Positions 1 to 64,000 of a stretch of DNA of 64,000 bases are shown here, in pieces. The notes beneath the pieces were generated by a model, which made no database searches, was not told the DNA's origin, and saw only the letters and a list, made by a program, of their open reading frames with translations. Position 1 is the stretch's first letter. Each line of letters opens with the position of its first letter. Origin of the DNA: Pontibacter sp. G13 (GTDB taxonomy: Bacteria; Bacteroidota; Bacteroidia; J057); contig NZ_CP134696.1 of NCBI RefSeq assembly GCF_031851795.1, positions 2,155,001-2,219,000 of the forward strand, in the 5' to 3' direction. The position numbers and the translations under genes were made by a program.

Positions 1-2538
1 ATCCAACACTGTCAGCGTTACGTCCCAGCTTCCGGCACTCGAAAAGCTGTAGGTTGGATTAGGGCCGACGGCTACCCCACCATCTCCAAAGTTCCAGACA
101 TAGTTGACAATGCTCGAACTGGGCGAGGGAGTGGAAGTACTTGTGAAGGTCACCGGAAGCGGCGCACAGCCTGTCTGGATATTCTGGGTGAAGTCTGCGG
201 ACGGCCCCACAGTGTTGATGTAATTCGTCAGGGTCAGCGTATCGGCACAGATCCCATCCGAAGCCACCAATTGGACCGTGTAGACGCCCGGGCTATCGTA
301 GGTATGGCTGGGACTTGCGTCGGTGGAAATATTGCCATCGCCAAAATCCCAGAGGTAATTGATCGTCCCCACCGAGTTGTTCACAAATCCCACCGTCATC
401 GGTGCACAGCCAAAAGTCGTCGGCGCGGAGAAGTTGGCAATGGGATTGGTCATCGCGATCTGTTGGGTCATCTGGTTGACACACCCCAGAGTCGAATCCG
501 TGACCGTTAGCGTGACATTGAACAGGCCAGCCGTGTTGAAGGTATGATTGGGATTCTGTGTAGTGGATGTATTGCCATCCCCAAAATCCCAGAACCACTG
601 ATTGGCACCGCTGGAAATATCGAAAAACTGGACATCTACCGGTGGATTACACCCCTGCGCAGGGGTGAAAGTAAAATCTACCAACGGCCCTACCACTTGG
701 ATGAATTGAGGCTCGATAATCGTATCTCTACATCCGAGATATTCCGCGATGTGCAGAATAGAAAAGAACCCAGTATCCTGATAGATATGATTGGGATTCT
801 GGAGATTGTTCCCAGTGCCATCCCCGAAGTTCCAGGAGAAATCAGTCGCACCTCCTGTGGACAGATCCGTAAAGCTCACATTCTGTCCAACACAGACAAT
901 CCGAGGCGTCGCATCGAATGCGGCTGTAGGACGGGTGCCCGCCTCGATATATTGATAGATCTCGGTATCCTGACACCCCGAAGCAGTCGTAACTGTCAGC
1001 GAAACCGTGTATTGCCCCGGCGTGGTGTAGACATTGGTGGGATTCTGCAACCCGGAGATATTTCCATCGCCAAACGCCCAGACATAGCTGACAATCGGAT
1101 CGGTAGCTGAAGTACTCAAGTCCAGAAAATTGACACTCAGCGGTACACATCCTTCATCCTGACTGACCGCAAAATCCGCATCTGGCTCCTGAAGCACCAC
1201 GAGATTGGGAATCAATTCCGTCGCTTGGCAGCCATCGGCAGTGGTAACCGTCAAGGAAACATCGTAGGTTCCCGAGGTGGAATAAGTCGTCGTGGGGTTC
1301 TGTCCGAGGGAGAAATTGCCATTCCCGAAATCCCATTCCCACGAAATGATGTTTCCGGTGGAATTGTCATTGAAGGAAACCAGCAAAGGACTGTTACACC
1401 CGATATTATTCGAAGCGGTAAAAGAGGGAGCCGGAGCTGGAAAGACCGTCACGACATTCGTCAGCGCCGTAAAGTCCGAACATCCACCCGAATTGTTCGC
1501 GGTTAGGGATACGGTATAGGTCCCCGGGACCGAGTAGGTATGTGTGGGATTCGTTCCAGTCGAAGTATTGCCATCCCCAAAATTCCATGTGTAGCTATCC
1601 GCACCCACCGAGAGATTCTGGAATTGCGCAGGCTGCCCCAGACAGACCGTTGTGGTCAGCCCCGTGAAGCTGGCCGTGGGATTGTTGATCACCACGAAAT
1701 TCTGCTTCGTCTCCTGCTCTTGGCATCCATTGAGATCCGTGACGGTCAAAGTCACCTCGTGGTCACCTGCAGACAGGTAGGTGTGAAGCGGATTCGGCGA
1801 AGTGGAGCCATTGCCATCTCCAAAGTCCCAGAGATATGAATAAGTCCCAGCAGGCGTCACCGAAGAATTGAACTGGACAGCCAGTGGCGCGGTACATCCT
1901 GAAGTTGGGCTAGCGGTGAAATCCACATTGGCCACCTGAGTCACAGAGATCAGATCGTTGATGATCCGAGTGTCGGTACAGCCATTGTCATCGGTGACCA
2001 CCAGCGTGATGTCATAATCGCCCGCACTGGCAAATGTATGGCTGACGATTGGTCCAAGCCCGACATTACCATCTCCGAAATCCCACAGATATGAGACAAT
2101 CGAGCCTGAACCCGAGGTGCTGTTGTCTGTGAAAGTCACCGGCAGCGGCGCACAGCCACTCAGCGTATCTGCCGAAAAATCTGCCGTAGGGTCCTCATAG
2201 ACCGTGATGTAGGCAGTCTCGGTACGGATGCTATTGATCCCATTGACCGTATCGGTGACTGTCAGGGTAACTGTATAGGTTCCCGGAACAGTGTAGGTGG
2301 CAATCACATTGTCGAACGTGGAAGTGTTGCCATTCCCAAAATTCCACAGGTAAGTATGGATAGGCCCGGTCGACAGATCCGTGAATCTCACGGTCAGGGG
2401 GCTACAGCCAGCCGTGACATCCGCGACGAAATTGGCGTTTTGAGCCATCCCACCCACGGTAAAGAGCAATCCCGCTGCCAATGCAGTCAGTGTGCGAAAT
2501 AATTGACGGGCTTGAATACAAAGGTTGACCTGTCTCAT
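1..2538 (-). CDS. Secreted multi-PKD-domain protein (N-terminal part, truncated by window edge)
   Basis: The reading frame opens at an ATG at 2538 and stays open for 846 codons to base 1, so the C-terminus lies outside the window. Residues 1-33 form a signal peptide (basic start, LTALAAGLLFTVGG core, cleavage probably after GMAQ). Ten PKD/Ig-like domains of about 82-85 residues follow. Each carries the PKD signature W-[DN]-F-G-[DN]-G (WDFGDG or WNFGNG type), whose codons lie near 83, 333, 576, 820, 1066, 1318, 1570, 1816, 2068 and 2330. Most domains also have a Cys near their start (for example LSGCAPLPVTF). PKD arrays of this kind are typical of Bacteroidota adhesins and type IX secretion cargo, but the sorting domain that would show this is not in view. 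Function is inferred as cell-surface or extracellular adhesion. Confidence 0.9.
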   Translation of the reverse strand, partial: MRQVNLCIQARQLFRTLTALAAGLLFTVGGMAQNANFVADVTAGCSPLTVRFTDLSTGPIHTYLWNFGNGNTSTFDNVIATYTVPGTYTVTLTVTDTVNGINSIRTETAYITVYEDPTADFSADTLSGCAPLPVTFTDNSTSGSGSIVSYLWDFGDGNVGLGPIVSHTFASAGDYDITLVVTDDNGCTDTRIINDLISVTQVANVDFTASPTSGCTAPLAVQFNSSVTPAGTYSYLWDFGDGNGSTSPNPLHTYLSAGDHEVTLTVTDLNGCQEQETKQNFVVINNPTASFTGLTTTVCLGQPAQFQNLSVGADSYTWNFGDGNTSTGTNPTHTYSVPGTYTVSLTANNSGGCSDFTALTNVVTVFPAPAPSFTASNNIGCNSPLLVSFNDNSTGNIISWEWDFGNGNFSLGQNPTTTYSTSGTYDVSLTVTTADGCQATELIPNLVVLQEPDADFAVSQDEGCVPLSVNFLDLSTSATDPIVSYVWAFGDGNISGLQNPTNVYTTPGQYTVSLTVTTASGCQDTEIYQYIEAGTRPTAAFDATPRIVCVGQNVSFTDLSTGGATDFSWNFGDGTGNNLQNPNHIYQDTGFFSILHIAEYLGCRDTIIEPQFIQVVGPLVDFTFTPAQGCNPPVDVQFFDISSGANQWFWDFGDGNTSTTQNPNHTFNTAGLFNVTLTVTDSTLGCVNQMTQQIAMTNPIANFSAPTTFGCAPMTVGFVNNSVGTINYLWDFGDGNISTDASPSHTYDSPGVYTVQLVASDGICADTLTLTNYINTVGPSADFTQNIQTGCAPLPVTFTSTSTPSPSSSIVNYVWNFGDGGVAVGPNPTYSFSSAGSWDVTLTVLD

Positions 2539-3177
2539 GGCGATCATTTCGAGGTTTGGAGGAGAATCGAGGAACCGACAAACAGTCCACGATTCATATA
2601 ATTCCAATAATGAAATTACCAACGATTCATATAAAACCCCTGTAGGATGTTAGTGCCCCGATCCCATTGTTCGGAAGGACTGAAAACGGATTTGGGAAAA
2701 TGCGGAAGGAAGGGTGCAGAATGTGCGCTTTAGGCGCATGGGAAGGATGTGGAATTTGGGGGCACTGGGGGCAGCAAAAAGGGCCAATAGAGTCAATGAG
2801 CCCTCATTTGGTCCTCAAGGCTGGTAATTCTCCGGTATAGGATTCGAGGAAAAATCAACATTTCGTAACAACTGAATCATGAAGGAAATGGATCATTCAA
2901 CCATCATATCCTCGTGTTGCATCGAACTGCTGCCCGTTTTTAGGATTCGGAATTTTCATCGACTGTCTTTGGGAGAAAATTCTCCTAAGATTTCAGGACA
3001 AATTGACCCACCTGGAGGGTTTGGAAGCGCGAATGGCACAACGGGTAGGGGCAACCTGTAACAATCGGAGAATGAATGGGGTGTTGGAGGAACGCGATTT
3101 GCGGAATGAATTTGAGACGGCTGGCATTCCATTTAATGCCCAAAACCACTAATTTGGCAAACCTAACCCGTCATTGT
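2539..3177. other. Intergenic region, no gene seen
   Basis: About 640 bases separate two divergent genes. No convincing reading frame is present. It contains the 12-bp direct repeat described separately and a weak small hairpin near 2730-2748. No promoter box of good quality was recognised for the guanylyltransferase gene to the right. Confidence 0.5.
2589..2633 (-). repeat. 12-bp direct repeat upstream of the PKD gene
   Basis: The 12-mer ACGATTCATATA occurs at 2589-2600 and again at 2622-2633, 33 bp apart start to start, 51-95 bp upstream of the PKD start codon. An AT-rich direct repeat on one DNA face at this distance could be a regulator site or part of the promoter. No known regulator motif is recognised. 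Confidence 0.4.
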
Positions 3178-4260
3178 ATGAACAACAAAAATCATTACGT
3201 CATCATCATGGCCGGCGGCATCGGAAGCCGTTTTTGGCCAATGAGTCGTAGCAAATTCCCCAAGCAATTTCACGATATCCTGGGCCGGGGAAAAACCTTG
3301 ATCCAAGAGACCTTCGAAAGGTTCCAAGCATATATTCCCACTGAGAATATCTACGTTGTCACCAACGAACGATATAAAGGACTGGTCCAGAGCCAGCTCC
3401 CTGAAATGTCCGACGACCAGATCCTGCTCGAACCCGTTGGACGCAACACTGCACCTTGTGTGGCTTATGCCGCCTACAAAATCAATAAGATCAATCCCAA
3501 CGCGACCTTTGTCGTAGCGCCTTCCGATCACTTGATCGCCAAGGAAGAGGTATTCCGCGACAAATTGCTCCTCGGACTGAACGCCTGCGAAACGCAGGAC
3601 ATCATCATGACATTGGGTATCACGCCTACCCGCCCTGATACGGGATATGGCTACATCCAATTCCTCGAAGATGATCAGAACCGCGGATACTACAAGGTCA
3701 AGACCTTTACCGAAAAGCCTGAGCTGGAAGTAGCTGAGAGCTTTCTGGAGAGTGGAGACTATGTCTGGAATGCGGGAATCTTCCTCTTCTCAGCGTCTAC
3801 CATTCGCAAGGCATTTGAGTCCTTCCTCCCTGAAATGGCGGATCAGTTCGATTCCATCGTGGATGCCTACTACACGCCACAGGAGCAGGAAGAAGTCAAC
3901 AAGACCTATCGCGCTTGCCAGAACATCTCCATTGACTTCGGGATCATGGAAAAAGCCGAGAATGTCTTTGTCATTCCGGCAGACTTTGGCTGGAGCGACC
4001 TCGGTACTTGGGGCTCCGTGCACGAGAATTCCGAGCGGGACATGCACGACAATGCTGCCCAAGGAGAAGCGATCGTTTACGATTCCTTCAACAACATGGT
4101 CCGTACTTCCGATGGCAAAATGGTCGTACTGAAAGGGCTTGAAGGATTCATCGTCGTCGATACCGAAGATGCTTTGCTGATCTGCAAGAAGGATGATGAG
4201 CAATTCATCAAACAGATTGTCGGAGATCTCAAAGGCAAATTCGGAGAGAAATTCGTCTGA
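3178..4260 (+). CDS. Mannose-1-phosphate guanylyltransferase
   Basis: This 360-residue enzyme makes GDP-mannose from mannose-1-phosphate and GTP, a precursor for surface glycans. The N-terminus has the nucleotidyltransferase signature (MAGGIGSRFWPMSRSKFPKQF, residues about 9-29), followed by EPVGRNTAPC and the YGYIQF and FTEKP motifs; the sugar-binding VWNAGIFLF segment is also present. Length matches the monofunctional bacterial family, which lacks the C-terminal isomerase domain. The ATG at 3178 is chosen because the conserved fold starts directly after it; an in-frame extension to 3076 has no family resemblance. A strong terminator follows the stop. Confidence 0.93.
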   Translation: MNNKNHYVIIMAGGIGSRFWPMSRSKFPKQFHDILGRGKTLIQETFERFQAYIPTENIYVVTNERYKGLVQSQLPEMSDDQILLEPVGRNTAPCVAYAAYKINKINPNATFVVAPSDHLIAKEEVFRDKLLLGLNACETQDIIMTLGITPTRPDTGYGYIQFLEDDQNRGYYKVKTFTEKPELEVAESFLESGDYVWNAGIFLFSASTIRKAFESFLPEMADQFDSIVDAYYTPQEQEEVNKTYRACQNISIDFGIMEKAENVFVIPADFGWSDLGTWGSVHENSERDMHDNAAQGEAIVYDSFNNMVRTSDGKMVVLKGLEGFIVVDTEDALLICKKDDEQFIKQIVGDLKGKFGEKFV

Positions 4261-4290
4261 CAAGGCTTCCCCAAACAGCTTAATCCTATA

Positions 4291-4326
4291 CGCCACCGGG
4301 AAGCGATTCCCGAGTGGCGTTTTTTT
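4291..4326 (+). terminator. Rho-independent terminator of the guanylyltransferase gene
   Basis: Hairpin with arms CGCCAC-CGGGAA and TTCCCG-GTGGCG (one bulged A), a GCGA loop, then seven T residues. It lies 30 bases after the stop codon. Confidence 0.9.
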
Positions 4327-4442
4327 GTGCCCCGTTCAATTGGACAAATGCACGGAAGATTGGGTACATATGCATCCTTCCAACCGATTGAACATTTTTT
4401 AGTCGAAAAAGAATTTTTCCAATGAACTGGCAAATAATTGCT

Positions 4443-4450
4443 TATATTTG
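4443..4450 (+). promoter_or_regulatory. Probable -7 promoter box of asd
   Basis: TATATTTG matches the Bacteroidota -7 consensus TAnnTTTG and sits 62 bases before the asd start codon, downstream of the previous terminator. No clear -33 TTG box was found at the usual 17-23 bp spacing. Confidence 0.5.
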
Positions 4451-4511
4451 CCACCGTTTGTCAGTGAAAACATCCGATCACTGACGATTTATCAACACCA
4501 TTCCAAGAAAA

Positions 4512-5495
4512 ATGAAAGTTGCAGTAGTAGGCGCCACTGGCCTCGTCGGCACTCAGATGATGAAAGTGCTCGAGGAGATGAGTTTCCCTGTGTCAGAACT
4601 GATTCCTGTCGCTTCGGCGAAATCCGCAGGTAAACAGGTGACCTTTCAGGGTAAACAGTGGACAGTCGTAGGAATGGAGGATGGTATCGCCGCCCGCCCG
4701 GACTTCGCACTGTTCTCCGCGGGGGGAAGCACCAGCAAAGCCTGGGCGCCCAAATTCGTCGAAGTCGGAACCATCGTCATCGACAATTCATCTGCCTGGC
4801 GGATGGATCCCAATGTCCCACTGGTGGTTCCCGAGGTAAATCTCGACGCGGCCAAGGGCAGCAAGCTGATTGCCAACCCCAACTGTTCCACGATCCAAAT
4901 GATGCTGGCCCTCGCGCCGATCCACCGGAAGTACGGAATTAAACGGTTGGTAATCTCGACTTACCAAAGTGTAACCGGTACCGGCAAAGCCGCCGTGGAC
5001 CAACTCTTCGGAGAGCGTGAAGGCAAAGACGTAGAAGCGGTTTACCCGCAGAAAATCGACCTCAATGTCCTCCCGCATTGCGATATCTTCCTGGACAATG
5101 ACTACACCAAGGAAGAAATGAAGATGGTACACGAGACCCGCAAGATTCTCGGAGACGACGACATCCGCATCACCGCCACTGCTGTACGCGTGCCTGTGAT
5201 CGGCGGACACTCTGAATCCATCAATATAGAGACTGAACAGCCATTCGAAATCGAAGACATCAAGCAGATGCTCGCTGATTCCGAAGGGGTGATCCTCAAG
5301 GACAATCCTGCAGAACTCTCCTACCCTACCCTACTCGACGCGGCTGACCGCAACGAAGTGTTTGTAGGACGGATTCGCCGCGATGACTCCATCGACAATG
5401 GACTGAACCTCTGGTGTGTAGCCGACAATCTCCGCAAAGGAGCTGCTACCAATGCCGTTCAGATCGCGCAGGCGTTGATCAAGGAAAATGCATAA
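4512..5495 (+). CDS. asd: Aspartate-semialdehyde dehydrogenase
   Basis: The 327-residue product reduces aspartyl-4-phosphate to aspartate semialdehyde with NADPH, the branch point to lysine/diaminopimelate, threonine and methionine. The Rossmann motif GATGLVGTQMM is at residues 8-18, the catalytic cysteine lies in NPNCSTIQM (about residues 117-125), and the GGHSESI segment carries the active-site histidine. Length is normal for the family. The gene stands alone between its own promoter box and terminator. Confidence 0.96.
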   Translation: MKVAVVGATGLVGTQMMKVLEEMSFPVSELIPVASAKSAGKQVTFQGKQWTVVGMEDGIAARPDFALFSAGGSTSKAWAPKFVEVGTIVIDNSSAWRMDPNVPLVVPEVNLDAAKGSKLIANPNCSTIQMMLALAPIHRKYGIKRLVISTYQSVTGTGKAAVDQLFGEREGKDVEAVYPQKIDLNVLPHCDIFLDNDYTKEEMKMVHETRKILGDDDIRITATAVRVPVIGGHSESINIETEQPFEIEDIKQMLADSEGVILKDNPAELSYPTLLDAADRNEVFVGRIRRDDSIDNGLNLWCVADNLRKGAATNAVQIAQALIKENA

Positions 5496-5531
5496 CACTC
5501 AACGACGCTGATTTTTCTATCTCACAATAGT

Positions 5532-5560
5532 AAACGGCTTCCCATCGGGAGGCCGTTTTT
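5532..5560 (+). terminator. Rho-independent terminator of asd
   Basis: AAACGGC-TTCCC pairs with GGGAG-GCCGTTT around a short ATC loop and ends in a T run, 37 bases after the asd stop. Confidence 0.85.
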
Positions 5561-5734
5561 GGTTGGATCTCCCCACACAAGTGCTGAAAGCACGACACAT
5601 CCTTGCAGGATTTTTCAACTCCCTCCACTCGAGGAAGCCGTTTCCTCCCACAAACGCCCCCTCGGACTCCACTTTTTCCCAAGAATGTTTAACCAAGTCG
5701 CGGATCTGCGGTTATTCGGAGAAAATCAACTGCT

Positions 5735-6124
5735 ATGACTAATCGAGAAGTTATCGAAAGATGTTATGCCGCCTTCAACAATGGCGACATGGTGGAATGG
5801 GCCAAGTTTTGCCACCCCAACGCAAAGTTCCACACCTTGGGCAATCTGCCCACCTCGGGAGTTTTCACTGGTCCAGAGGACATTATCCACGGCTGCCTCT
5901 CCAAAATTCCCATGTTTTGGTCAAACTTCCAGGTGAAGATCCGCAACATTTACGAAGCTGGAGACACCTGCTTCGTTCATTGCGACATGACCGCGCGCAA
6001 CCTCACCACTGAAGGGTTGCACATGATGCGCATATCCAACGACCAATTCACCTTCTTCCAGGCCTTTGACGACACCGGCCAAATGCAGGCTGCGATGGAG
6101 CAAAGAGCTGCTGGCGCCAATTGA
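5735..6124 (+). CDS. SnoaL-like / NTF2-fold protein
   Basis: A 129-residue protein with the pattern of SnoaL-like NTF2-fold proteins: an N-terminal helix (REVIERCYAAFNNGDM), the strand FCHPNAKFHTLG, a central G-[PE]-E-D helix (VFTGPEDIIHGCL) and the late strands CFVHCDMTARN and MMRISNDQFTFFQAFDD. Members act as ketosteroid-isomerase-like enzymes, lyases or ligand-binding proteins, so the substrate cannot be assigned. No obvious operon partner; a structured repeat element begins 15 bases after the stop. Confidence 0.8.
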   Translation: MTNREVIERCYAAFNNGDMVEWAKFCHPNAKFHTLGNLPTSGVFTGPEDIIHGCLSKIPMFWSNFQVKIRNIYEAGDTCFVHCDMTARNLTTEGLHMMRISNDQFTFFQAFDDTGQMQAAMEQRAAGAN

Positions 6125-6138
6125 GATCTGACGGAGCA

Positions 6139-6324
6139 TTTGGGCGTGCCCCGTCGAGCTTGGGATCAGATTTCCTCCCAAGCTGCATTCGACGGGTCGG
6201 CCTCCTCCGTGCTCGTTGACACTCGGTCGGGGATCTGGAGACGATATATCGCCGTCTCCAGATCCCCGACTCCGCCTAAGGGCGGCCACTACGGAGGCCT
6301 CACGCCGCCGCAAGCCATCCGCAC
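6139..6324 (-). repeat. Structured intergenic repeat element, copy 1
   Basis: Read on the minus strand it begins TGCGGATGGC, continues through GGCGTGAGG and ends GGGCACGCCCAAA. Internal stem A is an 18-bp perfect hairpin (6226-6243 with 6253-6270, arms GTCGGGGATCTGGAGACG and its complement, 9-nt loop). Stem B pairs 6150-6157 with 6189-6196 (CCCGTCGA / TCGACGGG) and encloses a second 9-bp hairpin. The ends (GGCGTG / CACGCC) can also pair. Four further copies lie at 17637, 34247, 46671 and 53346. Confidence 0.8.
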
Positions 6325-6412
6325 CTTTCATTTTTACATGGAGCATCTGAAGCACAGGCAGGGAATGAAATTCCCCGCCTGTGACATACCGAGCCTTTAG
6401 CCCTCGCATATT

Positions 6413-8190
6413 GTGAGCGCTGTAGGCTCGACATCCCACAGTCAAGGGTTTCCAACCCTTGACTACCGCCCGGGGAGCGAAACCCAATGCCAAGCCCACT
6501 CCCCCTTTGTGTCATTCTGAAAAATCTGAAGCACAGGCCTGTGCGCTGGGGATTTATTCAGAATCTTGGGAGGAATGAATGTCCAGCGTCGGCGCCAATC
6601 GGGGATCTCCTGAGCGCGAAGCCTCCTGCTATGCGAAAAAAAATACCTCATCCCGCAAAATTTCGTAGCGGTGGCGTCGGTGGGCCGGGAAATTTATGCG
6701 GGATCCCAAGCCTCGTGCATGCCGGGACTTGTCTTTTACCAAGCGTGGAACATCCATCCGCTCCACATCCCCAAACCCCACACGTCATCCCCGACGGCCA
6801 TAGCCGAGGCCCCAGCGCCCACCCCGATCGGGGATCTCCTGAGCGTGTACATGCATGCCGTGCCCACTCCCCCTTTGTGTCATTCTGAAAAATCTGAAGC
6901 GTGGGCCTCTGCGTTGGGGATTTATTCAGAATCTCAAGCTTCGTGCATGCCGGGACTTGTCTTTTACCAAGCGTGGAACATCCATCCGCTCCACATCCCC
7001 AAACCCCACACGTCATCCCCGACGGCCATAGCCGAGGCCCCAGCGCCCGCCCCGATCGGGGATCTCCTGAGCGCGTGCATGCATGCCAGGCCTGCCCCGC
7101 AGGCCCCCTTGGCGATCTCCTTGGATGCCATGCTAGCTCGGGGAGATTCCACCTCTGCCACCGACACGCGCAGGCCGCGGCCGATGGCAGGCTGGAATGA
7201 CGTGATGGGGTGGGATGGAATCCTGCCCTACGGATGCCGAGCAGGAGCCGGATTACCCACAGGCCAGTCCACTGGCCGAAATCCGCCTCAGCGATCCCGG
7301 ATAAATTCCGCCGCCCGAAGGCCTCCACGGGAATTTTCCGGGATGAGGCAATATGTTTGTTGAGTATTTGTGCAAGCGCTGTAGGCGCGACATCCCACAG
7401 GCAAGGGTTTCCAACCCTTGACTATGGCACGGGGAGCGAAACCCAATGCCAAGCCCACTCCCCCTTTGTGTCATTCTGAAAAATCTGAAGCACAGGCCTG
7501 TGTGCTGGGGATTTATTCAGAATCTTGGGAGGAATGAATGTCCAGCGCCCCAAGATCCTGAATCGACCCCCATCGCCGGAAGCCTCGGCTATGGCCGTTC
7601 AGGATGACATATTGGGAAGGAATGAGATCCTGCCCTGCGGGCACCCAACCGCAAACCCCGTTGCAGGGACGCGAGATCCCGGATAAATCCCGCCTCGCCC
7701 GAAGGCCTCCACGGGAATTTTCCGGGATGAGGTAATATCTTTGTTGAGTATTTGTGCAAGCGCTGTAGGCGCGACATCCCACAGGCAAGGGTTTCCAACC
7801 CTTGACTACCGCCCGGGGAGCGAAACCCAATGCCAAGCCCACTCCCCCTTTGTGTCATTCTGAAAAATCTGAAGCACAGGCCTGTGTGCTGGGGATTTAT
7901 TCAGAATCTTGGGAGGAATGAATGTCCAGCGCCCCAAGATCCTGAATCGACCCCCATCGCCGGAAGCCTCGGCTATGGCCGTTCAGGATGACATATTGGG
8001 AAGGAATGAGATCCTGCCCTGCGGGCGCCCTACCTGCGACTCCCGTTGCAGCGACGCGAGATCCCGGATAAATTCCGCCGCCCGAAGGCCTCCACGGGAA
8101 TTTTCCGGGATGAGGCAATATGTTTGTTGAGTATTTGTGCAAGCGCTGTAGGCGGGACATCCCACACTCAAGGGTTTCCAACCCTTGACT
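6413..8190. repeat. Mosaic of long intergenic repeats
   Basis: A block of about 383-384 bp occurs in tandem at 7371-7754 and 7755-8137, with a partial third copy at 8138-8190 and a related partial copy at 6415-6590. A different 228-bp unit starts at 6719 and again at 6947. Both share the module starting CCCACTCCCCCTTTGTGTC, seen at 6495, 6863, 7454 and 7838. A small palindrome (CAAGGG-TT-TCC-AA-CCCTTG type) recurs at about 6443, 7404, 7786 and 8170. Open frames of up to 230 codons exist on both strands but consist of the repeats and have no protein-like features. I see no transposase. Confidence 0.8.
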
Positions 8191-8265
8191 GACTATGGCT
8201 CGAATGAAAAAGAAGCCCTCCCCAAAGGCCCCCTCGGCGATCCTTCTTGACTATGGGTGCTTCAT

Positions 8266-9570
8266 TTACTCCGTTTGGACATCCACCAATTTGAGAAAAT
8301 GATGGAAAATCCTCGCTAGCACAGACTGCTCTCTCGTAATAACCTTGCAATTGCCGATCATGCCCGGGCGGTACGCAAGAGGTTGATTCTGATGGGTAAT
8401 CAACTCATCGCCCAATTCCACCTCCACATGATAGGTCCGATTTTCAGTATCGGGAACCTGTCCAAGCTTGACCACTTTGCCAGTCAAATGACCATACTCC
8501 TCGAAAGGATAGTCTACCACTTGAATATGTACCGCATTCCCAAGCTTGATTTTGCCATAACGATCAGCACTCACCGCCAGGTGGGCGACATAGCCCTTGG
8601 CCACAGGCACAATGGAGTACACAGCGGTACCCGGATCGAGATGCTGCCCTACAGCAAATGGCTGCATCTCGGCCACTGTGCCCGCGATTGGAGATTCAAC
8701 CCAATAGGCTTTTCGCCAATGCTTGAGCTCATTCTTCAATTGCATGATAGCGGCAGACAGGTTATTCCCAAACACTCGCTCTTGCTCCTCCATTTCTTGG
8801 TTCAGTTCCACGATCAACTGACCGAGTTCCTTGAGATTGAGGCGCTCTGACAGGATACTTTTCTCCAGGGACTCCACGGCTTGTTCCTTGGCGAGCAACG
8901 TGTTTTGTTCCTTCAGGAAAGCCAATTCAGCGATTACGCCTTCTCGATACAATTGCTCCTGAACTTCGAAGGTGTGCCGGGCATTGGCCAGTGCTTTTTG
9001 ATCCAGTACCCATTGTCGCTCGGAAACCTCGATCATATCCGCCAACAGTAACCGCTTGGATCGCTGGAAGTCAATCTCCTGCTGTGCCCGGGCATCTATT
9101 TTCCATACATGATAATCCAGACACAGCTGACGAATCTCCAAATATCGGTTCTGCAATTCTCCAAGCACCAATCCTTCATCCAAAAACGCGGGCAGACGAT
9201 CGGGATGCTTCTGAAATTCGTCCAGATCTGGGATCAGATTCATGAGATATTCGAAGCCCTCCGCGGTCAGTTCACTTTCAATCTCCGCGAGTTTCTGCCC
9301 AGCGGAAACTTGTTCACCTTCCTTCACAAGCAATGCTGCCAACTTTCCTCCACTTGGAGTCTGCGTCTGGATAGCTGGCTCGGAGGTATGTACAGCTCCT
9401 TCCGCTTGGATGATATCTGGATAGCGGATAACCCAGCCCAGCAACAACACCAGCACAATCATCCCCACAAAAAGATTACCCCCAGAGTTCAGGAGCCAAT
9501 GCGAAGGAGGTGTGAGAAGCGATTGGACCTCCTCAGATCTCAGTTCGATATCTGCTAGTTTGATCGGCAT
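8266..9570 (-). CDS. HlyD-type membrane-fusion / periplasmic adaptor protein of peptide exporter
   Basis: A 434-residue adaptor that would link the inner-membrane ABC exporter encoded just upstream to an outer-membrane channel. It has a short cytoplasmic N-terminus, one membrane segment (about residues 31-49, FVGMIVLVLLLGWVI), a half-lipoyl domain (GGKLAALLVKEGEQVSAGQKLAEI), a long helical hairpin of about 200 residues rich in Glu, Gln and Leu, the second half-lipoyl segment (SPIAGTVAEM with GQHLDPGTAVYSIVP) and a C-terminal beta-barrel domain. It starts 3 bases after the exporter stop codon, so the two are translated from one mRNA. Last gene of the cassette; downstream lies repeat DNA without a recognisable terminator. 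Confidence 0.92.
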   Translation of the reverse strand: MPIKLADIELRSEEVQSLLTPPSHWLLNSGGNLFVGMIVLVLLLGWVIRYPDIIQAEGAVHTSEPAIQTQTPSGGKLAALLVKEGEQVSAGQKLAEIESELTAEGFEYLMNLIPDLDEFQKHPDRLPAFLDEGLVLGELQNRYLEIRQLCLDYHVWKIDARAQQEIDFQRSKRLLLADMIEVSERQWVLDQKALANARHTFEVQEQLYREGVIAELAFLKEQNTLLAKEQAVESLEKSILSERLNLKELGQLIVELNQEMEEQERVFGNNLSAAIMQLKNELKHWRKAYWVESPIAGTVAEMQPFAVGQHLDPGTAVYSIVPVAKGYVAHLAVSADRYGKIKLGNAVHIQVVDYPFEEYGHLTGKVVKLGQVPDTENRTYHVEVELGDELITHQNQPLAYRPGMIGNCKVITREQSVLARIFHHFLKLVDVQTE

Positions 9571-9573
9571 GGG

Positions 9574-11766
9574 CTAAAGTTGAAGTTGATTTTTGACCAA
9601 ATTGAAATAGCTACCTTCCAGCGCCAAAAGCGCATCATGCGTTCCCTGCTCGACGATTTTGCCTTGATTGAGTACCACAATTTGATCAGCATTCCGGACC
9701 GTACTCAACCGATGAGCAATCACCACCACAGTCCTCCCCCGGAAGAAATGCTGAAGATTTTCCATGATGATGCGCTCATTTTCGGAATCCAAGGCGGAAG
9801 TGGCCTCATCAAAAAACAGATACTGTGGTTGTCGGTAAATGGCCCTCGCGATCAAAATTCGCTGCTTCTGGCCGGTACTAAGTCCTAGGCCCTCATTGCC
9901 GATCTTGGTATTGTAACTTCTGGGAAGTTGCTCGATGAAGGATTTGATGTTGGCCATTTCTACCGCATGCGCCAATCGGGCCTTGTCGATCGAGGTATCA
10001 TCCACGGCGATATTCCGCGCGACGGTATCGTGAAAGAGGTATCCTTCCTGCATTACAGAGCCACAATTGGCCCGCCATTGCCTCGGAGAAATCCACTGAA
10101 AATCCTGCTCCCCAAGCTTGATTGAGCCCTCCGATTGGCGGTAAAATTTTAAGAGCAGCTTCATCAAGGTCGTTTTCCCACTCCCACTGGCCCCTACAAT
10201 GGCAGTGACCTTCTGGGCCGGAATGGTCAAGTTCAGATGGTCCAGCACAAATTGATCGGAGCCATCATATCTAAATGCCAAGTCCTGAAGATGAATATCT
10301 GCCTGCCCGTGGATCTGTTCCCCATCGGTTTCCTCGCCCGTCCATTCATCGGATTTGTCATGGATTTCCGATAGACGCTCCAAGCTGATCTGAGCATCTT
10401 GAACCGAAGTGATAAACCCAAAAAGTTGTCCGATTGGCCCATTTAGCTGCCCGATGATATACTGGATGGCGAGCATCATCCCCAGGGTGATTTCACCAGA
10501 GACGACCAGAGTAGCAGACAAGACCGAGATGAGGATATTTTTGAGGTGATCGATGAATTGCGCCCCGACGCCCTGCAATTGTTCCAATCTCAGCGATCGG
10601 ACGGCAATCTTGAACAGCCGCACTTGGATGAATTCCCAAGCCCAACGCATGGATCGCTCGGCATTGTGCAACTTGATCTCCTGCATGCCATTCACCAGCT
10701 CGATCACCTTGCTCTGTTCCTTGGAGATCTGGGCAAATCGCTGATGATCGATCTTCTTGCGAGCCTTGAGGAAAAAAGCAATCCATCCGAGATAGCAGGC
10801 ACTCCCAACTACAAACACCCAAAAAATGGGCATGCTATAAATGGCCAGCACCGTCCCGAATACCAAGAGATTCACCAAACTGAATAGCGTGTTGAGGGAT
10901 GCATTGGTGAGTAATTGCTCGATCCTCCGATGGTCATTGATCCGCTGCAGCAAATCCCCCGTGATCCTACTATCGAAAAACCCAATCGGTAGCCGCATCA
11001 GCTTGATGAAGAAATCCGAGATCAGAGAAATATTGAGTCTCGTGCTGACGTGCAGCAAGATCCATGAGCGCGTGATCTCAATGACCATTTTCCCGATGAA
11101 GAGCATCACCTGTGCAAGCAACACCAGATAGATAAAGGAGATATTCTGCTGCTGAATCCCGATATCCACCATTCCTTGAGTCAAGAACGGGACGATAAAT
11201 TGCAACATACTCCCCGCGAAAAGCCCAAGTGCCAATTGGCCCATAAGTCGGCGATATGGGCGTAGATACCCCAACAAATCCCACATTCCTTTACGGGACT
11301 CCTCCTCCCATTCAAGCTCGTGAAAAGTAGGGGTAGGCTCCAGCATCAGAGCGATTCCTTCTTGGGCTTCGATCGTGGCATTGGCCCCCAGCCATCGTTC
11401 CATAAATTCCGCGGAAGAATAGGTCACCAAACCCGCACTAGGATCAGATACATAGACCTGTCCTCGCTTGATTTGGTACACAACCACAAAGTGATTCCCC
11501 TCCCAATGCACGATACATGGCATCAACGCTTCCTTGCTCAGTTCCTCAAAACTCATTCGAAGCGCCAAAGTCCGAAACCCCATCCCTTCAGCCGCATCAG
11601 CCAAATTCAGGAGATTAGAGCCCGATCGAGTGGTTTCCGTTCGGTTGCGGATCTCTTCAAGGGAGATCGTTTGCCCATGATATTGGGCAACGATTTTGAG
11701 ACAAGAAGGGCCGCAATCCTTCAAGTCTGGCTGACGAAACTGTGGAAATGATCGCATGATAGCCAT
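9574..11766 (-). CDS. Peptidase-containing ABC exporter (C39 bacteriocin-type processing transporter)
   Basis: This 730-residue protein would cut the leader of double-glycine peptides and export the core. N-terminal C39 cysteine protease domain (about 1-135): oxyanion Gln12, catalytic Cys18 in KDCGPSCL, His92 in HWEGNHFVVVY and Asp108 in VSDPSAG are all present. A six-helix ABC transmembrane domain follows (about 165-450). The ATPase domain has Walker A GASGSGKTT (about 520-530), signature LSTGQKQR, Walker B YLFFDEATSALD and H-loop VVVIAHRLSTV. The ATG overlaps the stop of the upstream lipoprotein gene by one base (TAATG), indicating coupled translation. Substrates are very probably the two cysteine-rich peptides of the same cassette. 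Confidence 0.96.
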   Translation of the reverse strand: MAIMRSFPQFRQPDLKDCGPSCLKIVAQYHGQTISLEEIRNRTETTRSGSNLLNLADAAEGMGFRTLALRMSFEELSKEALMPCIVHWEGNHFVVVYQIKRGQVYVSDPSAGLVTYSSAEFMERWLGANATIEAQEGIALMLEPTPTFHELEWEEESRKGMWDLLGYLRPYRRLMGQLALGLFAGSMLQFIVPFLTQGMVDIGIQQQNISFIYLVLLAQVMLFIGKMVIEITRSWILLHVSTRLNISLISDFFIKLMRLPIGFFDSRITGDLLQRINDHRRIEQLLTNASLNTLFSLVNLLVFGTVLAIYSMPIFWVFVVGSACYLGWIAFFLKARKKIDHQRFAQISKEQSKVIELVNGMQEIKLHNAERSMRWAWEFIQVRLFKIAVRSLRLEQLQGVGAQFIDHLKNILISVLSATLVVSGEITLGMMLAIQYIIGQLNGPIGQLFGFITSVQDAQISLERLSEIHDKSDEWTGEETDGEQIHGQADIHLQDLAFRYDGSDQFVLDHLNLTIPAQKVTAIVGASGSGKTTLMKLLLKFYRQSEGSIKLGEQDFQWISPRQWRANCGSVMQEGYLFHDTVARNIAVDDTSIDKARLAHAVEMANIKSFIEQLPRSYNTKIGNEGLGLSTGQKQRILIARAIYRQPQYLFFDEATSALDSENERIIMENLQHFFRGRTVVVIAHRLSTVRNADQIVVLNQGKIVEQGTHDALLALEGSYFNLVKNQLQL

Positions 11767-13262
11767 TATCGAAGGTGCTGGATTTCGGTCTGGATGGCGG
11801 TAGCCAAGGCTGGGTCCGACGGTTTGGGAGCGTGCGAATAAATCAATGATCCGTCTCCTCCAATCAGCAAGTATCTCGGAATGTAGTCGATGCCCAATTC
11901 GGAGACGAATGAATTGTCTGATTCAGAAATCGAACGATAATGCTCTTCCCATCCTTGAAGGCCGATCCGCTGTGAAGTCCGTTCCCAAACTTGATCTGTG
12001 AGGTCGAAGGAAATGTAGATAAACGCGACAGGATCTCCCTCAAACTGGTCTCGTATGGTAGCCGAAGCAGGCATTTCTTTCAGGCAAGGTGCGCAGGTGC
12101 TCGACCAGAAATCCAGAAAGATGACCTGCCCCTGATACTTAGCCAATAGGTCCGCAAGCAGAGCGGTATCCCCCGATTCGTCCACGAGTGACAAAGATTC
12201 TGCCCATACGGGGTCCCAATCCTGACCGCTGGCCCAATCCTTTCCATTCAGTTGATTTAGCTTTTCGGAATAGCGCACTACCTCGGCTGAAGTCTCAGTC
12301 CTTTTGATTCCTTCGAATATCAACTTCAACAAATGATACTTGGCATCGACTGACCATTCCTCGGAAACAAAAAACAAGTCAAATAGCTCAGTAGAGCTCA
12401 TCTTTGGTTGTCCATCCAATTTTCTTTTTCTCCTCACTCCCGTTGAATAGCTATAGAGCATTTGGTGAAATGCATGAGTTTGGGGAGCCTCTTTGGGCAA
12501 ATTGAGCACTTCTATGCCGAGCGCCAATCGTTGTTGGGTAAATTCCATTCGCAGTGAATCAAACCGCAATTGCTGCCTCCGGAATGCATAAATCGAGGGG
12601 TCTATCAATTTTCTTTCCATGACTGAATCCAGAATGCTCCGTTCCTTCTTCCATTCACGGCTTGCTTGGGGATACACTTCTTGGTCATGGGCCATCAGAA
12701 AATTGGCGGACTTCACCTTTGTTCGATTATGGAGAAAATAATTGAGTTGAAAACTTTCATGTCCGATTCGGGTGGTTGCTGGCATCGAATCCCGACCGAC
12801 CCTCTCATCCACCCAGAATGCCCAATTCAAGTCGTAGGGCAACGTTTCGCGATTAAGAATGGCCACTTGTGGCTTCAATCCATCGTAAGTGATTCGCGCT
12901 GTATCTCCATTTTTCAGCCAATAGGGAATCACCCGCAAGACTTCATAATGCAGCGATACCTCCTGCCATTCTGAAGAAGTGGAAATGACCAGCGTATCAT
13001 ACGAGGCTTCTTTGGGAACATGGTGCATGTTCAAATCCCCCAGGGCATCGTACCAGATAACGGATCGCTTGGGGGTCATTCCTGACTTGCTGGGATGAGA
13101 ACTGATTTGATATGAATCAGAAATATTGGGATGATCGAAAATGAGCACAATTTCTCCGGGCAATGAAGGAGATTGAGCCCAAAGCGTAGACCGGTCCAAA
13201 CAACTAGACACCAGACCAAGTGAAAGCACAATCGGTAAAGACAACAAGAAAAAACGATTCAT
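11766..13262 (-). CDS. Thioredoxin-fold lipoprotein of the peptide cassette (paralogue 2)
   Basis: A 498-residue protein beginning with a lipoprotein signal (LGLVSSC, lipid-bearing Cys at residue 21). The N-terminal ~350 residues match no domain I recognise but are shared with the protein at 13670-15154: an edge strand (EIVLIF), a PYDLNWAF-VDE-VGRDSMPA block and a helical middle. The C-terminal ~130 residues are a TlpA-like thioredoxin fold with active site C390-A-P-C393 in FLDFWSSTCAPCLKEMP and the cis-proline of YIPRYLL. It would sit in the periplasm, tethered to a membrane. Its role may be to reduce, isomerise or hold the exported cysteine-rich peptides. Translationally coupled to the exporter gene. 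Confidence 0.85.
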   Translation of the reverse strand: MNRFFLLSLPIVLSLGLVSSCLDRSTLWAQSPSLPGEIVLIFDHPNISDSYQISSHPSKSGMTPKRSVIWYDALGDLNMHHVPKEASYDTLVISTSSEWQEVSLHYEVLRVIPYWLKNGDTARITYDGLKPQVAILNRETLPYDLNWAFWVDERVGRDSMPATTRIGHESFQLNYFLHNRTKVKSANFLMAHDQEVYPQASREWKKERSILDSVMERKLIDPSIYAFRRQQLRFDSLRMEFTQQRLALGIEVLNLPKEAPQTHAFHQMLYSYSTGVRRKRKLDGQPKMSSTELFDLFFVSEEWSVDAKYHLLKLIFEGIKRTETSAEVVRYSEKLNQLNGKDWASGQDWDPVWAESLSLVDESGDTALLADLLAKYQGQVIFLDFWSSTCAPCLKEMPASATIRDQFEGDPVAFIYISFDLTDQVWERTSQRIGLQGWEEHYRSISESDNSFVSELGIDYIPRYLLIGGDGSLIYSHAPKPSDPALATAIQTEIQHLR

Positions 13263-13298
13263 GAGCTAAGGATTAAATTAACGTGTCCAAAAACTAGA

Positions 13299-13319
13299 CA
13301 GGGGCCCAAAAGGCCCCTG
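13299..13319 (-). terminator. Hairpin between precursor peptide gene and lipoprotein gene
   Basis: A perfect 8-bp stem (CAGGGGCC / GGCCCCTG) with a 5-base loop lies 14 bases after the precursor stop, followed on the minus strand by TCTAG and a T run of five. Within an operon this may act as a partial terminator or an mRNA 3' stabiliser that raises precursor over downstream gene expression. Confidence 0.65.
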
Positions 13320-13333
13320 ATTGTCATCAAGAC

Positions 13334-13573
13334 TTAGCAATAAGAGGCTGAACCTCCATTTGATGCGCAGCTTTCACAGCACCAATAGGCTACATTGCCA
13401 TCTACCGAAAGAAGATCAGCAGTGCCTTCAGCTTCCTCCTGGCTCAGGTTGCAGGCGACACCACCGTGCGGCAAAAGGATGCCACAGGTACCCATCAATC
13501 CACCGGAGACCAATTTCATCTCTAATGGAGACAGTTTTTGAGTTTGCTTTTTCAGCAATTGATCGAACGACAT
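13334..13573 (-). CDS. Double-glycine-leader, cysteine-rich peptide precursor B
   Basis: A 79-residue precursor. Residues 1-25 are a leader ending LVSGG, typical of substrates of C39 peptidase transporters (hydrophobic residues at L7, L14, L17, M19 and V22, Gly24-Gly25). Cleavage would release a 54-residue peptide with six cysteines: one in GTCG, one in VACN, a WCCESC cluster with three, and a C-terminal SYC. All six align with those of the precursor at 15212-15457, along with the P-x-G, S-x-EEAE and NGG motifs. No lanthionine, radical-SAM or YcaO enzyme is near, so disulfide bonds are the expected modification. The start at 13573 is preferred; an in-frame ATG 75 bases upstream exists (see the upstream element). 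Resembles the Bacteroidota GG-leader natural-product precursors; activity is unknown. Confidence 0.88.
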   Translation of the reverse strand: MSFDQLLKKQTQKLSPLEMKLVSGGLMGTCGILLPHGGVACNLSQEEAEGTADLLSVDGNVAYWCCESCASNGGSASYC

Positions 13574-13632
13574 ATTCAAGAAATTACAAGTAACTCCTAC
13601 TCTATCAGGGCTTTTCGGATTCCGCCCTTGAC
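13574..13632 (-). promoter_or_regulatory. Conserved element upstream of precursor B
   Basis: About 60 bases directly upstream of the start are nearly the same as those upstream of the other precursor (15458-15516). The invariant core on the minus strand includes AGAGTAGGAGTTACT and the hairpin-capable GGGCGGA-n-TCCGAAAAGCCC. Identity is higher than in the coding sequences and covers codon third positions, so DNA- or RNA-level selection (promoter, operator or 5' leader) is more likely than translation. Confidence 0.6.
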
Positions 13633-13669
13633 CTCGAAAGGAGGCCAAATTGATGCAGGCTATATTAGA

Positions 13670-15154
13670 TCAGGGCGTAGCCCGTGAGACTTCCATCAGG
13701 ATATCAGCAGTGGAATGCGCAGAAGGGCTTGGTGCTTGGGCATATTTCAAGTGTCCGATCCCGTCGAAAATCAGGTACCGCGGTAAGACCCGCACCTCCA
13801 GTGCTTCCAAGAAGGGATTGTCATCAAGATTGAGGATGCGGTACTGATGGGCGGCATGCACGACCCCGGTTTTCTCGGCCATCTTCTTCCAGGCAGATGG
13901 ATTGGGATCGTAGGCGAGGTAGACGATTTCCACAGGTTCGGCTTCGAGGGATTTTTTCAGCTTATGAGAGGAAGGCATCTCATGAATACAAGGGGTGCAG
14001 GTGCTGGACCAGAAATCCAGATAAACCGCCTTCCCGGAGAGTTCGGTCATGACTTCATCCAGTCTGACGGTATCTCCGGCTCCATTTTCCAAGAGGGTCG
14101 AGGAGAAGAGCGTTTGGATATGCGCGGGGTCATACGCTTTGAATTTGGCCAGTTGGCCACTGCTTGCTTCCAGCTTCCCTGAGTATTCCGCAATGGTCTC
14201 CTGAGATTCCGATAGTTTGATCTTTTCAAAAAGCATGTCGAGCAACTCAATCCTGGCAGAACCTAGGAATTGGTCGGAGACGATCACCTCATCAAATGCT
14301 TTCATCCAGTCCACCGAAGTACCCTCCTCAAACGCTGTCCAGTAAAATCGCATGGCCCGCATAGACAGCGCATGGCGAAATTGACGTGACCTGGCGATTT
14401 CTGGAGAATAATCCCGAAAAAGGTTCCCAGATTCCGCCTCGCCCAAACGCCACGATATCGCCTGCCGCTCATATTGGCATTGTTGCCGGTACAATTCGGC
14501 ATATTCCTCAGAAAGACTGCCCTCGGCTACCAATCGATCGATCAATGCCCTTTCTCGATCCAGTTCCTTCATCGCTGTATCCGTGATCATCTCCACGACA
14601 TACTGGATTCGATTCATGCCATTTTGGGTCTCCAGACACTTGGGACAAAACTGGTATTTGTATATATAGAAAACAGGGCTCATATATTGATCCTTGGCGG
14701 GGATGCTATCCCGACCGATCAGTGTATCCACCGCAAAATCCCAATTCAGGTCATAGGGCTTGATCGCCCGATTGCGGATTTCCGCTGTGGGTTTGTAACC
14801 TTCATACCGGAGGTCGAGGGTATCTCCGGGATACACCCAGAAAGAGAGCTCCCGCTGGATGAAGTACCTTAGATTCACCTGCATCGGAATGGTGGTAGGG
14901 TCGATGGACAAGGTATCTCGCCAAGATTCATCCTTGGAGATGAACCGAAGCTCTGTAGGATTTGGGGACCAAGTGATGACCCTTGCATTTCTATCCAGTG
15001 CCTTGGGGCGACTGGGAGGAATCGAAAATCGAGTGGCTACCTCCACATCATGGAAAATGAGCGTAATGGGACCGGAGGACTCCTCAGGCAGGTTTTGGCC
15101 TTGTAGGCAGCCCATCAGCAGGAGTATCCAAAGGAATTGTACTTGTTTTGCCAT
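13670..15154 (-). CDS. Thioredoxin-fold lipoprotein of the peptide cassette (paralogue 1)
   Basis: A 494-residue protein with a lipoprotein signal (ILLLMGC, lipid Cys at about residue 16). The unassigned N-terminal region is homologous to that of the protein at 11766-13262 (PITLIFHDVEV, PYDLNWDFAVDTLIGRDSIPA). The C-terminal thioredoxin fold has active site C386-T-P-C389 in YLDFWSSTCTPCIHEMP and the cis-proline of VLPRYLI. It is preceded by one precursor gene and followed by the other, so the locus reads precursor-lipoprotein, precursor-lipoprotein, which suggests duplication of a two-gene module. A dedicated pairing of each lipoprotein with its neighbouring peptide is an inference. Confidence 0.85.
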   Translation of the reverse strand: MAKQVQFLWILLLMGCLQGQNLPEESSGPITLIFHDVEVATRFSIPPSRPKALDRNARVITWSPNPTELRFISKDESWRDTLSIDPTTIPMQVNLRYFIQRELSFWVYPGDTLDLRYEGYKPTAEIRNRAIKPYDLNWDFAVDTLIGRDSIPAKDQYMSPVFYIYKYQFCPKCLETQNGMNRIQYVVEMITDTAMKELDRERALIDRLVAEGSLSEEYAELYRQQCQYERQAISWRLGEAESGNLFRDYSPEIARSRQFRHALSMRAMRFYWTAFEEGTSVDWMKAFDEVIVSDQFLGSARIELLDMLFEKIKLSESQETIAEYSGKLEASSGQLAKFKAYDPAHIQTLFSSTLLENGAGDTVRLDEVMTELSGKAVYLDFWSSTCTPCIHEMPSSHKLKKSLEAEPVEIVYLAYDPNPSAWKKMAEKTGVVHAAHQYRILNLDDNPFLEALEVRVLPRYLIFDGIGHLKYAQAPSPSAHSTADILMEVSRATP

Positions 15155-15178
15155 GTTTGTAGGATTGAGGTAGAAATC

Positions 15179-15200
15179 GGGTCTCCAATCCTGAAGACCC
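15179..15200 (-). terminator. Hairpin between precursor A and lipoprotein gene
   Basis: GGGTCT (15179-15184) pairs with AGACCC (15195-15200) across a 10-base loop, 11 bases after the stop of precursor A. It is weaker than the hairpin behind precursor B and lacks a clear T run, but occupies the same place in the second module. Confidence 0.45.
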
Positions 15201-15211
15201 TACCTAGATGA

Positions 15212-15457
15212 TTAGCAGTAACTTGTGTTTCCTCCGTTTTGGCTGCAGCTATCACAGCACCACCATACTCCGTTCTCAGGGCCTCCAAAAATGGCTGCAT
15301 GACTTTCAGCCTCCTCTCGGCTCATATCACATACTGCCAATCCACTGGGCATCAGCAGGCCACATGTGCCAGTATCATAGAATCCCCCCGTAACTCGCTG
15401 CATCTCAATTTTGGACAGCTGTTGGTCCTGCTTGTTCAGCAATTGATCGAATGTCAT
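15212..15457 (-). CDS. Double-glycine-leader, cysteine-rich peptide precursor A
   Basis: An 81-residue precursor. The 25-residue leader ends RVTGG; cleavage leaves a 56-residue core beginning FYDTGTCG. Six cysteines are at the same relative places as in precursor B: GTCG, AVCD, WCCDSC and the terminal SYC. Conserved neighbours are the P-x-G before the second Cys, S-x-EEAE, and NGG before the last. About half the residues are identical to precursor B. The leader (MTFDQLLNKQDQQLSKIEMQ...) aligns without gaps, so the two genes are duplicates. Upstream DNA shares the 60-base element. It lies between the VKOR-type oxidase gene and the first thioredoxin lipoprotein gene. Confidence 0.88.
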   Translation of the reverse strand: MTFDQLLNKQDQQLSKIEMQRVTGGFYDTGTCGLLMPSGLAVCDMSREEAESHAAIFGGPENGVWWCCDSCSQNGGNTSYC

Positions 15458-15516
15458 TGTTATGTAATTACCAGTAACTCCTACTCTGTTGGGGCTTTTC
15501 GGAATCCGCCCATGAC
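15458..15516 (-). promoter_or_regulatory. Conserved element upstream of precursor A
   Basis: Second copy of the element described at 13574-13632. It carries the same AGAGTAGGAGTTACT core and GGGCGGA-n-TCCGAAAAGCCC segment at the same distance from the start codon. The remaining ~190 bases back to the oxidase gene hold only a small palindrome (CTGTCA / TGACAG, 15648-15665). Confidence 0.6.
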
Positions 15517-15711
15517 TGCGAAAGGCAATCATCTCATCTCAGGAAATCGGTTGAGTCGGACATACATATCGCTACCACAAGGCTATTGGGTAGCCTGAGG
15601 ATGAATGTCATCTCGGGATCTGAAAAATGGAGATGACGATGACTAGGCTGTCAAAAGCATGACAGCATCAAATGTCGCAGGAATCAGAAGTGGAGAGATC
15701 AGGAGAAATGC

Positions 15712-17313
15712 CTATACGAGCAGATAAGGCAAATCCTTCATCGTGTATCCCGTGGGAAGAGAGCGGTATTGATACAGGATTTTGGGGGTAGAACTCACGC
15801 GGTATCGCTTGCCCCATTCGTTCTGCAAACGCAGTCTTTCGGTGGCAGCGGACAATTCTTCAGTTGTCAGCGGAATGCGGTCAGCCCATGCTTGCACCCT
15901 TGCGTAGTCATGCTGATAGAAGGCAGCACTCACCCGTTCGTATTCTGTTTGAGGAAGCTTCTGGGCAAGAGCGATCATCTTCAAGGCAGATTGATAGGAT
16001 GTGCTATCTTCATCCGAATCACTCATGAAGATTTCCTCAATCCGGATGTCTGTCCTTCCAGCCAACAACTCGTGTTTGTCCCGGTGGAGCTTTTGGCACG
16101 GCCCACAATTCGGATTGACCACGAGGGTGATGGTATGGGTTCCAGAGGGATTCCCAGAAAGAATCGGTTGGGCGTCCTGCGTATCTACTGGCTTGTAAGC
16201 AGATTGAAGCAGCTCCAATACTTGTCGGTCATATTTGATGCGGTTGAGCGCTGGAAGCTCTGACTGACTCTGACTCCATCCTGTCAAAATGGGTTTGAGT
16301 CCTCCCCAAAGTGCCGCCATCCCCCAAACCGCTCCTGCGAAAACCGCCAGTCCAAAGCTACTTGGCCACGTCAATCCCTGAAGGCTGATCATCCATAACG
16401 CATAGCCCGCCTGAACCAACAGAACGCCTTGGACAAACAGGCACAACTTGCACCACTGCTTGGCGATGAAACCTTGGTAGTAAATCGAATATACCGGATA
16501 AACGCCCCCAAGGACAGCCATGATCTGAAGGATGGGAAAGGACACTGATTGGGGCATCCAAGCACTCCAAAGCAACATCAGGAGGAAGTAGCCAAATCCG
16601 ATTTCTCCCCAACTGAGGTTGCCGATGGCCAGTGCCGCAGGGGATTCCAGGATTTGTTGGCAATTGATCTTGCGCTTCTTGTCGGTGGCGCAGAATCGTT
16701 GGATGATCTGGTGATGCGGGCTGAAACGCTGGAGCATGAGGGGTACCGCCAGCAACAATCCGACCGCATGGGTTCCCATCCATCCCCACACAAGGGGTGA
16801 AGGCCATTGACCATGTGCTTGCCAGCCTCCCCAAATCAACGTGATGATCGTCATCAGAATGAGGAAGGGAATCCGCATGCGGTTGAGGATGCCTACACTC
16901 AGATTGCGTGTATAATCCTTTTCCTGAACTTGGGCTTCTGTATCGGCCACCAGAACTACCCCGCTCCAAGCCTTGAGAAATTCCGCGTGGGAGAGGACCT
17001 CCTCCTGCTCTGCACCTCGGAGAAGTGTAACAGAATCGCCAGACATCTCTGTCACCACCCCATAACCTTCCTGAGGAAATTGGAGGTGCGCCAAGAAAGG
17101 TCGTGGAAGTTCTTCCTGTAATTGCCGGAAGTCTGGCCGCATCGCCATGTTTCGAATCCCCAACCGATTGAGCCCATGATGTAGGGACAACATCGAGGGA
17201 AAATCCGGATGCTTGGAGAGCCAATCCAAGGTAACCTGCGTGTACCTAGTCCCAAGTTTATCCAGAAACTGGGAAAAGGTAGATTGGATAAAGTTTACAG
17301 AAGCGTAATTCAT
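15712..17313 (-). CDS. VKOR-family disulfide oxidase with C39-like N-domain and C-terminal thioredoxin fold
   Basis: A 533-residue membrane protein, three modules in order. Residues 1-125 resemble a C39 peptidase domain but lack the catalytic Cys and His, so they may only bind leader peptides. Residues about 145-350 contain some six membrane helices and a VKOR domain: loop cysteines C208 and C218 and the quinone-side C288-K-L-C291. Residues about 385-533 are a DsbA/thioredoxin-like domain with C403-G-P-C406 and the cis-Pro of SSTPKIL. VKOR enzymes oxidise a partner thioredoxin and pass electrons to quinone, so this protein could form disulfides in exported peptides. It is the first gene of the cassette. 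The fused architecture is one I associate with Bacteroidota peptide clusters; its exact role here is inferred. Confidence 0.88.
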   Translation of the reverse strand: MNYASVNFIQSTFSQFLDKLGTRYTQVTLDWLSKHPDFPSMLSLHHGLNRLGIRNMAMRPDFRQLQEELPRPFLAHLQFPQEGYGVVTEMSGDSVTLLRGAEQEEVLSHAEFLKAWSGVVLVADTEAQVQEKDYTRNLSVGILNRMRIPFLILMTIITLIWGGWQAHGQWPSPLVWGWMGTHAVGLLLAVPLMLQRFSPHHQIIQRFCATDKKRKINCQQILESPAALAIGNLSWGEIGFGYFLLMLLWSAWMPQSVSFPILQIMAVLGGVYPVYSIYYQGFIAKQWCKLCLFVQGVLLVQAGYALWMISLQGLTWPSSFGLAVFAGAVWGMAALWGGLKPILTGWSQSQSELPALNRIKYDRQVLELLQSAYKPVDTQDAQPILSGNPSGTHTITLVVNPNCGPCQKLHRDKHELLAGRTDIRIEEIFMSDSDEDSTSYQSALKMIALAQKLPQTEYERVSAAFYQHDYARVQAWADRIPLTTEELSAATERLRLQNEWGKRYRVSSTPKILYQYRSLPTGYTMKDLPYLLV

Positions 17314-17636
17314 GTAGAGCTGTGTTGTCCAATCAATAAAAGCAACCTTAGCACGATTACAAATTCCCCTTACAGCTCGGGCATGTTAAGTCCGATTCAT
17401 TTTTGCCGATAAAAAAAAGTACCTAACACTGCGAATATCAACAATCTGCACCCATCCCAAACTTTTGATATGTCACCACCTAGATACTCCCACACGTAAG
17501 AATATTCTATTTTTCCAATTCTAACAGCATTAGAATTTTCAGCAAAAATCGAAACAAGTCTCCACAAAAAGCTTGCAGTGTCAAGTATTACCAAATGCCA
17601 AGAAGGTGTTTTGGGGGCGCTTTGAAATCATCCCTG
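17314..17636. other. AT-rich upstream region of the peptide cassette
   Basis: About 320 bases with clearly lower GC than the surroundings, presumably holding the promoter of the VKOR-type gene. No exact TAnnTTTG box was found. A minus-strand frame of 65 codons (17397-17594) opens with TTG and is not convincing. Confidence 0.4.
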
Positions 17637-17849
17637 TGCGGATGGCCTGCGAGGCGTGAGCTGCCTGAAGGAGTAGTCGGTGGAAGCCCCTATCAGGGCC
17701 GAGAGCGGCCTTTCTATTTAGGCTGGCGTGGAAAGGTTAGGAATCCCGAATCCACCGACCGAGCGATCAGCGAGTCCGAAAGGGAGCGACGTGGCGACCA
17801 ATAGTCCAAGTAGAAATCGGATACCCAGCACGCCACGGCACGCCCAAAT
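17637..17849 (+). repeat. Structured intergenic repeat element, copy 2
   Basis: Begins TGCGGATGGC, has GAGGCGTGAG and ends GGCACGCCCAAAT. Stem A: GTCGGTGG (17676-17683) with CCACCGAC (17752-17759). Stem B: CGTGGCG (17790-17796) with CGCCACG (17831-17837). The conserved CCGACCGAGCG and CAGCGAGT blocks lie between the stems. It lies between the start of the peptide cassette and the 3' end of the mutase operon. Confidence 0.8.
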
Positions 17850-17927
17850 CGTCCAAGGGAGTACCAAACACCAAGGGCGACCTCCCTGCCGAGAGATCGC
17901 CCTGTGTATGAATTTTAGGAGAGATGT

Positions 17928-20066
<2,139 letters not shown>

Positions 20067-20070
20067 GGGG

Positions 20071-21903
20071 TTAGGAATTCGCAGGTTGGATAAAGGGTTG
20101 TACCAATTCGGAGAGGAATGACACAGCATCCATTCCACTGAAGACATATCCATCGGCGCCTTCGACCGAGACTTTCTTGGGGTGTCCTGCGATCAAGATC
20201 TGGACGCCGGGAATGGCAGATTTGATGGCTTCGATCGACAGATCGCCATAGGCTTCATCCGCGCTACAGAGCACGAGGATATCGGGCTTGGCCTGTGTCC
20301 ATTCAGTCAGGGAGGCTTCCCAATCGGCAGGTGTGGTATTCTCCGAAATATCGATTCCAGCCGTTCCGAGGAGATTTCGGGCAAATTGGCTCCGGGCGTT
20401 TCTCCATTTGGTGGGTCCAAAGAGCCACAATCCCGCATTCAACCGTTTGCCTTGTGCTTCGGAAGCGGCATCCACTTGCAAGCGCAACTGCTCGAAGGTG
20501 GCTGCAGCCCTCGTATCTCCCGCCAAGCTCTCGGCAGCACGTTCAAGGGTTTCTCCTGTGTTGGGATATTTGTTGACTCCGACTTGTACGCGTTTCCGGG
20601 TAGACATTTCCTTGGCTTGGCGCGCTTGGGACATGGAGATCCATTGGTGAATGATACCTGATTGAAGGGCGGCAAGAATCCCTCCTTCGGCTTCGATGGA
20701 CTGAAAGAGTGCCCAGGCTTCTTCGGCCAATGCGTCGGTTGTCTGTTCGATATAATAGGCTCCTCCGGCGGCATCCACGACTTGATCCAAGTGGGATTCG
20801 TGCTTGAGAAGATGCTGGATATTTCGTGCCAATCGGTCCGAGGTAGCATCACCACCATTTGATACTACATCAAAGGCTGGTACGCTCACTGCTTCCGCGC
20901 CTCCAAGGATGGCAGACATGGCAGCCGTGGTAGTCCTCAGAAGGTTGTTGTAGCGATCATAGATGGACAACACATTGGTTGCGGTGGTGGCCATCACAAA
21001 TGGGGAGAGCTGGGTGAGTTCTTTTGCTCCGAATGCTTGGGCAACTTTGGCGAATAGCATTCTGAAAGCTCGGTATTTGGCGATTTCCACGAAGAAAAGC
21101 GTCCCCGTACCGAATGTGAAGGCCATGTTGTCCAGCACGTCCTCCAAGGTGATGGAATCCACCAAGCGAGGAGCCTGATCCAGATATTCGACAGCAGTAG
21201 CCAAAGCAATCGCCAATTCGTGGACAGGGGTTCCACCTTGATCCTGCACCCACCGGAGATCCATTCCGAGGGAGCGGAACCACTTGGATTTGCGGAAAGC
21301 ATGGACACCGGCTGCGGCATGTGCCAGTCCGTTGGCATTGATCGGCTCCTTGGAAGCTCCTGCGGCATTGATCGGATCGTAGGTGAGCGTTCCAGTCAGG
21401 AGACTCGCCGGAATATCCTTAGTGGCCAATTCCATGTACAGATCTGCAGCTGTCAAGCTAGGCGCTTGATCCATGACCAGATGTAGGGCTTGGGCCGCTA
21501 GATCAATCTGATTGACCACGGGCTTGAATTCTGCGAAATCCTGTTGGGTAGCTTCTGACACCAAACGGAATGCGCGAATTTCACCTTCCAATGCCTCTGA
21601 CATCCTTGCCTGAGCGTGGGTTCCAGTGGAAATGGTCTGTACCATCTGCCATCCTTCGCCATCATTGGCGAACGCCCCACCCCGTCGGAAGGGATAGGAA
21701 CCGGGCAGAGCATGAATATCGGAGCGTTGGGTATCGAGGTTCTCTGAGCGATAAATGGGTTTCAGAGAAAGGCCGGGAGCGGGTTCCCAATCGAGGGATT
21801 CAAGGGTCTTGCCCTTGAGATCCTTGATGAGTTTGTCCATCCAGGCTTGGGTCGATACCGAAGGAAAGTCAGCGAAGAGCGAATTCTCGGGGGTATGTTC
21901 CAT
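20071..21903 (-). CDS. mutA: Methylmalonyl-CoA mutase, small subunit
   Basis: The 610-residue partner of MutB. It has the same barrel plus B12-like domain layout but lacks the DxHxxG cobalamin ligand, as expected for the non-catalytic subunit. The chosen ATG at 21903 gives [21 protein letters not shown], matching the start of the family (ADFP-VST-W); ATGs at 21927 and 22002 are in frame and add residues without family resemblance. Transcribed with mutB, divergent from the Fe-S carrier gene. Confidence 0.93.
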
Positions 21904-22090
21904 GTCGCGAATAGCTTGGAAATTCATGGAGATTCCAAACAAAAGGTTCTCTCCAAGGGGTTTACCCAGCGGGGCGGCAAATGATAAACCCACAACTTTC
22001 ATAGATCGGGGATTTTTGTCCCAACTCCATATCTATGAAATGCGTAAATTTACACCCAAATCAGAGCTAAACCAATTCAAACGAAGATAC

Positions 22091-22435
22091 ATGGCTGAGG
22101 TAAATACCCCCACCGTAAGCATTACCGATTCCGCCATCGAGGAGTTGAAGCAGCTTCGACTCACGACAGATGCAGATGCGAAGCCTTTCCTGCGCGTAGG
22201 TGTCAAGGGAGGCGGTTGCTCCGGATTGAGTTATGTCCTGGAATATGATGACCGGACAGATTTTGACGAGGTTCTGGAAGTTTCTGGCATTCAGGTGATC
22301 ATGGACAAGCGCCATGCTCTCTATGTAGCAGGTATGACGGTCGATTACCAGCAAGGCTTGAATGACCGCGGATTCATTTTCGTGAATCCCAATGCCAAGG
22401 AAAGCTGCGGATGCGGTACTTCCTTCTCTACCTGA
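22091..22435 (+). CDS. A-type iron-sulfur carrier protein (IscA/SufA/ErpA family)
   Basis: A 114-residue HesB-fold protein that binds an Fe-S cluster and delivers it to target enzymes. The three cluster cysteines are present: one in VKGGGCSGLSY and two in the C-terminal SCGCGTSF. Length is typical. The ATG at 22091 (MAEVNTPTVSITDSAIEELK) fits the family; an upstream in-frame ATG at about 22040 would add a basic tail. The intergenic region holds TAAATTTA (22045-22052), a near-consensus -7 box that reads the same in both directions and might serve this gene and mutA. Confidence 0.93.
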   Translation: MAEVNTPTVSITDSAIEELKQLRLTTDADAKPFLRVGVKGGGCSGLSYVLEYDDRTDFDEVLEVSGIQVIMDKRHALYVAGMTVDYQQGLNDRGFIFVNPNAKESCGCGTSFST

Positions 22436-22457
22436 TCCTCCTCCATATTCATTGGAA

Positions 22458-22499
22458 ACGGCCCGATGGGATTGCTCCCGTCGGGCCGTGCTGTTTTTT
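22458..22499 (+). terminator. Terminator after the Fe-S carrier gene
   Basis: ACGGCCCGA-GGGA pairs with TCCC-TCGGGCCGT around a short loop, then CTG and six T residues. Convergent with the thioredoxin-SPOR gene. Confidence 0.88.
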
Positions 22500-22506
22500 G
22501 GGGGCC

Positions 22507-23268
22507 TTACTCCGGCACCTTGGTCACCCACGGTCCTTTGCGATCATCTCCCTTCAAATGCTCCTTCACGGAATCAGCCTGACCTTTTTGGGGAAATGGA
22601 CCAATGAATACCTTGAAGACTTCCTGCCCCTTTTGATCATAGGATTGGATGAATACAGGCACATCGTATTTCACCCCGATTCGCAGCGATTCCTTGGAAG
22701 CGCGTTTTTCTGATTCGTAGGCACCCATCTGAATGGCATATCCTTCCTTTGGGGCATCTGGTGCAGGCGGTTCCTCGGGTGAAGGAGTCGGCGTGCCTGA
22801 GCGTTCCGGCAACTGACTTCCCATGGATTCGGACTGGGTATCCGGCAGCTGGGCCAGTTCATCCAGCAGTGCTTCCGCCGGCCAATATCCTGTCATTCGA
22901 AAAGCCAATTCGCCATCGGCCCCGAAAATGAACATCGTGGGAAATAGGTCTACATTCAATTCCTTGACGAGATCGTCCTTGGAGCCGCGCATTTTCATTT
23001 CGGCATCGATCCCATAAAACAAGGACCTTTCTCCGAGCCACTCCTTCAGACGAGGATCTTTCAGCGTCTCGGTTTCCATCTGCTTGCAAGGCTCACACCA
23101 GTCTGTGTAGACATAGATCACCGCCGGCAAAGCCTGTGATTTCGCTTCCGCAAGAATGCCGTCCAATCCTCCTTGGTAGGGTTTCCAGTCAGGTTGTGCC
23201 CATACGGACCGAGGGAAAAGGATCAGTACGAATCCCAGCAGTGCCCAGAATCTTTCATGTGTAAGCAT
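22507..23268 (-). CDS. Periplasmic thioredoxin-fold protein fused to a SPOR domain
   Basis: A 253-residue protein with signal peptide (FWALLGFVLILFPRSVWAQ, cleavage near residue 25). A thioredoxin fold (about 30-140) carries C-E-P-C in YTDWCEPCKQM and the cis-Pro of DLFPTMFIF, similar to DsbD-gamma/thioredoxin-like proteins. A Pro/Ser/Glu-rich linker (about 145-175) leads to a SPOR domain (about 176-240: YAIQMGAYESEKRA, VFKVFIGPFPQKGQAD). SPOR domains bind denuded peptidoglycan glycans, usually at division septa. The fusion would place a thiol-redox protein at the cell wall. Function beyond that is inference. Confidence 0.87.
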   Translation of the reverse strand: MLTHERFWALLGFVLILFPRSVWAQPDWKPYQGGLDGILAEAKSQALPAVIYVYTDWCEPCKQMETETLKDPRLKEWLGERSLFYGIDAEMKMRGSKDDLVKELNVDLFPTMFIFGADGELAFRMTGYWPAEALLDELAQLPDTQSESMGSQLPERSGTPTPSPEEPPAPDAPKEGYAIQMGAYESEKRASKESLRIGVKYDVPVFIQSYDQKGQEVFKVFIGPFPQKGQADSVKEHLKGDDRKGPWVTKVPE

Positions 23269-23527
23269 GGATGAATTTCTTTCAGTTTGGGTAACGACAA
23301 ATCAGTGCGCTTCACAGCGGGTGTCGAGTTGGCATGCGGAGGAATTGGAAAGCCGAGGTTGATTAGATGCTCATTCGAGCGGCTGAAGGCCTGCAAACAT
23401 CAGTGAGGAATTACAAAAAACGGGATTATCCCATTCTTCCAAAGTCGCTTTATCCATTCCCCAAATTACTCAGGTAAGGAAATTCCTCAACCAACCAAAG
23501 GCACCCCAAGATGGTTGGATATTTATC

Positions 23528-23535
23528 TATCTTTG
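23528..23535 (+). promoter_or_regulatory. Probable -7 box of the ABC exporter gene
   Basis: TATCTTTG fits TAnnTTTG exactly, 17 bases before the ATG at 23552. No good -33 box at standard spacing. Confidence 0.5.
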
Positions 23536-23551
23536 TCGCAAATTGTTTTGC

Positions 23552-25348
23552 ATGAAGTCCCTATCCGCCCTCAATCCGTACCTGTGGAAATACAAGTGGC
23601 ATCTGTTGCTTGGGGTTGTTTTCATCGTCATTTCCAATCTATTCGCAGTGTATCCAGCCCAGATTGTGCGTGGCGCGATCAACATGGTGGGGGACATGCT
23701 TACGTTCTACCGATTGGTGGATGGCTCGCCCATGCACGAGGAGGTATCAGAGATGCTTTACCGGAGTGTCTTCCTGTATGGCGGATTGGTGATCGGGATG
23801 GCCTTGATCCGGGGATTGTTCCTATTTTTCACCCGCCAAACCGTCATCGTTGCCTCACGCCGCATCGAATACGACATTCGCAATGACCTGTACCAGCATT
23901 TTCAGCAGATGTCGCTTTCCTTCTATCGGCGGAATCGCACGGGGGATTTGATGGCGAGATCTACCGAGGATGTGAGTAGGGTGCGGATGTATCTCGGCCC
24001 GGGCATCATGTACACCTTGAATACCATCACGCTCTTTACTATCACCGTGACCATCATGTTTTCGGTGAATTTGGAGCTTTCCCTATACGCATTGCTTCCG
24101 CTGCCATTTTTGAGCTACCTGATCTACTACGTCCAGTCAGTCATCCAGAAAAAGAGTGAACGTATTCAGGCGCAGCTCTCAACCTTGACTGCTATGGCGC
24201 AGGAAGTATTCAGCGGGATTCGGATTGTGAAGGCCTATGTACGCGAAAAGGCCACTTCCCAGGACTTCGGTGCAGAAGCGGATGAATATAAAGATCGTTC
24301 CCTCAACCTTGCCCGAACCGATGCCATGTTTCATCCCTCCATCATCATCTTGGTAGGAATGAGCGTGGTACTGACAGTCTGGGTCGGTGGTCAAAAGGTG
24401 ATTGCCGGAAGTCTGACGGTGGGCAACATTGCCGAATTCCTGATCTACATCAATCTGCTCACCTGGCCGATCATCGCTTTGGGTTGGGTTACGACGCTGA
24501 TTCAGCGTGCGGCAGCGAGTCAAGGCCGATTGAATGAATTGCTCTCACAGCGCTCAGAGATCGTCTTCCCAAAGGATGGCCCCCAAATCGAAAAAGCGGA
24601 ATTGGCATTCGAGGACGTTTCATTTACCTATTCAGACACGGGCATTGAAGCATTGAAAGATGTTTCCTTCCGAATCAAGCCCGGTCAGAAAATTGGTATC
24701 GTCGGACCTACCGGTTCAGGCAAAAGTACCCTCGTGGCCCTGATTCCAAGGCTGTTTGACCGAGAGGCGGGTCATATCCAATACAGCGGCCAATCGCTGG
24801 AATCCTACACCAAAGAGTCCCTCAGAACTTCAATAGGGTATGCGCCTCAGGAAGTATTCCTGTTCTCCGACACCATTGAGGGCAATATCGCTTTTGGGAA
24901 AATGGATGCCACGCATGAGGAAGTCGTAGAGGCGGCCAAAATGGCCAGTGTCCATGAGAACATCATGGGCTTTCCCAAGGAGTACGAAACCGAGGTAGGC
25001 GAACGAGGCGTGACCCTGTCTGGTGGCCAAAAGCAGCGGATCTCCATTGCACGCGCATTGGCCACCCAGCCTAAATTGCTTTTGCTGGACGATGTGCTTT
25101 CGGCAGTGGATACGACCACTGAAGACGCGATTCTTGGGGCTCTGAGGAAATATCGTGGAGATCATCCGGAGAGTGCGCTGATCATGGTGGCTCACAGAAT
25201 AAGCTGTATACAGGATGCTGACCAAATCTTGGTATTGGAACAAGGCAGAATCACCGAATCCGGCACACATGCCGAGTTGTTGGAACTGGATGGATACTAT
25301 GCGAGAATCTATCAAAAACAGCTCAGCGAGACTACTCAGCAGGTATAA
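23552..25348 (+). CDS. ABC transporter, fused permease and ATPase (MsbA/multidrug type)
   Basis: A 598-residue half-transporter: six membrane helices (about 15-310) followed by an ATPase domain with Walker A GPTGSGKST, Q-loop IGYAPQEVFLF, signature LSGGQKQR, Walker B LLLLDDVLSAVD and H-loop IMVAHR. It probably works as a homodimer moving lipids or hydrophobic compounds out of the inner leaflet. The ATG at 23552 is used; an upstream TTG at 23543 would overlap the promoter region. The cytochrome P450 gene follows on the same strand after about 160 bases. Confidence 0.93.
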   Translation: MKSLSALNPYLWKYKWHLLLGVVFIVISNLFAVYPAQIVRGAINMVGDMLTFYRLVDGSPMHEEVSEMLYRSVFLYGGLVIGMALIRGLFLFFTRQTVIVASRRIEYDIRNDLYQHFQQMSLSFYRRNRTGDLMARSTEDVSRVRMYLGPGIMYTLNTITLFTITVTIMFSVNLELSLYALLPLPFLSYLIYYVQSVIQKKSERIQAQLSTLTAMAQEVFSGIRIVKAYVREKATSQDFGAEADEYKDRSLNLARTDAMFHPSIIILVGMSVVLTVWVGGQKVIAGSLTVGNIAEFLIYINLLTWPIIALGWVTTLIQRAAASQGRLNELLSQRSEIVFPKDGPQIEKAELAFEDVSFTYSDTGIEALKDVSFRIKPGQKIGIVGPTGSGKSTLVALIPRLFDREAGHIQYSGQSLESYTKESLRTSIGYAPQEVFLFSDTIEGNIAFGKMDATHEEVVEAAKMASVHENIMGFPKEYETEVGERGVTLSGGQKQRISIARALATQPKLLLLDDVLSAVDTTTEDAILGALRKYRGDHPESALIMVAHRISCIQDADQILVLEQGRITESGTHAELLELDGYYARIYQKQLSETTQQV

Positions 25349-25511
25349 GTTCGGGGTAGATTTACCCCTGATTTCCAAGGATTCTTGCCTGCTATCTGTT
25401 TGATCTGTTGCAGGGTTTGAGTTTTGCAAAATCGGTGTGTATTTTCGTATGATGGATGCACGGCTGGAAAATTTCCATGCCTTGTGCCACCGACCGCTCA
25501 ACTCATTCATC

Positions 25512-26909
25512 ATGCTTCAATCCGCCAACGCGGCCAACCATACCCAACACGCTCCTACTCTGCGCGGCATACCCGCCGCACCGAGCGTGCATTGGTTGTT
25601 GAAAGGAGCACCGAGTCTCAAGGTCGGGGAGATGCACCAATATTTCCTCCAGTGTCACCGCTCCCTTGGGGACATTGTGGACCTCAACCTTCCCTTTTCC
25701 CGTGTGATCGTGATAGGCAGTCCGGCCTTAGCCAAGGAGCTATTGACTGCCAGACATGGTGATTATCGCAAGGATTTCGCCACCAGAACCTTATCCTTGG
25801 CTTTGGGCAATGGACTGTTGACGAGCGAAGGGAGCTTTTGGGCCAAGCAACGACGAATTGCCCAGCCTGCCTTCAAGAAATCTCATTTGGCACAATTAGC
25901 CAATTTGATGGTGGAAGCGACGGATGCCTTATTGTCCCAATGGGAATCAAGGGCATCGGACCCCTTGAACATCTCTGAGGAGATGCATCATTTGACAGCA
26001 TCTATCGCCGCCAAAACCTTATTTGGATACGATCCTTCTGATGTGAGTGCTTTCGGACCTTTTTCCAAAGCGCTTCATTCCAATATGACCTTCATCAGCA
26101 ATCGGTTTGGTAGTCTGGTCAAGGCTCCTAGCTGGCTTCCGATCCCGAGTCACCTTCGCTTTTTCAAAAATCAGCGCTTACTGGATCGCCAGATCTTCCA
26201 GTTCATCGAGGACCGGAAGCAATCTGGGCGACAAGCTGCAGACCTGTTGGGCATGTTGCTTGAAAGTAAGGATGAGGATACCGGAGCCCAAATGACGCCA
26301 CAACAGCTTCGAGATGAGTGCATGACGCTATTTGCGGCGGGACAAGAGACTTCCGGCAATGGGTTGGCATGGACGATGATGTATTTGGCCCAGCACGATC
26401 AATATCGTCAGCAGGTTCGTGCCGAGGTCAAATCCGTTTTGGCAAATGCACATCCTCGCTACGAGGATCTCCAGAATCTCCCCTTTCTGAAACAGGTTGT
26501 CGAGGAATCTATGCGACTGAGACCACCAGCTTGGGCGATTGGACGAGAGGCGATACGGGATACAGAATTGGGGGAATATAGAATTCCCAAAGGTGCACAA
26601 GTGTTGGTTTCGATCTACACCCTGCACCTTAGAGGAGACATTTGGGAGTCCCCGGAAAACTTCCAGCCGGAAAGATTTTCCAAGGAAGAAACGGCCAAAC
26701 GAGCGCGTTTTTCGTACTTGCCTTTTGGCGCAGGGCCTCGGATGTGTATTGGCAATCATTTTGCCATGATGGAGATGCAGTTGGCCTTGGCCATGATTGT
26801 ACAGCGATTTGATTTCGAGATGGAGTCAGCGCACAGTTTGAAAGGGGAGACCCGGATCACGTTGAGGCCGGAGACTTCCATGAAAATGAATTTGAAGCAA
26901 ATTGCTTAA
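25512..26909 (+). CDS. Cytochrome P450
   Basis: A P450 monooxygenase of about 465 residues with all key motifs: I-helix AAGQETSGNG (oxygen activation), K-helix ExxR in EESMRLRPPAW, the PERF region (FQPERFSKEE) and the haem loop LPFGAGPRMCIGNHFA with the cysteine ligand. It is soluble (no membrane anchor), so needs a ferredoxin/reductase pair not found nearby. Start uncertain: ATGs at 25449 and 25452 and a GTG at 25437 are in frame; 25512 is preferred because the earlier residues look unlike a P450. Substrate unknown; resembles bacterial fatty-acid or terpene hydroxylase types. Confidence 0.92.
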   Translation: MLQSANAANHTQHAPTLRGIPAAPSVHWLLKGAPSLKVGEMHQYFLQCHRSLGDIVDLNLPFSRVIVIGSPALAKELLTARHGDYRKDFATRTLSLALGNGLLTSEGSFWAKQRRIAQPAFKKSHLAQLANLMVEATDALLSQWESRASDPLNISEEMHHLTASIAAKTLFGYDPSDVSAFGPFSKALHSNMTFISNRFGSLVKAPSWLPIPSHLRFFKNQRLLDRQIFQFIEDRKQSGRQAADLLGMLLESKDEDTGAQMTPQQLRDECMTLFAAGQETSGNGLAWTMMYLAQHDQYRQQVRAEVKSVLANAHPRYEDLQNLPFLKQVVEESMRLRPPAWAIGREAIRDTELGEYRIPKGAQVLVSIYTLHLRGDIWESPENFQPERFSKEETAKRARFSYLPFGAGPRMCIGNHFAMMEMQLALAMIVQRFDFEMESAHSLKGETRITLRPETSMKMNLKQIA

Positions 26910-27099
26910 TAGATATCGCAAGTTTAGGGTCCAAGAAATTGGGCGTTTAGTCAAAAGTGAATGGAAAAATCGGTGTCAGACAGGGCCAAGTTTAATTTGA
27001 CTTTATCTAAGGTTCTAATTCGAATTGGTACTTTTCGCAACCTTTTTTATTTTCCTGTGGCTGCTTGCAGAACCGCTACTGATCAATTAATTGTTACTG

Positions 27100-28665
27100 A
27101 TGACCGAATCTATTCAAGAACTTCGACAAGCTGGTAAACTTGAAGAGGCGCTTGCATTGGCAAACGAGTTCCATCAAACCCACCCAGAGGACCCGGAAAG
27201 CAGCCGAGAACTCGCTTGGGTACACTATGGATTTGCCAAACAAGCCGCTAAACAAACCGACATCCCAGCCTTTCATGAGCATGTAGATGCCATTCTTGGT
27301 CTCGACATGGAGGGGGAAGGATTGTTGGGAAACTCACTGGCTTGGCAGGTGCATCGGATTGCCAAATCGCTAATGGCGCAAAAACCGGCACCTGTTCGTG
27401 AAGTTGTCCGGCTGCTCGAGAAGGTGAAGAGCTTCCCCTTCGACATCGAGCAGGATATCATGGCTTACGTGATGATGCTGAGGTTGGCCTTGAAAGTCAA
27501 GGACCGCTACCCAAAAATCATGGATTTCATCGAATGGTGGAATTTGGAGAATCTTCCTGAATCTGAGTACGAACCCTTCACTACCAAACAAGGTCGTCAG
27601 ATGATGGCGCTCGCTGAGCGTTCTTACATCACCTACGCCAAACAGGTGGTAGACTACTCGCAGGTAGACTACGAAGATGCCAAGGCCAAAATTCAGGTCT
27701 TCCTTCCTAAGTTGGATGCGTTGATCGAGAAGCAGCCTGACTACATCTACCCGCCACAGTTCCGGATGCAGCTCTTGCTGGCCAATGGCGATCTGGATCA
27801 GGGTATTCCACTCATTTTGAACTACATCCGCAAGCGACCCAACGAAAACTGGGCTTGGTTTGCGATGGCAGAAGCATTCTACCACGAGAAGCTTTACGAT
27901 CAGGCCAATGCCTGCTATGTCAAAGCTTTGGTTGCACGCCCTGCACTTCCGATTCAACTGAGAATCAAGGAGCAGTTGTGCAAAATCATGGTAGAACAGA
28001 ACCAGTACGAGGAAGCGAAGACTGAAATTCTCGACCTTGAAGCGATCACTGGACGCAACCACATGGACCTCAAGCCTGAGATTGAAGCTTATACCAAGGA
28101 ACCTTGGTACGCCGAAGCTCAAGGACATCGCGACAACCGCAACTTCTACCGCAATCAGGTATTCATCGCCGCAGATCTGCTCTACTCTGATATTCCAGAG
28201 AAGCCAGCAGTCATCACGCATGTGGATATCAAGAAGAAGCGATTCTGGTTCCGCGTCAGCAAGGAGATTACGGGATCTGCAACCTTCAACCAGATCCGAT
28301 ACCGGGTGATTCCTGGGGACTTCATTGCTGTAAGAATGAAGAAAGCCATTTCCCGACACAGTGGAGATGAAATGTACAAAGTACTGACCATCAACGAGAC
28401 AGACAAAATGCCCGACGAAATCACGCGTTTCTTCCGCGGCATGATCTATCTCCGCCCAGGCCAGAACTTTGGTTTTGTCGATCGCGACATTTTCATTCCC
28501 CCTCAGTTGGTGGAAGACAACGAACTGATCGGCGGTCAGCAGGTAGCTGGTCTTGCCGTCATGGAATACGACCGCAAACGCGAGCGCTGGAACTGGAAAG
28601 CCGTGAGATTGGACACTTCCAATCACGACACCTCCAGCCGCTTTGTAGGCGACCATCGCCATTAA
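27100..28665 (+). CDS. TPR-like helical repeat protein with C-terminal OB-fold (cold-shock/S1-like) region
   Basis: A 521-residue cytoplasmic protein. Residues about 1-330 are helical repeats of TPR type (LRQAGKLEEALALANEFHQTHPEDPES; NWAWFAMAEAFYHEKLYDQANACY). Residues about 370-500 are strand-rich: a first unit (AVITHVDIKKKRFWFRVS, GDFIAVRM) and a second one reminiscent of a cold-shock domain (RGMIYLRPGQNFGFVDRDIFIPPQLV). I associate this arrangement with the poorly characterised DUF7017/S1-CSD-like family, from memory and unverified. RNA or nucleic-acid binding is inferred. The ATG at 27100 is preferred to the TTG at 27091. Terminator follows. Confidence 0.75.
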   Translation: MTESIQELRQAGKLEEALALANEFHQTHPEDPESSRELAWVHYGFAKQAAKQTDIPAFHEHVDAILGLDMEGEGLLGNSLAWQVHRIAKSLMAQKPAPVREVVRLLEKVKSFPFDIEQDIMAYVMMLRLALKVKDRYPKIMDFIEWWNLENLPESEYEPFTTKQGRQMMALAERSYITYAKQVVDYSQVDYEDAKAKIQVFLPKLDALIEKQPDYIYPPQFRMQLLLANGDLDQGIPLILNYIRKRPNENWAWFAMAEAFYHEKLYDQANACYVKALVARPALPIQLRIKEQLCKIMVEQNQYEEAKTEILDLEAITGRNHMDLKPEIEAYTKEPWYAEAQGHRDNRNFYRNQVFIAADLLYSDIPEKPAVITHVDIKKKRFWFRVSKEITGSATFNQIRYRVIPGDFIAVRMKKAISRHSGDEMYKVLTINETDKMPDEITRFFRGMIYLRPGQNFGFVDRDIFIPPQLVEDNELIGGQQVAGLAVMEYDRKRERWNWKAVRLDTSNHDTSSRFVGDHRH

Positions 28666-28697
28666 GATCTCAGATCTTTCGGTCCAACAATTGTTAG

Positions 28698-28728
28698 AAC
28701 AGGCTCCTTCCCGGAGCCTGTTTTTTTT
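28698..28728 (+). terminator. Terminator after the TPR/OB-fold gene
   Basis: AACAGGCTCC pairs with GGAGCCTGTT, short loop, followed by eight T residues. Confidence 0.92.
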
Positions 28729-28762
28729 GAGCTTTCCCTATGTGCGCCTTGGACCAAAACGA

Positions 28763-28793
28763 AAGAGGCTGCCTCAGGGAGAGACAGCCTCTT
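28763..28793 (-). terminator. Terminator of sucC
   Basis: AAGAGGCTG and CAGCCTCTT form a 9-bp stem; on the minus strand the run TTTCGTTTT follows, 24 bases after the sucC stop. Confidence 0.8.
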
Positions 28794-28816
28794 GATCAGG
28801 TATGTCGATTGGCAAA

Positions 28817-30034
28817 TTAAGCCAACGCTTCTTTTACACGTGCAGCAGCTTCAGCCAAAGTGATGGCAGAAACAACTTTCAAGCCGGACTCATCGATGAT
28901 CTTAGCGCCCAACTCAGCGTTGGTACCCTGCAAGCGTACGATGATCGGTACATTGATCTCGCCAATGTTCTTGTAAGCTTCAACAACACCGTTGGCAACA
29001 CGGTCACAACGAACGATACCACCAAAGATGTTCACCAAGATGGCTTTCACTTTAGGGTCCTTCAAGATGATCCGGAAACCTTGCTCTACGGTCTCAGCAG
29101 AAGCGCCACCTCCAACGTCGAGGAAGTTGGCAGGCTCACCGCCGGACAGTTTGATCATGTCCATGGTAGCCATGGCCAGACCAGCACCGTTTACCATACA
29201 TCCTACGTTACCGTCGAGCTTCACGTAGTTGAGGTTGAATTCAGAAGCTTCTACTTCCAATGGATCTTCCTCATTGGTATCGCGCATTTCGGCGATATCC
29301 TTGTGGCGGTACATGGCGTTGCTGTCGATGCTCATTTTGCAGTCTACGGCAACAACCTTGTCATCGGCAGTTTTGAACATAGGGTTAATCTCGAGCATGT
29401 CAGCGTCGAGCCCTTGGTATGCCTTGTAGAGGTTGTAGATGAATTTAACCGCATTTTTGAAGGCAACTCCGCTGAATCCAAGTGCAAAAGCAAGTTTGCG
29501 AACTTGGAAACCTTGAAGACCTACTGCGGGATCCACCCACTCTTTGATGATTTTTTCGGGAGTGTGCTCAGCCACTTCCTCGATGTTCATCCCACCTTCA
29601 GAAGAGGCAACGATGACATCGCGAGAAGTCTCACGGTCGAGCATGATGGAGATGTAGTATTCCTTGCGGTCGCTATCGCCAGGATAGTACATATCTTGAG
29701 CGATGAGGACCTTGTTGACCTTGTTACCACCAATGGCTTCGTTCTGGATAGTAACCAGGGTTCCTCCGAGGATGTTCTTGGCAGTTTCCTCGACACCTTC
29801 GACACCTTTGGAAACAACTACCCCTTTGGAACCAGTTTCCTTGACGGTACCTTTTCCTCGGCCACCAGCGTGGATCTGAGCTTTTACGACAAAGAATTGA
29901 CCATCAGGGCCATTCTCGTAAAGGTTTTTCGCTGCTTCCACTGCTTCTTCAACAGTTTCAGCTACAGTGCCTTCTTGGATGGGCACCCCGTATCCTTTGA
30001 TGAGCTCTTTAGCTTGATATTCGTGGAGTTTCAT
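28817..30034 (-). CDS. sucC: Succinyl-CoA synthetase (ADP/GDP-forming), beta subunit
   Basis: A 405-residue ATP-grasp subunit of the TCA enzyme that converts succinyl-CoA to succinate with nucleotide triphosphate formation. It begins [18 protein letters not shown], has the ATP-grasp segment ([14 protein letters not shown]) and the C-terminal CoA-ligase domain ([27 protein letters not shown]). Length is normal. The alpha subunit gene sucD is not adjacent. Own promoter and terminator, so monocistronic. Confidence 0.97.
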
Positions 30035-30084
30035 TCGAAAAGATTTGGTGGAATTCAGATGACGGGCATCATTTGGAACAACCG

Positions 30085-30115
30085 CAAAATTACACCAGTC
30101 AAGCCATAATCCAAA
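30085..30115 (-). promoter_or_regulatory. sucC promoter
   Basis: On the minus strand TTTG (30112-30115) is followed after 19 bases by TAATTTTG (30085-30092), matching the Bacteroidota sigma-ABfr architecture. Transcription would start about 45 bases before the ATG. Confidence 0.75.
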
Positions 30116-30263
30116 TATTACATTCCCCTTTCCGCCCCTTATTTGCCTATTTCCAGCGGAATAGCACGGGAATCGTCTAAACCGAGATTTTTGGACCCCT
30201 TATCCGTCAAACAGCGCGCTTGTTCCTCATCCACCTAGACGTGACACTGAAAGCCGAACGTCC

Positions 30264-30295
30264 CCAAAAAAGAAACCCTGCCGCCGGGCAGGGTT
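30264..30295 (-). terminator. Minus-strand terminator without an assigned gene
   Basis: AACCCTGCC (30274-30282) pairs with GGCAGGGTT (30287-30295); on the minus strand a run of six T follows (30265-30270). No minus-strand gene is recognised to the right of it. Confidence 0.75.
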
Positions 30296-30299
30296 CAGG

Positions 30300-30641
30300 A
30301 ATCCACACTTCTTCACACGCAAACTAATCTGTATAGCAAATCTCGCAATCTGATGATCTGTGAGACAACCTTATTTCAGTACTTTCAATCTATACTGAAA
30401 ATTATGAAAAAGGTTAAACTCATGATAACCAATGCGCATGGTAGAGGAGATTGCCTTACCCAACGGGGATTTTGGGATGCTGAAGCATTCATTTGGAAAG
30501 CCGACAAAAAATGGCTATTATTATTACAGGTTCCTGCAATAAATAGATGATTGCAAAGATTATGCGCAGGGACTTACCCAAACATGCAAATACCCTCCAC
30601 TTCTGGAGGAAACGATACTCCTTAAATTTAGCCGCCTGATG
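30300..30641. other. Gene-free stretch bounded by outward terminators; possible small RNA or small ORF
   Basis: No recognised protein. Hairpins TTTCAGTA/TACTGAAA (30374-30400) and CCTCCA/TGGAGG (about 30594-30609) occur. A short plus-strand frame from ATG 30404 encodes 48 residues (MKKVKLMITNAHGRGDC...) with no recognisable family. A minus-strand frame of 36 codons is also present. I cannot tell which strand, if either, is transcribed. Confidence 0.4.
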
Positions 30642-30668
30642 AGAGAGATGCTTTTGCGTCTCTCTTTT
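30642..30668 (+). terminator. Plus-strand terminator without an assigned gene
   Basis: AGAGAGATGC pairs with GCGTCTCTCT (one T-G pair) across a TTTT loop, followed by more T residues. Confidence 0.7.
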
Positions 30669-30709
30669 CGATTTTGGACCTTCCTATCAAGATTCATTCA
30701 ATAAATTCG

Positions 30710-30717
30710 TAAATTTG
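30710..30717 (+). promoter_or_regulatory. Possible -7 box of the hybrid sensor-regulator gene
   Basis: TAAATTTG fits TAnnTTTG, 146 bases before the start codon. No -33 box at normal spacing was found. Confidence 0.4.
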
Positions 30718-30862
30718 GGATTGTGTTTGATCTAAGCTCATCAGCTTCCCCTCTTCGCTCAATCCTTCCGTCCGTCGCTTTCCGCCACCGGACTTTCACA
30801 TGCCTTGCCATAAACGCTTTCGCTTCAGTGGACTAGATCCCCTGAAGTCTGCCTGTTGATCT

Positions 30863-33800
30863 ATGAGAAGTTTTACCGTCCGCTTTTCCCCTATTTTCAT
30901 TCTTCTGTGGCTTTGCTCTATTGGAAGAATCCCCCTGCAAGCTCAATCCAATCCCGATAGTCTCATCCAGCAAATCCAACATGCTGCCCCTGAGACTCAA
31001 CCCTCCCTATGGATTGATTTGGTCAAGGAAGCTCATGTCCTTGAGCCTAACCAGTCCGTTTCCTATTTCCATCAAGCGATTGCCTCCCTCCCTCCTTCCA
31101 CCGATTTTGCCGATCTCAAGCATTTATGGTTCTGGTCAGGAAAAGCCTTTGTTGCCCTCGGACAGACGGACTCGGCCATGATGCATGCTGATTACCTCAT
31201 CACCCAAGGAGAAACCCAAAATGCACCCAGTACTATCGGGATGGGCGCATTGTTGAAGGGCGAACTTCTCATGAAGGCCAGAGATCACGAGGCTGCAAAG
31301 ACGCAATTTGAACGAGCCCATAGTCTCTATACACAGATTGACGAGACTTGGGGGATCTACAATTCACTCAACAATCAGGGGGTCCTCTTTTATTATGCGT
31401 CGGATTTCATGAAGGCCAAATCATTCTTCGAAGCATGTGTAGCCCTGGAAACCAAGCATCCGGACCTTTCTCCGGAAAGAAAATGCGCCCGGAACCTTGG
31501 AAACATCTATGTCCGAATCGGGGATTATCAAAAAGCCATTGAGCTCTACGAAATTTCACTGCAAGCCGCACAAGCTACCGGAAACCTTCGAGGAGAAGCT
31601 TTTGCCCTTACCAATATGGGCGTCGCGCTCAAAAACCTGGGAGATTACAACAAGGCCCTCGAAATCGGAACCCAAGCCCTAAAAATCAAGGAGCAACTAG
31701 GGGATCAATCCTCCATTGCCAGCTCACTGAGAAATCTCGGGGTGATTCACACCTACCTCGGAAATGACACCCTTGCAGCCAGATACTACCAAGAATCACT
31801 GGAGATTGACCGGAGGTTCGACGACAAACGCGGGATGGCCACCAGCATCCTCAACTTGGGCAACATCTATTATGAGCGCGAAGAATACCAGATTGCCGAA
31901 GGGTACTACCAAGAAGTACTGAAGCTCCGTCAAGAAATGAAAGACTTGCACGGTGAAGCTGCCGCATGGGGAAACCTTGCCTCATGCGCCCAAAGCATGG
32001 GAAAATCAGACCGCTCTCTTGAATTCTCCCACAAAAGCCTCCAAATCAATCACCAGATATTCAATGATCGAGGCAAAGGGTTTGCTCACTCCAATATCGG
32101 CCTCACCTATTATGAGATTGGACAATTTGACAGTGCAGAATACCACCTCCTCGAAGCCAAAATGATCTTCGACACCCTCGGGTCCACCAATCGATTTGCC
32201 AGAGTCGTACTCAGCCTAGGAGAAGTATATTTCTCAACTGATCGGTGGGAAGAAGCCCTCGACGCAGCTTCTATCGCCGAACAACATGCCGATTCCATCG
32301 GAGACATCAAGCTTTTCCAAACCGTCGCTCAGTTTCGAGCCGCCGTTCATGAAGAAAGGGGAGAATTCGAAGCTGCCTTGACCCATTTCAAGCAATATCA
32401 CCGGTTGAGGGATTCCTTGCTCGGAAATGACAGAGACTATGCGCTGACCGAATTTGATACCCAATACAAAGCCAGTCAAAAAGAAGCCCGAATCGAACTA
32501 CTCGAAGAGCGACGCAAAACACAACAGATGTGGCTCATCATTGCGGTCCTTGGAGCTGCACTACTCGGGATCATCGCCTTTTTTATGTTTGGGCGAAATC
32601 AGCTGATCAAGCAACAGGCCCAAGTCATCGAGCAGGAAAAGGCCAAGCTGGACGCTGCCAATTCAAAACTCAAAGAGATGGATGAAGCCAAAACGCGCTT
32701 TTTCACCAACATCTCCCACGAACTGAGGACGCCGCTCACGGTGATCCGCGGCATGTCCAAACAGATCGAAACCCAACCCGATCAATGGCTCGCCACAGGC
32801 ACCCAATTGATCCAGAGAAATACCGATCAGCTGCTGGGATTGATCAACCAAATTCTCGATCTCAGGAAACTTGAATCCGGCAAACTTAGCCTCAAGCCCG
32901 TACAGGCCGACTTCGTACACTACCTCCGATATTTGGCCGAATCCTTCCAGTCGCATGCGCAATCGCTCGGCATTACCCTATCGTTTGAAAGCTCCTTTGA
33001 AGAAAAGGTCATGGATTTCGACCCTGAGAAGATGCAGCGGATCATGACCAACCTGATTGGCAACGCCATCAAATTCACCCCCCGAGGCGGCCATGTCTTC
33101 GTCGGAATCAGTCCATGCACCTTGTCGGCCAATTGTATCCAAATTGAGGTTCGGGACACCGGAATCGGCATCGCCGAAGACAAGCTCCCAGTCATTTTCG
33201 AGCGATTTCTTCAATTGGATACCGACCAGGCACGTGAAGGTGCAGGTACGGGAATCGGACTTGCACTTGCCAAGGAACTCGTGGAACTGATGGGAGGAGA
33301 GATCAGGGTGGACAGTCAATTGGACCGTGGGACGACTTTTGCGTTCAGGTTGCCTGCCACTCGAAAGGCCGAGCCGACCGATCTGTTCCAATCAGAATCC
33401 CAAGAACTCGACTCCTCCTCTGAGACTGAGATGGGACCCATTCCACAACAATCCCATCAAGCACCCACTACCCTTGAGTCAGTGCTCCCCAAGGTGCTGA
33501 TCGTGGAAGACCACCCAGATGTCGTGGATTATTTGTCCGCATGTCTAGCCGGCCAATATCAACTTCTCATTGCCAGAGATGGGCAAGAAGGCATCGATCT
33601 GGCATTGGAACAGGTCCCAGATCTGATTGTGAGTGATGTGATGATGCCCAACAAGACGGGCTTCGAATTGTGCGAGACACTCAAGCAGGATCAACGGACG
33701 AGTCACATCCCCATTGTGCTCCTGACCGCCCGTGCCGATGATGACTCCAGATTGACGGGCCTGCGCCGTGGAGCGGATGCCTATCTCCCCAAGCCATTTG

Positions 33801-34246
33801 ATCAAGAAGAGCTGCTCATCAGACTTCAGAATCTCCACCGCAATCAGGTGCAGGCGCAATCGAGATACAAAGGGCTCGATCCTCAGCCCAATCCACCTGC
33901 GCAATCTGAATCTTTCGAGCTGGAGGATGCATTCGTGAGTCAGCTCCGCGAAATCCTCCACGCACATCTCACCGACACCGAATTCAAAGTCCCCGAACTC
34001 TGTAAGGCTATCGGGATGAGCCGCACCAATTTGCACCGCAAGATCACAGCCCTGACCGGTGGCTCCATCAGCCAATTCATCCGAACCTTTCGTCTCCAAC
34101 TAGCACATGACAAACTGACCCATACCGACGATTCGATTTCGGAGATCAGTTTCGCCGTCGGATTCAATGACCCCGCCTATTTCTCCCGAGTATTTGCCAA
34201 GGAATATGGAGTTCCCCCCTCCAAGTTTCGAGAGCAATTATCCTGA
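30863..34246 (+). CDS. Hybrid two-component system: TPR sensor, histidine kinase, receiver and AraC-type DNA-binding domain
   Basis: One 1127-residue protein holds a whole signalling chain. A signal peptide (about 1-28) is followed by periplasmic TPR repeats (about 35-480, for example EAFALTNMGVALKNLGDYNKALEIG), one membrane helix (about 553-573), a coiled coil, HisKA with phospho-acceptor His619 (ISHELRTPLT), HATPase (GNAIKFTPRGG, DTGIGI, GTGIGLALAKELV), a receiver domain with phospho-acceptor Asp925 (VSDVMMP) and conserved Lys (YLPKPF), and a C-terminal AraC helix-turn-helix (about 1025-1127, ISEISFAVGFNDPAYFSRVF). Such hybrids usually control nearby transport or catabolic genes; with TPRs in place of Y_Y_Y repeats the ligand is unclear. 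Repeat copy 3 begins right after its stop. Confidence 0.94.
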   Translation: MRSFTVRFSPIFILLWLCSIGRIPLQAQSNPDSLIQQIQHAAPETQPSLWIDLVKEAHVLEPNQSVSYFHQAIASLPPSTDFADLKHLWFWSGKAFVALGQTDSAMMHADYLITQGETQNAPSTIGMGALLKGELLMKARDHEAAKTQFERAHSLYTQIDETWGIYNSLNNQGVLFYYASDFMKAKSFFEACVALETKHPDLSPERKCARNLGNIYVRIGDYQKAIELYEISLQAAQATGNLRGEAFALTNMGVALKNLGDYNKALEIGTQALKIKEQLGDQSSIASSLRNLGVIHTYLGNDTLAARYYQESLEIDRRFDDKRGMATSILNLGNIYYEREEYQIAEGYYQEVLKLRQEMKDLHGEAAAWGNLASCAQSMGKSDRSLEFSHKSLQINHQIFNDRGKGFAHSNIGLTYYEIGQFDSAEYHLLEAKMIFDTLGSTNRFARVVLSLGEVYFSTDRWEEALDAASIAEQHADSIGDIKLFQTVAQFRAAVHEERGEFEAALTHFKQYHRLRDSLLGNDRDYALTEFDTQYKASQKEARIELLEERRKTQQMWLIIAVLGAALLGIIAFFMFGRNQLIKQQAQVIEQEKAKLDAANSKLKEMDEAKTRFFTNISHELRTPLTVIRGMSKQIETQPDQWLATGTQLIQRNTDQLLGLINQILDLRKLESGKLSLKPVQADFVHYLRYLAESFQSHAQSLGITLSFESSFEEKVMDFDPEKMQRIMTNLIGNAIKFTPRGGHVFVGISPCTLSANCIQIEVRDTGIGIAEDKLPVIFERFLQLDTDQAREGAGTGIGLALAKELVELMGGEIRVDSQLDRGTTFAFRLPATRKAEPTDLFQSESQELDSSSETEMGPIPQQSHQAPTTLESVLPKVLIVEDHPDVVDYLSACLAGQYQLLIARDGQEGIDLALEQVPDLIVSDVMMPNKTGFELCETLKQDQRTSHIPIVLLTARADDDSRLTGLRRGADAYLPKPFDQEELLIRLQNLHRNQVQAQSRYKGLDPQPNPPAQSESFELEDAFVSQLREILHAHLTDTEFKVPELCKAIGMSRTNLHRKITALTGGSISQFIRTFRLQLAHDKLTHTDDSISEISFAVGFNDPAYFSRVFAKEYGVPPSKFREQLS

Positions 34247-34435
34247 CTTGGGGGTGCCCCGGCGAGCTTGACATCGGGTTCCTTCTGGAACGAATCGGTC
34301 GCCGGGTCGCTGCCTTCCTGGCTCACTGGCGTTCGGTACCGGATGACAGGGCGATAGATCGCCGCCCTGTCATCCGGCACGCCTCCCTTGGGGTCGGCCC
34401 ATACAGGCAGCTCACCCCGCCACAGGCCATCGCTT
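34247..34435 (-). repeat. Structured intergenic repeat element, copy 3
   Basis: Stem A is a 15-bp perfect hairpin (34339-34353 with 34363-34377, arms CCGGATGACAGGGCG and complement) capped by a 9-nt loop ATAGATCGC, close to ATATATCGC in copy 1. Stem B pairs CCCGGCGA (34258-34265) with TCGCCGGG (34299-34306). Ends carry GGGTGCCCC and the complement of a GATGGC-like block. It touches the stop codon of the hybrid kinase gene. Confidence 0.78.
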
Positions 34436-34678
34436 TTGGGATAATTATTCCCGATTTGGTTAAACCATTCCAATCAGTGGAAATCAAAGGGAATAAATAA
34501 ATCGAATCATCGTTTCAGGAAAAATCCAAACAAACGTTCCCAAAAACGTCCAATCGAGCCTCCAATGGAGGTTTTGAACACAATTGAAACATGTGTCCAA
34601 CCCTTTGGAACAATTTTCAAGGCGCGATTGGCAAAATATTAGGTGCTTTGTATCGAACCACTCAACGATGATTGTCTC

Positions 34679-34762
34679 CTACCCTAGCAATCGCAAATTG
34701 CCGATCGGGTAGTCGTTCTTCCAGAATGAATGGAGCAGTTCCAGCCGCGCATCGGGTGCGCG
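34679..34762 (+). promoter_or_regulatory. Possible structured leader of the FAD oxidoreductase gene
   Basis: Two hairpins lie before the start at 34802: nested CTACCC/GGGTAG (34679-34712) containing GCAAT/ATTGC, and CGCGCA/TGCGCG (34746-34762). They do not match a riboswitch class I know. The rest of 34436-34801 shows nothing else. Confidence 0.3.
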
Positions 34763-34801
34763 CAGAGTCCTGCCAGGTTTCCACCTCCTTAGCTGAATGG
34801 T

Positions 34802-36301
34802 ATGAATTTCGTTTCACAGACGGCATCCGTATCCGCCATGATCCATGGCAATACCGCCCAATCCACTCGTAACAATCGTCGCGTCCAGGTAACCCGAAAT
34901 CTGACCTGGAGCAACCGTGCCCAAACTGTCAAATGCACCCCAGAACAGTCCTTTTTCCCCAAGCATTTTGAGGATCTCAAGGCTGTGGTCAAAATGGCAG
35001 ATCGCACAGAAAAAAACATTCGAGTGGTAGCCAGCGGGTACGCACAATCTGATCTCATTTCTACCCCCGATATCCTCCTCTACCTTCAACATTTGGATCG
35101 AGTCCGTGTGGATCAATCTCAGGTGGATTGCCCCATCGTAGTCGCCGAAGCCGGAGCCACTATCGGCAAGATCAACCACGCGATCGAGTCCGAAGGGTTT
35201 GCCCTTCCCAGCAATGTCGTGATGGAGGATGCTCAGATTGGCGCAGTGATTTCATCCGGTAGCCAAGGTACGGGATGGTCCCAAGGATGCATGTCCGACT
35301 TGGTAGAATGGATCGAGCTTATCGACTCCACGGGGACTTTGAGAAGGTTTGATCGCCAATCGGATTCCCCCGAAGTGATGCAGGCCGTTTCCCTTCACAT
35401 GGGCATGATGGGTATCACCTATCGCTTGGCATTGCGCATTCAGCCTACTTGGAACGTACACGTGATCGACCAGCGATTGCCGCTTGAGGATACCATTGCC
35501 CATCTGCCGGTCTTGGTCAAATCCCACGAGTCCGTTCAATTCTGGTGGAAACCATTCAGTGAAGAAATCTGGATGCGGAGTTGGAATCGCACAGATCGAG
35601 CAGTTACTTCCACAGATCGCCATTGCGTGATGATGCGTACTTCCGCTCGGATTCGCAGCCAAGCTCAAATGATGCTTGCCAAGGCCGGAAACCGAATGCC
35701 CAAATGGTCTCGAAAATTTTCTCAGTGGCAGTTCAACTGCACCATGGAATCGAGTGATCGGGTCGTCAGCATCCTCAATGCCATCCATTGCCGGAGAGCT
35801 TGCCATTGTCTGCAGGCTGGCTCCATCCAATTTGCGTTTCCATTGAGCGAGGATTTCCACGAAGCCCAGCAGGCATTCGAAATGGTCAAAACCAATATCG
35901 AGGCTTTCTCGGAACAATTCGGGCTTCCTGCCCATTTGAACCTCCACGCCCGATTCGTGGGCGGCAGCCAAGCCACCCTCTCTCCTACTCATGGGATGGA
36001 GCATGCATGCTACCTCTACCTTTCGGGCGATCACAGCGACGCAAGATGGGCGGAGTTGACTGCTCAGATTGCCTCGGAGTGGCTCAAGATTTCAGGAGCT
36101 ACCATTCACTGGGCATCCAGCTTCCAGCATATCCCCGGGATTGTACCGATCCTCCGTGAGAAGTTGAGCAAGCAGATCGATGCTTTCCTCGACATCAAGG
36201 AGGATCTGAATCTCGATCCTCAAGGCCGATTCATGAGTCAGCATCTGGCCTCCATCTTTGATCAAAACATAGGCCCTGTAGGGACTTCTATTTCCCGATA
36301 G
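34802..36301 (+). CDS. FAD-linked oxidoreductase, L-gulonolactone / arabinonolactone oxidase type
   Basis: A 499-residue flavoprotein. The N-terminal PCMH-type FAD-binding domain (about 45-215) has the pyrophosphate loop region (VVASGYAQSDL), AEAGATIGKINHAIESEGFALP and GAVISSGSQGTGWSQG. The C-terminal domain ends with the family pattern IHWASSFQHIPG and DLNLDPQGRFMSQHL, typical of aldonolactone oxidases. No signal peptide. It probably oxidises a sugar lactone or alditol; the exact substrate is unknown. Monocistronic, with a terminator 44 bases after the stop. Confidence 0.85.
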   Translation: MNFVSQTASVSAMIHGNTAQSTRNNRRVQVTRNLTWSNRAQTVKCTPEQSFFPKHFEDLKAVVKMADRTEKNIRVVASGYAQSDLISTPDILLYLQHLDRVRVDQSQVDCPIVVAEAGATIGKINHAIESEGFALPSNVVMEDAQIGAVISSGSQGTGWSQGCMSDLVEWIELIDSTGTLRRFDRQSDSPEVMQAVSLHMGMMGITYRLALRIQPTWNVHVIDQRLPLEDTIAHLPVLVKSHESVQFWWKPFSEEIWMRSWNRTDRAVTSTDRHCVMMRTSARIRSQAQMMLAKAGNRMPKWSRKFSQWQFNCTMESSDRVVSILNAIHCRRACHCLQAGSIQFAFPLSEDFHEAQQAFEMVKTNIEAFSEQFGLPAHLNLHARFVGGSQATLSPTHGMEHACYLYLSGDHSDARWAELTAQIASEWLKISGATIHWASSFQHIPGIVPILREKLSKQIDAFLDIKEDLNLDPQGRFMSQHLASIFDQNIGPVGTSISR

Positions 36302-36344
36302 GCAATCGCCCCGCTCAAACACCTTACCTACCTATTCTTACCCC

Positions 36345-36374
36345 AAATCCCTGCAAACTTGCAGGGATTTTTTT
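36345..36374 (+). terminator. Terminator of the FAD oxidoreductase gene
   Basis: AAATCCCTGC pairs with GCAGGGATTT over a six-base loop, ending in a run of T. Confidence 0.92.
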
Positions 36375-36376
36375 AT

Positions 36377-36770
36377 GCGGATCATTCCTCAGTGAGATGA
36401 ACCTTCATCGACGTAGGCATCTAGCATATCCAGATACAAACCGCCATCTCGGGAAAGCCACAGTCACCAACATCTGTCCCTTCAGACATTATTTCACCTT
36501 GGATAATATTGGCAAATAGATCTCTTGCGTTTACCCTTATCCAAATTCTGAACAAAGAATCAAACCACAAACACCTGACCAACAGCCACATACAACCCAT
36601 GAAACATTTGTCCAAGCATTTGCAACATAGTTCCAATCCCCTTTTCAAGGGATTTCTCACCTTTGAAGTGTTCCCGACAGAACAACAAAAACACAAACGC
36701 TCAACTCGCAGGCTTCCCGAAGCCTGATTCGATACTAGAAAAAGTAAATCACGTATTTCACGCTTACTGG
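36377..36770. other. Gene-poor stretch ahead of an orphan terminator
   Basis: Lower-GC DNA without a recognised gene. A plus-strand frame 36599-36727 could encode a basic 42-residue peptide (MKHLSKHLQHSSNPLF...), followed by a small hairpin CAGGCTT/AAGCCTG (36709-36726). No family match is evident. Confidence 0.35.
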
Positions 36771-36797
36771 ACCTCCACATGTTGGAGGTTTTTTTTT
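36771..36797 (+). terminator. Plus-strand terminator without an assigned gene
   Basis: ACCTCCA pairs with TGGAGGT over a five-base loop, followed by nine T residues. Its strength suggests a real short transcript ends here. Confidence 0.75.
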
Positions 36798-37030
36798 GAA
36801 GTATCTCCTCAGAGTCAATCGAGCGTTTTTGGTACTTCCATCTGATGAAGGAGTACTGTTTTGGCTTCAGATGTTCATATTCAAAACCCCACTTGGCCAT
36901 TTTCTCGGACATAGCCCCACTATGCCCTGCAAAAATGGCGGCATGAGAACCTGAATGTTTACCCGTGCAGGAGTCTTCACGCACTCCCAAGCCTCACTCC
37001 ATCCACATCTAAGCGGCAGGATGCTCAATA

Positions 37031-37060
37031 AAAAAAGCTGTCCCCGATGTGGAGACAGCC
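37031..37060 (-). terminator. Terminator of the transaldolase gene
   Basis: GCTGTC-CCC (37037-37045) pairs with GGA-GACAGC (37051-37059), with one mismatch; six T follow on the minus strand. Confidence 0.8.
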
Positions 37061-37086
37061 CTTTCATTCTATGTGAGCGAATTCCG

Positions 37087-37743
37087 CTATTGGACGGATT
37101 CGGTCATTTTCTTATGATCGGCGAGGAACTTGGCCAATCCTTTGTCGGTCAGTGGGTGCTTGATCATATTTTCGATCACGCTCAACGGCATAGTCGCGAC
37201 ATCAGCTCCAACCAAAGCGCAATTCAGCAAATGCTGGGTATGGCGGACGGACGCAGCCAAAATTTGGCACTCCAGCCCATAGTTGTCGAATACCACTCTC
37301 ACCTCTTCGATCAGATTCATCCCGTCTTGCCCGATATCGTCCAGACGTCCGATGAAGGGGCTCACGTATTTGGCACCAGCCTTGGCAGCCACCAAAGCCT
37401 GAAGCGGATTGAAGATGAGGGTACAGTTGATCTTGATTCCTTCTGCCGCCAAGGTAGAAATCGCCTTGACCCCTTCCTTAATCATCGGAATCTTGACCGT
37501 GATATTGGGGTGGATTTTGGCGAGTTCACGTCCTTCCTCGACGATTCCTTCATAATCGGTAGATATGACTTCCGCGCTGACGTCACCGTCAACCATTTCG
37601 CAGATTTTGAGATAATGCCCTTTGACGTCAGAAACGCCAACTTTGGCCATCAGAGAGGGGTTTGTCGTGACACCGTCTAGGACCCCCATATTCGCTGCTT
37701 CGCGAATCTGGTCCAAGTCTGCCGTATCGATGAAAAACTTCAT
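37087..37743 (-). CDS. Transaldolase (small TalC/Fsa-type)
   Basis: A 218-residue single-domain TIM barrel of the pentose phosphate pathway, transferring dihydroxyacetone between sugar phosphates. It begins [16 protein letters not shown], has [11 protein letters not shown], the catalytic lysine region [36 protein letters not shown], and the final [14 protein letters not shown]. Length is that of the short family, which includes both transaldolases and fructose-6-phosphate aldolases; residue-level distinction is not possible here. Own terminator; the gene to its right is divergent. Confidence 0.93.
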
Positions 37744-37932
37744 GTGGAGTTGATAAAATAGCGTCGAAATGAAATAACACAGTCGTCAGATGCAACGTCT
37801 CAAAAGTCGCCATTGTTCCCCGCAAAACCCAACAGGATCTGCAAAATCAATCGATTTCGGACAATTGGGCTAGCGGATTCCATAGAACAGCCGATCCGAT
37901 CTTGATAGGCCAATCGGTGTGAGGGGAAATCA

Positions 37933-37964
37933 TTGGGGATAGCGGAATTCCTCCCGTATCTTTG
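37933..37964 (+). promoter_or_regulatory. Promoter of the glycosyltransferase-epimerase operon
   Basis: TTG (37933-37935), 21 bases, then TATCTTTG (37957-37964): a good match to the Bacteroidota TTG / TAnnTTTG pair. It argues that translation starts downstream, at GTG 37986 or ATG 38007. Confidence 0.65.
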
Positions 37965-37985
37965 GCAGCAAAGGCCGAAATAAAC

Positions 37986-39119
37986 GTGAGCAATCCCAAG
38001 GTCTTCATGACCGTGACCAATGATATCTCAGGCGACCAACGCCTGCACCGATTTGCGTCCACCCTCCAAGATTCTGGATGGGAGGTGACGGTGGTCGGAA
38101 GAAAACTCCCTTACTCCAAACCATTGCCCAAACGTCCGTATTCGGCGATTAGGCTTCAATTGTCCGTCAACAAGGGGAAACTCTTCTACCTGATGTTCAA
38201 TCTGAGATTGCTCTGGTTGCTCATCAAGCACCGCCCTGATATCATTCACGCCAACGATCTGGACACCCTCTTGGCGGGGTCACTTGCCGCCAGATGGACA
38301 GGGGCCAAACTCGTCTATGATAGTCACGAATATTTCACGGAAGTACCCGAGCTGATTCATCGCCCAACCAGTCGCAAGGTTTGGCTTTGGCTGGAACGAC
38401 GCCTTTTCCCCAAGGCAGATGTAGTCCTCACGGTCAATGATACCTTGGCGGATATTTATGCTAAGCTGTACCAACGGGAGGTTTTATCTGTCCGCAATGT
38501 GCCATTTCGACGTGAACTGACTCCTCAAGCTGGAGAATCGATCTTGATCTACCAAGGTGCATTGAATGTAGGTCGTGGGATCGAGCTGATGATCAAAGCC
38601 ATGAAATGGCTGCCCAACTATCGCCTCTGGATTATCGGTCGAGGAGACATGGGCGCCAAGCTCCGCACCTTGACTGAGGCGCAAGGATTGGATGGAAGAG
38701 TGGAATTCAAAGGATTCGTTGCCCCTGCAGATCTTCCCAAACTCACAACCCAAGCCAAGATCGGGTTTAGTCTGGAAGAGAATTTGGGAGCCAATTACCG
38801 AGTAGCCTCCCCCAACAAAGTGTATGACTACATCCAAGATGGAGTGCCCATCATCGTGAGCGATCTCCCGGTCATGTCGGCACTTGTCCAAGAACACCAG
38901 GTCGGCAAAATCCTACCTGAGGACCAACGTAAGCCCGATCGTCTTGCCTCCTTGATTAAGTCCATAGCGGAGTCAGAAGACGCCTACCGACAGCTTCAAG
39001 CGAATTGCCGAGTAGCTGCTACCAAGCTCAACTGGGAAACTGAAAGCCAAAAGCTTCTGAACATATACAGGCATTTAGCGCCCGTGGCGCAGCCTCAACC
39101 ATCTTCTACAAATTCATGA
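37986..39119 (+). CDS. Glycosyltransferase family 4-like protein
   Basis: About 377 residues with the GT-B fold: N-terminal MTVTNDISGDQRLHRFA, DIIHANDLDTL, LVYDSHEYFTEVPEL, and a C-terminal nucleotide-sugar domain (LIYQGALNVGRGIELMIKAM, IIGRGDMGAKLR, FKGFVAPADLP, GFSLEENLGANYRVASPNKVYDYIQDGVP). The E-x7-E region is ANYRVASPNK-like. The product probably adds a sugar to a surface glycan. GTG 37986 is chosen as start because the promoter box covers the TTG at 37962. Overlaps the next gene by four bases (ATGA). Confidence 0.9.
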   Translation: MSNPKVFMTVTNDISGDQRLHRFASTLQDSGWEVTVVGRKLPYSKPLPKRPYSAIRLQLSVNKGKLFYLMFNLRLLWLLIKHRPDIIHANDLDTLLAGSLAARWTGAKLVYDSHEYFTEVPELIHRPTSRKVWLWLERRLFPKADVVLTVNDTLADIYAKLYQREVLSVRNVPFRRELTPQAGESILIYQGALNVGRGIELMIKAMKWLPNYRLWIIGRGDMGAKLRTLTEAQGLDGRVEFKGFVAPADLPKLTTQAKIGFSLEENLGANYRVASPNKVYDYIQDGVPIIVSDLPVMSALVQEHQVGKILPEDQRKPDRLASLIKSIAESEDAYRQLQANCRVAATKLNWETESQKLLNIYRHLAPVAQPQPSSTNS

Positions 39120-40081
39120 TCGTACTAACTGGAGCAGCGGGATTCATTGGGAGCTGCGTAGCCCAACAATTGATCGAGCAAGGACATCAGGATTTGGTCT
39201 TGGTGGATAGATTCGACCGTCCGGCGCATGAACCCAATTACCGGGACAAGGCCGTACGCGAACTCGTTCATCGCGACCAATTCTTCGAATGGGCAGCTAG
39301 GCATGCCGCAGACATTTCGCTGGTGATCCATTTGGGAGCAAGGACCGATACGGCCGAATTCGACGAGGAGATCTTCAATCGGTTGAATCTCCATTATTCT
39401 CAGGAGATGTGGAAATTCTGCACGCTGCATCAGATTCCCTTGATATATGCCTCAAGTGCTGCTACCTATGGGGACGGAAGCTTGGGATTTGTAGATAGCC
39501 ACGAGGTGGTTTCCAAACTTCATCCGTTGAATCCCTATGGTTGGAGCAAACAACGATTTGACCAATGGGCTTTGGCGCAGGAAGAAACGCCGCCATTTTG
39601 GGCAGGTCTGAAGTTCTTTAATGTCTATGGACCCAACGAGTATCACAAGGGCAGAATGGCCAGTGTGGTGTTCCATGCATTCAATCAAATTCAGCAGACG
39701 GGCAAGTTGAAACTCTTCAAATCGCACCGTCCCGATTTTGAGCATGGCCAACAGTCTCGGGACTTCATTTATGTGCGAGATCTCGTTCGGGTTATATCCT
39801 TCTTGTCTGAACAATCGCCCACGTCTGGGCTTTATAATTTGGGAACGGGCATCGCTCGTCCATTCTTGGATTTAGGCAAACAAGTGTTTTACGCGTTGGG
39901 GCTTGAACCTCAGATAGAATTCATCGACACCCCGTTAGATATTCGCGAAACCTACCAATATTTCACCCAAGCTGACATGACCAAATTGAGCCAAGCTGGC
40001 TATCAATCGTCATTTACAACCTTGGAAGAAGGAATTCAGGATTATGTGACTGAATTTCTGGTCACAGGTAGATGTCTTTAG
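39116..40081 (+). CDS. hldD: ADP-L-glycero-D-manno-heptose 6-epimerase-like SDR protein
   Basis: A 321-residue extended short-chain dehydrogenase. NAD(P) motif TGAAGFIGS (residues 5-13), IHLGARTDT, active-site YASSAATYG and Y-x3-K in NPYGWSKQRFD, and the HldD hallmark KFFNVYGPNEYHKGRMASVVFH. The enzyme epimerises ADP-heptose for the lipopolysaccharide inner core. It is translationally coupled to the preceding glycosyltransferase, supporting a role in LPS or another heptose-containing glycan. The other heptose genes (hldE, gmhA/B) are not in the window. Confidence 0.9.
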   Translation: MIVLTGAAGFIGSCVAQQLIEQGHQDLVLVDRFDRPAHEPNYRDKAVRELVHRDQFFEWAARHAADISLVIHLGARTDTAEFDEEIFNRLNLHYSQEMWKFCTLHQIPLIYASSAATYGDGSLGFVDSHEVVSKLHPLNPYGWSKQRFDQWALAQEETPPFWAGLKFFNVYGPNEYHKGRMASVVFHAFNQIQQTGKLKLFKSHRPDFEHGQQSRDFIYVRDLVRVISFLSEQSPTSGLYNLGTGIARPFLDLGKQVFYALGLEPQIEFIDTPLDIRETYQYFTQADMTKLSQAGYQSSFTTLEEGIQDYVTEFLVTGRCL

Positions 40082-40200
40082 GGGATTTTTTTTTATTTTG
40101 AAAATCAGGTCGAAACCTTTATTTACTTATAAGTGGCGTAAAACGGAAACTGTGTAAAATTCGTTTCAAAGGTAATTTTTGAGGGCAACAACAACGAAAG

Positions 40201-40827
40201 ATGCTGGCCGAACTCTTTTTAAACTTTTCCCTACTACTGGCGCTCCTGGCAGCACCTTGCTTTCTTCTTTTGGCATTTTGGTATCGCAGGCAATTTTCCA
40301 ATACCCTGATGATCTGGAAGAAGCCGGAAATGGTAATCGTGACTATCACGTTTTCCGTTGCCGCTCTTATCCTATTCATCGTCGGTACTTCTTGCCTGTT
40401 CTCCTACTTTGACTGGCTCGACACCAGCAAAATGGTTGTCCAAAAAGAGAAGTTCAAGATCTTTGCCATGCTCAGTGGTCTATTGCTGTTTTCATTGATC
40501 CTCGCCTATGTCGCGTTGCGCATGTTGCTGGTGAGAGTCGTTACCGATGAGGGGATCGTGATCAATGACAAGTTTCTCCGGATTCCGGATATCAAACAGC
40601 AAATCCTCTGGGAAGATATCGTCGATTACTACTTGGTATCCGATTATCCCAATGTGGTCTTTACCCTGATCGTCCAAAAGGATATCGCCAAGTTCGATCG
40701 ATTCTCCTTGAGAGTCCCTGTGTACATCAGAGATGATTTTGAGGATCTGGTGGAAACGAAAATGTACCACGCCCGAGACCTCCAGCGCCAATCAGACATG
40801 TCCAGCAGAAAATTCTACGAAAACTAA
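40201..40827 (+). CDS. Conserved-type membrane protein with C-terminal cytosolic domain, function unknown
   Basis: A 208-residue protein with three predicted membrane helices (about 6-27, 43-65, 90-112), then a soluble region of about 90 residues made of short strands (RVVTDEGIVINDKFLRIPDIKQQILWEDIVDYYLVSDYPNVVFTLIV) that resembles a bacterial PH-like fold. Placed alone between the epimerase and the NtrY-like kinase, with its own terminator. No function can be assigned. Confidence 0.7.
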   Translation: MLAELFLNFSLLLALLAAPCFLLLAFWYRRQFSNTLMIWKKPEMVIVTITFSVAALILFIVGTSCLFSYFDWLDTSKMVVQKEKFKIFAMLSGLLLFSLILAYVALRMLLVRVVTDEGIVINDKFLRIPDIKQQILWEDIVDYYLVSDYPNVVFTLIVQKDIAKFDRFSLRVPVYIRDDFEDLVETKMYHARDLQRQSDMSSRKFYEN

Positions 40828-40894
40828 TGAGTGCGGGAGTCCAAAACTCCTGAGTCTCATGAAATCCAATAGATCGGAAAATCTTTCCGTTCAC

Positions 40895-40926
40895 TGCCGC
40901 GTGATGACCAATCACGCGGCAATTTT
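40895..40926 (+). terminator. Terminator after the small membrane protein gene
   Basis: TGCCGCGTGAT pairs with ATCACGCGGCA across five bases, followed by a T run. Confidence 0.92.
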
Positions 40927-40970
40927 TGTTGTGGCCGCCTTTTTTGGCATGAATCTACTAAATTAGGGAG

Positions 40971-43900
40971 ATGGTTAGGTTTCCCAAAAAGCAAGGACTC
41001 CCCTGGTTAGCCGGTGGTCTTGCGCTTCTGCTGTGTTCGCTTACGCTTTCCCTCGTGGACTTTTTCCTCGGGGATGAACTGATGTTGGAAGAGATCCAGT
41101 CTGACATGCAGACGGATTTCGAAGAATGTCTCGAATACTACCAACTTCCGCCCCAAAAGCGGCCCAAGAACAAACCGGAAGGTTGTATCGCCTGTGAATT
41201 GACCTTCCAACGCCGGAATCTCCAGTCCTGGACAGAAAACACCTTCCTTCCTCCCCAGAAGGAAATTGAAAACCTCCGGTACATCTCCAATAAGGAGGTC
41301 GTGGAATTGGCCAACCGATCCTATTTCCAGAAAAGAACCCTGGCCGGGGATACCACTCACATCCTCCTGATCCCCCTGCACATCCAATACGAGGTAGACA
41401 ATGAATTCCTAACCCCCTACGTCTTTCTCGGCCGCTATCGATCCAATTTCCTCGATGAAGACAAATCCTACCTGAAACGCCTGCAAGCCACTGCCGGCGG
41501 AATCCGAAACCAGGCAGAAATCACCCTCAAAGCCCCTTCAGGTAGAGTCATTCTGTCCATCGCCAATATGCCGCTGGCCCGTCTACGCCTCAATCGCCGA
41601 ATCGGGGTCGTGGCTTCCGGATTCATTGCCATCTTGCTTTTGTGTATCGCACTGCGAATTTTCACAATCCACAACTCCCATCTGAGATATTCCATCAATC
41701 TAGGACTGTTGGGCTTTGTGGTGATTGTGCGATTGCTCTTGAACTGGACGGGACTCCCAAGCCAGTATCTTGAGACCGACCTATTCTCGCCCGATATTTT
41801 GGCCTTCCATGAATTGGCACCATCGCTTGGAGAACTAACCCTCAACATCTTCACCTTCGCGATCGTCATCTGGATCTTGTACACCCATTTTTTCCGGACG
41901 GGATTGATTGTCGTCAAAAAGGTGATTCAGCACCAAGCAATCTCCTGGATCTTGATCTTGCTGATCTTGTTTGGATCCAACTACCTCCTCAAATGGTTTA
42001 TCGAGGTATTCGAGACCATTACGCTGAACTCGCAGGTGGATATTGACTTCTCCAACCTGTTCAAAACGGACCTGTACTCTTTCCTCATCCTATTGGACGC
42101 TGGAGTCTTGCTGTTGGCCATTCTTCTGATCATCCTGCCGTTGCTGAGATTCAATGTCCTATTTGTCCGTCGGTACCAATTGAGCATCGAGTTTTGGGGC
42201 TTCCAGATACTCGCGACCCTGTTGATCAACTTCTACCTCCACAGTACCAAACCACTGTTGGGATTGATCTTGAGTATTGCGATGTGCGTGTTCGGATTTG
42301 TCGTACACCGAAAGCCATTTGCCCAGATCCTCAAATTCGACATCAATAACTATCTGATGTTGTTGATGGCATTTACCTTGGTCACTACCTACGGAATCGT
42401 AGCTGGGGTAAACGAAAAGACCAAACTGAATGCAGAGAAGGTAGCAGAACGGGTATTGGGTTCCGAGGTAGAGAAAACAGACTTCTCCTTCAGCAAATCT
42501 ACCCGTCGGATTGAGATTGAATTGAAGCGAATTCGGGATCAACGCAAGATTTTGCCTTCTCCAAATGCCTTCAGAGACTGGCTGACGGAAAACTATATCC
42601 TTCCGAACTTCAAGGAATTCGATGCCCGATTGTTCCTGTATGATCCATCGGGAACCCGTATTGATAGCCGTACCAAAGAAAGACCTTTCAATTATGGGCT
42701 GGACTCCGACATCGACCTACGCTATCAAGGAGATGAGATTACGGAAGACCTCTACCAGATTCCCAATCGAGAAAACAGCATCTCGGATAGCTATGTGGGG
42801 ATATTTCGCCTGCATTTGGACGGAGACTCTGCCCAGCCGCATACCGCTATTCTGGAATTGACTCCTGCCAGCTATGAAACCGAAGGATTGTACCCTTCCA
42901 TTTCGCTAGACAAGGAAGTGTATGAGAACTTGCGACTGGTGAATCAATTTGACCATGCAATCTACCGCTTTGGGATTCTCAAGGAGCAGAAGGGCCAAAG
43001 CGCGTTTCCGGTATATGAACCCAACTACAAGGGTTACAAACAGAAATTCAAGCGATCTCCTGCCGATTGTGGTTGCTACGAAGTGGTGGTTCCCATCGAC
43101 CACGGCAAGTTGATCGTCGTTCGATACAATCGAATGGAGTGGTTCAATGTAGCCACGACCTTCTCATTCATCTTCTATTTCTTCACGACGATATCGTTGT
43201 TGATCATCGGGCTACCGGTCATCATGTTCCGATCCCTCCGTCCACGCAAGATCCGCTACCAGATCGGGCTTCGTTCTCGGATCAGGTTTGGCTTGATGGC
43301 GATTTCGATCCTTCCGATGATTGTCATCATCTTCCAGCTGTACCCCTTTGTGCAGGAGAAATACAGAGAAGATGCACGGGATGATTTGAAACGAGAGGCC
43401 ACCCGAATCATGAACATTGTGGGGCCGGAATTGCAGAATTTGCAGAATGACAGATTCTCGCGGGTAACGCTCCAGCGGGCCTTCAAGGATCAGGTGGAAG
43501 GACTAGAATCCATTGTCGCGAATGATATCAACGTATTTGGTCCTGACGGCAAGCACTTGGCATCTACCCAGCCATTGATTTTCGAAAACGGAATCAGTAC
43601 CGACTTGATGAATGCCGAAGCATTGGAGCGCCTTCAATCCGATGCCCTGTCCGATTTGGTGATACAAGAAACTTTGGGATCGCAGGAATACCTCTCCATC
43701 TACCGTCCGGTATTGGGCAACAGTGAGGAACCTGTGGGATATATCAACATTCCCTACCTCGCCCAGCAGGATCAATTGGAGGAACGAGTGTTGAGCTTCT
43801 TGGCATATCTCGCCAACATCTACCTCTTGGTGTTCTTGGTGCTCAACTTGGTGGCGATCTTCGTCTCTCGGACAATCACCCAGCCACTTTCGATGATTAC

Positions 43901-44753
43901 CAAACGTCTTCAAGACACGGTATTGGGGGAGAAAAACGAGCAATTGGTCTACGAAACCAGAGATGAGATCGGGGCGATTGTCGAGGCCTACAACTCCATG
44001 GTACACAAGCTGGAAAACTCCGAGGCCAAACTTCGTCAGAGCCAGCGTGAATTGGCCTGGCGTCAAATGGCTCGTCAGGTAGCTCACGAGATCAAAAACC
44101 CATTGACGCCGATGCGCCTGTCGATTCAGCATATGCAGCGTACCTTCCTCAACAATCCGGAGCGGGTGGAGCGCGTCTTCAAGAAGATGCACAATACCCT
44201 GCTGGTCCAGATTGACTCCTTGGTGCGAATTGCCAACTCCTTCTCAGAATTTGCGAGAATGCCGGAGCCCACCAAAACGCATATTCGCGTCAATCAAGTC
44301 CTGTTGGAAGTAGTGGACCTGTATTCGCAGACAGAAAACGTAGTCTGGCTGATCGATATCCCCAAACAGGATTTCTGGGCATACGCCGACCGCGACCAAT
44401 TGTCCCGAAGCTTCAACAACATCATCAAGAATGGTCTTCAAGCCTTGGAAGACAATGGCATCATGCAGATTTCCATGCGTGTCCAATCTGAACGATGCTT
44501 CATCGAGATTCGAGACAATGGCAAAGGGATGCCTGAAGATGTCCAAGCGCGGGTATTTGAACCGAGCTTCTCGACCAAGACTTCCGGTATGGGACTAGGC
44601 TTGGCGATTGTGAAACGAATCGTAGAAAACAGTAACGGTAAGATCTACTTCGAATCTGAAGTGGGCGCTGGTACGACTTTCTTCATCGAGATCCCAAGTA
44701 TCCACGTCGTGGATTCCCCCAATCGCGAGATCCCCGAAATCGAATTGAGCTAA
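40971..44753 (+). CDS. NtrY-like multi-pass sensor histidine kinase
   Basis: A 1260-residue membrane kinase. About twelve membrane helices: one near 13-33, a first periplasmic loop, a cluster from about 205 to 480, a second large periplasmic segment (about 490-715), two more helices, a sensory region (about 790-940) and a last helix leading into HAMP (ITQPLSMITKRLQDT). The kinase core has His1039 in RQVAHEIKNPLTPMRLS, an asparagine box NIIKNGLQAL, DNGKGMPED and MGLGLAIVKRIVENSNG. The NtrY-like arrangement is common in Bacteroidota, but the NtrX-type response regulator usually paired with it is not adjacent. The signal is unknown. Confidence 0.9.
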   Translation: MVRFPKKQGLPWLAGGLALLLCSLTLSLVDFFLGDELMLEEIQSDMQTDFEECLEYYQLPPQKRPKNKPEGCIACELTFQRRNLQSWTENTFLPPQKEIENLRYISNKEVVELANRSYFQKRTLAGDTTHILLIPLHIQYEVDNEFLTPYVFLGRYRSNFLDEDKSYLKRLQATAGGIRNQAEITLKAPSGRVILSIANMPLARLRLNRRIGVVASGFIAILLLCIALRIFTIHNSHLRYSINLGLLGFVVIVRLLLNWTGLPSQYLETDLFSPDILAFHELAPSLGELTLNIFTFAIVIWILYTHFFRTGLIVVKKVIQHQAISWILILLILFGSNYLLKWFIEVFETITLNSQVDIDFSNLFKTDLYSFLILLDAGVLLLAILLIILPLLRFNVLFVRRYQLSIEFWGFQILATLLINFYLHSTKPLLGLILSIAMCVFGFVVHRKPFAQILKFDINNYLMLLMAFTLVTTYGIVAGVNEKTKLNAEKVAERVLGSEVEKTDFSFSKSTRRIEIELKRIRDQRKILPSPNAFRDWLTENYILPNFKEFDARLFLYDPSGTRIDSRTKERPFNYGLDSDIDLRYQGDEITEDLYQIPNRENSISDSYVGIFRLHLDGDSAQPHTAILELTPASYETEGLYPSISLDKEVYENLRLVNQFDHAIYRFGILKEQKGQSAFPVYEPNYKGYKQKFKRSPADCGCYEVVVPIDHGKLIVVRYNRMEWFNVATTFSFIFYFFTTISLLIIGLPVIMFRSLRPRKIRYQIGLRSRIRFGLMAISILPMIVIIFQLYPFVQEKYREDARDDLKREATRIMNIVGPELQNLQNDRFSRVTLQRAFKDQVEGLESIVANDINVFGPDGKHLASTQPLIFENGISTDLMNAEALERLQSDALSDLVIQETLGSQEYLSIYRPVLGNSEEPVGYINIPYLAQQDQLEERVLSFLAYLANIYLLVFLVLNLVAIFVSRTITQPLSMITKRLQDTVLGEKNEQLVYETRDEIGAIVEAYNSMVHKLENSEAKLRQSQRELAWRQMARQVAHEIKNPLTPMRLSIQHMQRTFLNNPERVERVFKKMHNTLLVQIDSLVRIANSFSEFARMPEPTKTHIRVNQVLLEVVDLYSQTENVVWLIDIPKQDFWAYADRDQLSRSFNNIIKNGLQALEDNGIMQISMRVQSERCFIEIRDNGKGMPEDVQARVFEPSFSTKTSGMGLGLAIVKRIVENSNGKIYFESEVGAGTTFFIEIPSIHVVDSPNREIPEIELS

Positions 44754-44779
44754 TTCAGGCTCAGTCTCCATAGGTATCC

Positions 44780-44814
44780 ATCGGTGCAGAATTCGTTCTG
44801 CACCGATTTTTTTT
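44780..44814 (+). terminator. Terminator of the NtrY-like kinase gene
   Basis: ATCGGTGCAGAA pairs perfectly with TTCTGCACCGAT over a TTCG loop, then eight T residues. Confidence 0.95.
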
Positions 44815-44942
44815 CAGGGGCTTTGGATTATCCCATTCAGGAAAAATGGCTAAAAGTACCCTATGAATCGAACGGGTTTGCGTGGGATTTTTCGCTCAAA
44901 TCTCCATATTGAGCGAGACGAATAAGCCTCAAATAAACTACT

Positions 44943-46586
44943 ATGACTCCACGCTTCTTGTCCCGAAAATGGATGATGATGCTAACGGCCATCTTTTGCA
45001 TCCTCACTTTCCATGCCTGCCAGCAAGGAACTCCTTCCCATTCGAAGGCCCGTCCCAACATCCTTTTTATCATGTCGGATGACCATGCCTATCAGGCCAT
45101 CAGCGCCTACAGCGACCGACTCATTCAGACTCCGAATATCGACCGGATCGCCGCTGATGGCATGTTGTTCACCAATGCCTGTGTCACCAATTCGATTTGC
45201 GCCCCCTCTCGGGCAACCATCCTCACAGGCAAGCACACCCACATTCACGGAAAGATCGACAACAGGCTGCCGTTTGACACCACGCAGGTCACTTTCCCAC
45301 AGATCTTTCAGGCAGCAGGATATGAGACGGCCATGTTCGGCAAGCTGCATTTCGGCAATAATCCCAAGGGAGTGGACGATTTCATGATTCTACCCGGGCA
45401 GGGCAATTATCTCAACCCCAAATTCATCACGCCCGAAGGAGACACGACCATTCTCGGATATATGACAGACGTCATCACGGATCTGACGATCAACTGGCTG
45501 GACCAGAAACGAGAGGGCGAAAAACCCTTCATGATGATGTACCTGCACAAAGCTCCCCACCGACCTTGGTGGCCCGATCCCCAACACTTCAAGGAGTTTT
45601 CGCAAAAGACCTTCCCAGAGCCTGCGACCTTGTTTGATGATTACGAAAACCGAGGAACTGCCGCCAAGACCGCTGAAATGAATCTGCTCCGTCACATGCA
45701 GTATCAGCACGACAGCAAAATATACCCCGAGACCATCGAGGAAATGGGCGGCGCTGAGCCCGTCATGGAAAAACCCATGCGAAACGGATTCTACGGACCA
45801 TTCGGAAGGGCGACCGATGAGCAGCGTGCACTGTACACGCCAACGCTAGACTCCATCAATGACTGGTTCAAGGCCAACTGGCCGAATCTGTCTGATGAGG
45901 AGAAGATCAAATGGAAGTATCAGCGATACATGCAGGACTATCTGGGGTGCATCGCTTCGGTAGATGAGAACGTAGGACGGGTGCTTGACTATTTGGAGGA
46001 AAGTGGATTGGCGGAAAACACCATCGTGGTCTATACCTCTGATCAAGGGTTTTACCTCGGGGAGCATGGATGGTTTGACAAGCGATTCATCTATGACGAA
46101 TCCTTCAAAACGCCGCTCATCGTCAAATGGCCCGGCATGATTGAAGCTGGTTCACGGAACACCGAGATGGTCCAGAACTTGGATTTTGCCCCTACCCTAT
46201 TGGAGGCTGCGGGGATCGATATACCGGAAGACATGCAGGGCGAAAGTCTCATGCCGCTCTTGACAAGTACGGGTGCATGGGATCGGGACGGGGTGTATTA
46301 TCACTACTACGAATATCCCGCCGTGCATCAGGTCAAGCGTCATTATGGAGTGGTGACCGAGGACTACAAACTCGTGCATTTCTACTATGATGTAGATGAA
46401 TGGGAATTATACGACCGGAAATCAGATCCTCAAGAGCTGCGAAATGTCTATCACGATCCTGCCTATCAAGAAATCGTCCAGCAGATGCAGGAGAAACTGA
46501 AGGCACTTCGAATTCAATATCAGGATTCGGAGGAATTGGATCAGCACTTCATCGAATTGACAGGCAAGTCCAAGCGGTCGTCCTGA
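44943..46586 (+). CDS. Sulfatase (type I, formylglycine-dependent), exported
   Basis: A 547-residue arylsulfatase-family enzyme, probably acting on sulfated polysaccharide or glycan. The N-terminus has a hydrophobic export signal (about 11-24) ending FHAC, a plausible but imperfect lipobox. Metal-binding Asp46-Asp47 are in RPNILFIMSDDHAYQ; the formylglycine site Cys86 lies in C-A-P-S-R followed by TGKH. Later parts include HKAPHRPWWPDPQHF and YTSDQGFYLGEHGWFDKR. The short C-terminal region (KLVHFYYDVDEWELYDRKSDPQEL) is standard. The formylglycine-generating enzyme and SusCD-type partners are not nearby. Confidence 0.93.
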   Translation: MTPRFLSRKWMMMLTAIFCILTFHACQQGTPSHSKARPNILFIMSDDHAYQAISAYSDRLIQTPNIDRIAADGMLFTNACVTNSICAPSRATILTGKHTHIHGKIDNRLPFDTTQVTFPQIFQAAGYETAMFGKLHFGNNPKGVDDFMILPGQGNYLNPKFITPEGDTTILGYMTDVITDLTINWLDQKREGEKPFMMMYLHKAPHRPWWPDPQHFKEFSQKTFPEPATLFDDYENRGTAAKTAEMNLLRHMQYQHDSKIYPETIEEMGGAEPVMEKPMRNGFYGPFGRATDEQRALYTPTLDSINDWFKANWPNLSDEEKIKWKYQRYMQDYLGCIASVDENVGRVLDYLEESGLAENTIVVYTSDQGFYLGEHGWFDKRFIYDESFKTPLIVKWPGMIEAGSRNTEMVQNLDFAPTLLEAAGIDIPEDMQGESLMPLLTSTGAWDRDGVYYHYYEYPAVHQVKRHYGVVTEDYKLVHFYYDVDEWELYDRKSDPQELRNVYHDPAYQEIVQQMQEKLKALRIQYQDSEELDQHFIELTGKSKRSS

Positions 46587-46670
46587 TCTGATCCCAATCG
46601 ATCTATCTTCACCGAATGAGCTCCAATGATTGGGGCTCATTTGGTTTTCAGGGGAGAGCATCCATCCATG

Positions 46671-46887
46671 TGCGGATGGCTGGTGCGGGGTGAGGGGTCT
46701 GGAGTATTCAGTCGGTGGGCGAGCTCTGCATATCTGCTATAAGCATAAAGCCCGGGGAGCAGATCTGATCCGATGTGATGGATCTTCCACCGACCGAGCG
46801 TCCAGCGAGTACGGAAGAGCCCGGCCCAGCGGCCATCCTATCTGGAAGGGCCCAATCGGGTTGATCCGCTGGGACACCCCCAAATTG
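46671..46887 (+). repeat. Structured intergenic repeat element, copy 4
   Basis: Begins TGCGGATGGC, ends ACACCCCCAAAT. Stem A: GTCGGTGG (46711-46718) with CCACCGAC (46787-46794). Stem B: CCCAGCGG (46825-46832) with CCGCTGGG (46866-46873). Conserved CCGACCGAGCG and CAGCGAGT blocks lie between them. Confidence 0.78.
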
Positions 46888-46940
46888 TCAAGATTGTATC
46901 CGAGATTGAGCGACTTATCGGATCATTTCTTCAAAATCAT

Positions 46941-47060
46941 GGCGCCTACGAGCGGCCATCCCTCGGGGATTCCCCATTGGAACGGACCGCTAAAATCTTG
47001 GCGCCTACGAGAGGCGCCACTACTGATCATCCCTCGGGGGATTCCCCATTGGAACGGACC
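46941..47060. repeat. Direct repeat of about 50-60 bp
   Basis: GGCGCCTACGAG ... ATCCCTCGGGG-ATTCCCCATTGGAACGGACC occurs at 46941-46988 and, with a short insertion, at 47000-47060, just before the large outer-membrane-type gene. Confidence 0.75.
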
Positions 47061-47116
47061 TTTTGTGCATTTGGAAACTATCGGTGATTTCGCAAGCTTT
47101 GAGGATCAACCGAAAC

Positions 47117-50100
47117 ATGCTGACCACTCAACGGAGGATCAGCCCTACGGTGCCGAAAACGCTATCCTCCATCCGGAATATCCTGCTCGTCTGGTCCTTT
47201 CTGGGACTGCTGGGAATGCTTCCCAGCCAGCTGCATGCCCAATCCATCGGTCATGCTGTAGACACTTTGTATGCTCAGCCGGGAGATACCATTCAGCTTT
47301 CACATCCATTCATCGTCCCAAACTCCGATAGCCTCCTGCTTCCCGAAGGGGTGGTGTTGAGCAGGGACACCTTGACCTATCATCTGATTTCGACTACGGG
47401 GCAATGGATCGCAGGGCGTAGGCTTGTCCGTAGAGGCCCATACTATTTCCGGTATGCGTATTTTCAGTTTCCCCCCAAGACGACCATTGGGATCCGCGAC
47501 CGTGAAGCCATAGGCGATTCCATCCAAATTCAGGCGGACCTCCTGATCGACTCCACATCAATTCCTGCTTCTCAGCGCGCTTTTTGGGAAACCTCGGGCA
47601 ACATCCGCAAAAGTGGCTCACTCACGCGTGGATTTACGGTAGGCAACAATCGCGATGTCAGTGTCAATAGTGGGCTCAGACTCCAATTGGAAGGAGATCT
47701 AGGAGATGGCCTGCGAATCGTAGGAGCGATCACAGACGACAATATCCCCATCCAACCTGACGGGACAACCCAGCAAATCACGGATTTTGACAAGGTATTC
47801 CTGAAGCTCATCAAGGACCCTGTCGCCATGACGATCGGAGATTATGAAGTGACGGAGAAGCGCACGCGGTTCAACAACTATTACCGCAACGTCCAAGGTC
47901 TCCAATTGGCGATGGTCACGGATAAGAGCACTGTGCGTGTGAGTGGGGCTGTTTCCAAGGGAAAGTTCAACACCAATTCCTTCATCGGACAGGAGGGTGT
48001 TTCGGGACCCTATCCGCTAACGGGAAGAAATGGGGAGCCATTCATCATAGTCTTGGCAGGCAGCGAGCGTGTATATCTCAATGGCCAGCGGATGCAGCGC
48101 GGCCAAAATCAGGATTACATCATCAACTACAATACCTCTGAGATCACGTTTTCGCCTAAGCATGTGATTACCTCCATCACTCGGATTGTGGTGGACTTCG
48201 AATACAATGACCAATATTACAATCGTTCCCTTCTGATTGCCGATGCATCCCACAAACTCCTCAATGACAAGCTTTCGGTCCAGGTCAGTTATGCCCGCGA
48301 TGCCGACAATCCCAATGCTCCCTTTGTCAATGAAACGCTGTACGATCTTGTGCGGGATTCTCTGGCGGCAGCTGGCGATACGACCGTTGCCTTTACTTCC
48401 GGGGTGGTAGAATCTGGCTATCAGGCGGGTCAGATTCGGTATGCGAGGCGCGACACGGTGGTTTTTGGGCAAACCTTCTCCTATTTCGAGCAATCCGAAA
48501 ACCCCGATGTAGCCGTATTTGCGATCACTTTCAGTTACTTGGGGGAGCGTCAGGGGCTATATCGACGTGATGCCACTGGCAATGAAAATATCTTCGAATG
48601 GGTCGGTCCTGATGAAGATGGAGTCCCACAGGGAAATTACGGTCCGGTCAGTCGCTGGGTCCTGCCCAATCTGCTTCAGGTGGGGGACGCACGGATCTCC
48701 TACCAATTCAATGATCATTTCCGGATATTCAACGAGACGGCGATGAGCTCGTTTCTCCCCAATCGCTTGGCCAATCCAACTGCTGCGGGAACGCCTGACC
48801 TCGCCAATCTGACCGGTATCGAACTCAAGCAATCTCAACTCTCAGAAAAGATCTTGCTCGATTTCGACCTCACCCATTCGTACGTAGGGGAAACCTTCAC
48901 CAATCTGGATCGGGTCTACCAAGCGGAGTACAACCGGGTTTGGGATCTCCAAAACCCCAATGAGCGCGCCAACGAAAACGTCATCCAGACCCAGGCCAAA
49001 ATCGACTTCAACCGCAGACTCAAGCTCTTGGTGGATGCAGGATATCGACATGCAGGCACCGACCGAAATGCTTGGCGGCAAGTCTACGAAGTCCAAAGCA
49101 GCATGCCCAAGATGTTGCAGGGCTTTGCACGGTTCACCCGGATCGAAAACCGGGACCGCCCCATCAATCGAGATGCTCGGTGGGATCGCTGGGAAGGCGA
49201 CCTGTTTGTACCATTTGGGAAGGTATGGAGAAGTGGGGTGGTCGTCTGGATCGAGGACAAATCGGAAGCCGGCACCCTCGGTGATTCGACGGGTTCCTTC
49301 GAATTCTATGACTTGAAACCCTACATCCGGACGGTGAATGGCCGCACCTTCAATATGGACCTCTACTACAACTACCGATTGGACCGTGAATTTGCGGCAG
49401 GAGCGATCCGGGACAAATCTCTTGCACATACAGTATACCTCGAAGCTGCCTACACTCCAGGGCCTCGTCTGAGTCTAAAAACCATCACCTCCTTCCGAGA
49501 TTTCACGGTGTCGGATTCTGTATTCATCAATCAGGGTTTGTCAAACTCCCGGGTGATCAATACGCAGCTCGTAGGGAGGTACCAACATGTCAAAAGACTG
49601 ATTCAGGCCAATGCTTCCTATGAGGTGAGTGCGGAGCAATTGGCTCGTCAAGAGGTGCGTTTTGTGGAAGTTCCTGCGGGACAAGGCCAATACGTCTGGC
49701 TGGATTCCTTGTATAACAATGATGGAATTCAGGACATCGAGGAGTTCCAAATCGCCAACAATCCGCTGATTGCCAACTATGTCAAAGTGATTGTTCCCAC
49801 ACAGGATTTTCAGCCAGCGACCCGAATCAGCTTTGGCGGGAATTTGAGATTGAGCTTTCGACAAATGGTCAAGCGTTCCAAGGGATTTTGGAATACGCTT
49901 GTCCGCGAGTCCGGAGCAGCCACTGCATTCAGATTGGTCCAGCATCAGGAACGTTCGGAAGGAATCGATGCTTTCCTGATCAATCTCAACAATGCCATAT
50001 CGGATACCAGTTTGTTGTCAGCGAGTATCCAGTTTCGCCAGGATCTGTACTTTTTCCAAAACAACAAAGTCGGCGATCTTCGACTGTACTATCAGAACAA

Positions 50101-50674
50101 TCAGAACAAGCAATATCTGGTGGCGGGAGAAGAGTTGCAGACGTTGGCGCAATGGGGCATCACCCAGCGAATCAATCTAGGAAATACCCGGAGTCTGGAG
50201 ACACAGTTCAGAATCGGCAATAAGGCGGTCGACTCCGAATCCTTCGACACACGCAATTACGACATCGACTCTTGGGAGATCAATCCCCAGTTCAACCTGC
50301 AATTCAGCCGCAAATTCAGGGCTAGTGGGGGGTATGCCTATGACAATCGACGAAATTTCAACTTACAAGGCCAGGAGGAATCCTCGGTCCAGATGCACAA
50401 GTTGATCTTTGAGGGAAAATGGAACATCAAAGACCGTAACAATCTTTTCGGAAAAGTGGAACTCGTCAATGTGCAAAAAGTGGGAGAATCCAACGTTTCG
50501 GCAGAATACGAGTTGCTGCAAGGATTACGTGATGGCGGGAATGCGATTTGGCAATTATTCGCGACGTACTACTTGATGCAAAACCTCGAATTCTCAGTCA
50601 CATACGACGGGAGAGCGTCGATAAGTACACCGACGATCCATACCGGAAGAATTCAGGTACGCGCTTTTTTTTAA
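47117..50674 (+). CDS. Very large outer-membrane-type beta-strand protein, function unknown
   Basis: A 1185-residue exported protein. The ATG at 47117 gives a basic N-terminus and signal peptide (ILLVWSFLGLLGMLPSQLHAQ, cleavage near residue 42). The rest is dominated by alternating strands rich in Tyr, Arg and Asn. The region around residues 160-260 (LTRGFTVGNNRDVSVNSGLRLQLEGDL, NIPIQPDGTTQQITDFDKVFLKL) reminds me of segments of SprA-like Bacteroidota outer-membrane proteins, from memory only. The last residues (RIQVRAFF, ending in Phe) fit a beta-barrel C-terminal signal. Likely an outer-membrane barrel; cargo unknown. An upstream in-frame start at 47063 overlaps repeat DNA and is less likely. 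Confidence 0.75.
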   Translation: MLTTQRRISPTVPKTLSSIRNILLVWSFLGLLGMLPSQLHAQSIGHAVDTLYAQPGDTIQLSHPFIVPNSDSLLLPEGVVLSRDTLTYHLISTTGQWIAGRRLVRRGPYYFRYAYFQFPPKTTIGIRDREAIGDSIQIQADLLIDSTSIPASQRAFWETSGNIRKSGSLTRGFTVGNNRDVSVNSGLRLQLEGDLGDGLRIVGAITDDNIPIQPDGTTQQITDFDKVFLKLIKDPVAMTIGDYEVTEKRTRFNNYYRNVQGLQLAMVTDKSTVRVSGAVSKGKFNTNSFIGQEGVSGPYPLTGRNGEPFIIVLAGSERVYLNGQRMQRGQNQDYIINYNTSEITFSPKHVITSITRIVVDFEYNDQYYNRSLLIADASHKLLNDKLSVQVSYARDADNPNAPFVNETLYDLVRDSLAAAGDTTVAFTSGVVESGYQAGQIRYARRDTVVFGQTFSYFEQSENPDVAVFAITFSYLGERQGLYRRDATGNENIFEWVGPDEDGVPQGNYGPVSRWVLPNLLQVGDARISYQFNDHFRIFNETAMSSFLPNRLANPTAAGTPDLANLTGIELKQSQLSEKILLDFDLTHSYVGETFTNLDRVYQAEYNRVWDLQNPNERANENVIQTQAKIDFNRRLKLLVDAGYRHAGTDRNAWRQVYEVQSSMPKMLQGFARFTRIENRDRPINRDARWDRWEGDLFVPFGKVWRSGVVVWIEDKSEAGTLGDSTGSFEFYDLKPYIRTVNGRTFNMDLYYNYRLDREFAAGAIRDKSLAHTVYLEAAYTPGPRLSLKTITSFRDFTVSDSVFINQGLSNSRVINTQLVGRYQHVKRLIQANASYEVSAEQLARQEVRFVEVPAGQGQYVWLDSLYNNDGIQDIEEFQIANNPLIANYVKVIVPTQDFQPATRISFGGNLRLSFRQMVKRSKGFWNTLVRESGAATAFRLVQHQERSEGIDAFLINLNNAISDTSLLSASIQFRQDLYFFQNNKVGDLRLYYQNNQNKQYLVAGEELQTLAQWGITQRINLGNTRSLETQFRIGNKAVDSESFDTRNYDIDSWEINPQFNLQFSRKFRASGGYAYDNRRNFNLQGQEESSVQMHKLIFEGKWNIKDRNNLFGKVELVNVQKVGESNVSAEYELLQGLRDGGNAIWQLFATYYLMQNLEFSVTYDGRASISTPTIHTGRIQVRAFF

Positions 50675-50899
50675 TTGACAAATCGACGGTAGTGAAAATC
50701 CGAATAATCTTTCAATGGAGGATCCCCAAAATCGCAACAACCCGACCAAATAAACTGGAAAACAACCAATTGGGGGTATACCCTTTTTCCACAATGGAAG
50801 AAGCATTTCTTACAATTGAACAGATCATTATATCGAAAAGCCTGTAGAATCTTACAGTTTGATAATATACGGCTCTTTTTATTGCGAAATTATTAGTGT

Positions 50900-50907
50900 T
50901 ACTTTTG
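50900..50907 (+). promoter_or_regulatory. Probable -7 box of the MraY/WecA-like gene
   Basis: TACTTTTG fits TAnnTTTG, 16 bases before the start codon. A TTG lies 15 bases upstream (slightly short spacing). The rest of 50675-50899 is AT-rich with one small hairpin. Confidence 0.5.
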
Positions 50908-50923
50908 GCACAAATCGGGAATT

Positions 50924-52111
50924 ATGAAAAGCGTCGTTTTGTTGATCGGTGCAGTAGGCTTTTCCTACATGCTCAACAAAATCCTCTTAAGGTTTTCCAA
51001 AAATTTCGGTGTAGACAGCCGTCAATCTCAAAACCTCGTTCGTTGGAGCAGTACTTCCAAGCCGACAACAGGGGGCATATCCTTCTTCATCACATTTTTG
51101 ATGGGAAGCCTTGCACTCTTGATCTTGCGGCCGGAATTGCCCATGGACTCGCAGAGCCTTATCGCCCTGTTCCTCAGCACTACATTGGCCTTCATGATTG
51201 GATTTGCCGATGATGCCTATGGAACCCACCCCAGTCTAAAATTCATGGGTCAAGTCGCCTGTGGCGTCATCCTCTTGACCTTTGGACATCATATCGAATT
51301 CTTCTCCAAGTTTACCGATAACTCGGCCGGGCTTTGGCTTGATTACGGGTTGACCATTTTTTGGGTAGTGGGAATGATGAACAGCCTCAACATGTTGGAC
51401 AACATGGACGGCGTCACCACCACCATTGCCTTGACCATTGTGGTAGGTACCTTGACCATGATCACCTTCTCAAGAGGAATTTCCCATGACTTCTATTTGC
51501 TCGTTGCTGTAGCAGGTGGATTCCTCGGATTCCTCTTTTGGAACTGGCGTCCCGCCAAGGTCTATATGGGAGATACCGGAAGTATGTTCATCGGGATGTT
51601 GGCAGCCTTTGTGGGCATCAAATACTTCTGGAACATCCATACCTCTCCAGACAATCTTTCCATCATCCGTATGACTGCCATCCCTTTGATGGTATTCATC
51701 GTGCCGATCATGGATACAACATTTGTCACGATCGCTCGGATAGCTCGTGGAACCTCTCCTTTTGTTGGCGGAAAAGATCACCTTACCCACAACATGGTCA
51801 GAGTCGGAGTGCCTGAGGAAATGGTACCTGTCGTATTGGGTTTGGTCTCAATGGTCTCTGGTCTGTTGGCGATCTTCGCATTCCGCTTGATTCCCGAATG
51901 GCAAGTGATCTACTCTGCCCTCTTCGGTATGTATCCGGTGATGCTTTTCGGACTGTTTACCTATCTTTATATTAAAGGAACCAAAATCGCTGCCATGCGC
52001 GAGAAGATGGAGCAAGAAGCTGCCGAAGCCAGCCGATTGACTACAGATGCTCAGCCAGACATGATCCCCTCCAGCGCTGTTGCTGAGGAGATGATGAGTG
52101 ATTCACAATAA
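50924..52111 (+). CDS. Undecaprenyl-phosphate glycosyl-1-phosphate transferase (MraY/WecA family)
   Basis: A 395-residue integral membrane enzyme with about ten helices that would load a sugar-1-phosphate onto undecaprenyl phosphate, the first step of O-antigen or capsule synthesis. Family motifs are present: FADDAYG, NMLDNMDGV (catalytic Asp cluster) and YMGDTGSMF, and the substrate loop near GTSPFVGGKDHLTHNMVRVG carries the conserved histidine of the WecA-type group. It lacks the murein-specific context, so WecA-type is more likely than MraY. A glycosyltransferase follows after 14 bases. Confidence 0.9.
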   Translation: MKSVVLLIGAVGFSYMLNKILLRFSKNFGVDSRQSQNLVRWSSTSKPTTGGISFFITFLMGSLALLILRPELPMDSQSLIALFLSTTLAFMIGFADDAYGTHPSLKFMGQVACGVILLTFGHHIEFFSKFTDNSAGLWLDYGLTIFWVVGMMNSLNMLDNMDGVTTTIALTIVVGTLTMITFSRGISHDFYLLVAVAGGFLGFLFWNWRPAKVYMGDTGSMFIGMLAAFVGIKYFWNIHTSPDNLSIIRMTAIPLMVFIVPIMDTTFVTIARIARGTSPFVGGKDHLTHNMVRVGVPEEMVPVVLGLVSMVSGLLAIFAFRLIPEWQVIYSALFGMYPVMLFGLFTYLYIKGTKIAAMREKMEQEAAEASRLTTDAQPDMIPSSAVAEEMMSDSQ

Positions 52112-52125
52112 AACGGAGGTTCGCC

Positions 52126-53328
52126 ATGCGGATCTTGTATATCCAGCAGTTGCTGATTCCCCCTGGCAGTTCTGGAAATGCACGTTCATGGGAGTTTGCC
52201 AAGTCTTGGGCTCGGCAAGGTCACGAAATCCATATACTTACCTCATACGCACATCTGCCGCCAACTCACAATTGGCGGCTTTGCTATGATTATCCCGACC
52301 TGACGCCAATTCCCAATCTTCGTGTCCATGTCCTAGAGGTGGATTATCACCACATGATGGGGTTTGGACGGCGAATATGGTCCTTCCTTCAATTCTTTCT
52401 CGCGGCCAGACGAAAAGCCAAGCATCTCCCCGCTCCGGATGCAGTACTCGCCTATAGCACCCCTTGGTCTGTAGCTGAATTGGGCAGACAGGTCGCCCGG
52501 TACTTCCAGGTGCCTTATTTTCTGGAAATCGCCGATGTTTGGCCGGAGGTTCCTGCGGGCATGAATTTGATTCCCCTCCCGGGACTTGTGAAATGGATGC
52601 ATAGGAAAACCGATCGAATGTATCGGGAGGCCACCCGAATTTTTCCATTCTCACCGGGCATGGCATCCCAAATCCATCAACGTGGAGTACCCGAAACCAA
52701 AATCTCCACCATCCTCAATGGTACCCGGCGAGTCAGGCCGTCCCATCCGAGCCATTCTTTCCACGGCCCCGTGACGGTGGTCTATACAGGTACCTTTGGG
52801 GTGGCCAATGATGTTGGGCAAATCCTTCAAGCGGCCAAGATCCTCTGGGAATCAGGCAATCAGGAAATTCGATTCATCGTGGTAGGAGACGGAAATGAGG
52901 GTAAGAAAGTCCGGGCACAATGGGAAGCACTTCATCTTCCGAATGTAGAGCTCCACGAGCGCGTCTCTCAATCCGAAGCGATGAAAATCATGGAGTCGGC
53001 TGATATCGGATTAGTGTGTTTTGCGAACTTTCCGGTGCTGGAACACAATGCTGCCACCAAGTTTTTCGACTACTTAGGACAGGGATTGCCTGTAGTGATC
53101 AACTATGAGGGATGGCAAGCTGAGTGGCTGAGAACATACCAATGCGGATTAAGCGCTCATCAAGGCGATCTGATGGCATTTGCTGAGGCGATCGCCCAAT
53201 TGGCGTCCAACCCTCAACTCCGATCCGAAATGTCCTCCAATGCACTCCAATTGGCTCAGGAGAAATTCCAGCGAGATCAACTGTCCCAAGACATGCTCAA
53301 CCACCTATTGGCCGTCAAGCATACCTAG
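52126..53328 (+). CDS. Glycosyltransferase family 4 (WbuB/WcaI-like)
   Basis: A 400-residue GT-B enzyme: N-terminal MRILYIQQLLIPPGSSGNARSWEFAKSWARQGH, the DVWPEVP segment typical of WbuB-like transferases, and a C-terminal donor site (VVYTGTFGVANDVGQILQA, VVGDGNEGKKVR, SADIGLVCFANFPVLEHNAATKFFDYLGQGLPVV). The E-x-N-A-A-T-K-F segment is the nucleotide-sugar phosphate-binding motif. Forms an operon with the lipid-carrier transferase, so it probably adds a sugar to the undecaprenyl-linked intermediate. Confidence 0.92.
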   Translation: MRILYIQQLLIPPGSSGNARSWEFAKSWARQGHEIHILTSYAHLPPTHNWRLCYDYPDLTPIPNLRVHVLEVDYHHMMGFGRRIWSFLQFFLAARRKAKHLPAPDAVLAYSTPWSVAELGRQVARYFQVPYFLEIADVWPEVPAGMNLIPLPGLVKWMHRKTDRMYREATRIFPFSPGMASQIHQRGVPETKISTILNGTRRVRPSHPSHSFHGPVTVVYTGTFGVANDVGQILQAAKILWESGNQEIRFIVVGDGNEGKKVRAQWEALHLPNVELHERVSQSEAMKIMESADIGLVCFANFPVLEHNAATKFFDYLGQGLPVVINYEGWQAEWLRTYQCGLSAHQGDLMAFAEAIAQLASNPQLRSEMSSNALQLAQEKFQRDQLSQDMLNHLLAVKHT

Positions 53329-53345
53329 GGACCCTGTATCTTGGG

Positions 53346-53559
53346 TGCGGATGGCTCGTGGGGCGTGAATTGCCTGTAGGAGTAGTCGGTGTTGAAATCC
53401 AATGTCTCGGCGTACCTGCCCAATCCCAGGAATGAAAGGATATCCAGACTTTCCATCCAGCCACCGACCGAAGCGTCAGCGGAGTCCGGAAGGGAATGAC
53501 TCGACGGTGTCCGTGCCAAGAGAAGGCCTGATGCTGGAACGTCGAGGCACGCCCAAATC
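53346..53559 (+). repeat. Structured intergenic repeat element, copy 5
   Basis: Begins TGCGGATGGC, continues GGGGCGTGA and ends GGCACGCCCAAAT. Stem A: GTCGGTG (53385-53391) with CACCGAC (53462-53468). Stem B: CTCGACG (53500-53506) with CGTCGAG (53540-53546). Starts 17 bases after the glycosyltransferase stop. Confidence 0.8.
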
Positions 53560-53577
53560 TCAGACGCTCCCAAAAGC

Positions 53578-53613
53578 AAAAGGCTCGCCCACGATGAAGT
53601 GAACGAGCCTTTT
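53578..53613 (-). terminator. Terminator of nuoN
   Basis: AAAAGGCTCG and CGAGCCTTTT form a 10-bp stem. On the minus strand it lies 19 bases after the nuoN stop and continues TTTTGCTTTTGG. Confidence 0.8.
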
Positions 53614-53632
53614 GATAAATTTTCTTCTGAAA

Positions 53633-55099
53633 CTAGCCTGCGAAGGAAGTTCCAATCGGTCCGAGTACCAAACTTGGGAATATCCCCAGAATCAAGATCA
53701 AGGCCGCCAAAATGACCACGCCAATCACCGTAACGGGAGAGAAGCTCAGGTTGAATTCAGGCTCGTGTCCTTGGCTGTTGAAGAACATGGTCACGATGAC
53801 TCGGATGTAGTAGTATGCACCGATCACGGAAGTGAGGATACCAATCACAGCAAGTGCGATCATGTTTTCACCGATAGCGGCTGCAAATACCGTGTACTTG
53901 GCCATGAATCCCGCCAATGGAGGAATACCCGCAAGAGAGAACATGAAGACCGCCATAGCACCAGCGAAGTAAGGCGCTTTGAGGCCCAAACCGCGCCATT
54001 GGTCGATGTCGGTATCTCCCAGGTTACGCTCCACCATAGAGACCATCCCGAAGGCACCCATATTCATCAAGGTGTAGATGAACATGTAGAACATCGCTGC
54101 GGCAAATCCTGCCTGTCCTGCGCACAATCCCAAGAGGACGTAGCCAGAGTGAGCGATGGAAGAATAGGCCAGCATCCGCTTCATGTTGGTCTGACGGGCG
54201 GCCACGATGTTGCCATAGATCATGGTAAACAGCGCGGAAATCGCCAACAGCGTAACGAACTTGCGATCGTCGCCGCCGAATTCCATCATGTGCATATCGT
54301 TGATGATAGTGCCCAATGCTGCGAATGCAGACAACTTGGAACCTGTAGCCATGAAGCCCGCAAGTGGAGTGGGGGTTCCTTGGTACACGTCAGGCGTCCA
54401 GTTGTGGAAAGGGAATGCAGCCACCTTGAAGAGAAATCCGATCAGGATCAATCCGCCGGAAACGTAGAACAACTCAGGATTGGCATCCAGCTTCATCATA
54501 TTGGCGGAGGTGCCCATTTCGATGAGGTTGGTGGTACCTGTCAATCCGTAGAGGAGTGAGATTCCGAAGAGGAGGAAAGAGGAGGCAAATGCGCCCAACA
54601 GGAAGTATTTCAGGCCTGACTCATTGGATTCCACATCGGTCTTGTAGAGCGAAGCGAAAATGTAGAGACAGATGGACATCGTCTCTAGACCAATGAAGGT
54701 GATAATCAGGTCAGCGGCGTTGGCCATGAGAATCATCCCGATGACTGCAAAGATCAGCAGTGCATACATGTCATTGATGGGACGATCTGCTCGTTCGAAG
54801 TAGGATCGGGTAAAAAACAGGGCAAAGATTCCTGAGAGGCAGATGAACACATGCACCAAGGGAGCGATTCCCCCGATATTGATCATCCCGAAGAATACGA
54901 TGGTCTGTTCGGCAGGCCCCATCCAGGCCAATCCGGCAGAAACCGCCAATCCAACGGCTGCGAGGGCATCCAATGGCACTTTTGCCTTGAAGGAGTCCAG
55001 CAGCATCAATATCAAACCGGTCAGCAGCAAAATCAGGATGGGAAGTGTTCCTTGGGTGGAACTGGCCAATTGCTCTATACTGAATTGAAAATCTTCCAT
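53633..55099 (-). CDS. nuoN: NADH-quinone oxidoreductase subunit N
   Basis: A 488-residue antiporter-like membrane subunit of complex I with about fourteen helices. Conserved parts include the charged-residue helices around FIGLETMSICLYIFASL (the essential Glu) and FLFKVAAFPFHNWTPDVYQGTPTPLAGFMATGSKLSAF (conserved Lys), and RMLAYSSIAHSGYVLLG. It pumps protons during NADH oxidation. Usually the last gene of a nuoA-N operon, but here its upstream neighbour is divergent and no other nuo gene is in the window. Confidence 0.95.
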   Translation of the reverse strand: MEDFQFSIEQLASSTQGTLPILILLLTGLILMLLDSFKAKVPLDALAAVGLAVSAGLAWMGPAEQTIVFFGMINIGGIAPLVHVFICLSGIFALFFTRSYFERADRPINDMYALLIFAVIGMILMANAADLIITFIGLETMSICLYIFASLYKTDVESNESGLKYFLLGAFASSFLLFGISLLYGLTGTTNLIEMGTSANMMKLDANPELFYVSGGLILIGFLFKVAAFPFHNWTPDVYQGTPTPLAGFMATGSKLSAFAALGTIINDMHMMEFGGDDRKFVTLLAISALFTMIYGNIVAARQTNMKRMLAYSSIAHSGYVLLGLCAGQAGFAAAMFYMFIYTLMNMGAFGMVSMVERNLGDTDIDQWRGLGLKAPYFAGAMAVFMFSLAGIPPLAGFMAKYTVFAAAIGENMIALAVIGILTSVIGAYYYIRVIVTMFFNSQGHEPEFNLSFSPVTVIGVVILAALILILGIFPSLVLGPIGTSFAG

Positions 55100-55348
55100 C
55101 AGGTACAGTAGTTCAGTGTTTCGTACAAGGCTAATTTAGTACAATCGAGACGGGATTCAAAACGGCCCGCCTTGCGAAAAAACGGCTCCAAACCGCTTAG
55201 AAGACCGGCAAAAATACCTACATTCCTTGAAATTTGGGAACCTGAAAGCATAAAAAGATATATTCCCTTCCCACAATTCCTCATTTCCCTGACTTCCAGC
55301 CCCTTCCCAACTTTTTGTGACTTTCTCGGGAAATATTCCGTATATTGC

Positions 55349-55362
55349 CTAACAAACGTTAG
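55349..55362 (+). promoter_or_regulatory. Probable operator of the TetR-type regulator
   Basis: CTAACAAACGTTAG is a palindrome (arms CTAAC and GTTAG) only 6 bases before the TetR start and overlapping the region of TATATTGC, a near -7 box. A palindrome in this place fits autoregulation and control of the following paa genes. Confidence 0.6.
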
Positions 55363-55368
55363 CTAGCA

Positions 55369-55980
55369 ATGGAAACCATCGAGCTGAAAACCCTTAGTCC
55401 CCGAAAAAAGCAGATTCTAGAATCTGCGCAGGCGTTGTTCAGCCAGAAAGGATATGTTGCGGCATCCATGCGTGATTTGGCGGAAGTCTTGAAGATCAAA
55501 CCAGCCAGTCTCTACAGTCATTACACCTCCAAAGAGGAGATGCTGTGGGAAATCGCCGTTCGTTGTGCAGCTGAATTCCACGAAGTCGTCCTCCCGCTCG
55601 CTCAGGGCACGGATGCTCCTGATCTCAGACTCCAGCGAATGATCGAGGCCCACATCGACGTAATGATGCGCAATATGGATGCTTCTGCCATCTTTTTTGA
55701 AGAATGGAAACGATTGGAGGAACCTCGTCTCGGGACATACACCACACTCATCCAACAGTATGAGCAGGCGTTTATCGGGGTGATCCGCGAAGGTATAGAA
55801 GGAGGAATATTCCGCACCGTCAAGCCTCGTTTCGTGACCTCCATGCTGCTTTCGTCCATGAATTGGATCCACCAGTGGTACAAGCCCACGGGGACCATGA
55901 CACAAACAGACATACAGACTCAATGCGTCGCCTTTATCATGGGAGGTCTTCGCGCCGAGTCCCCGCAAGAGCGGGCATAA
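55369..55980 (+). CDS. TetR-family transcriptional regulator of the paa operon
   Basis: A 203-residue repressor. Helix-turn-helix at about 14-60 ([48 protein letters not shown]), followed by an all-helical ligand-binding domain ([26 protein letters not shown]). It stands 40 bases before paaA on the same strand, so probably regulates the phenylacetate genes and itself; by analogy to PaaR-type proteins the inducer could be phenylacetyl-CoA, but this is inference. Confidence 0.88.
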
Positions 55981-56020
55981 ATTCGTTGGGAATTCGTCTC
56001 ATACACAAACCACCAACAAC

Positions 56021-57010
56021 ATGTACGGCAACCTTTCCGTCATCGACATCGACAACCAGGGCAAGAAGCTTGAGCAGGAAGATCCCGCCAAAGTAGCGGA
56101 ATTCGAGGCCAAGATTGCCGCCGGTAAAAAAATCGAACCCCAAGACTGGATGCCTTGGGAGTATCGCAGACAATTGACTCGTATGATCGAGCAGCACGCG
56201 CATTCTGAGATTATCGGTGCGCTGCCGGAAGGTACATGGATTACCCGCGCCCCCGGGTTCCGCCGCAAGTTGGCACTCATGGCCAAGGTCCAGGATGAAG
56301 TAGGTCACGCACAGTTGCTCTATTCAGCCGCAGAAACCTTGGGAAAAACCCGTGAGGAAATGGTCAATGACCTGATCAACGGCAAATCCAAGTACTCCAA
56401 TGTCTTCAATTATCCCGCCATCACTTGGGCCGACAGTGCGATCATCGCATGGCTCATCGATGCTGGTGCCATCGTCAATCAGGTGACTAACTCCAAAGGT
56501 TCTTATGGTCCCTACTGCCGGGCCCTTGAGCGGATCTGCTACGAAGAATCTTTTCACCTGAAGTACGGCCACGACAATGTGGTACACTTGGCGACAGGCA
56601 CCCCTACACAGCGCCAAATGGTTCAGGAAGCCCTGAATCGCTGGTGGGAGCCCATCATGCACTTCTTTGGTCCTCCAGACAAGATGTCTGTCCACACCGA
56701 AAAGCTCGAGCGCTGGAAAGTGAAACTCGCTTCCAATGACCAGATGCGTCAAGCATTCTTGGACATGTACATCCCCAAAATTTGGGAATTGGGCTTGACC
56801 ATTCCAGATCCTGCCATGCGCAAGAACAATGACACCGGTCGCTGGGAATACACCGAGCCAGATTGGGATGAGTTCAAGCGCGTCATCAATGGCGATGGTC
56901 CCTGCAACGAGGAACGCCTGTCCGTTCGTCGATACGCCGAGGAGAAAGGCAAATGGGTGAAGCGTGCCTTGCTCAACAAGCAGGAGCGATATGTAGCGCC
57001 ATTGGCCTAG
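56021..57010 (+). CDS. paaA: 1,2-phenylacetyl-CoA epoxidase, catalytic subunit A
   Basis: A 329-residue ferritin-like di-iron subunit that epoxidises the ring of phenylacetyl-CoA. Iron-ligand helices are visible: E-x2-H-type [25 protein letters not shown] and [16 protein letters not shown]. It also has the characteristic [23 protein letters not shown] and [14 protein letters not shown]. Length is as expected. First structural gene of paaABCD. Confidence 0.96.
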
Positions 57011-57070
57011 GTAATTTGAATTATTGGAGAGGAAATCCGGCTATTAAATGCCGGTGAGGAATCATCGATC

Positions 57071-57568
57071 ATGAACGAATCATCGCTAGATCCACGCGTC
57101 CAGAGAGTGGAATTGCCCGGCCCGGAGAATCACCACGAGGAAGGTGATCTCATGCAATGGCAGACTTACGAGGTATTCACCCAGCAGAATCGCGGGGAAC
57201 AACACGTACACGTAGGCGTTGTACATGGCCCAAATCCCGATATGGCACTCTTGTTTGCCAAAGAACAATTTGGCCGCCGAGAGCAATGCGCCAATATCTG
57301 GGTTGTCAAGTCTCAGGACATTCACGCAACTGCATATGAGGATGCGGATATGTTCGAGCACGCATTCAACAAGGAGTACCGCGAAGGCTCCGGATACCGT
57401 GTGCGAGAGACTATCGAGTTGTTCCAGAAGCAGTTGGACGAATTGCTGGGCGAAAAGGATGGAACAGAAGGAGACGCTACTGCATCTCAGTCGGGCTCTG
57501 TAAAGGTCGTACACCTTCCACCCGCCAAAGGCCCTCGCAAGGTCATCATTCGTGGACCTCAATCTTAG
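57071..57568 (+). CDS. paaB: 1,2-phenylacetyl-CoA epoxidase, subunit B (extended)
   Basis: PaaB bridges the PaaAC subcomplexes in the epoxidase. The core (about residues 28-120) has WQTYEVFTQQNRGEQHVHVGVVHGPNPDMALLFAKEQFGRREQCANIWVV. At 165 residues it is longer than the roughly 95-residue E. coli protein, with about 27 extra N-terminal residues and a charged 45-residue C-terminal tail (EKDGTEGDATASQSGSVKVVHLPP). The function of these additions is unknown. Confidence 0.92.
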   Translation: MNESSLDPRVQRVELPGPENHHEEGDLMQWQTYEVFTQQNRGEQHVHVGVVHGPNPDMALLFAKEQFGRREQCANIWVVKSQDIHATAYEDADMFEHAFNKEYREGSGYRVRETIELFQKQLDELLGEKDGTEGDATASQSGSVKVVHLPPAKGPRKVIIRGPQS

Positions 57569-57613
57569 TGTTGCGACTCGTCGCAGATTAGCTAACCCCT
57601 GAACAGACGCATT

Positions 57614-58369
57614 ATGCATACAGAGGCGATCAAGGACCTACTCTATCGCATCGCAGACGATAAACTCATCTTGGGACACCGCCATTCCGAATGGATCGGC
57701 ATGGGTCCTATTCTGGAGGAAGACATCGCCTTCGCTTCCATGGCGCAGGACGAGGTCGGCCATAGCCAGGCATATTACAAGCTCTTGGAAGAACTGGGCG
57801 AGGGAGATCCCGACCAAGTGGCTTTCAATCGCGAGGAAACCCATTTCCGTTGCAGTCATTTCGTGGAAGTACCCAATGGCGACTACGCATTTAGCCTGGT
57901 CCGTCACTATCTTTTCGAAATGGCCGACAAAATTCGATTGGCGCATCTCAAGCAGTCTAGCTATACGCCATTGGCACAATTGGCTGCCAAAATCGCCAGC
58001 GAAGAAAAGTACCACCAGCTTCATGCGATCACCTTCATGCAGCAGTTGGGCAATGCCAATGAAGAAGCCAACGGCAAGTTGCAGGCGGCATTGGACGTGG
58101 CCTTCCCACTTGCTTTCGGCTTGTTTGAGCCAACAGCCATGACCGAATCCATCGCATTGGAAGGCATTCAACCATTGGAAGACACCCTAATGAAGGAGTG
58201 GCGCCAAGAGGTGGAACCATTCCTCCGAAGCTGTAACCTGAACGTGCCCCAACCCGGCGACCTCACCAAGGTATTCGGCGGGAGAAGCGGCTACCACACG
58301 GAACATCTCGCTCCGTTGTTGGCAGAAATGACCGAAGTATTTGCGATTGACCCAACTGCAAACTGGTAA
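57614..58369 (+). CDS. paaC: 1,2-phenylacetyl-CoA epoxidase, subunit C
   Basis: A 251-residue ferritin-like structural partner of PaaA. Shows LADDKLILGHRHSEWIGMGPILEEDIAFASMAQDEVGHSQAYY-type sequence (here IADDKLILGHRHSEW) and KIASEEKYHQLHAITFMQQL, and ends with HTEHLAPLLAEMTEVFAIDPTANW, which is typical. It precedes paaD by four bases. Confidence 0.95.
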   Translation: MHTEAIKDLLYRIADDKLILGHRHSEWIGMGPILEEDIAFASMAQDEVGHSQAYYKLLEELGEGDPDQVAFNREETHFRCSHFVEVPNGDYAFSLVRHYLFEMADKIRLAHLKQSSYTPLAQLAAKIASEEKYHQLHAITFMQQLGNANEEANGKLQAALDVAFPLAFGLFEPTAMTESIALEGIQPLEDTLMKEWRQEVEPFLRSCNLNVPQPGDLTKVFGGRSGYHTEHLAPLLAEMTEVFAIDPTANW

Positions 58370-58373
58370 TCTC

Positions 58374-58853
58374 ATGCTGACCGAAACAGGCATTTTGGAA
58401 TTGCTCAACCAAGTCAAGGACCCTGAAATCCCTGTGCTTTCCGTCGTCAAGATGGGAATCATCAAGGGTGTACGGGTCAAAGACGAAGTGGTGGAAGTGG
58501 ATATGGTCCCGACATTTGCGGGATGCCCTGCCATCGAGGTGATGCGTAAGGACATCGAAAAGACGTGCTACGCGGCTGGTGCCAAGGAGGTCAAGGTGAA
58601 TGTCATGTTCAAACAAGCATGGAGCACCAACGAGATGACCAAGGAAGGGAAGCAGGAACTGAAAGATTTTGGGATCAGTCCTCCACCGGATTACGATGGA
58701 GAATTGACGCTGGAGACGTTGGCTCATGCCGAATGTCCCAACTGCGGTTCCAAAAACACCCAGCTCCAAAATAGCTTTGGCCCCACCGCCTGCCGAGCCA
58801 TTCATTTTTGCAAAGATTGTCACGAGACTTTCGAGCAAATGAAACCGCTCTAG
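58374..58853 (+). CDS. paaD: Phenylacetate degradation protein PaaD (Fe-S assembly type)
   Basis: A 159-residue protein with an N-terminal MIP18/DUF59 domain (LLNQVKDPEIPVLSVVKMGIIKGV, PTFAGCPAIEVM) and a C-terminal zinc or Fe-S motif with C-P-N-C and C-K-D-C (ECPNCGSKNTQL, CKDCHETF). PaaD is thought to help mature the epoxidase system. ATG 58374 is used; the frame continues upstream into paaC. It is the last gene of the operon, followed by a strong palindrome. The reductase gene paaE is missing here. Confidence 0.93.
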   Translation: MLTETGILELLNQVKDPEIPVLSVVKMGIIKGVRVKDEVVEVDMVPTFAGCPAIEVMRKDIEKTCYAAGAKEVKVNVMFKQAWSTNEMTKEGKQELKDFGISPPPDYDGELTLETLAHAECPNCGSKNTQLQNSFGPTACRAIHFCKDCHETFEQMKPL

Positions 58854-58880
58854 GGATTGAGCCAATAGCCCAAAAAACGA

Positions 58881-58918
58881 GATTGCCCTTGCCGATCAAT
58901 TGATCAGCAAGGGCAATC
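58881..58918. terminator. Bidirectional terminator after paaD
   Basis: A near-perfect palindrome, arms GATTGCCCTTGC and GCAAGGGCAATC with a further GATCAATTGATC centre. It lies between two convergent genes and can stop transcription from both sides. Confidence 0.85.
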
Positions 58919-58946
58919 TACTTTCAGAAAGCTGGTGTGAATCCGG

Positions 58947-59204
58947 TTAGTAGTTCACACGTCGGCGCTTACACGTACCGGGTGGCGTTGAAAAACGATA
59001 GATTTCCACCTGATAAACCTTCCCCTCGACTTCACGGCTTTCGGACACTTGGTGGGTTTCCTCCACGGGTTCAGGTTGTTGGAGAAAACTCAACTGGATC
59101 AATTGAGCAAGCAAATAAGCAGCGAAAATAGCTGCAGTGAGAATGCACAGGGTGACGACGATTCTAACCCCTGGCTGGCGGTTGGCTAGCGGATTGAAAT
59201 TCAC
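58947..59204 (-). CDS. Small single-pass membrane protein, function unknown
   Basis: 85 residues: N-terminus MNFNPLANRQPGVR, one hydrophobic helix (about 15-40, IVVTLCILTAAIFAAYLLAQLIQL), then a charged soluble tail (VEETHQVSESREVEGKVYQVEIYRFSTPPGTC) ending in basic residues. Protein-like composition and a terminator behind it support a real gene. No family recognised. Confidence 0.6.
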   Translation of the reverse strand: MNFNPLANRQPGVRIVVTLCILTAAIFAAYLLAQLIQLSFLQQPEPVEETHQVSESREVEGKVYQVEIYRFSTPPGTCKRRRVNY

Positions 59205-59413
59205 AAATGGTAGGGATAAGGAATGGAATTGGACGCTTTTTTCATGTCACACCTCCTAGTTAGTCCCGGACTTTTGGGTATGATGCCTACGCGGAGACAA
59301 GGAAAAGAAACCAGACTTGGAAGGCCAAGCACCAGTTCCCTCACGCTGTTTCCGTGCAAGAGATCGAATCCAAAATCGCGAATAAGTAGGGAGTGTGACT
59401 TAATATACGAAAA

Positions 59414-59440
59414 AGCAGTCCCCAAGGAGTGCGGACTGCT
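59414..59440 (-). terminator. Terminator of the coiled-coil protein gene
   Basis: AGCAGTCC (59414-59421) pairs with GGACTGCT (59433-59440); on the minus strand a T run follows. The remaining 59205-59413 shows no gene. Confidence 0.75.
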
Positions 59441-59504
59441 CAATATTTTTAACATGGAAAGTGGCTACGCAACTTCCGCTGGTGTGTAGGTTCAGAATTC
59501 TGAC

Positions 59505-60536
59505 TTAGTAGGAGCTTCCTGAAATTGTGAAGTACTGCTCATGGAATTTGGAAACTTTTCCCTTTTTCGGCTCTTTCCAAAAGATTTCCAAGAAATAGCG
59601 ACCTTGCCTAAATTCTTGTTCAGGAATAGGAGAATTGTAGGTCATACACAGATCCATGCTATTTCCGCTATATTCAGCTTCCAAAGAGGAGGAATATCGA
59701 ACTTCTCCACCATCTCCGACCTGTGTCCGTCCACTACCAGACTCTGAGTTGTACCATCCATCAGGCTGATCCTCAGAGGTAATTCTCGCAAAAAACGAGA
59801 TCTGATCAGGATCTACCAATTCATTTCCTTTTACATCAAAACACAACTTGACGCCATCGGCAATCGGGCTACCATCTGAATTGAGGCCAGTACCAAATCT
59901 GGTCTTCTCTACACCGATCGACTTTCCTTTTTTAAGTGCCTGGAAGGAAACTTTTTTACCCATAAGCTCCATCATTGCCTCGGTCGGCTTAGGCAAGTCC
60001 GCCTCAGTCAAATCGCCTCTACCTGAGCAGGTTTCCAACTTATTGCGATATGCCTGAATAGTATCAGCTCGCTTTCCATTGATTTTGGCGAGGCTGTCAA
60101 TTTTGAGAACAGCTTGGTGGTTTTCCTCATAGATCAAGGAGTACTGCAATTTGAGCTGATCTACCAGCTCTTGTGCAACCTTGCCTTTTGCGGATGCCAA
60201 TTGGCGTTTCAGCTCTTCAATGGTCTCATCATCTACGATTCCTTCCGCTTCCAGCTCGGCAATCTTGTTTTCGAGGATATTGATCTCATCGTATTTCTCT
60301 TCGAGCAACTGACGAAGGCCACCTTCCTCACGGGTTTGTTCCTCGGCCAGCAATTCAAGCTCGATGATATTGCTCTCCAATTGCGTGATTTCCTCTGTGA
60401 GGTTTTTCACATTGGGCGCATTCTCTGCGGGTTTGGGATCGTCGGAGAGATTGTTGATCAGGACGAAAGCAAAGATGGTAGCAGCTGCCATCCCGATGAT
60501 GACAAGATATTTTCGATCGATACCGAAACGGTTCAT
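59505..60536 (-). CDS. Membrane-anchored coiled-coil protein, function unknown
   Basis: 343 residues from the ATG at 60536: a short basic start (MNRFGIDRKYL), one membrane helix (about 12-29), then a long coiled coil (about 40-165, for example EITQLESNIIELELLAEEQ), and a C-terminal beta-rich domain (about 200-343, VSFQALKKGKSIGVEKTRFGTGL, GKVSKFHEQYFTISGSSY). Most likely periplasmic with an inner-membrane anchor. Function unknown. The start upstream at 60596 adds 20 residues before the anchor and is less likely. Confidence 0.75.
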   Translation of the reverse strand: MNRFGIDRKYLVIIGMAAATIFAFVLINNLSDDPKPAENAPNVKNLTEEITQLESNIIELELLAEEQTREEGGLRQLLEEKYDEINILENKIAELEAEGIVDDETIEELKRQLASAKGKVAQELVDQLKLQYSLIYEENHQAVLKIDSLAKINGKRADTIQAYRNKLETCSGRGDLTEADLPKPTEAMMELMGKKVSFQALKKGKSIGVEKTRFGTGLNSDGSPIADGVKLCFDVKGNELVDPDQISFFARITSEDQPDGWYNSESGSGRTQVGDGGEVRYSSSLEAEYSGNSMDLCMTYNSPIPEQEFRQGRYFLEIFWKEPKKGKVSKFHEQYFTISGSSY

Positions 60537-60602
60537 ATTGTGGTAGATTTCGTCACAAATATAGAAAAATCGAGCCAGACCTTTCCGGGATTGCACGAAG
60601 CG

Positions 60603-60740
60603 TCAGATTTCCGGTTTAGGCGGAAGCTGTGCCCGACGATCGGTAGTGCCATGCATAGAAAGACAATTCCTGTGAATGACATTATCTACATAATCGGTCA
60701 ATTCGTCCAAACTCCCAAATCCTTTCTGGACTCGGTACAA
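60603..60740 (-). other. Possible short protein-coding frame
   Basis: A frame with TTG start encodes about 45 residues (YRVQKGFGSLDELTDYVDNVIHRN...) whose composition is protein-like. It ends 66 bases before the coiled-coil gene on the same strand, but has no ATG and overlaps nothing known. Doubtful. The rest of 60537-60844 holds only the promoter box of the next gene. Confidence 0.25.
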
Positions 60741-60816
60741 CTCAAGCCTTCGCAGGCAATTCGGCCGGAGTTCTGACGCCCCTGATCGATCTCCTTCCTC
60801 AAGCGGAGGATTTTGG

Positions 60817-60824
60817 TATCTTTG
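60817..60824 (+). promoter_or_regulatory. Probable -7 box of the Wzi/RemB-like gene
   Basis: TATCTTTG fits TAnnTTTG, 20 bases before the ATG at 60845. No clear -33 box. Confidence 0.5.
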
Positions 60825-60844
60825 GCACACCAACCCCTCCGGAT

Positions 60845-62521
60845 ATGCGAAAGACCTCCTGCCTGATTGTATGCCTACTGATGGGCGTACAACTCCTTTT
60901 CTCCCAAGAATCGGACATCCCCGCCGGCCATGATATCTACCGATTCATGGATCGTCTGGAGATCAAAAGTCCCACCAATGAGCTTCCATTCTCCGTCCTA
61001 AGACCTTACAGCCGTGAGATGCTCCGCGAATGGTTTGCCTCCTACCCTACCGATCACCTTTCCCCGCAGGAGCTTGCCCGATTCAACAATTGGCGATACC
61101 AGATCGACGACACCCTTGCCATCAGTCAGAATCAACGGGGAGTCTGGGGCCTTTTCTATCGCAATCAGCGGGATTTTTACACCGTCCAGACGAAGAACTT
61201 CCGGCTCATAGCCAATCCCGTTTTTCATACAGCGGCGGGGATTGACCGGACCAATCTAGACACAGCGCTGGACCCAACATTGCCGATATACACCAATTCG
61301 CGCGGGGCCATGATTCGGGGAAGTCTCATGGACAAAGTCGGATTCTATACAGAGGTAGTGGACAATATCGCTCGTCTTCCTCAGTACCAATACGACCCAT
61401 TTGTGCGTCAAAACTGGATTCAGGGAGAAGGATTTGTGAAGCGATTTGGAACAGATAAGAATGGAGTGGACTACTTTTCGACTCGGGCCTATGTCACGTA
61501 TAGTCCGATCAAGTCGCTTCGCCTCAAATTTGGGAAGGATCGTGCCTTTTGGGGAAATGGGCACCAAAGCCTGCTCCTATCCGATGTGGCACCAGATCAC
61601 CTATTGTTTGACGCCACGCTGCGAATCTGGAAGTTGGAGTACAAGGTGATGTTCACGCAGATGATTGATTTCATCCGCAATCGCAACGATGATGAAGGGA
61701 CTCACCCTCGCAAGTATGGCGCATTTCACTACGTCGGCTACCAACCCAATCGACATTTCTCCATAGGCATCTTCGAATCGGTGGTCTACAATACTTGGCA
61801 AGCCAACGGTCGGCGGGGCTTCGAGCTTCAATACCTCAATCCGGTCATTTTCTACAGAGCTATTGAGCAGTATATCGGCTCTCCCGACAACTCTCTCCTT
61901 GGCCTCAATGTCAAGGCGAATTTCCTACAGCGATTTCAATTCTATGGACAGGTCTTGCTGGATGATTACAGCTTTGGCCAGCGCAACAATGGCTCAGGCT
62001 ATTGGGGCAATAAGGTTGGACTTCAAGGTGGTATCAAATATGTCTCCGCGCTTGGAATCGACGGATTGGATCTCCAGATTGAGTACAATCAGGTTCGTCC
62101 CTACACCTATCAGCATTTTGCGATTTCATCCAATTACACCCATTACGGCCAATCCCTAGGCCATGCTTCAGGTGCCAATCTTCGCGATTTCCACTTCATC
62201 GGGTACTACCAACCCAATCCACGATGGCATCTATTCGGTTCCTACTCCTACCTCATCAAAGGACTCGATCAAGACGGCATCAATTATGGGGGAGATGCAG
62301 GCATTTCTTCCTTGGCAGATCGACTGGGCGACTTCGACCACTTCGTGGCGCAGGGAGAATCGTACGTGGTCCATCAAGCCTTCGGACGCATCAGTCGCCA
62401 ACTATTCAAGGGCGACATGTACCTAGAAATGGAGTCTCGATATCGCCGCATGAACGACGATCAGTCTCTCACATTTATGGCGGGCCTCAGACTGAACATG
62501 GTGGGTAGGACGGTGAAGTAG
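60845..62521 (+). CDS. Wzi/RemB-like outer-membrane protein
   Basis: A 558-residue exported protein with signal peptide (MRKTSCLIVCLLMGVQLLFSQ). It has a helical N-domain (HDIYRFMDRLEIKSP, SREMLREWFASYPTDHLSPQELARFNNW) and a beta-barrel with alternating aromatic strands (LRLKFGKDRAFWGNGHQSLLLSDVAPDHLLFDATLRIWKLEYKVMFTQM). The GNGHQSLLLSD...F.. segment and overall layout fit the capsule-assembly Wzi family, which in Flavobacteria includes the gliding protein RemB. It probably binds surface polysaccharide at the outer membrane. Confidence 0.82.
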   Translation: MRKTSCLIVCLLMGVQLLFSQESDIPAGHDIYRFMDRLEIKSPTNELPFSVLRPYSREMLREWFASYPTDHLSPQELARFNNWRYQIDDTLAISQNQRGVWGLFYRNQRDFYTVQTKNFRLIANPVFHTAAGIDRTNLDTALDPTLPIYTNSRGAMIRGSLMDKVGFYTEVVDNIARLPQYQYDPFVRQNWIQGEGFVKRFGTDKNGVDYFSTRAYVTYSPIKSLRLKFGKDRAFWGNGHQSLLLSDVAPDHLLFDATLRIWKLEYKVMFTQMIDFIRNRNDDEGTHPRKYGAFHYVGYQPNRHFSIGIFESVVYNTWQANGRRGFELQYLNPVIFYRAIEQYIGSPDNSLLGLNVKANFLQRFQFYGQVLLDDYSFGQRNNGSGYWGNKVGLQGGIKYVSALGIDGLDLQIEYNQVRPYTYQHFAISSNYTHYGQSLGHASGANLRDFHFIGYYQPNPRWHLFGSYSYLIKGLDQDGINYGGDAGISSLADRLGDFDHFVAQGESYVVHQAFGRISRQLFKGDMYLEMESRYRRMNDDQSLTFMAGLRLNMVGRTVK

Positions 62522-62591
62522 CGGAATTGCCAGACGATAAACCTCATCTCTTCATAAGAGATCATTTGAAATGATAATACCGAAGTGTTTT

Positions 62592-62623
62592 TTTGCGATT
62601 GGCACCCATATTCGGTACTTTAT
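62592..62623 (+). promoter_or_regulatory. Promoter of the AbiE operon
   Basis: TTTG (62592-62595), 20 bases, then TACTTTAT (62616-62623), one mismatch in the last base from TAnnTTTG. Transcription would begin around 62630, which decides against translation starts at 62593 and 62599. Confidence 0.55.
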
Positions 62624-62640
62624 GCAAAAAATTACTTGAG

Positions 62641-63432
62641 TTGGATCTTCACACATATATTCAAGCACTTCTGGCTCAGGAGGAGTACTCCTTCTCCCTT
62701 GAAGAAATCAGGGAGCAGATCAACAATAGTGATATTGCCATAAAGCGACAATTGGATAGATTAGTTGAGAAGAAAAAAGTATTCAATCTAAGAAAAGGAT
62801 TTTACCTCATCCTCCCACCCTTGTATGCGAAAATGGGGAAATTGCCCCTTTCCCTCTATGCAGATAAAATGTTCTCTTCTCTAGACAAAATCTACTATGT
62901 GGGTTTATTCTCAGCTGCGAGATTACATGGAGCCGGCCATCAGCAGGTGCAACAAGATTACATCATAACTCCTACTCCGAAACTGCGAGACATCCAAAAA
63001 GGGCCTTACCAGATTAGATTCTTCACAGCCCAATATTGGCCAACGAGCCATATAATCAGAACCACCTCGGAGTCAAGAGCATATTGTATTTCTAGCCCTG
63101 CTTTGACCTTCGCTGACCTCATTCATCATCAATCAAAAATTGGCGGTCTCAGCCGAAGTATCGCCACCTTGGAAGAGTTATCAGAAGCAATTACGGATAC
63201 AGATTTGGAAAGCCTTGTGCTTTGGTATCCGTATCGGAGTACACTTCAAAGAATGGGACTGATCCTCGATACCATCATTGGTGTTCCCAGTCTTGCGGAG
63301 ATCGTCTACAAGGAATTGATTAAGGGTCCATTTTTCCCGACAACTCTAAGCCCTCTCGCAGAGAGAAAGCCTCGATATGTGCAAAACCGTTGGAAAATCA
63401 ATATTAACATCCAACTTGAAAATGATCTATGA
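62641..63432 (+). CDS. AbiEi-type antitoxin
   Basis: About 263 residues from TTG 62641 (DLHTYIQALLAQEEYSFSLEEI). An N-terminal winged helix (IREQINNSDIAIKRQLDRLVEKKKVFNLRKGFYLILPP) is followed by the AbiEi C-terminal domain (YVGLFSAARLHGAGHQQVQQDYIIT, SSPALTFADLIHHQSKIGGLSR). AbiEi represses its own operon and neutralises AbiEii. No ATG is available near the conserved start; TTG at 62593 and 62599 are alternatives but overlap the promoter. GC is lower than in most of the window, suggesting transfer. Overlaps the toxin gene by four bases (ATGA). Confidence 0.87.
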   Translation: MDLHTYIQALLAQEEYSFSLEEIREQINNSDIAIKRQLDRLVEKKKVFNLRKGFYLILPPLYAKMGKLPLSLYADKMFSSLDKIYYVGLFSAARLHGAGHQQVQQDYIITPTPKLRDIQKGPYQIRFFTAQYWPTSHIIRTTSESRAYCISSPALTFADLIHHQSKIGGLSRSIATLEELSEAITDTDLESLVLWYPYRSTLQRMGLILDTIIGVPSLAEIVYKELIKGPFFPTTLSPLAERKPRYVQNRWKININIQLENDL

Positions 63433-64000
63433 TCCCAAAATCTCATATTGTCCAGTGGCAGCAATATGCCCCATGGCAAGATTTTGCACAGGTTGAACAG
63501 GACCTCATCATTAGCAGAACACTAGTCGCTATCTTTTCGGATGACATATTGCGTTCGCAATTGGCTTTTAGAGGCGGTACTGCCTTGCATAAGCTATTTT
63601 GTAACCCCGCACCCAGATATTCCGAGGATATAGATCTTGTCCAAATACACCCAGGCCCCATCAAGCCTATCATTCATCGACTTGGAGAAGTAATTGACTT
63701 TTTCGACGAGCCACGATCTACCAAAAACAGAGGTCATGGGGTAAAAGCTATACATCGATTTACCTCATCTTTTGAATCGATTCCCCTGCGCCTCAAAATC
63801 GAAATCAATTGCCGTGAGCATTTTCAGGTATTGGACTGGGCAGAAATCCCCTTCAAAATCGAGAATGATTGGTTTTCAGGGGAAACCACGTTACGTACCT
63901 ATCAATTAAGTGAGTTGTTAGGAACTAAACTCCGGGCACTTTTCCAGAGAAAGAAAGGGAGGGATTTGTTCGACTTAGACTACAGTAGACGGCTAAATCC
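63429..64000 (+). CDS. AbiEii-type nucleotidyltransferase toxin (partial, cut by window edge)
   Basis: The first 190 residues of a DUF1814/AbiEii toxin. Present are the GG-x-A motif of the nucleotidyltransferase core (FRGGTALHKLF, residues 47-57), the metal-binding pattern RYSEDIDLV (Asp67 and Asp69), the strand LRLKIEINC and the family motif KLRALFQRKKGRDLFDL. AbiEii toxins transfer nucleotides to tRNA or related targets and can give abortive phage defence. Start codon overlaps the antitoxin stop. The C-terminus lies beyond base 64000. Confidence 0.92.
   Translation, partial: MIPKSHIVQWQQYAPWQDFAQVEQDLIISRTLVAIFSDDILRSQLAFRGGTALHKLFCNPAPRYSEDIDLVQIHPGPIKPIIHRLGEVIDFFDEPRSTKNRGHGVKAIHRFTSSFESIPLRLKIEINCREHFQVLDWAEIPFKIENDWFSGETTLRTYQLSELLGTKLRALFQRKKGRDLFDLDYSRRLN

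Follow-up and report, generated by a model that had tools for sequence, protein, structure and literature searches.

What does a bacterium gain by keeping genes for two cysteine-rich, double-glycine (GG) leader peptides beside a membrane oxidase, two thioredoxin lipoproteins and an exporter? This question is raised by positions 8266-17313 of a 64,000-nucleotide stretch of the Pontibacter sp. G13 genome (hereafter the window). Our analysis indicates that the cassette is probably a dedicated oxidative-folding and export kit for two related peptides, each predicted to carry three disulfides.

Gene content of the cassette

Seven genes, all on the minus strand, make up the cassette, and open reading frames (ORFs) together with Pfam confirmed the composition and boundaries first proposed: two precursors, two thioredoxin lipoproteins, a VKOR fusion, a C39 exporter and a HlyD adaptor. 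A 533-aa membrane protein combining C39-like, VKOR and thioredoxin parts (15712..17313; Pfam) is the proposed peptide oxidase. GG-leader precursor 1 (15212..15457; 81 aa, predicted 56-aa core with six Cys) has a TlpA/ResA-like thioredoxin lipoprotein with a CTPC motif on its 3′ side (13670..15154), and precursor 2 (13334..13573; 79 aa, predicted 54-aa core with six Cys) likewise has a thioredoxin lipoprotein with CAPC (11766..13262); in both lipoproteins Pfam recognised a C-terminal thioredoxin/Redoxin domain and the lipobox was seen by eye. A peptidase-containing ABC exporter (9574..11766; Pfam Peptidase_C39, ABC_membrane and ABC_tran) and a HlyD-type membrane-fusion adaptor (8266..9570; Pfam HlyD_3, E 9.9e-18) complete the set. 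The C39 residues DCGPSC, NHF and DPS are readable in the exporter.

The predicted lack of lanthionine, radical-SAM, YcaO and other cyclase genes was borne out by a domain scan of the seven proteins (for the exporter, among the best 25 of 198 families), and Pfam recognised no membrane gene in the cassette beyond those named. PADLOC matched only the ATPase part of the exporter, and a PHROGs search of the cassette gave no match. DsbB had no match in the whole assembly, in which the VKOR of the cassette is the single copy.

The proposed oxidase and its C39-like domain

The fusion was matched by Pfam VKOR (46.9 bits, cut-off 27.5) and Peptidase_C39 (38.7 bits, cut-off 22), whereas its thioredoxin match (23.7 bits) fell under the cut-off of 27. 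Its first description as a VKOR-thioredoxin oxidase thus holds for the VKOR part, is below threshold for the thioredoxin part, and has to be extended by an N-terminal C39-like domain. The motifs CATDKKRKINC and CKLC are readable in the sequence, and we take them to be the active cysteine pairs of the VKOR part; a search of solved structures gave no match for the fusion. In the C39-like domain of the window protein, F, Q and R occupy the aligned positions of the catalytic Cys, His and Asp. With the window and near-identical loci included in both sets, the Cys is present in 45 of 46 exporters against 3 of 65 fusions, the His in 46/46 against 0/65, and the Asp in 46/46 against 15/65. The fused C39-like domain has therefore lost its catalytic residues.

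Distribution in Bacteroidota

Full-length relatives of the fusion were found at 46 loci in 38 other genomes of a 394-genome sample of the phylum; a further VKOR frame with an internal stop (G328:C45, 544 aa) was left out of the locus set. Within the fetched regions, a same-strand C39 exporter accompanies the fusion at 34 of these loci and both exporter and HlyD at 30, and several of the 16 incomplete loci end at contig or fetch edges (e.g., L048, L049, L057, L065, L088 and L089). At 14 of the 46 there is a thioredoxin ORF similar in kind to the lipoprotein, so that the suggested co-occurrence of oxidase, exporter and lipoprotein genes can be followed beyond the window. One rule (GG, GS or GA and at least four Cys), applied to both strands within 6 kb at the 46 other loci, kept 90 GG/Cys-rich small ORFs on the cassette strand but none on the opposite one, which exceeds chance. 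As a control, this comparison is somewhat weakened by the removal of ORFs that overlap long genes, 7 further small ORFs of unrecorded strand among them.

The predicted cores of these 90 ORFs contain four (20 ORFs), six (52), seven (3), eight (13) or ten (2) cysteines, and the even number in 87 of them is what disulfides predict. Oxidative folding, which the sequence-only reading had put forward as the modification, is supported computationally by the co-occurrence, the even cysteine counts and the lack of a DsbB match. Some related cassettes carry LanC-like or glycosyltransferase genes, and oxidation therefore need not be the sole modification everywhere.

Among close relatives the cassette is sparse. 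The VKOR fusion was found in 1 of 13 genomes of the family and VKOR in 1 of 22 of the order, precursor 1 in 1 of the 60 nearest-relative genomes, and lipoprotein P0006 (E≤1e-20) in 1 of 296 phylum genomes, in every case the genome of strain G13 itself. A GTDB scan with the single fusion protein returned no relative, and precursor 2 was absent from the plasmids searched. Scarcity among close relatives would fit gain by transfer.

Precursors and their core family

Both sequences confirmed the proposed pair of cysteine-rich double-glycine precursors with six Cys each. They are 52% identical, with GG at residues 24-25 and all six Cys downstream of it, and their cores are acidic (charge about -6), with computed oxidised monoisotopic masses after GG cleavage of 5919.35 and 5419.26 Da. 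The core pattern GTCG...C...WCCxSC...SYC recurs behind different leaders in other families, including Bacteroides. Core relatives were found at 14 GTDB loci, Bacteroides being among the hosts, and are uncommon (5/395 genomes of the class at E≤0.001, own genome counted); the core profile had no match in viral contigs. At homologous Bacteroides loci the reading frames look complete in L133 and L137, L131 has an interrupted exporter frame, and the exporter/HlyD part of L135 is short.

C2 and C6 are lost jointly in 4 of 23 core members. Tabulated by hand, the pair gives 18/4/1/0 (p 5.6e-4), and by a script that mis-split L139, 17/4/1/1 (p 0.0027), with p-values that are only a guide because the rows are related. 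Since both cysteines vanish together, a C2-C6 disulfide is suggested. Near-duplicate or overlapping loci (L118, L122, L130 and L136) were excluded from this table, as from the partner and VKOR trees, the next-gene count and the genes after intergenic elements described below.

TIGR04149, named for radical-SAM-modified RiPPs, was matched by 8 of 13 aligned core members, which counts against the proposed reading, although the model spans only 43 positions. Among TIGR04149, NF047798 and NF047792, precursor 1 matched only the first, with E 0.054 and 13.4 bits against its cut-off of 25, and precursor 2 matched none. The YGNGVxC motif of class IIa, pediocin-like bacteriocins, as given in the available excerpts of PMC6671954, is absent from both precursors. 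A search of solved structures with precursor 1 gave chance matches only. The AlphaFold model of precursor 2 had a pLDDT of 67.8 and its fold search no match at E≤0.001, and because of this low confidence and empty search no fold is drawn for it.

Thioredoxin lipoproteins beside the peptides

Both window lipoproteins have the thioredoxin fold with CxPC and cis-Pro that defines TlpA/ResA proteins, and the predicted model of the one 3′ of precursor 1 consists of a beta-sandwich, a helical part and a ResA-like domain. ResA/TlpA-type CxPC thioredoxins usually act as reductants. The next large gene after a core member is a thioredoxin ORF in 14 of 23 cases, a DUF5128 beta-propeller protein in 4 (L054 twice, L068 and L119) and a protein without a Pfam match in 2 (both L132). 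The paired lipoproteins first noticed are thus real in the window, but some relatives carry the beta-propeller protein instead. In a survey of the genes after precursors (L118, L130 and L136 excluded), the long precursor arrays L059 and L062 had no thioredoxin or beta-propeller-type partner 3′ of the precursors. Peptide-type labels change 3 times on the partner tree against 11.5 in shuffles (0/500 as low), and the VKOR tree clusters core-type loci too (5 changes, shuffled 8.7, 0/500 as low). Partner lineage therefore tracks peptide type, and shared ancestry accounts for part of the link.

Intergenic elements

A DUF805b cis-element (Rfam RF02914, minus strand) precedes each precursor above the gathering score of 35.6, at 15478..15512 for precursor 1 (41.3 bits) and 13594..13628 for precursor 2 (45.3 bits). 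As a marker of cassette peptides the element was rejected, since it is common (118/395 genomes at E≤0.001, 76 above the cut-off) and the genes downstream of 34 such elements are mixed; at eight cassette loci, each holding a core member, no Rfam family reached its gathering score. A terminator-like hairpin (13299..13319, minus strand; 9 pairs, T-rich tail) lies in the gap that separates precursor 2 from the second lipoprotein gene, and the interval around it (13263-13335) has a z of -3.55; such sites number 13 in the region against 9.0 in shuffles.

Proposed mechanism and alternative roles

We propose that the exporter, through its intact C39 domain, would cut the 25-residue GG leader during transport into the periplasm, where the VKOR/thioredoxin fusion, judging from its family, would introduce disulfides and presumably pass the electrons to quinone. 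Because its catalytic residues are lost, the C39-like domain of the fusion probably binds rather than cuts, and its ligand would be the leader or the exporter, so that the oxidase is placed at the export site. The neighbouring thioredoxin lipoprotein may serve its own peptide as a disulfide isomerase or reductase, and HlyD with a presumed TolC-type channel encoded elsewhere would carry the peptide out. By analogy, the role of the peptides is perhaps bacteriocin-like antagonism, although no gene for immunity was identified.

The lipoprotein could instead be an immunity partner that binds or reduces a toxin peptide at the producer's envelope, with the beta-propeller protein substituting by binding. 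Such a partner stands directly 3′ of the precursor in many loci, its lineage follows peptide type, two unrelated folds occupy the same position, and the window partners are only 28% identical against 52% for their peptides. However, the invariant CxPC and cis-Pro in all 14 aligned partners would not be needed for binding alone, the long arrays L059 and L062 lack such a partner, and no immunity gene stands out in the bacteroidetocin regions and bacteroidetocin producers inhibit themselves, according to the excerpts of PMC6671954, so that we regard immunity as doubtful and less likely than service in folding. A bolder idea, which we consider improbable, is that a six-Cys core and its own thioredoxin lipoprotein form a two-gene module plugged into varied Bacteroidota cassettes by leader exchange, the lipoprotein acting as a redox immunity/activation partner that would switch the peptide's disulfides on and off; such control of a peptide was not found described in the literature examined.

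It is also conceivable, though unlikely, that the peptides serve as signals or form part of the cell surface and do not act as toxins. Conservation of core residues other than Cys extends to distant families, Bacteroides included, and both window cores are acidic, unlike the somewhat basic bacteroidetocins (PMC6671954); yet Pfam recognised no regulator or sensor among the seven proteins, and some related cassettes have GG peptides that match bacteriocin-like models, by annotation only. Metal binding or redox carriage by six-Cys peptides kept reduced by the thioredoxins would agree with the CCxxC motif and with a sub-threshold TRASH match of precursor 2 (E 0.0086, 16.7 bits, cut-off 27), but even cysteine counts and a VKOR oxidase in the cluster fit disulfides better and Pfam found no metal-related domain in the other cassette proteins, which makes this reading very improbable.

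If a cassette supplies a dedicated oxidase for the peptides it encodes, this would account for the production of disulfide-rich peptides by bacteria short of general disulfide-formation machinery, and the 46 VKOR-fusion loci in 38 of 394 sampled genomes mark a pool of uncharacterised peptides. The extension of the core family to Bacteroides, where genetics is possible, and the combination of paired lipoproteins with an inactive C39 domain fused to VKOR provide specific, testable ideas on the coupling of export and oxidation.

Comparison with known systems

Among the matches listed, no open-access article joined VKOR or vitamin K epoxide reductase with Bacteroidota GG peptides, and the main text of PMC10352776 contains no VKOR, thioredoxin, vitamin K, disulfide, TlpA or HlyD. 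Nevertheless, the sequence-only impression of an uncharacterised cassette has to be narrowed, because the architecture is widespread and a characterised analogue exists in the bacteroidetocins (PMC6671954). These proposed class IIf bacteriocins are reported to kill Bacteroidales; there is evidence of GG cleavage, a gel shift consistent with disulfides, and attenuated activity after deletion of a thiol oxidoreductase gene, and Bacteroides reportedly has no general disulfide-formation machinery (Dutton et al. 2008, cited therein).

NF047798 (leader_Chryseo), NF047792 (CCPGW) and TIGR04149 were matched at E≤0.01 by 9, 5 and 5 of 25 GG peptides from related cassettes, as judged by E-value, whereas neither window precursor attains a curated cut-off of these models. 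The window type resembles other VKOR-thioredoxin fusion proteins in having a thioredoxin-like domain behind the VKOR domain. In addition, it carries at its N-terminus a C39-like domain that has lost the catalytic residues, and it is linked genetically to GG peptides. The Emticicia oligotrophica cassettes on pEMTOL01 and pEMTOL02 have in common with the window a VKOR fusion, small GG six-Cys ORFs, a TlpA-family protein, a C39 exporter and HlyD, all in a single run of genes; they differ in peptide cores, in including a TolC gene and in being plasmid-borne, with units repeated on pEMTOL02.

The window cassette and the bacteroidetocin clusters, both of Bacteroidota, share a Cys-containing GG-leader peptide, a peptidase-containing ABC exporter and a thiol oxidoreductase gene, the last likeness (VKOR fusion and two thioredoxins in the window) resting on gene descriptions in the excerpts of PMC6671954. 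There, bacteroidetocins A and B have a 15-aa leader, 42 aa, four Cys and a somewhat basic charge, leaders measure 15-16 aa overall and the other members have at least two Cys, whereas the window peptides have a 25-aa leader and acidic cores of 54 and 56 aa with six Cys. Paired thioredoxin lipoproteins and HlyD accompany them, and a five-TM gene is reported for the bacteroidetocin regions. The window cassette works like the bacteroidetocin clusters, while its peptides do not have the leader length, core size and cysteine number of bacteroidetocins.

Gene organization and regulatory elements

The seven genes proposed by the sequence-only reading were all present on the minus strand at 8266-17313, in the transcription order VKOR fusion (a C39-like/VKOR/thioredoxin membrane protein and putative peptide oxidase, 15712-17313), precursor 1 (15212-15457), first thioredoxin lipoprotein (13670-15154), precursor 2 (13334-13573), second thioredoxin lipoprotein (11766-13262), C39 ABC exporter (9574-11766) and HlyD adaptor (8266-9570). 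Both lipoproteins carry a CxPC site and a lipobox recognized by eye, and the structure model of the first (pLDDT 75) combines a beta-sandwich at the N-terminus with a helical middle part and a ResA/TlpA-like domain. In pairwise comparison the precursors are 52% identical and the lipoproteins 28%. The precursor units look duplicated, since a 145-nt stretch of 5′ region and leader, 75% identical between its two copies, precedes both cores (the predicted peptides after GG cleavage). The gap from precursor 2 to the second lipoprotein gene holds a terminator-like hairpin (13299-13319, minus strand), which could make the precursor message more abundant than the downstream message. A few kb from the cassette lies a gene for a thioredoxin-SPOR fusion protein (22507-23268, minus strand), and a gene at 27091-28665 on the plus strand encodes a TOTE conflict-system-type protein that combines DUF7017 with S1/CSD domains.

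DUF805b cis-elements (Rfam RF02914) at 15478-15512 and 13594-13628, minus strand, each end 20 nt before the start codon of precursors 1 and 2, respectively. The genome holds five copies, one of which (L150) precedes a lanthipeptide-like GG-leader precursor followed by a LanC-like gene, and two others lie before ORFs that are 445 and 474 aa long. When 77 cassette loci, with 144 precursors in total, were searched (E ≤ 0.05) with a sequence model made from 34 DUF805b elements, there were 10 matches, each 19-24 nt before a GG precursor, of which four came from the model's own training set (the window twice, L077 and L046 once each); eight passed the Rfam gathering score, the exceptions lying in the Bacteroides loci L133 and L135. 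Because DUF805b is general in the phylum with mixed downstream genes, here it belongs to the cassette but does not serve as its marker; no literature on its function was found.

The VKOR fusion as putative oxidase

At the aligned C39 catalytic positions, 45/46 exporters and 3/65 fusions keep the Cys, 46/46 and 0/65 the His, and 46/46 and 15/65 the Asp; drawn from the window, plasmids and GTDB, these sets include some near-identical loci. The window fusion has F, Q and R at these positions. With the catalytic residues mostly gone, the C39-like domain of the fusion is unlikely to be a C39-type protease. HlyB carries a C39-like domain that is taken as a precedent for docking, and by analogy the domain of the fusion may dock the leader or the exporter. 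Neither a DsbB match nor a second VKOR was found in the assembly (98.1% complete).

Distribution of the cassette type

The cassette type is widespread in Bacteroidota. A VKOR (PF07884) search matched 93 of 394 phylum genomes, Pontibacter sp. G13 included, and 51 regions were fetched around those listed matches whose open frame reached 482 aa or more, excluding this genome and G328:C45, whose VKOR frame has an internal stop. In five of the regions (L044, L050, L090, L092, L093) no strong relative of the fusion in the window was present; the other 46, from 38 genomes, contained 48 full-length relatives among the matches listed. The proposed co-occurrence of VKOR, lipoprotein and exporter genes was recovered, with a same-strand C39 exporter at 34 of the 46 loci, exporter plus HlyD at 30 and a thioredoxin ORF of the lipoprotein's kind at 14, several incomplete loci being truncated by contig or region ends; at L067 the exporter lies on the strand opposite the fusion.

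The fusion also matched eight plasmid records, and all six plasmid regions examined (Emticicia, two; Spirosoma, Hymenobacter, Parabacteroides and Aureibacter) have a C39 exporter and HlyD downstream of it. Other modifications can accompany the core machinery, because the Spirosoma cassette has glycosyltransferases where the thioredoxin would stand and the Parabacteroides cassette has an additional LanC-like gene and two transferase genes. One Emticicia cassette (L037, pEMTOL01) adjoins annotated anti-phage genes kwaA/kwaB. At L059 and L062, a single VKOR/exporter cassette is ringed by at least a dozen distinct GG/Cys-rich precursors arranged in arrays. Stand-alone C39-like mini-proteins, of which Algoriphagus boritolerans offers one example, lie near GG precursor genes at L132 (9592-9858, 11629-11910, 13605-13898) and L129 (13528-13707).

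Peptides and predicted disulfides

Small ORFs (40-110 aa, Met, GG/GS/GA leader, then at least 4 Cys, not mostly inside a long ORF) within 6 kb of the fusions at the 46 loci numbered 90 on the cassette strand and 0 on the other; 7 more, strand not recorded, were discarded for overlap with long ORFs. Their cores contain 4 (20 ORFs), 6 (52), 7 (3), 8 (13) or 10 (2) Cys. Since the count is even in 87/90, and the minimum-four threshold gives no bias toward even numbers, the peptides look made for disulfides.

A four-row core profile (rows from this genome, G307 and G109) matched 15 of 395 phylum genomes at E ≤ 0.01, with strong matches elsewhere in G375 (5.6e-18), G249 (3.1e-15), G147 (7.5e-11) and G366 (1.2e-8, containing stops) and E values of 7.5e-5 to 0.0098 in the remaining eight; a 13-row profile matched 5/395 class genomes at E ≤ 0.001, this one among them. 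Scanning GTDB with the core gave 14 loci: Bacteroides rodentium, B. muris, a Bacteroides MAG, two near-identical uncultured Bacteroides (L136, L137), Membranihabitans marinus, A. boritolerans (same peptides as G249), two near-identical HGW-Bacteroidetes MAGs (L129, L130), and Cyclobacteriaceae, Alistipes, Bacteroidales, Chitinophagales and unplaced Bacteroidetes MAGs. Across 13 aligned rows (L134, L139 and L141 left out), C30, WCC 64-66, C69 and S77 are invariant, G28, T29, G31, C41, A48, S68, Y78 and C79 nearly so, and leaders vary more than cores. Eight of these rows match TIGR04149 (E ≤ 0.01), a model 43 positions long whose name refers to rSAM-modified peptides. The sequence-only reading had not recognized the six-Cys peptide as characterized, and no described homologue of its core was found in the open-access literature searched, a set that leaves out most subscription journals.

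Among 23 core members remaining after near-duplicate loci were dropped, the second and sixth of the six cysteines (C1-C6) are both present in 17 (by script) or 18 (with L139 corrected by hand) and both absent in four (L062, L121, the first copy of L137, L141); in L134, C6 is missing and another Cys stands next to C1. That C2 and C6 disappear together suggests a C2-C6 bond, and C1, C3, C4 and C5 would form two further disulfides.

Association of peptide and partner gene

The next large gene downstream of these 23 members, from GTDB loci selected by peptide alone and other loci selected by VKOR or profile, encodes a thioredoxin ORF (14), a DUF5128 beta-propeller protein (4; L054 twice, L068, L119), a ~390-aa protein without Pfam match (2; L132) or the VKOR fusion (1), and two members have no large gene within 900 nt. 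DUF5128 proteins occupy the thioredoxin-lipoprotein position after GG precursors at L054, L068, L119, L043 and L069. A quickly built tree from 45 thioredoxin ORFs has many long branches; in it, the 13 core-labelled partners (L121, a weaker core relative, being labelled 'other') required 3 label changes (shuffled mean 11.5, 0/500 as low), and one clade (SH-aLRT 91) holds 11 of them, with L047 and L134 outside. Control trees of the same loci gave 5 changes for 7 exporter rows (shuffled 6.7, 15/500 as low) and 5 for 9 VKOR rows (8.7, 0/500). Label changes relative to shuffles in the partner and exporter trees thus suggest that the peptide tracks its partner more than the exporter; shared ancestry with the VKOR gene may contribute, and four Bacteroides rows are close.

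Comparison with known systems

Bacteroidetocins (PMC6671954) have a GG leader, and A and B contain four Cys; their regions encode a C39 exporter together with a five-TM protein and a thiol oxidoreductase. Gel shifts were consistent with disulfides, and deletion of the oxidoreductase gene attenuated toxin activity. By analogy, the window cassette would be alike in its way of working, with GG peptide, C39 exporter and thiol oxidoreductase, whereas its peptides differ from bacteroidetocins in leader, core length and Cys number, and because these features fail it is not classed as a bacteroidetocin. NCBIfam bacteriocin-like models are matched by some GG peptides of other cassettes and by neither window precursor. 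The proposed reading as a disulfide cassette is supported by computation on the sequences.
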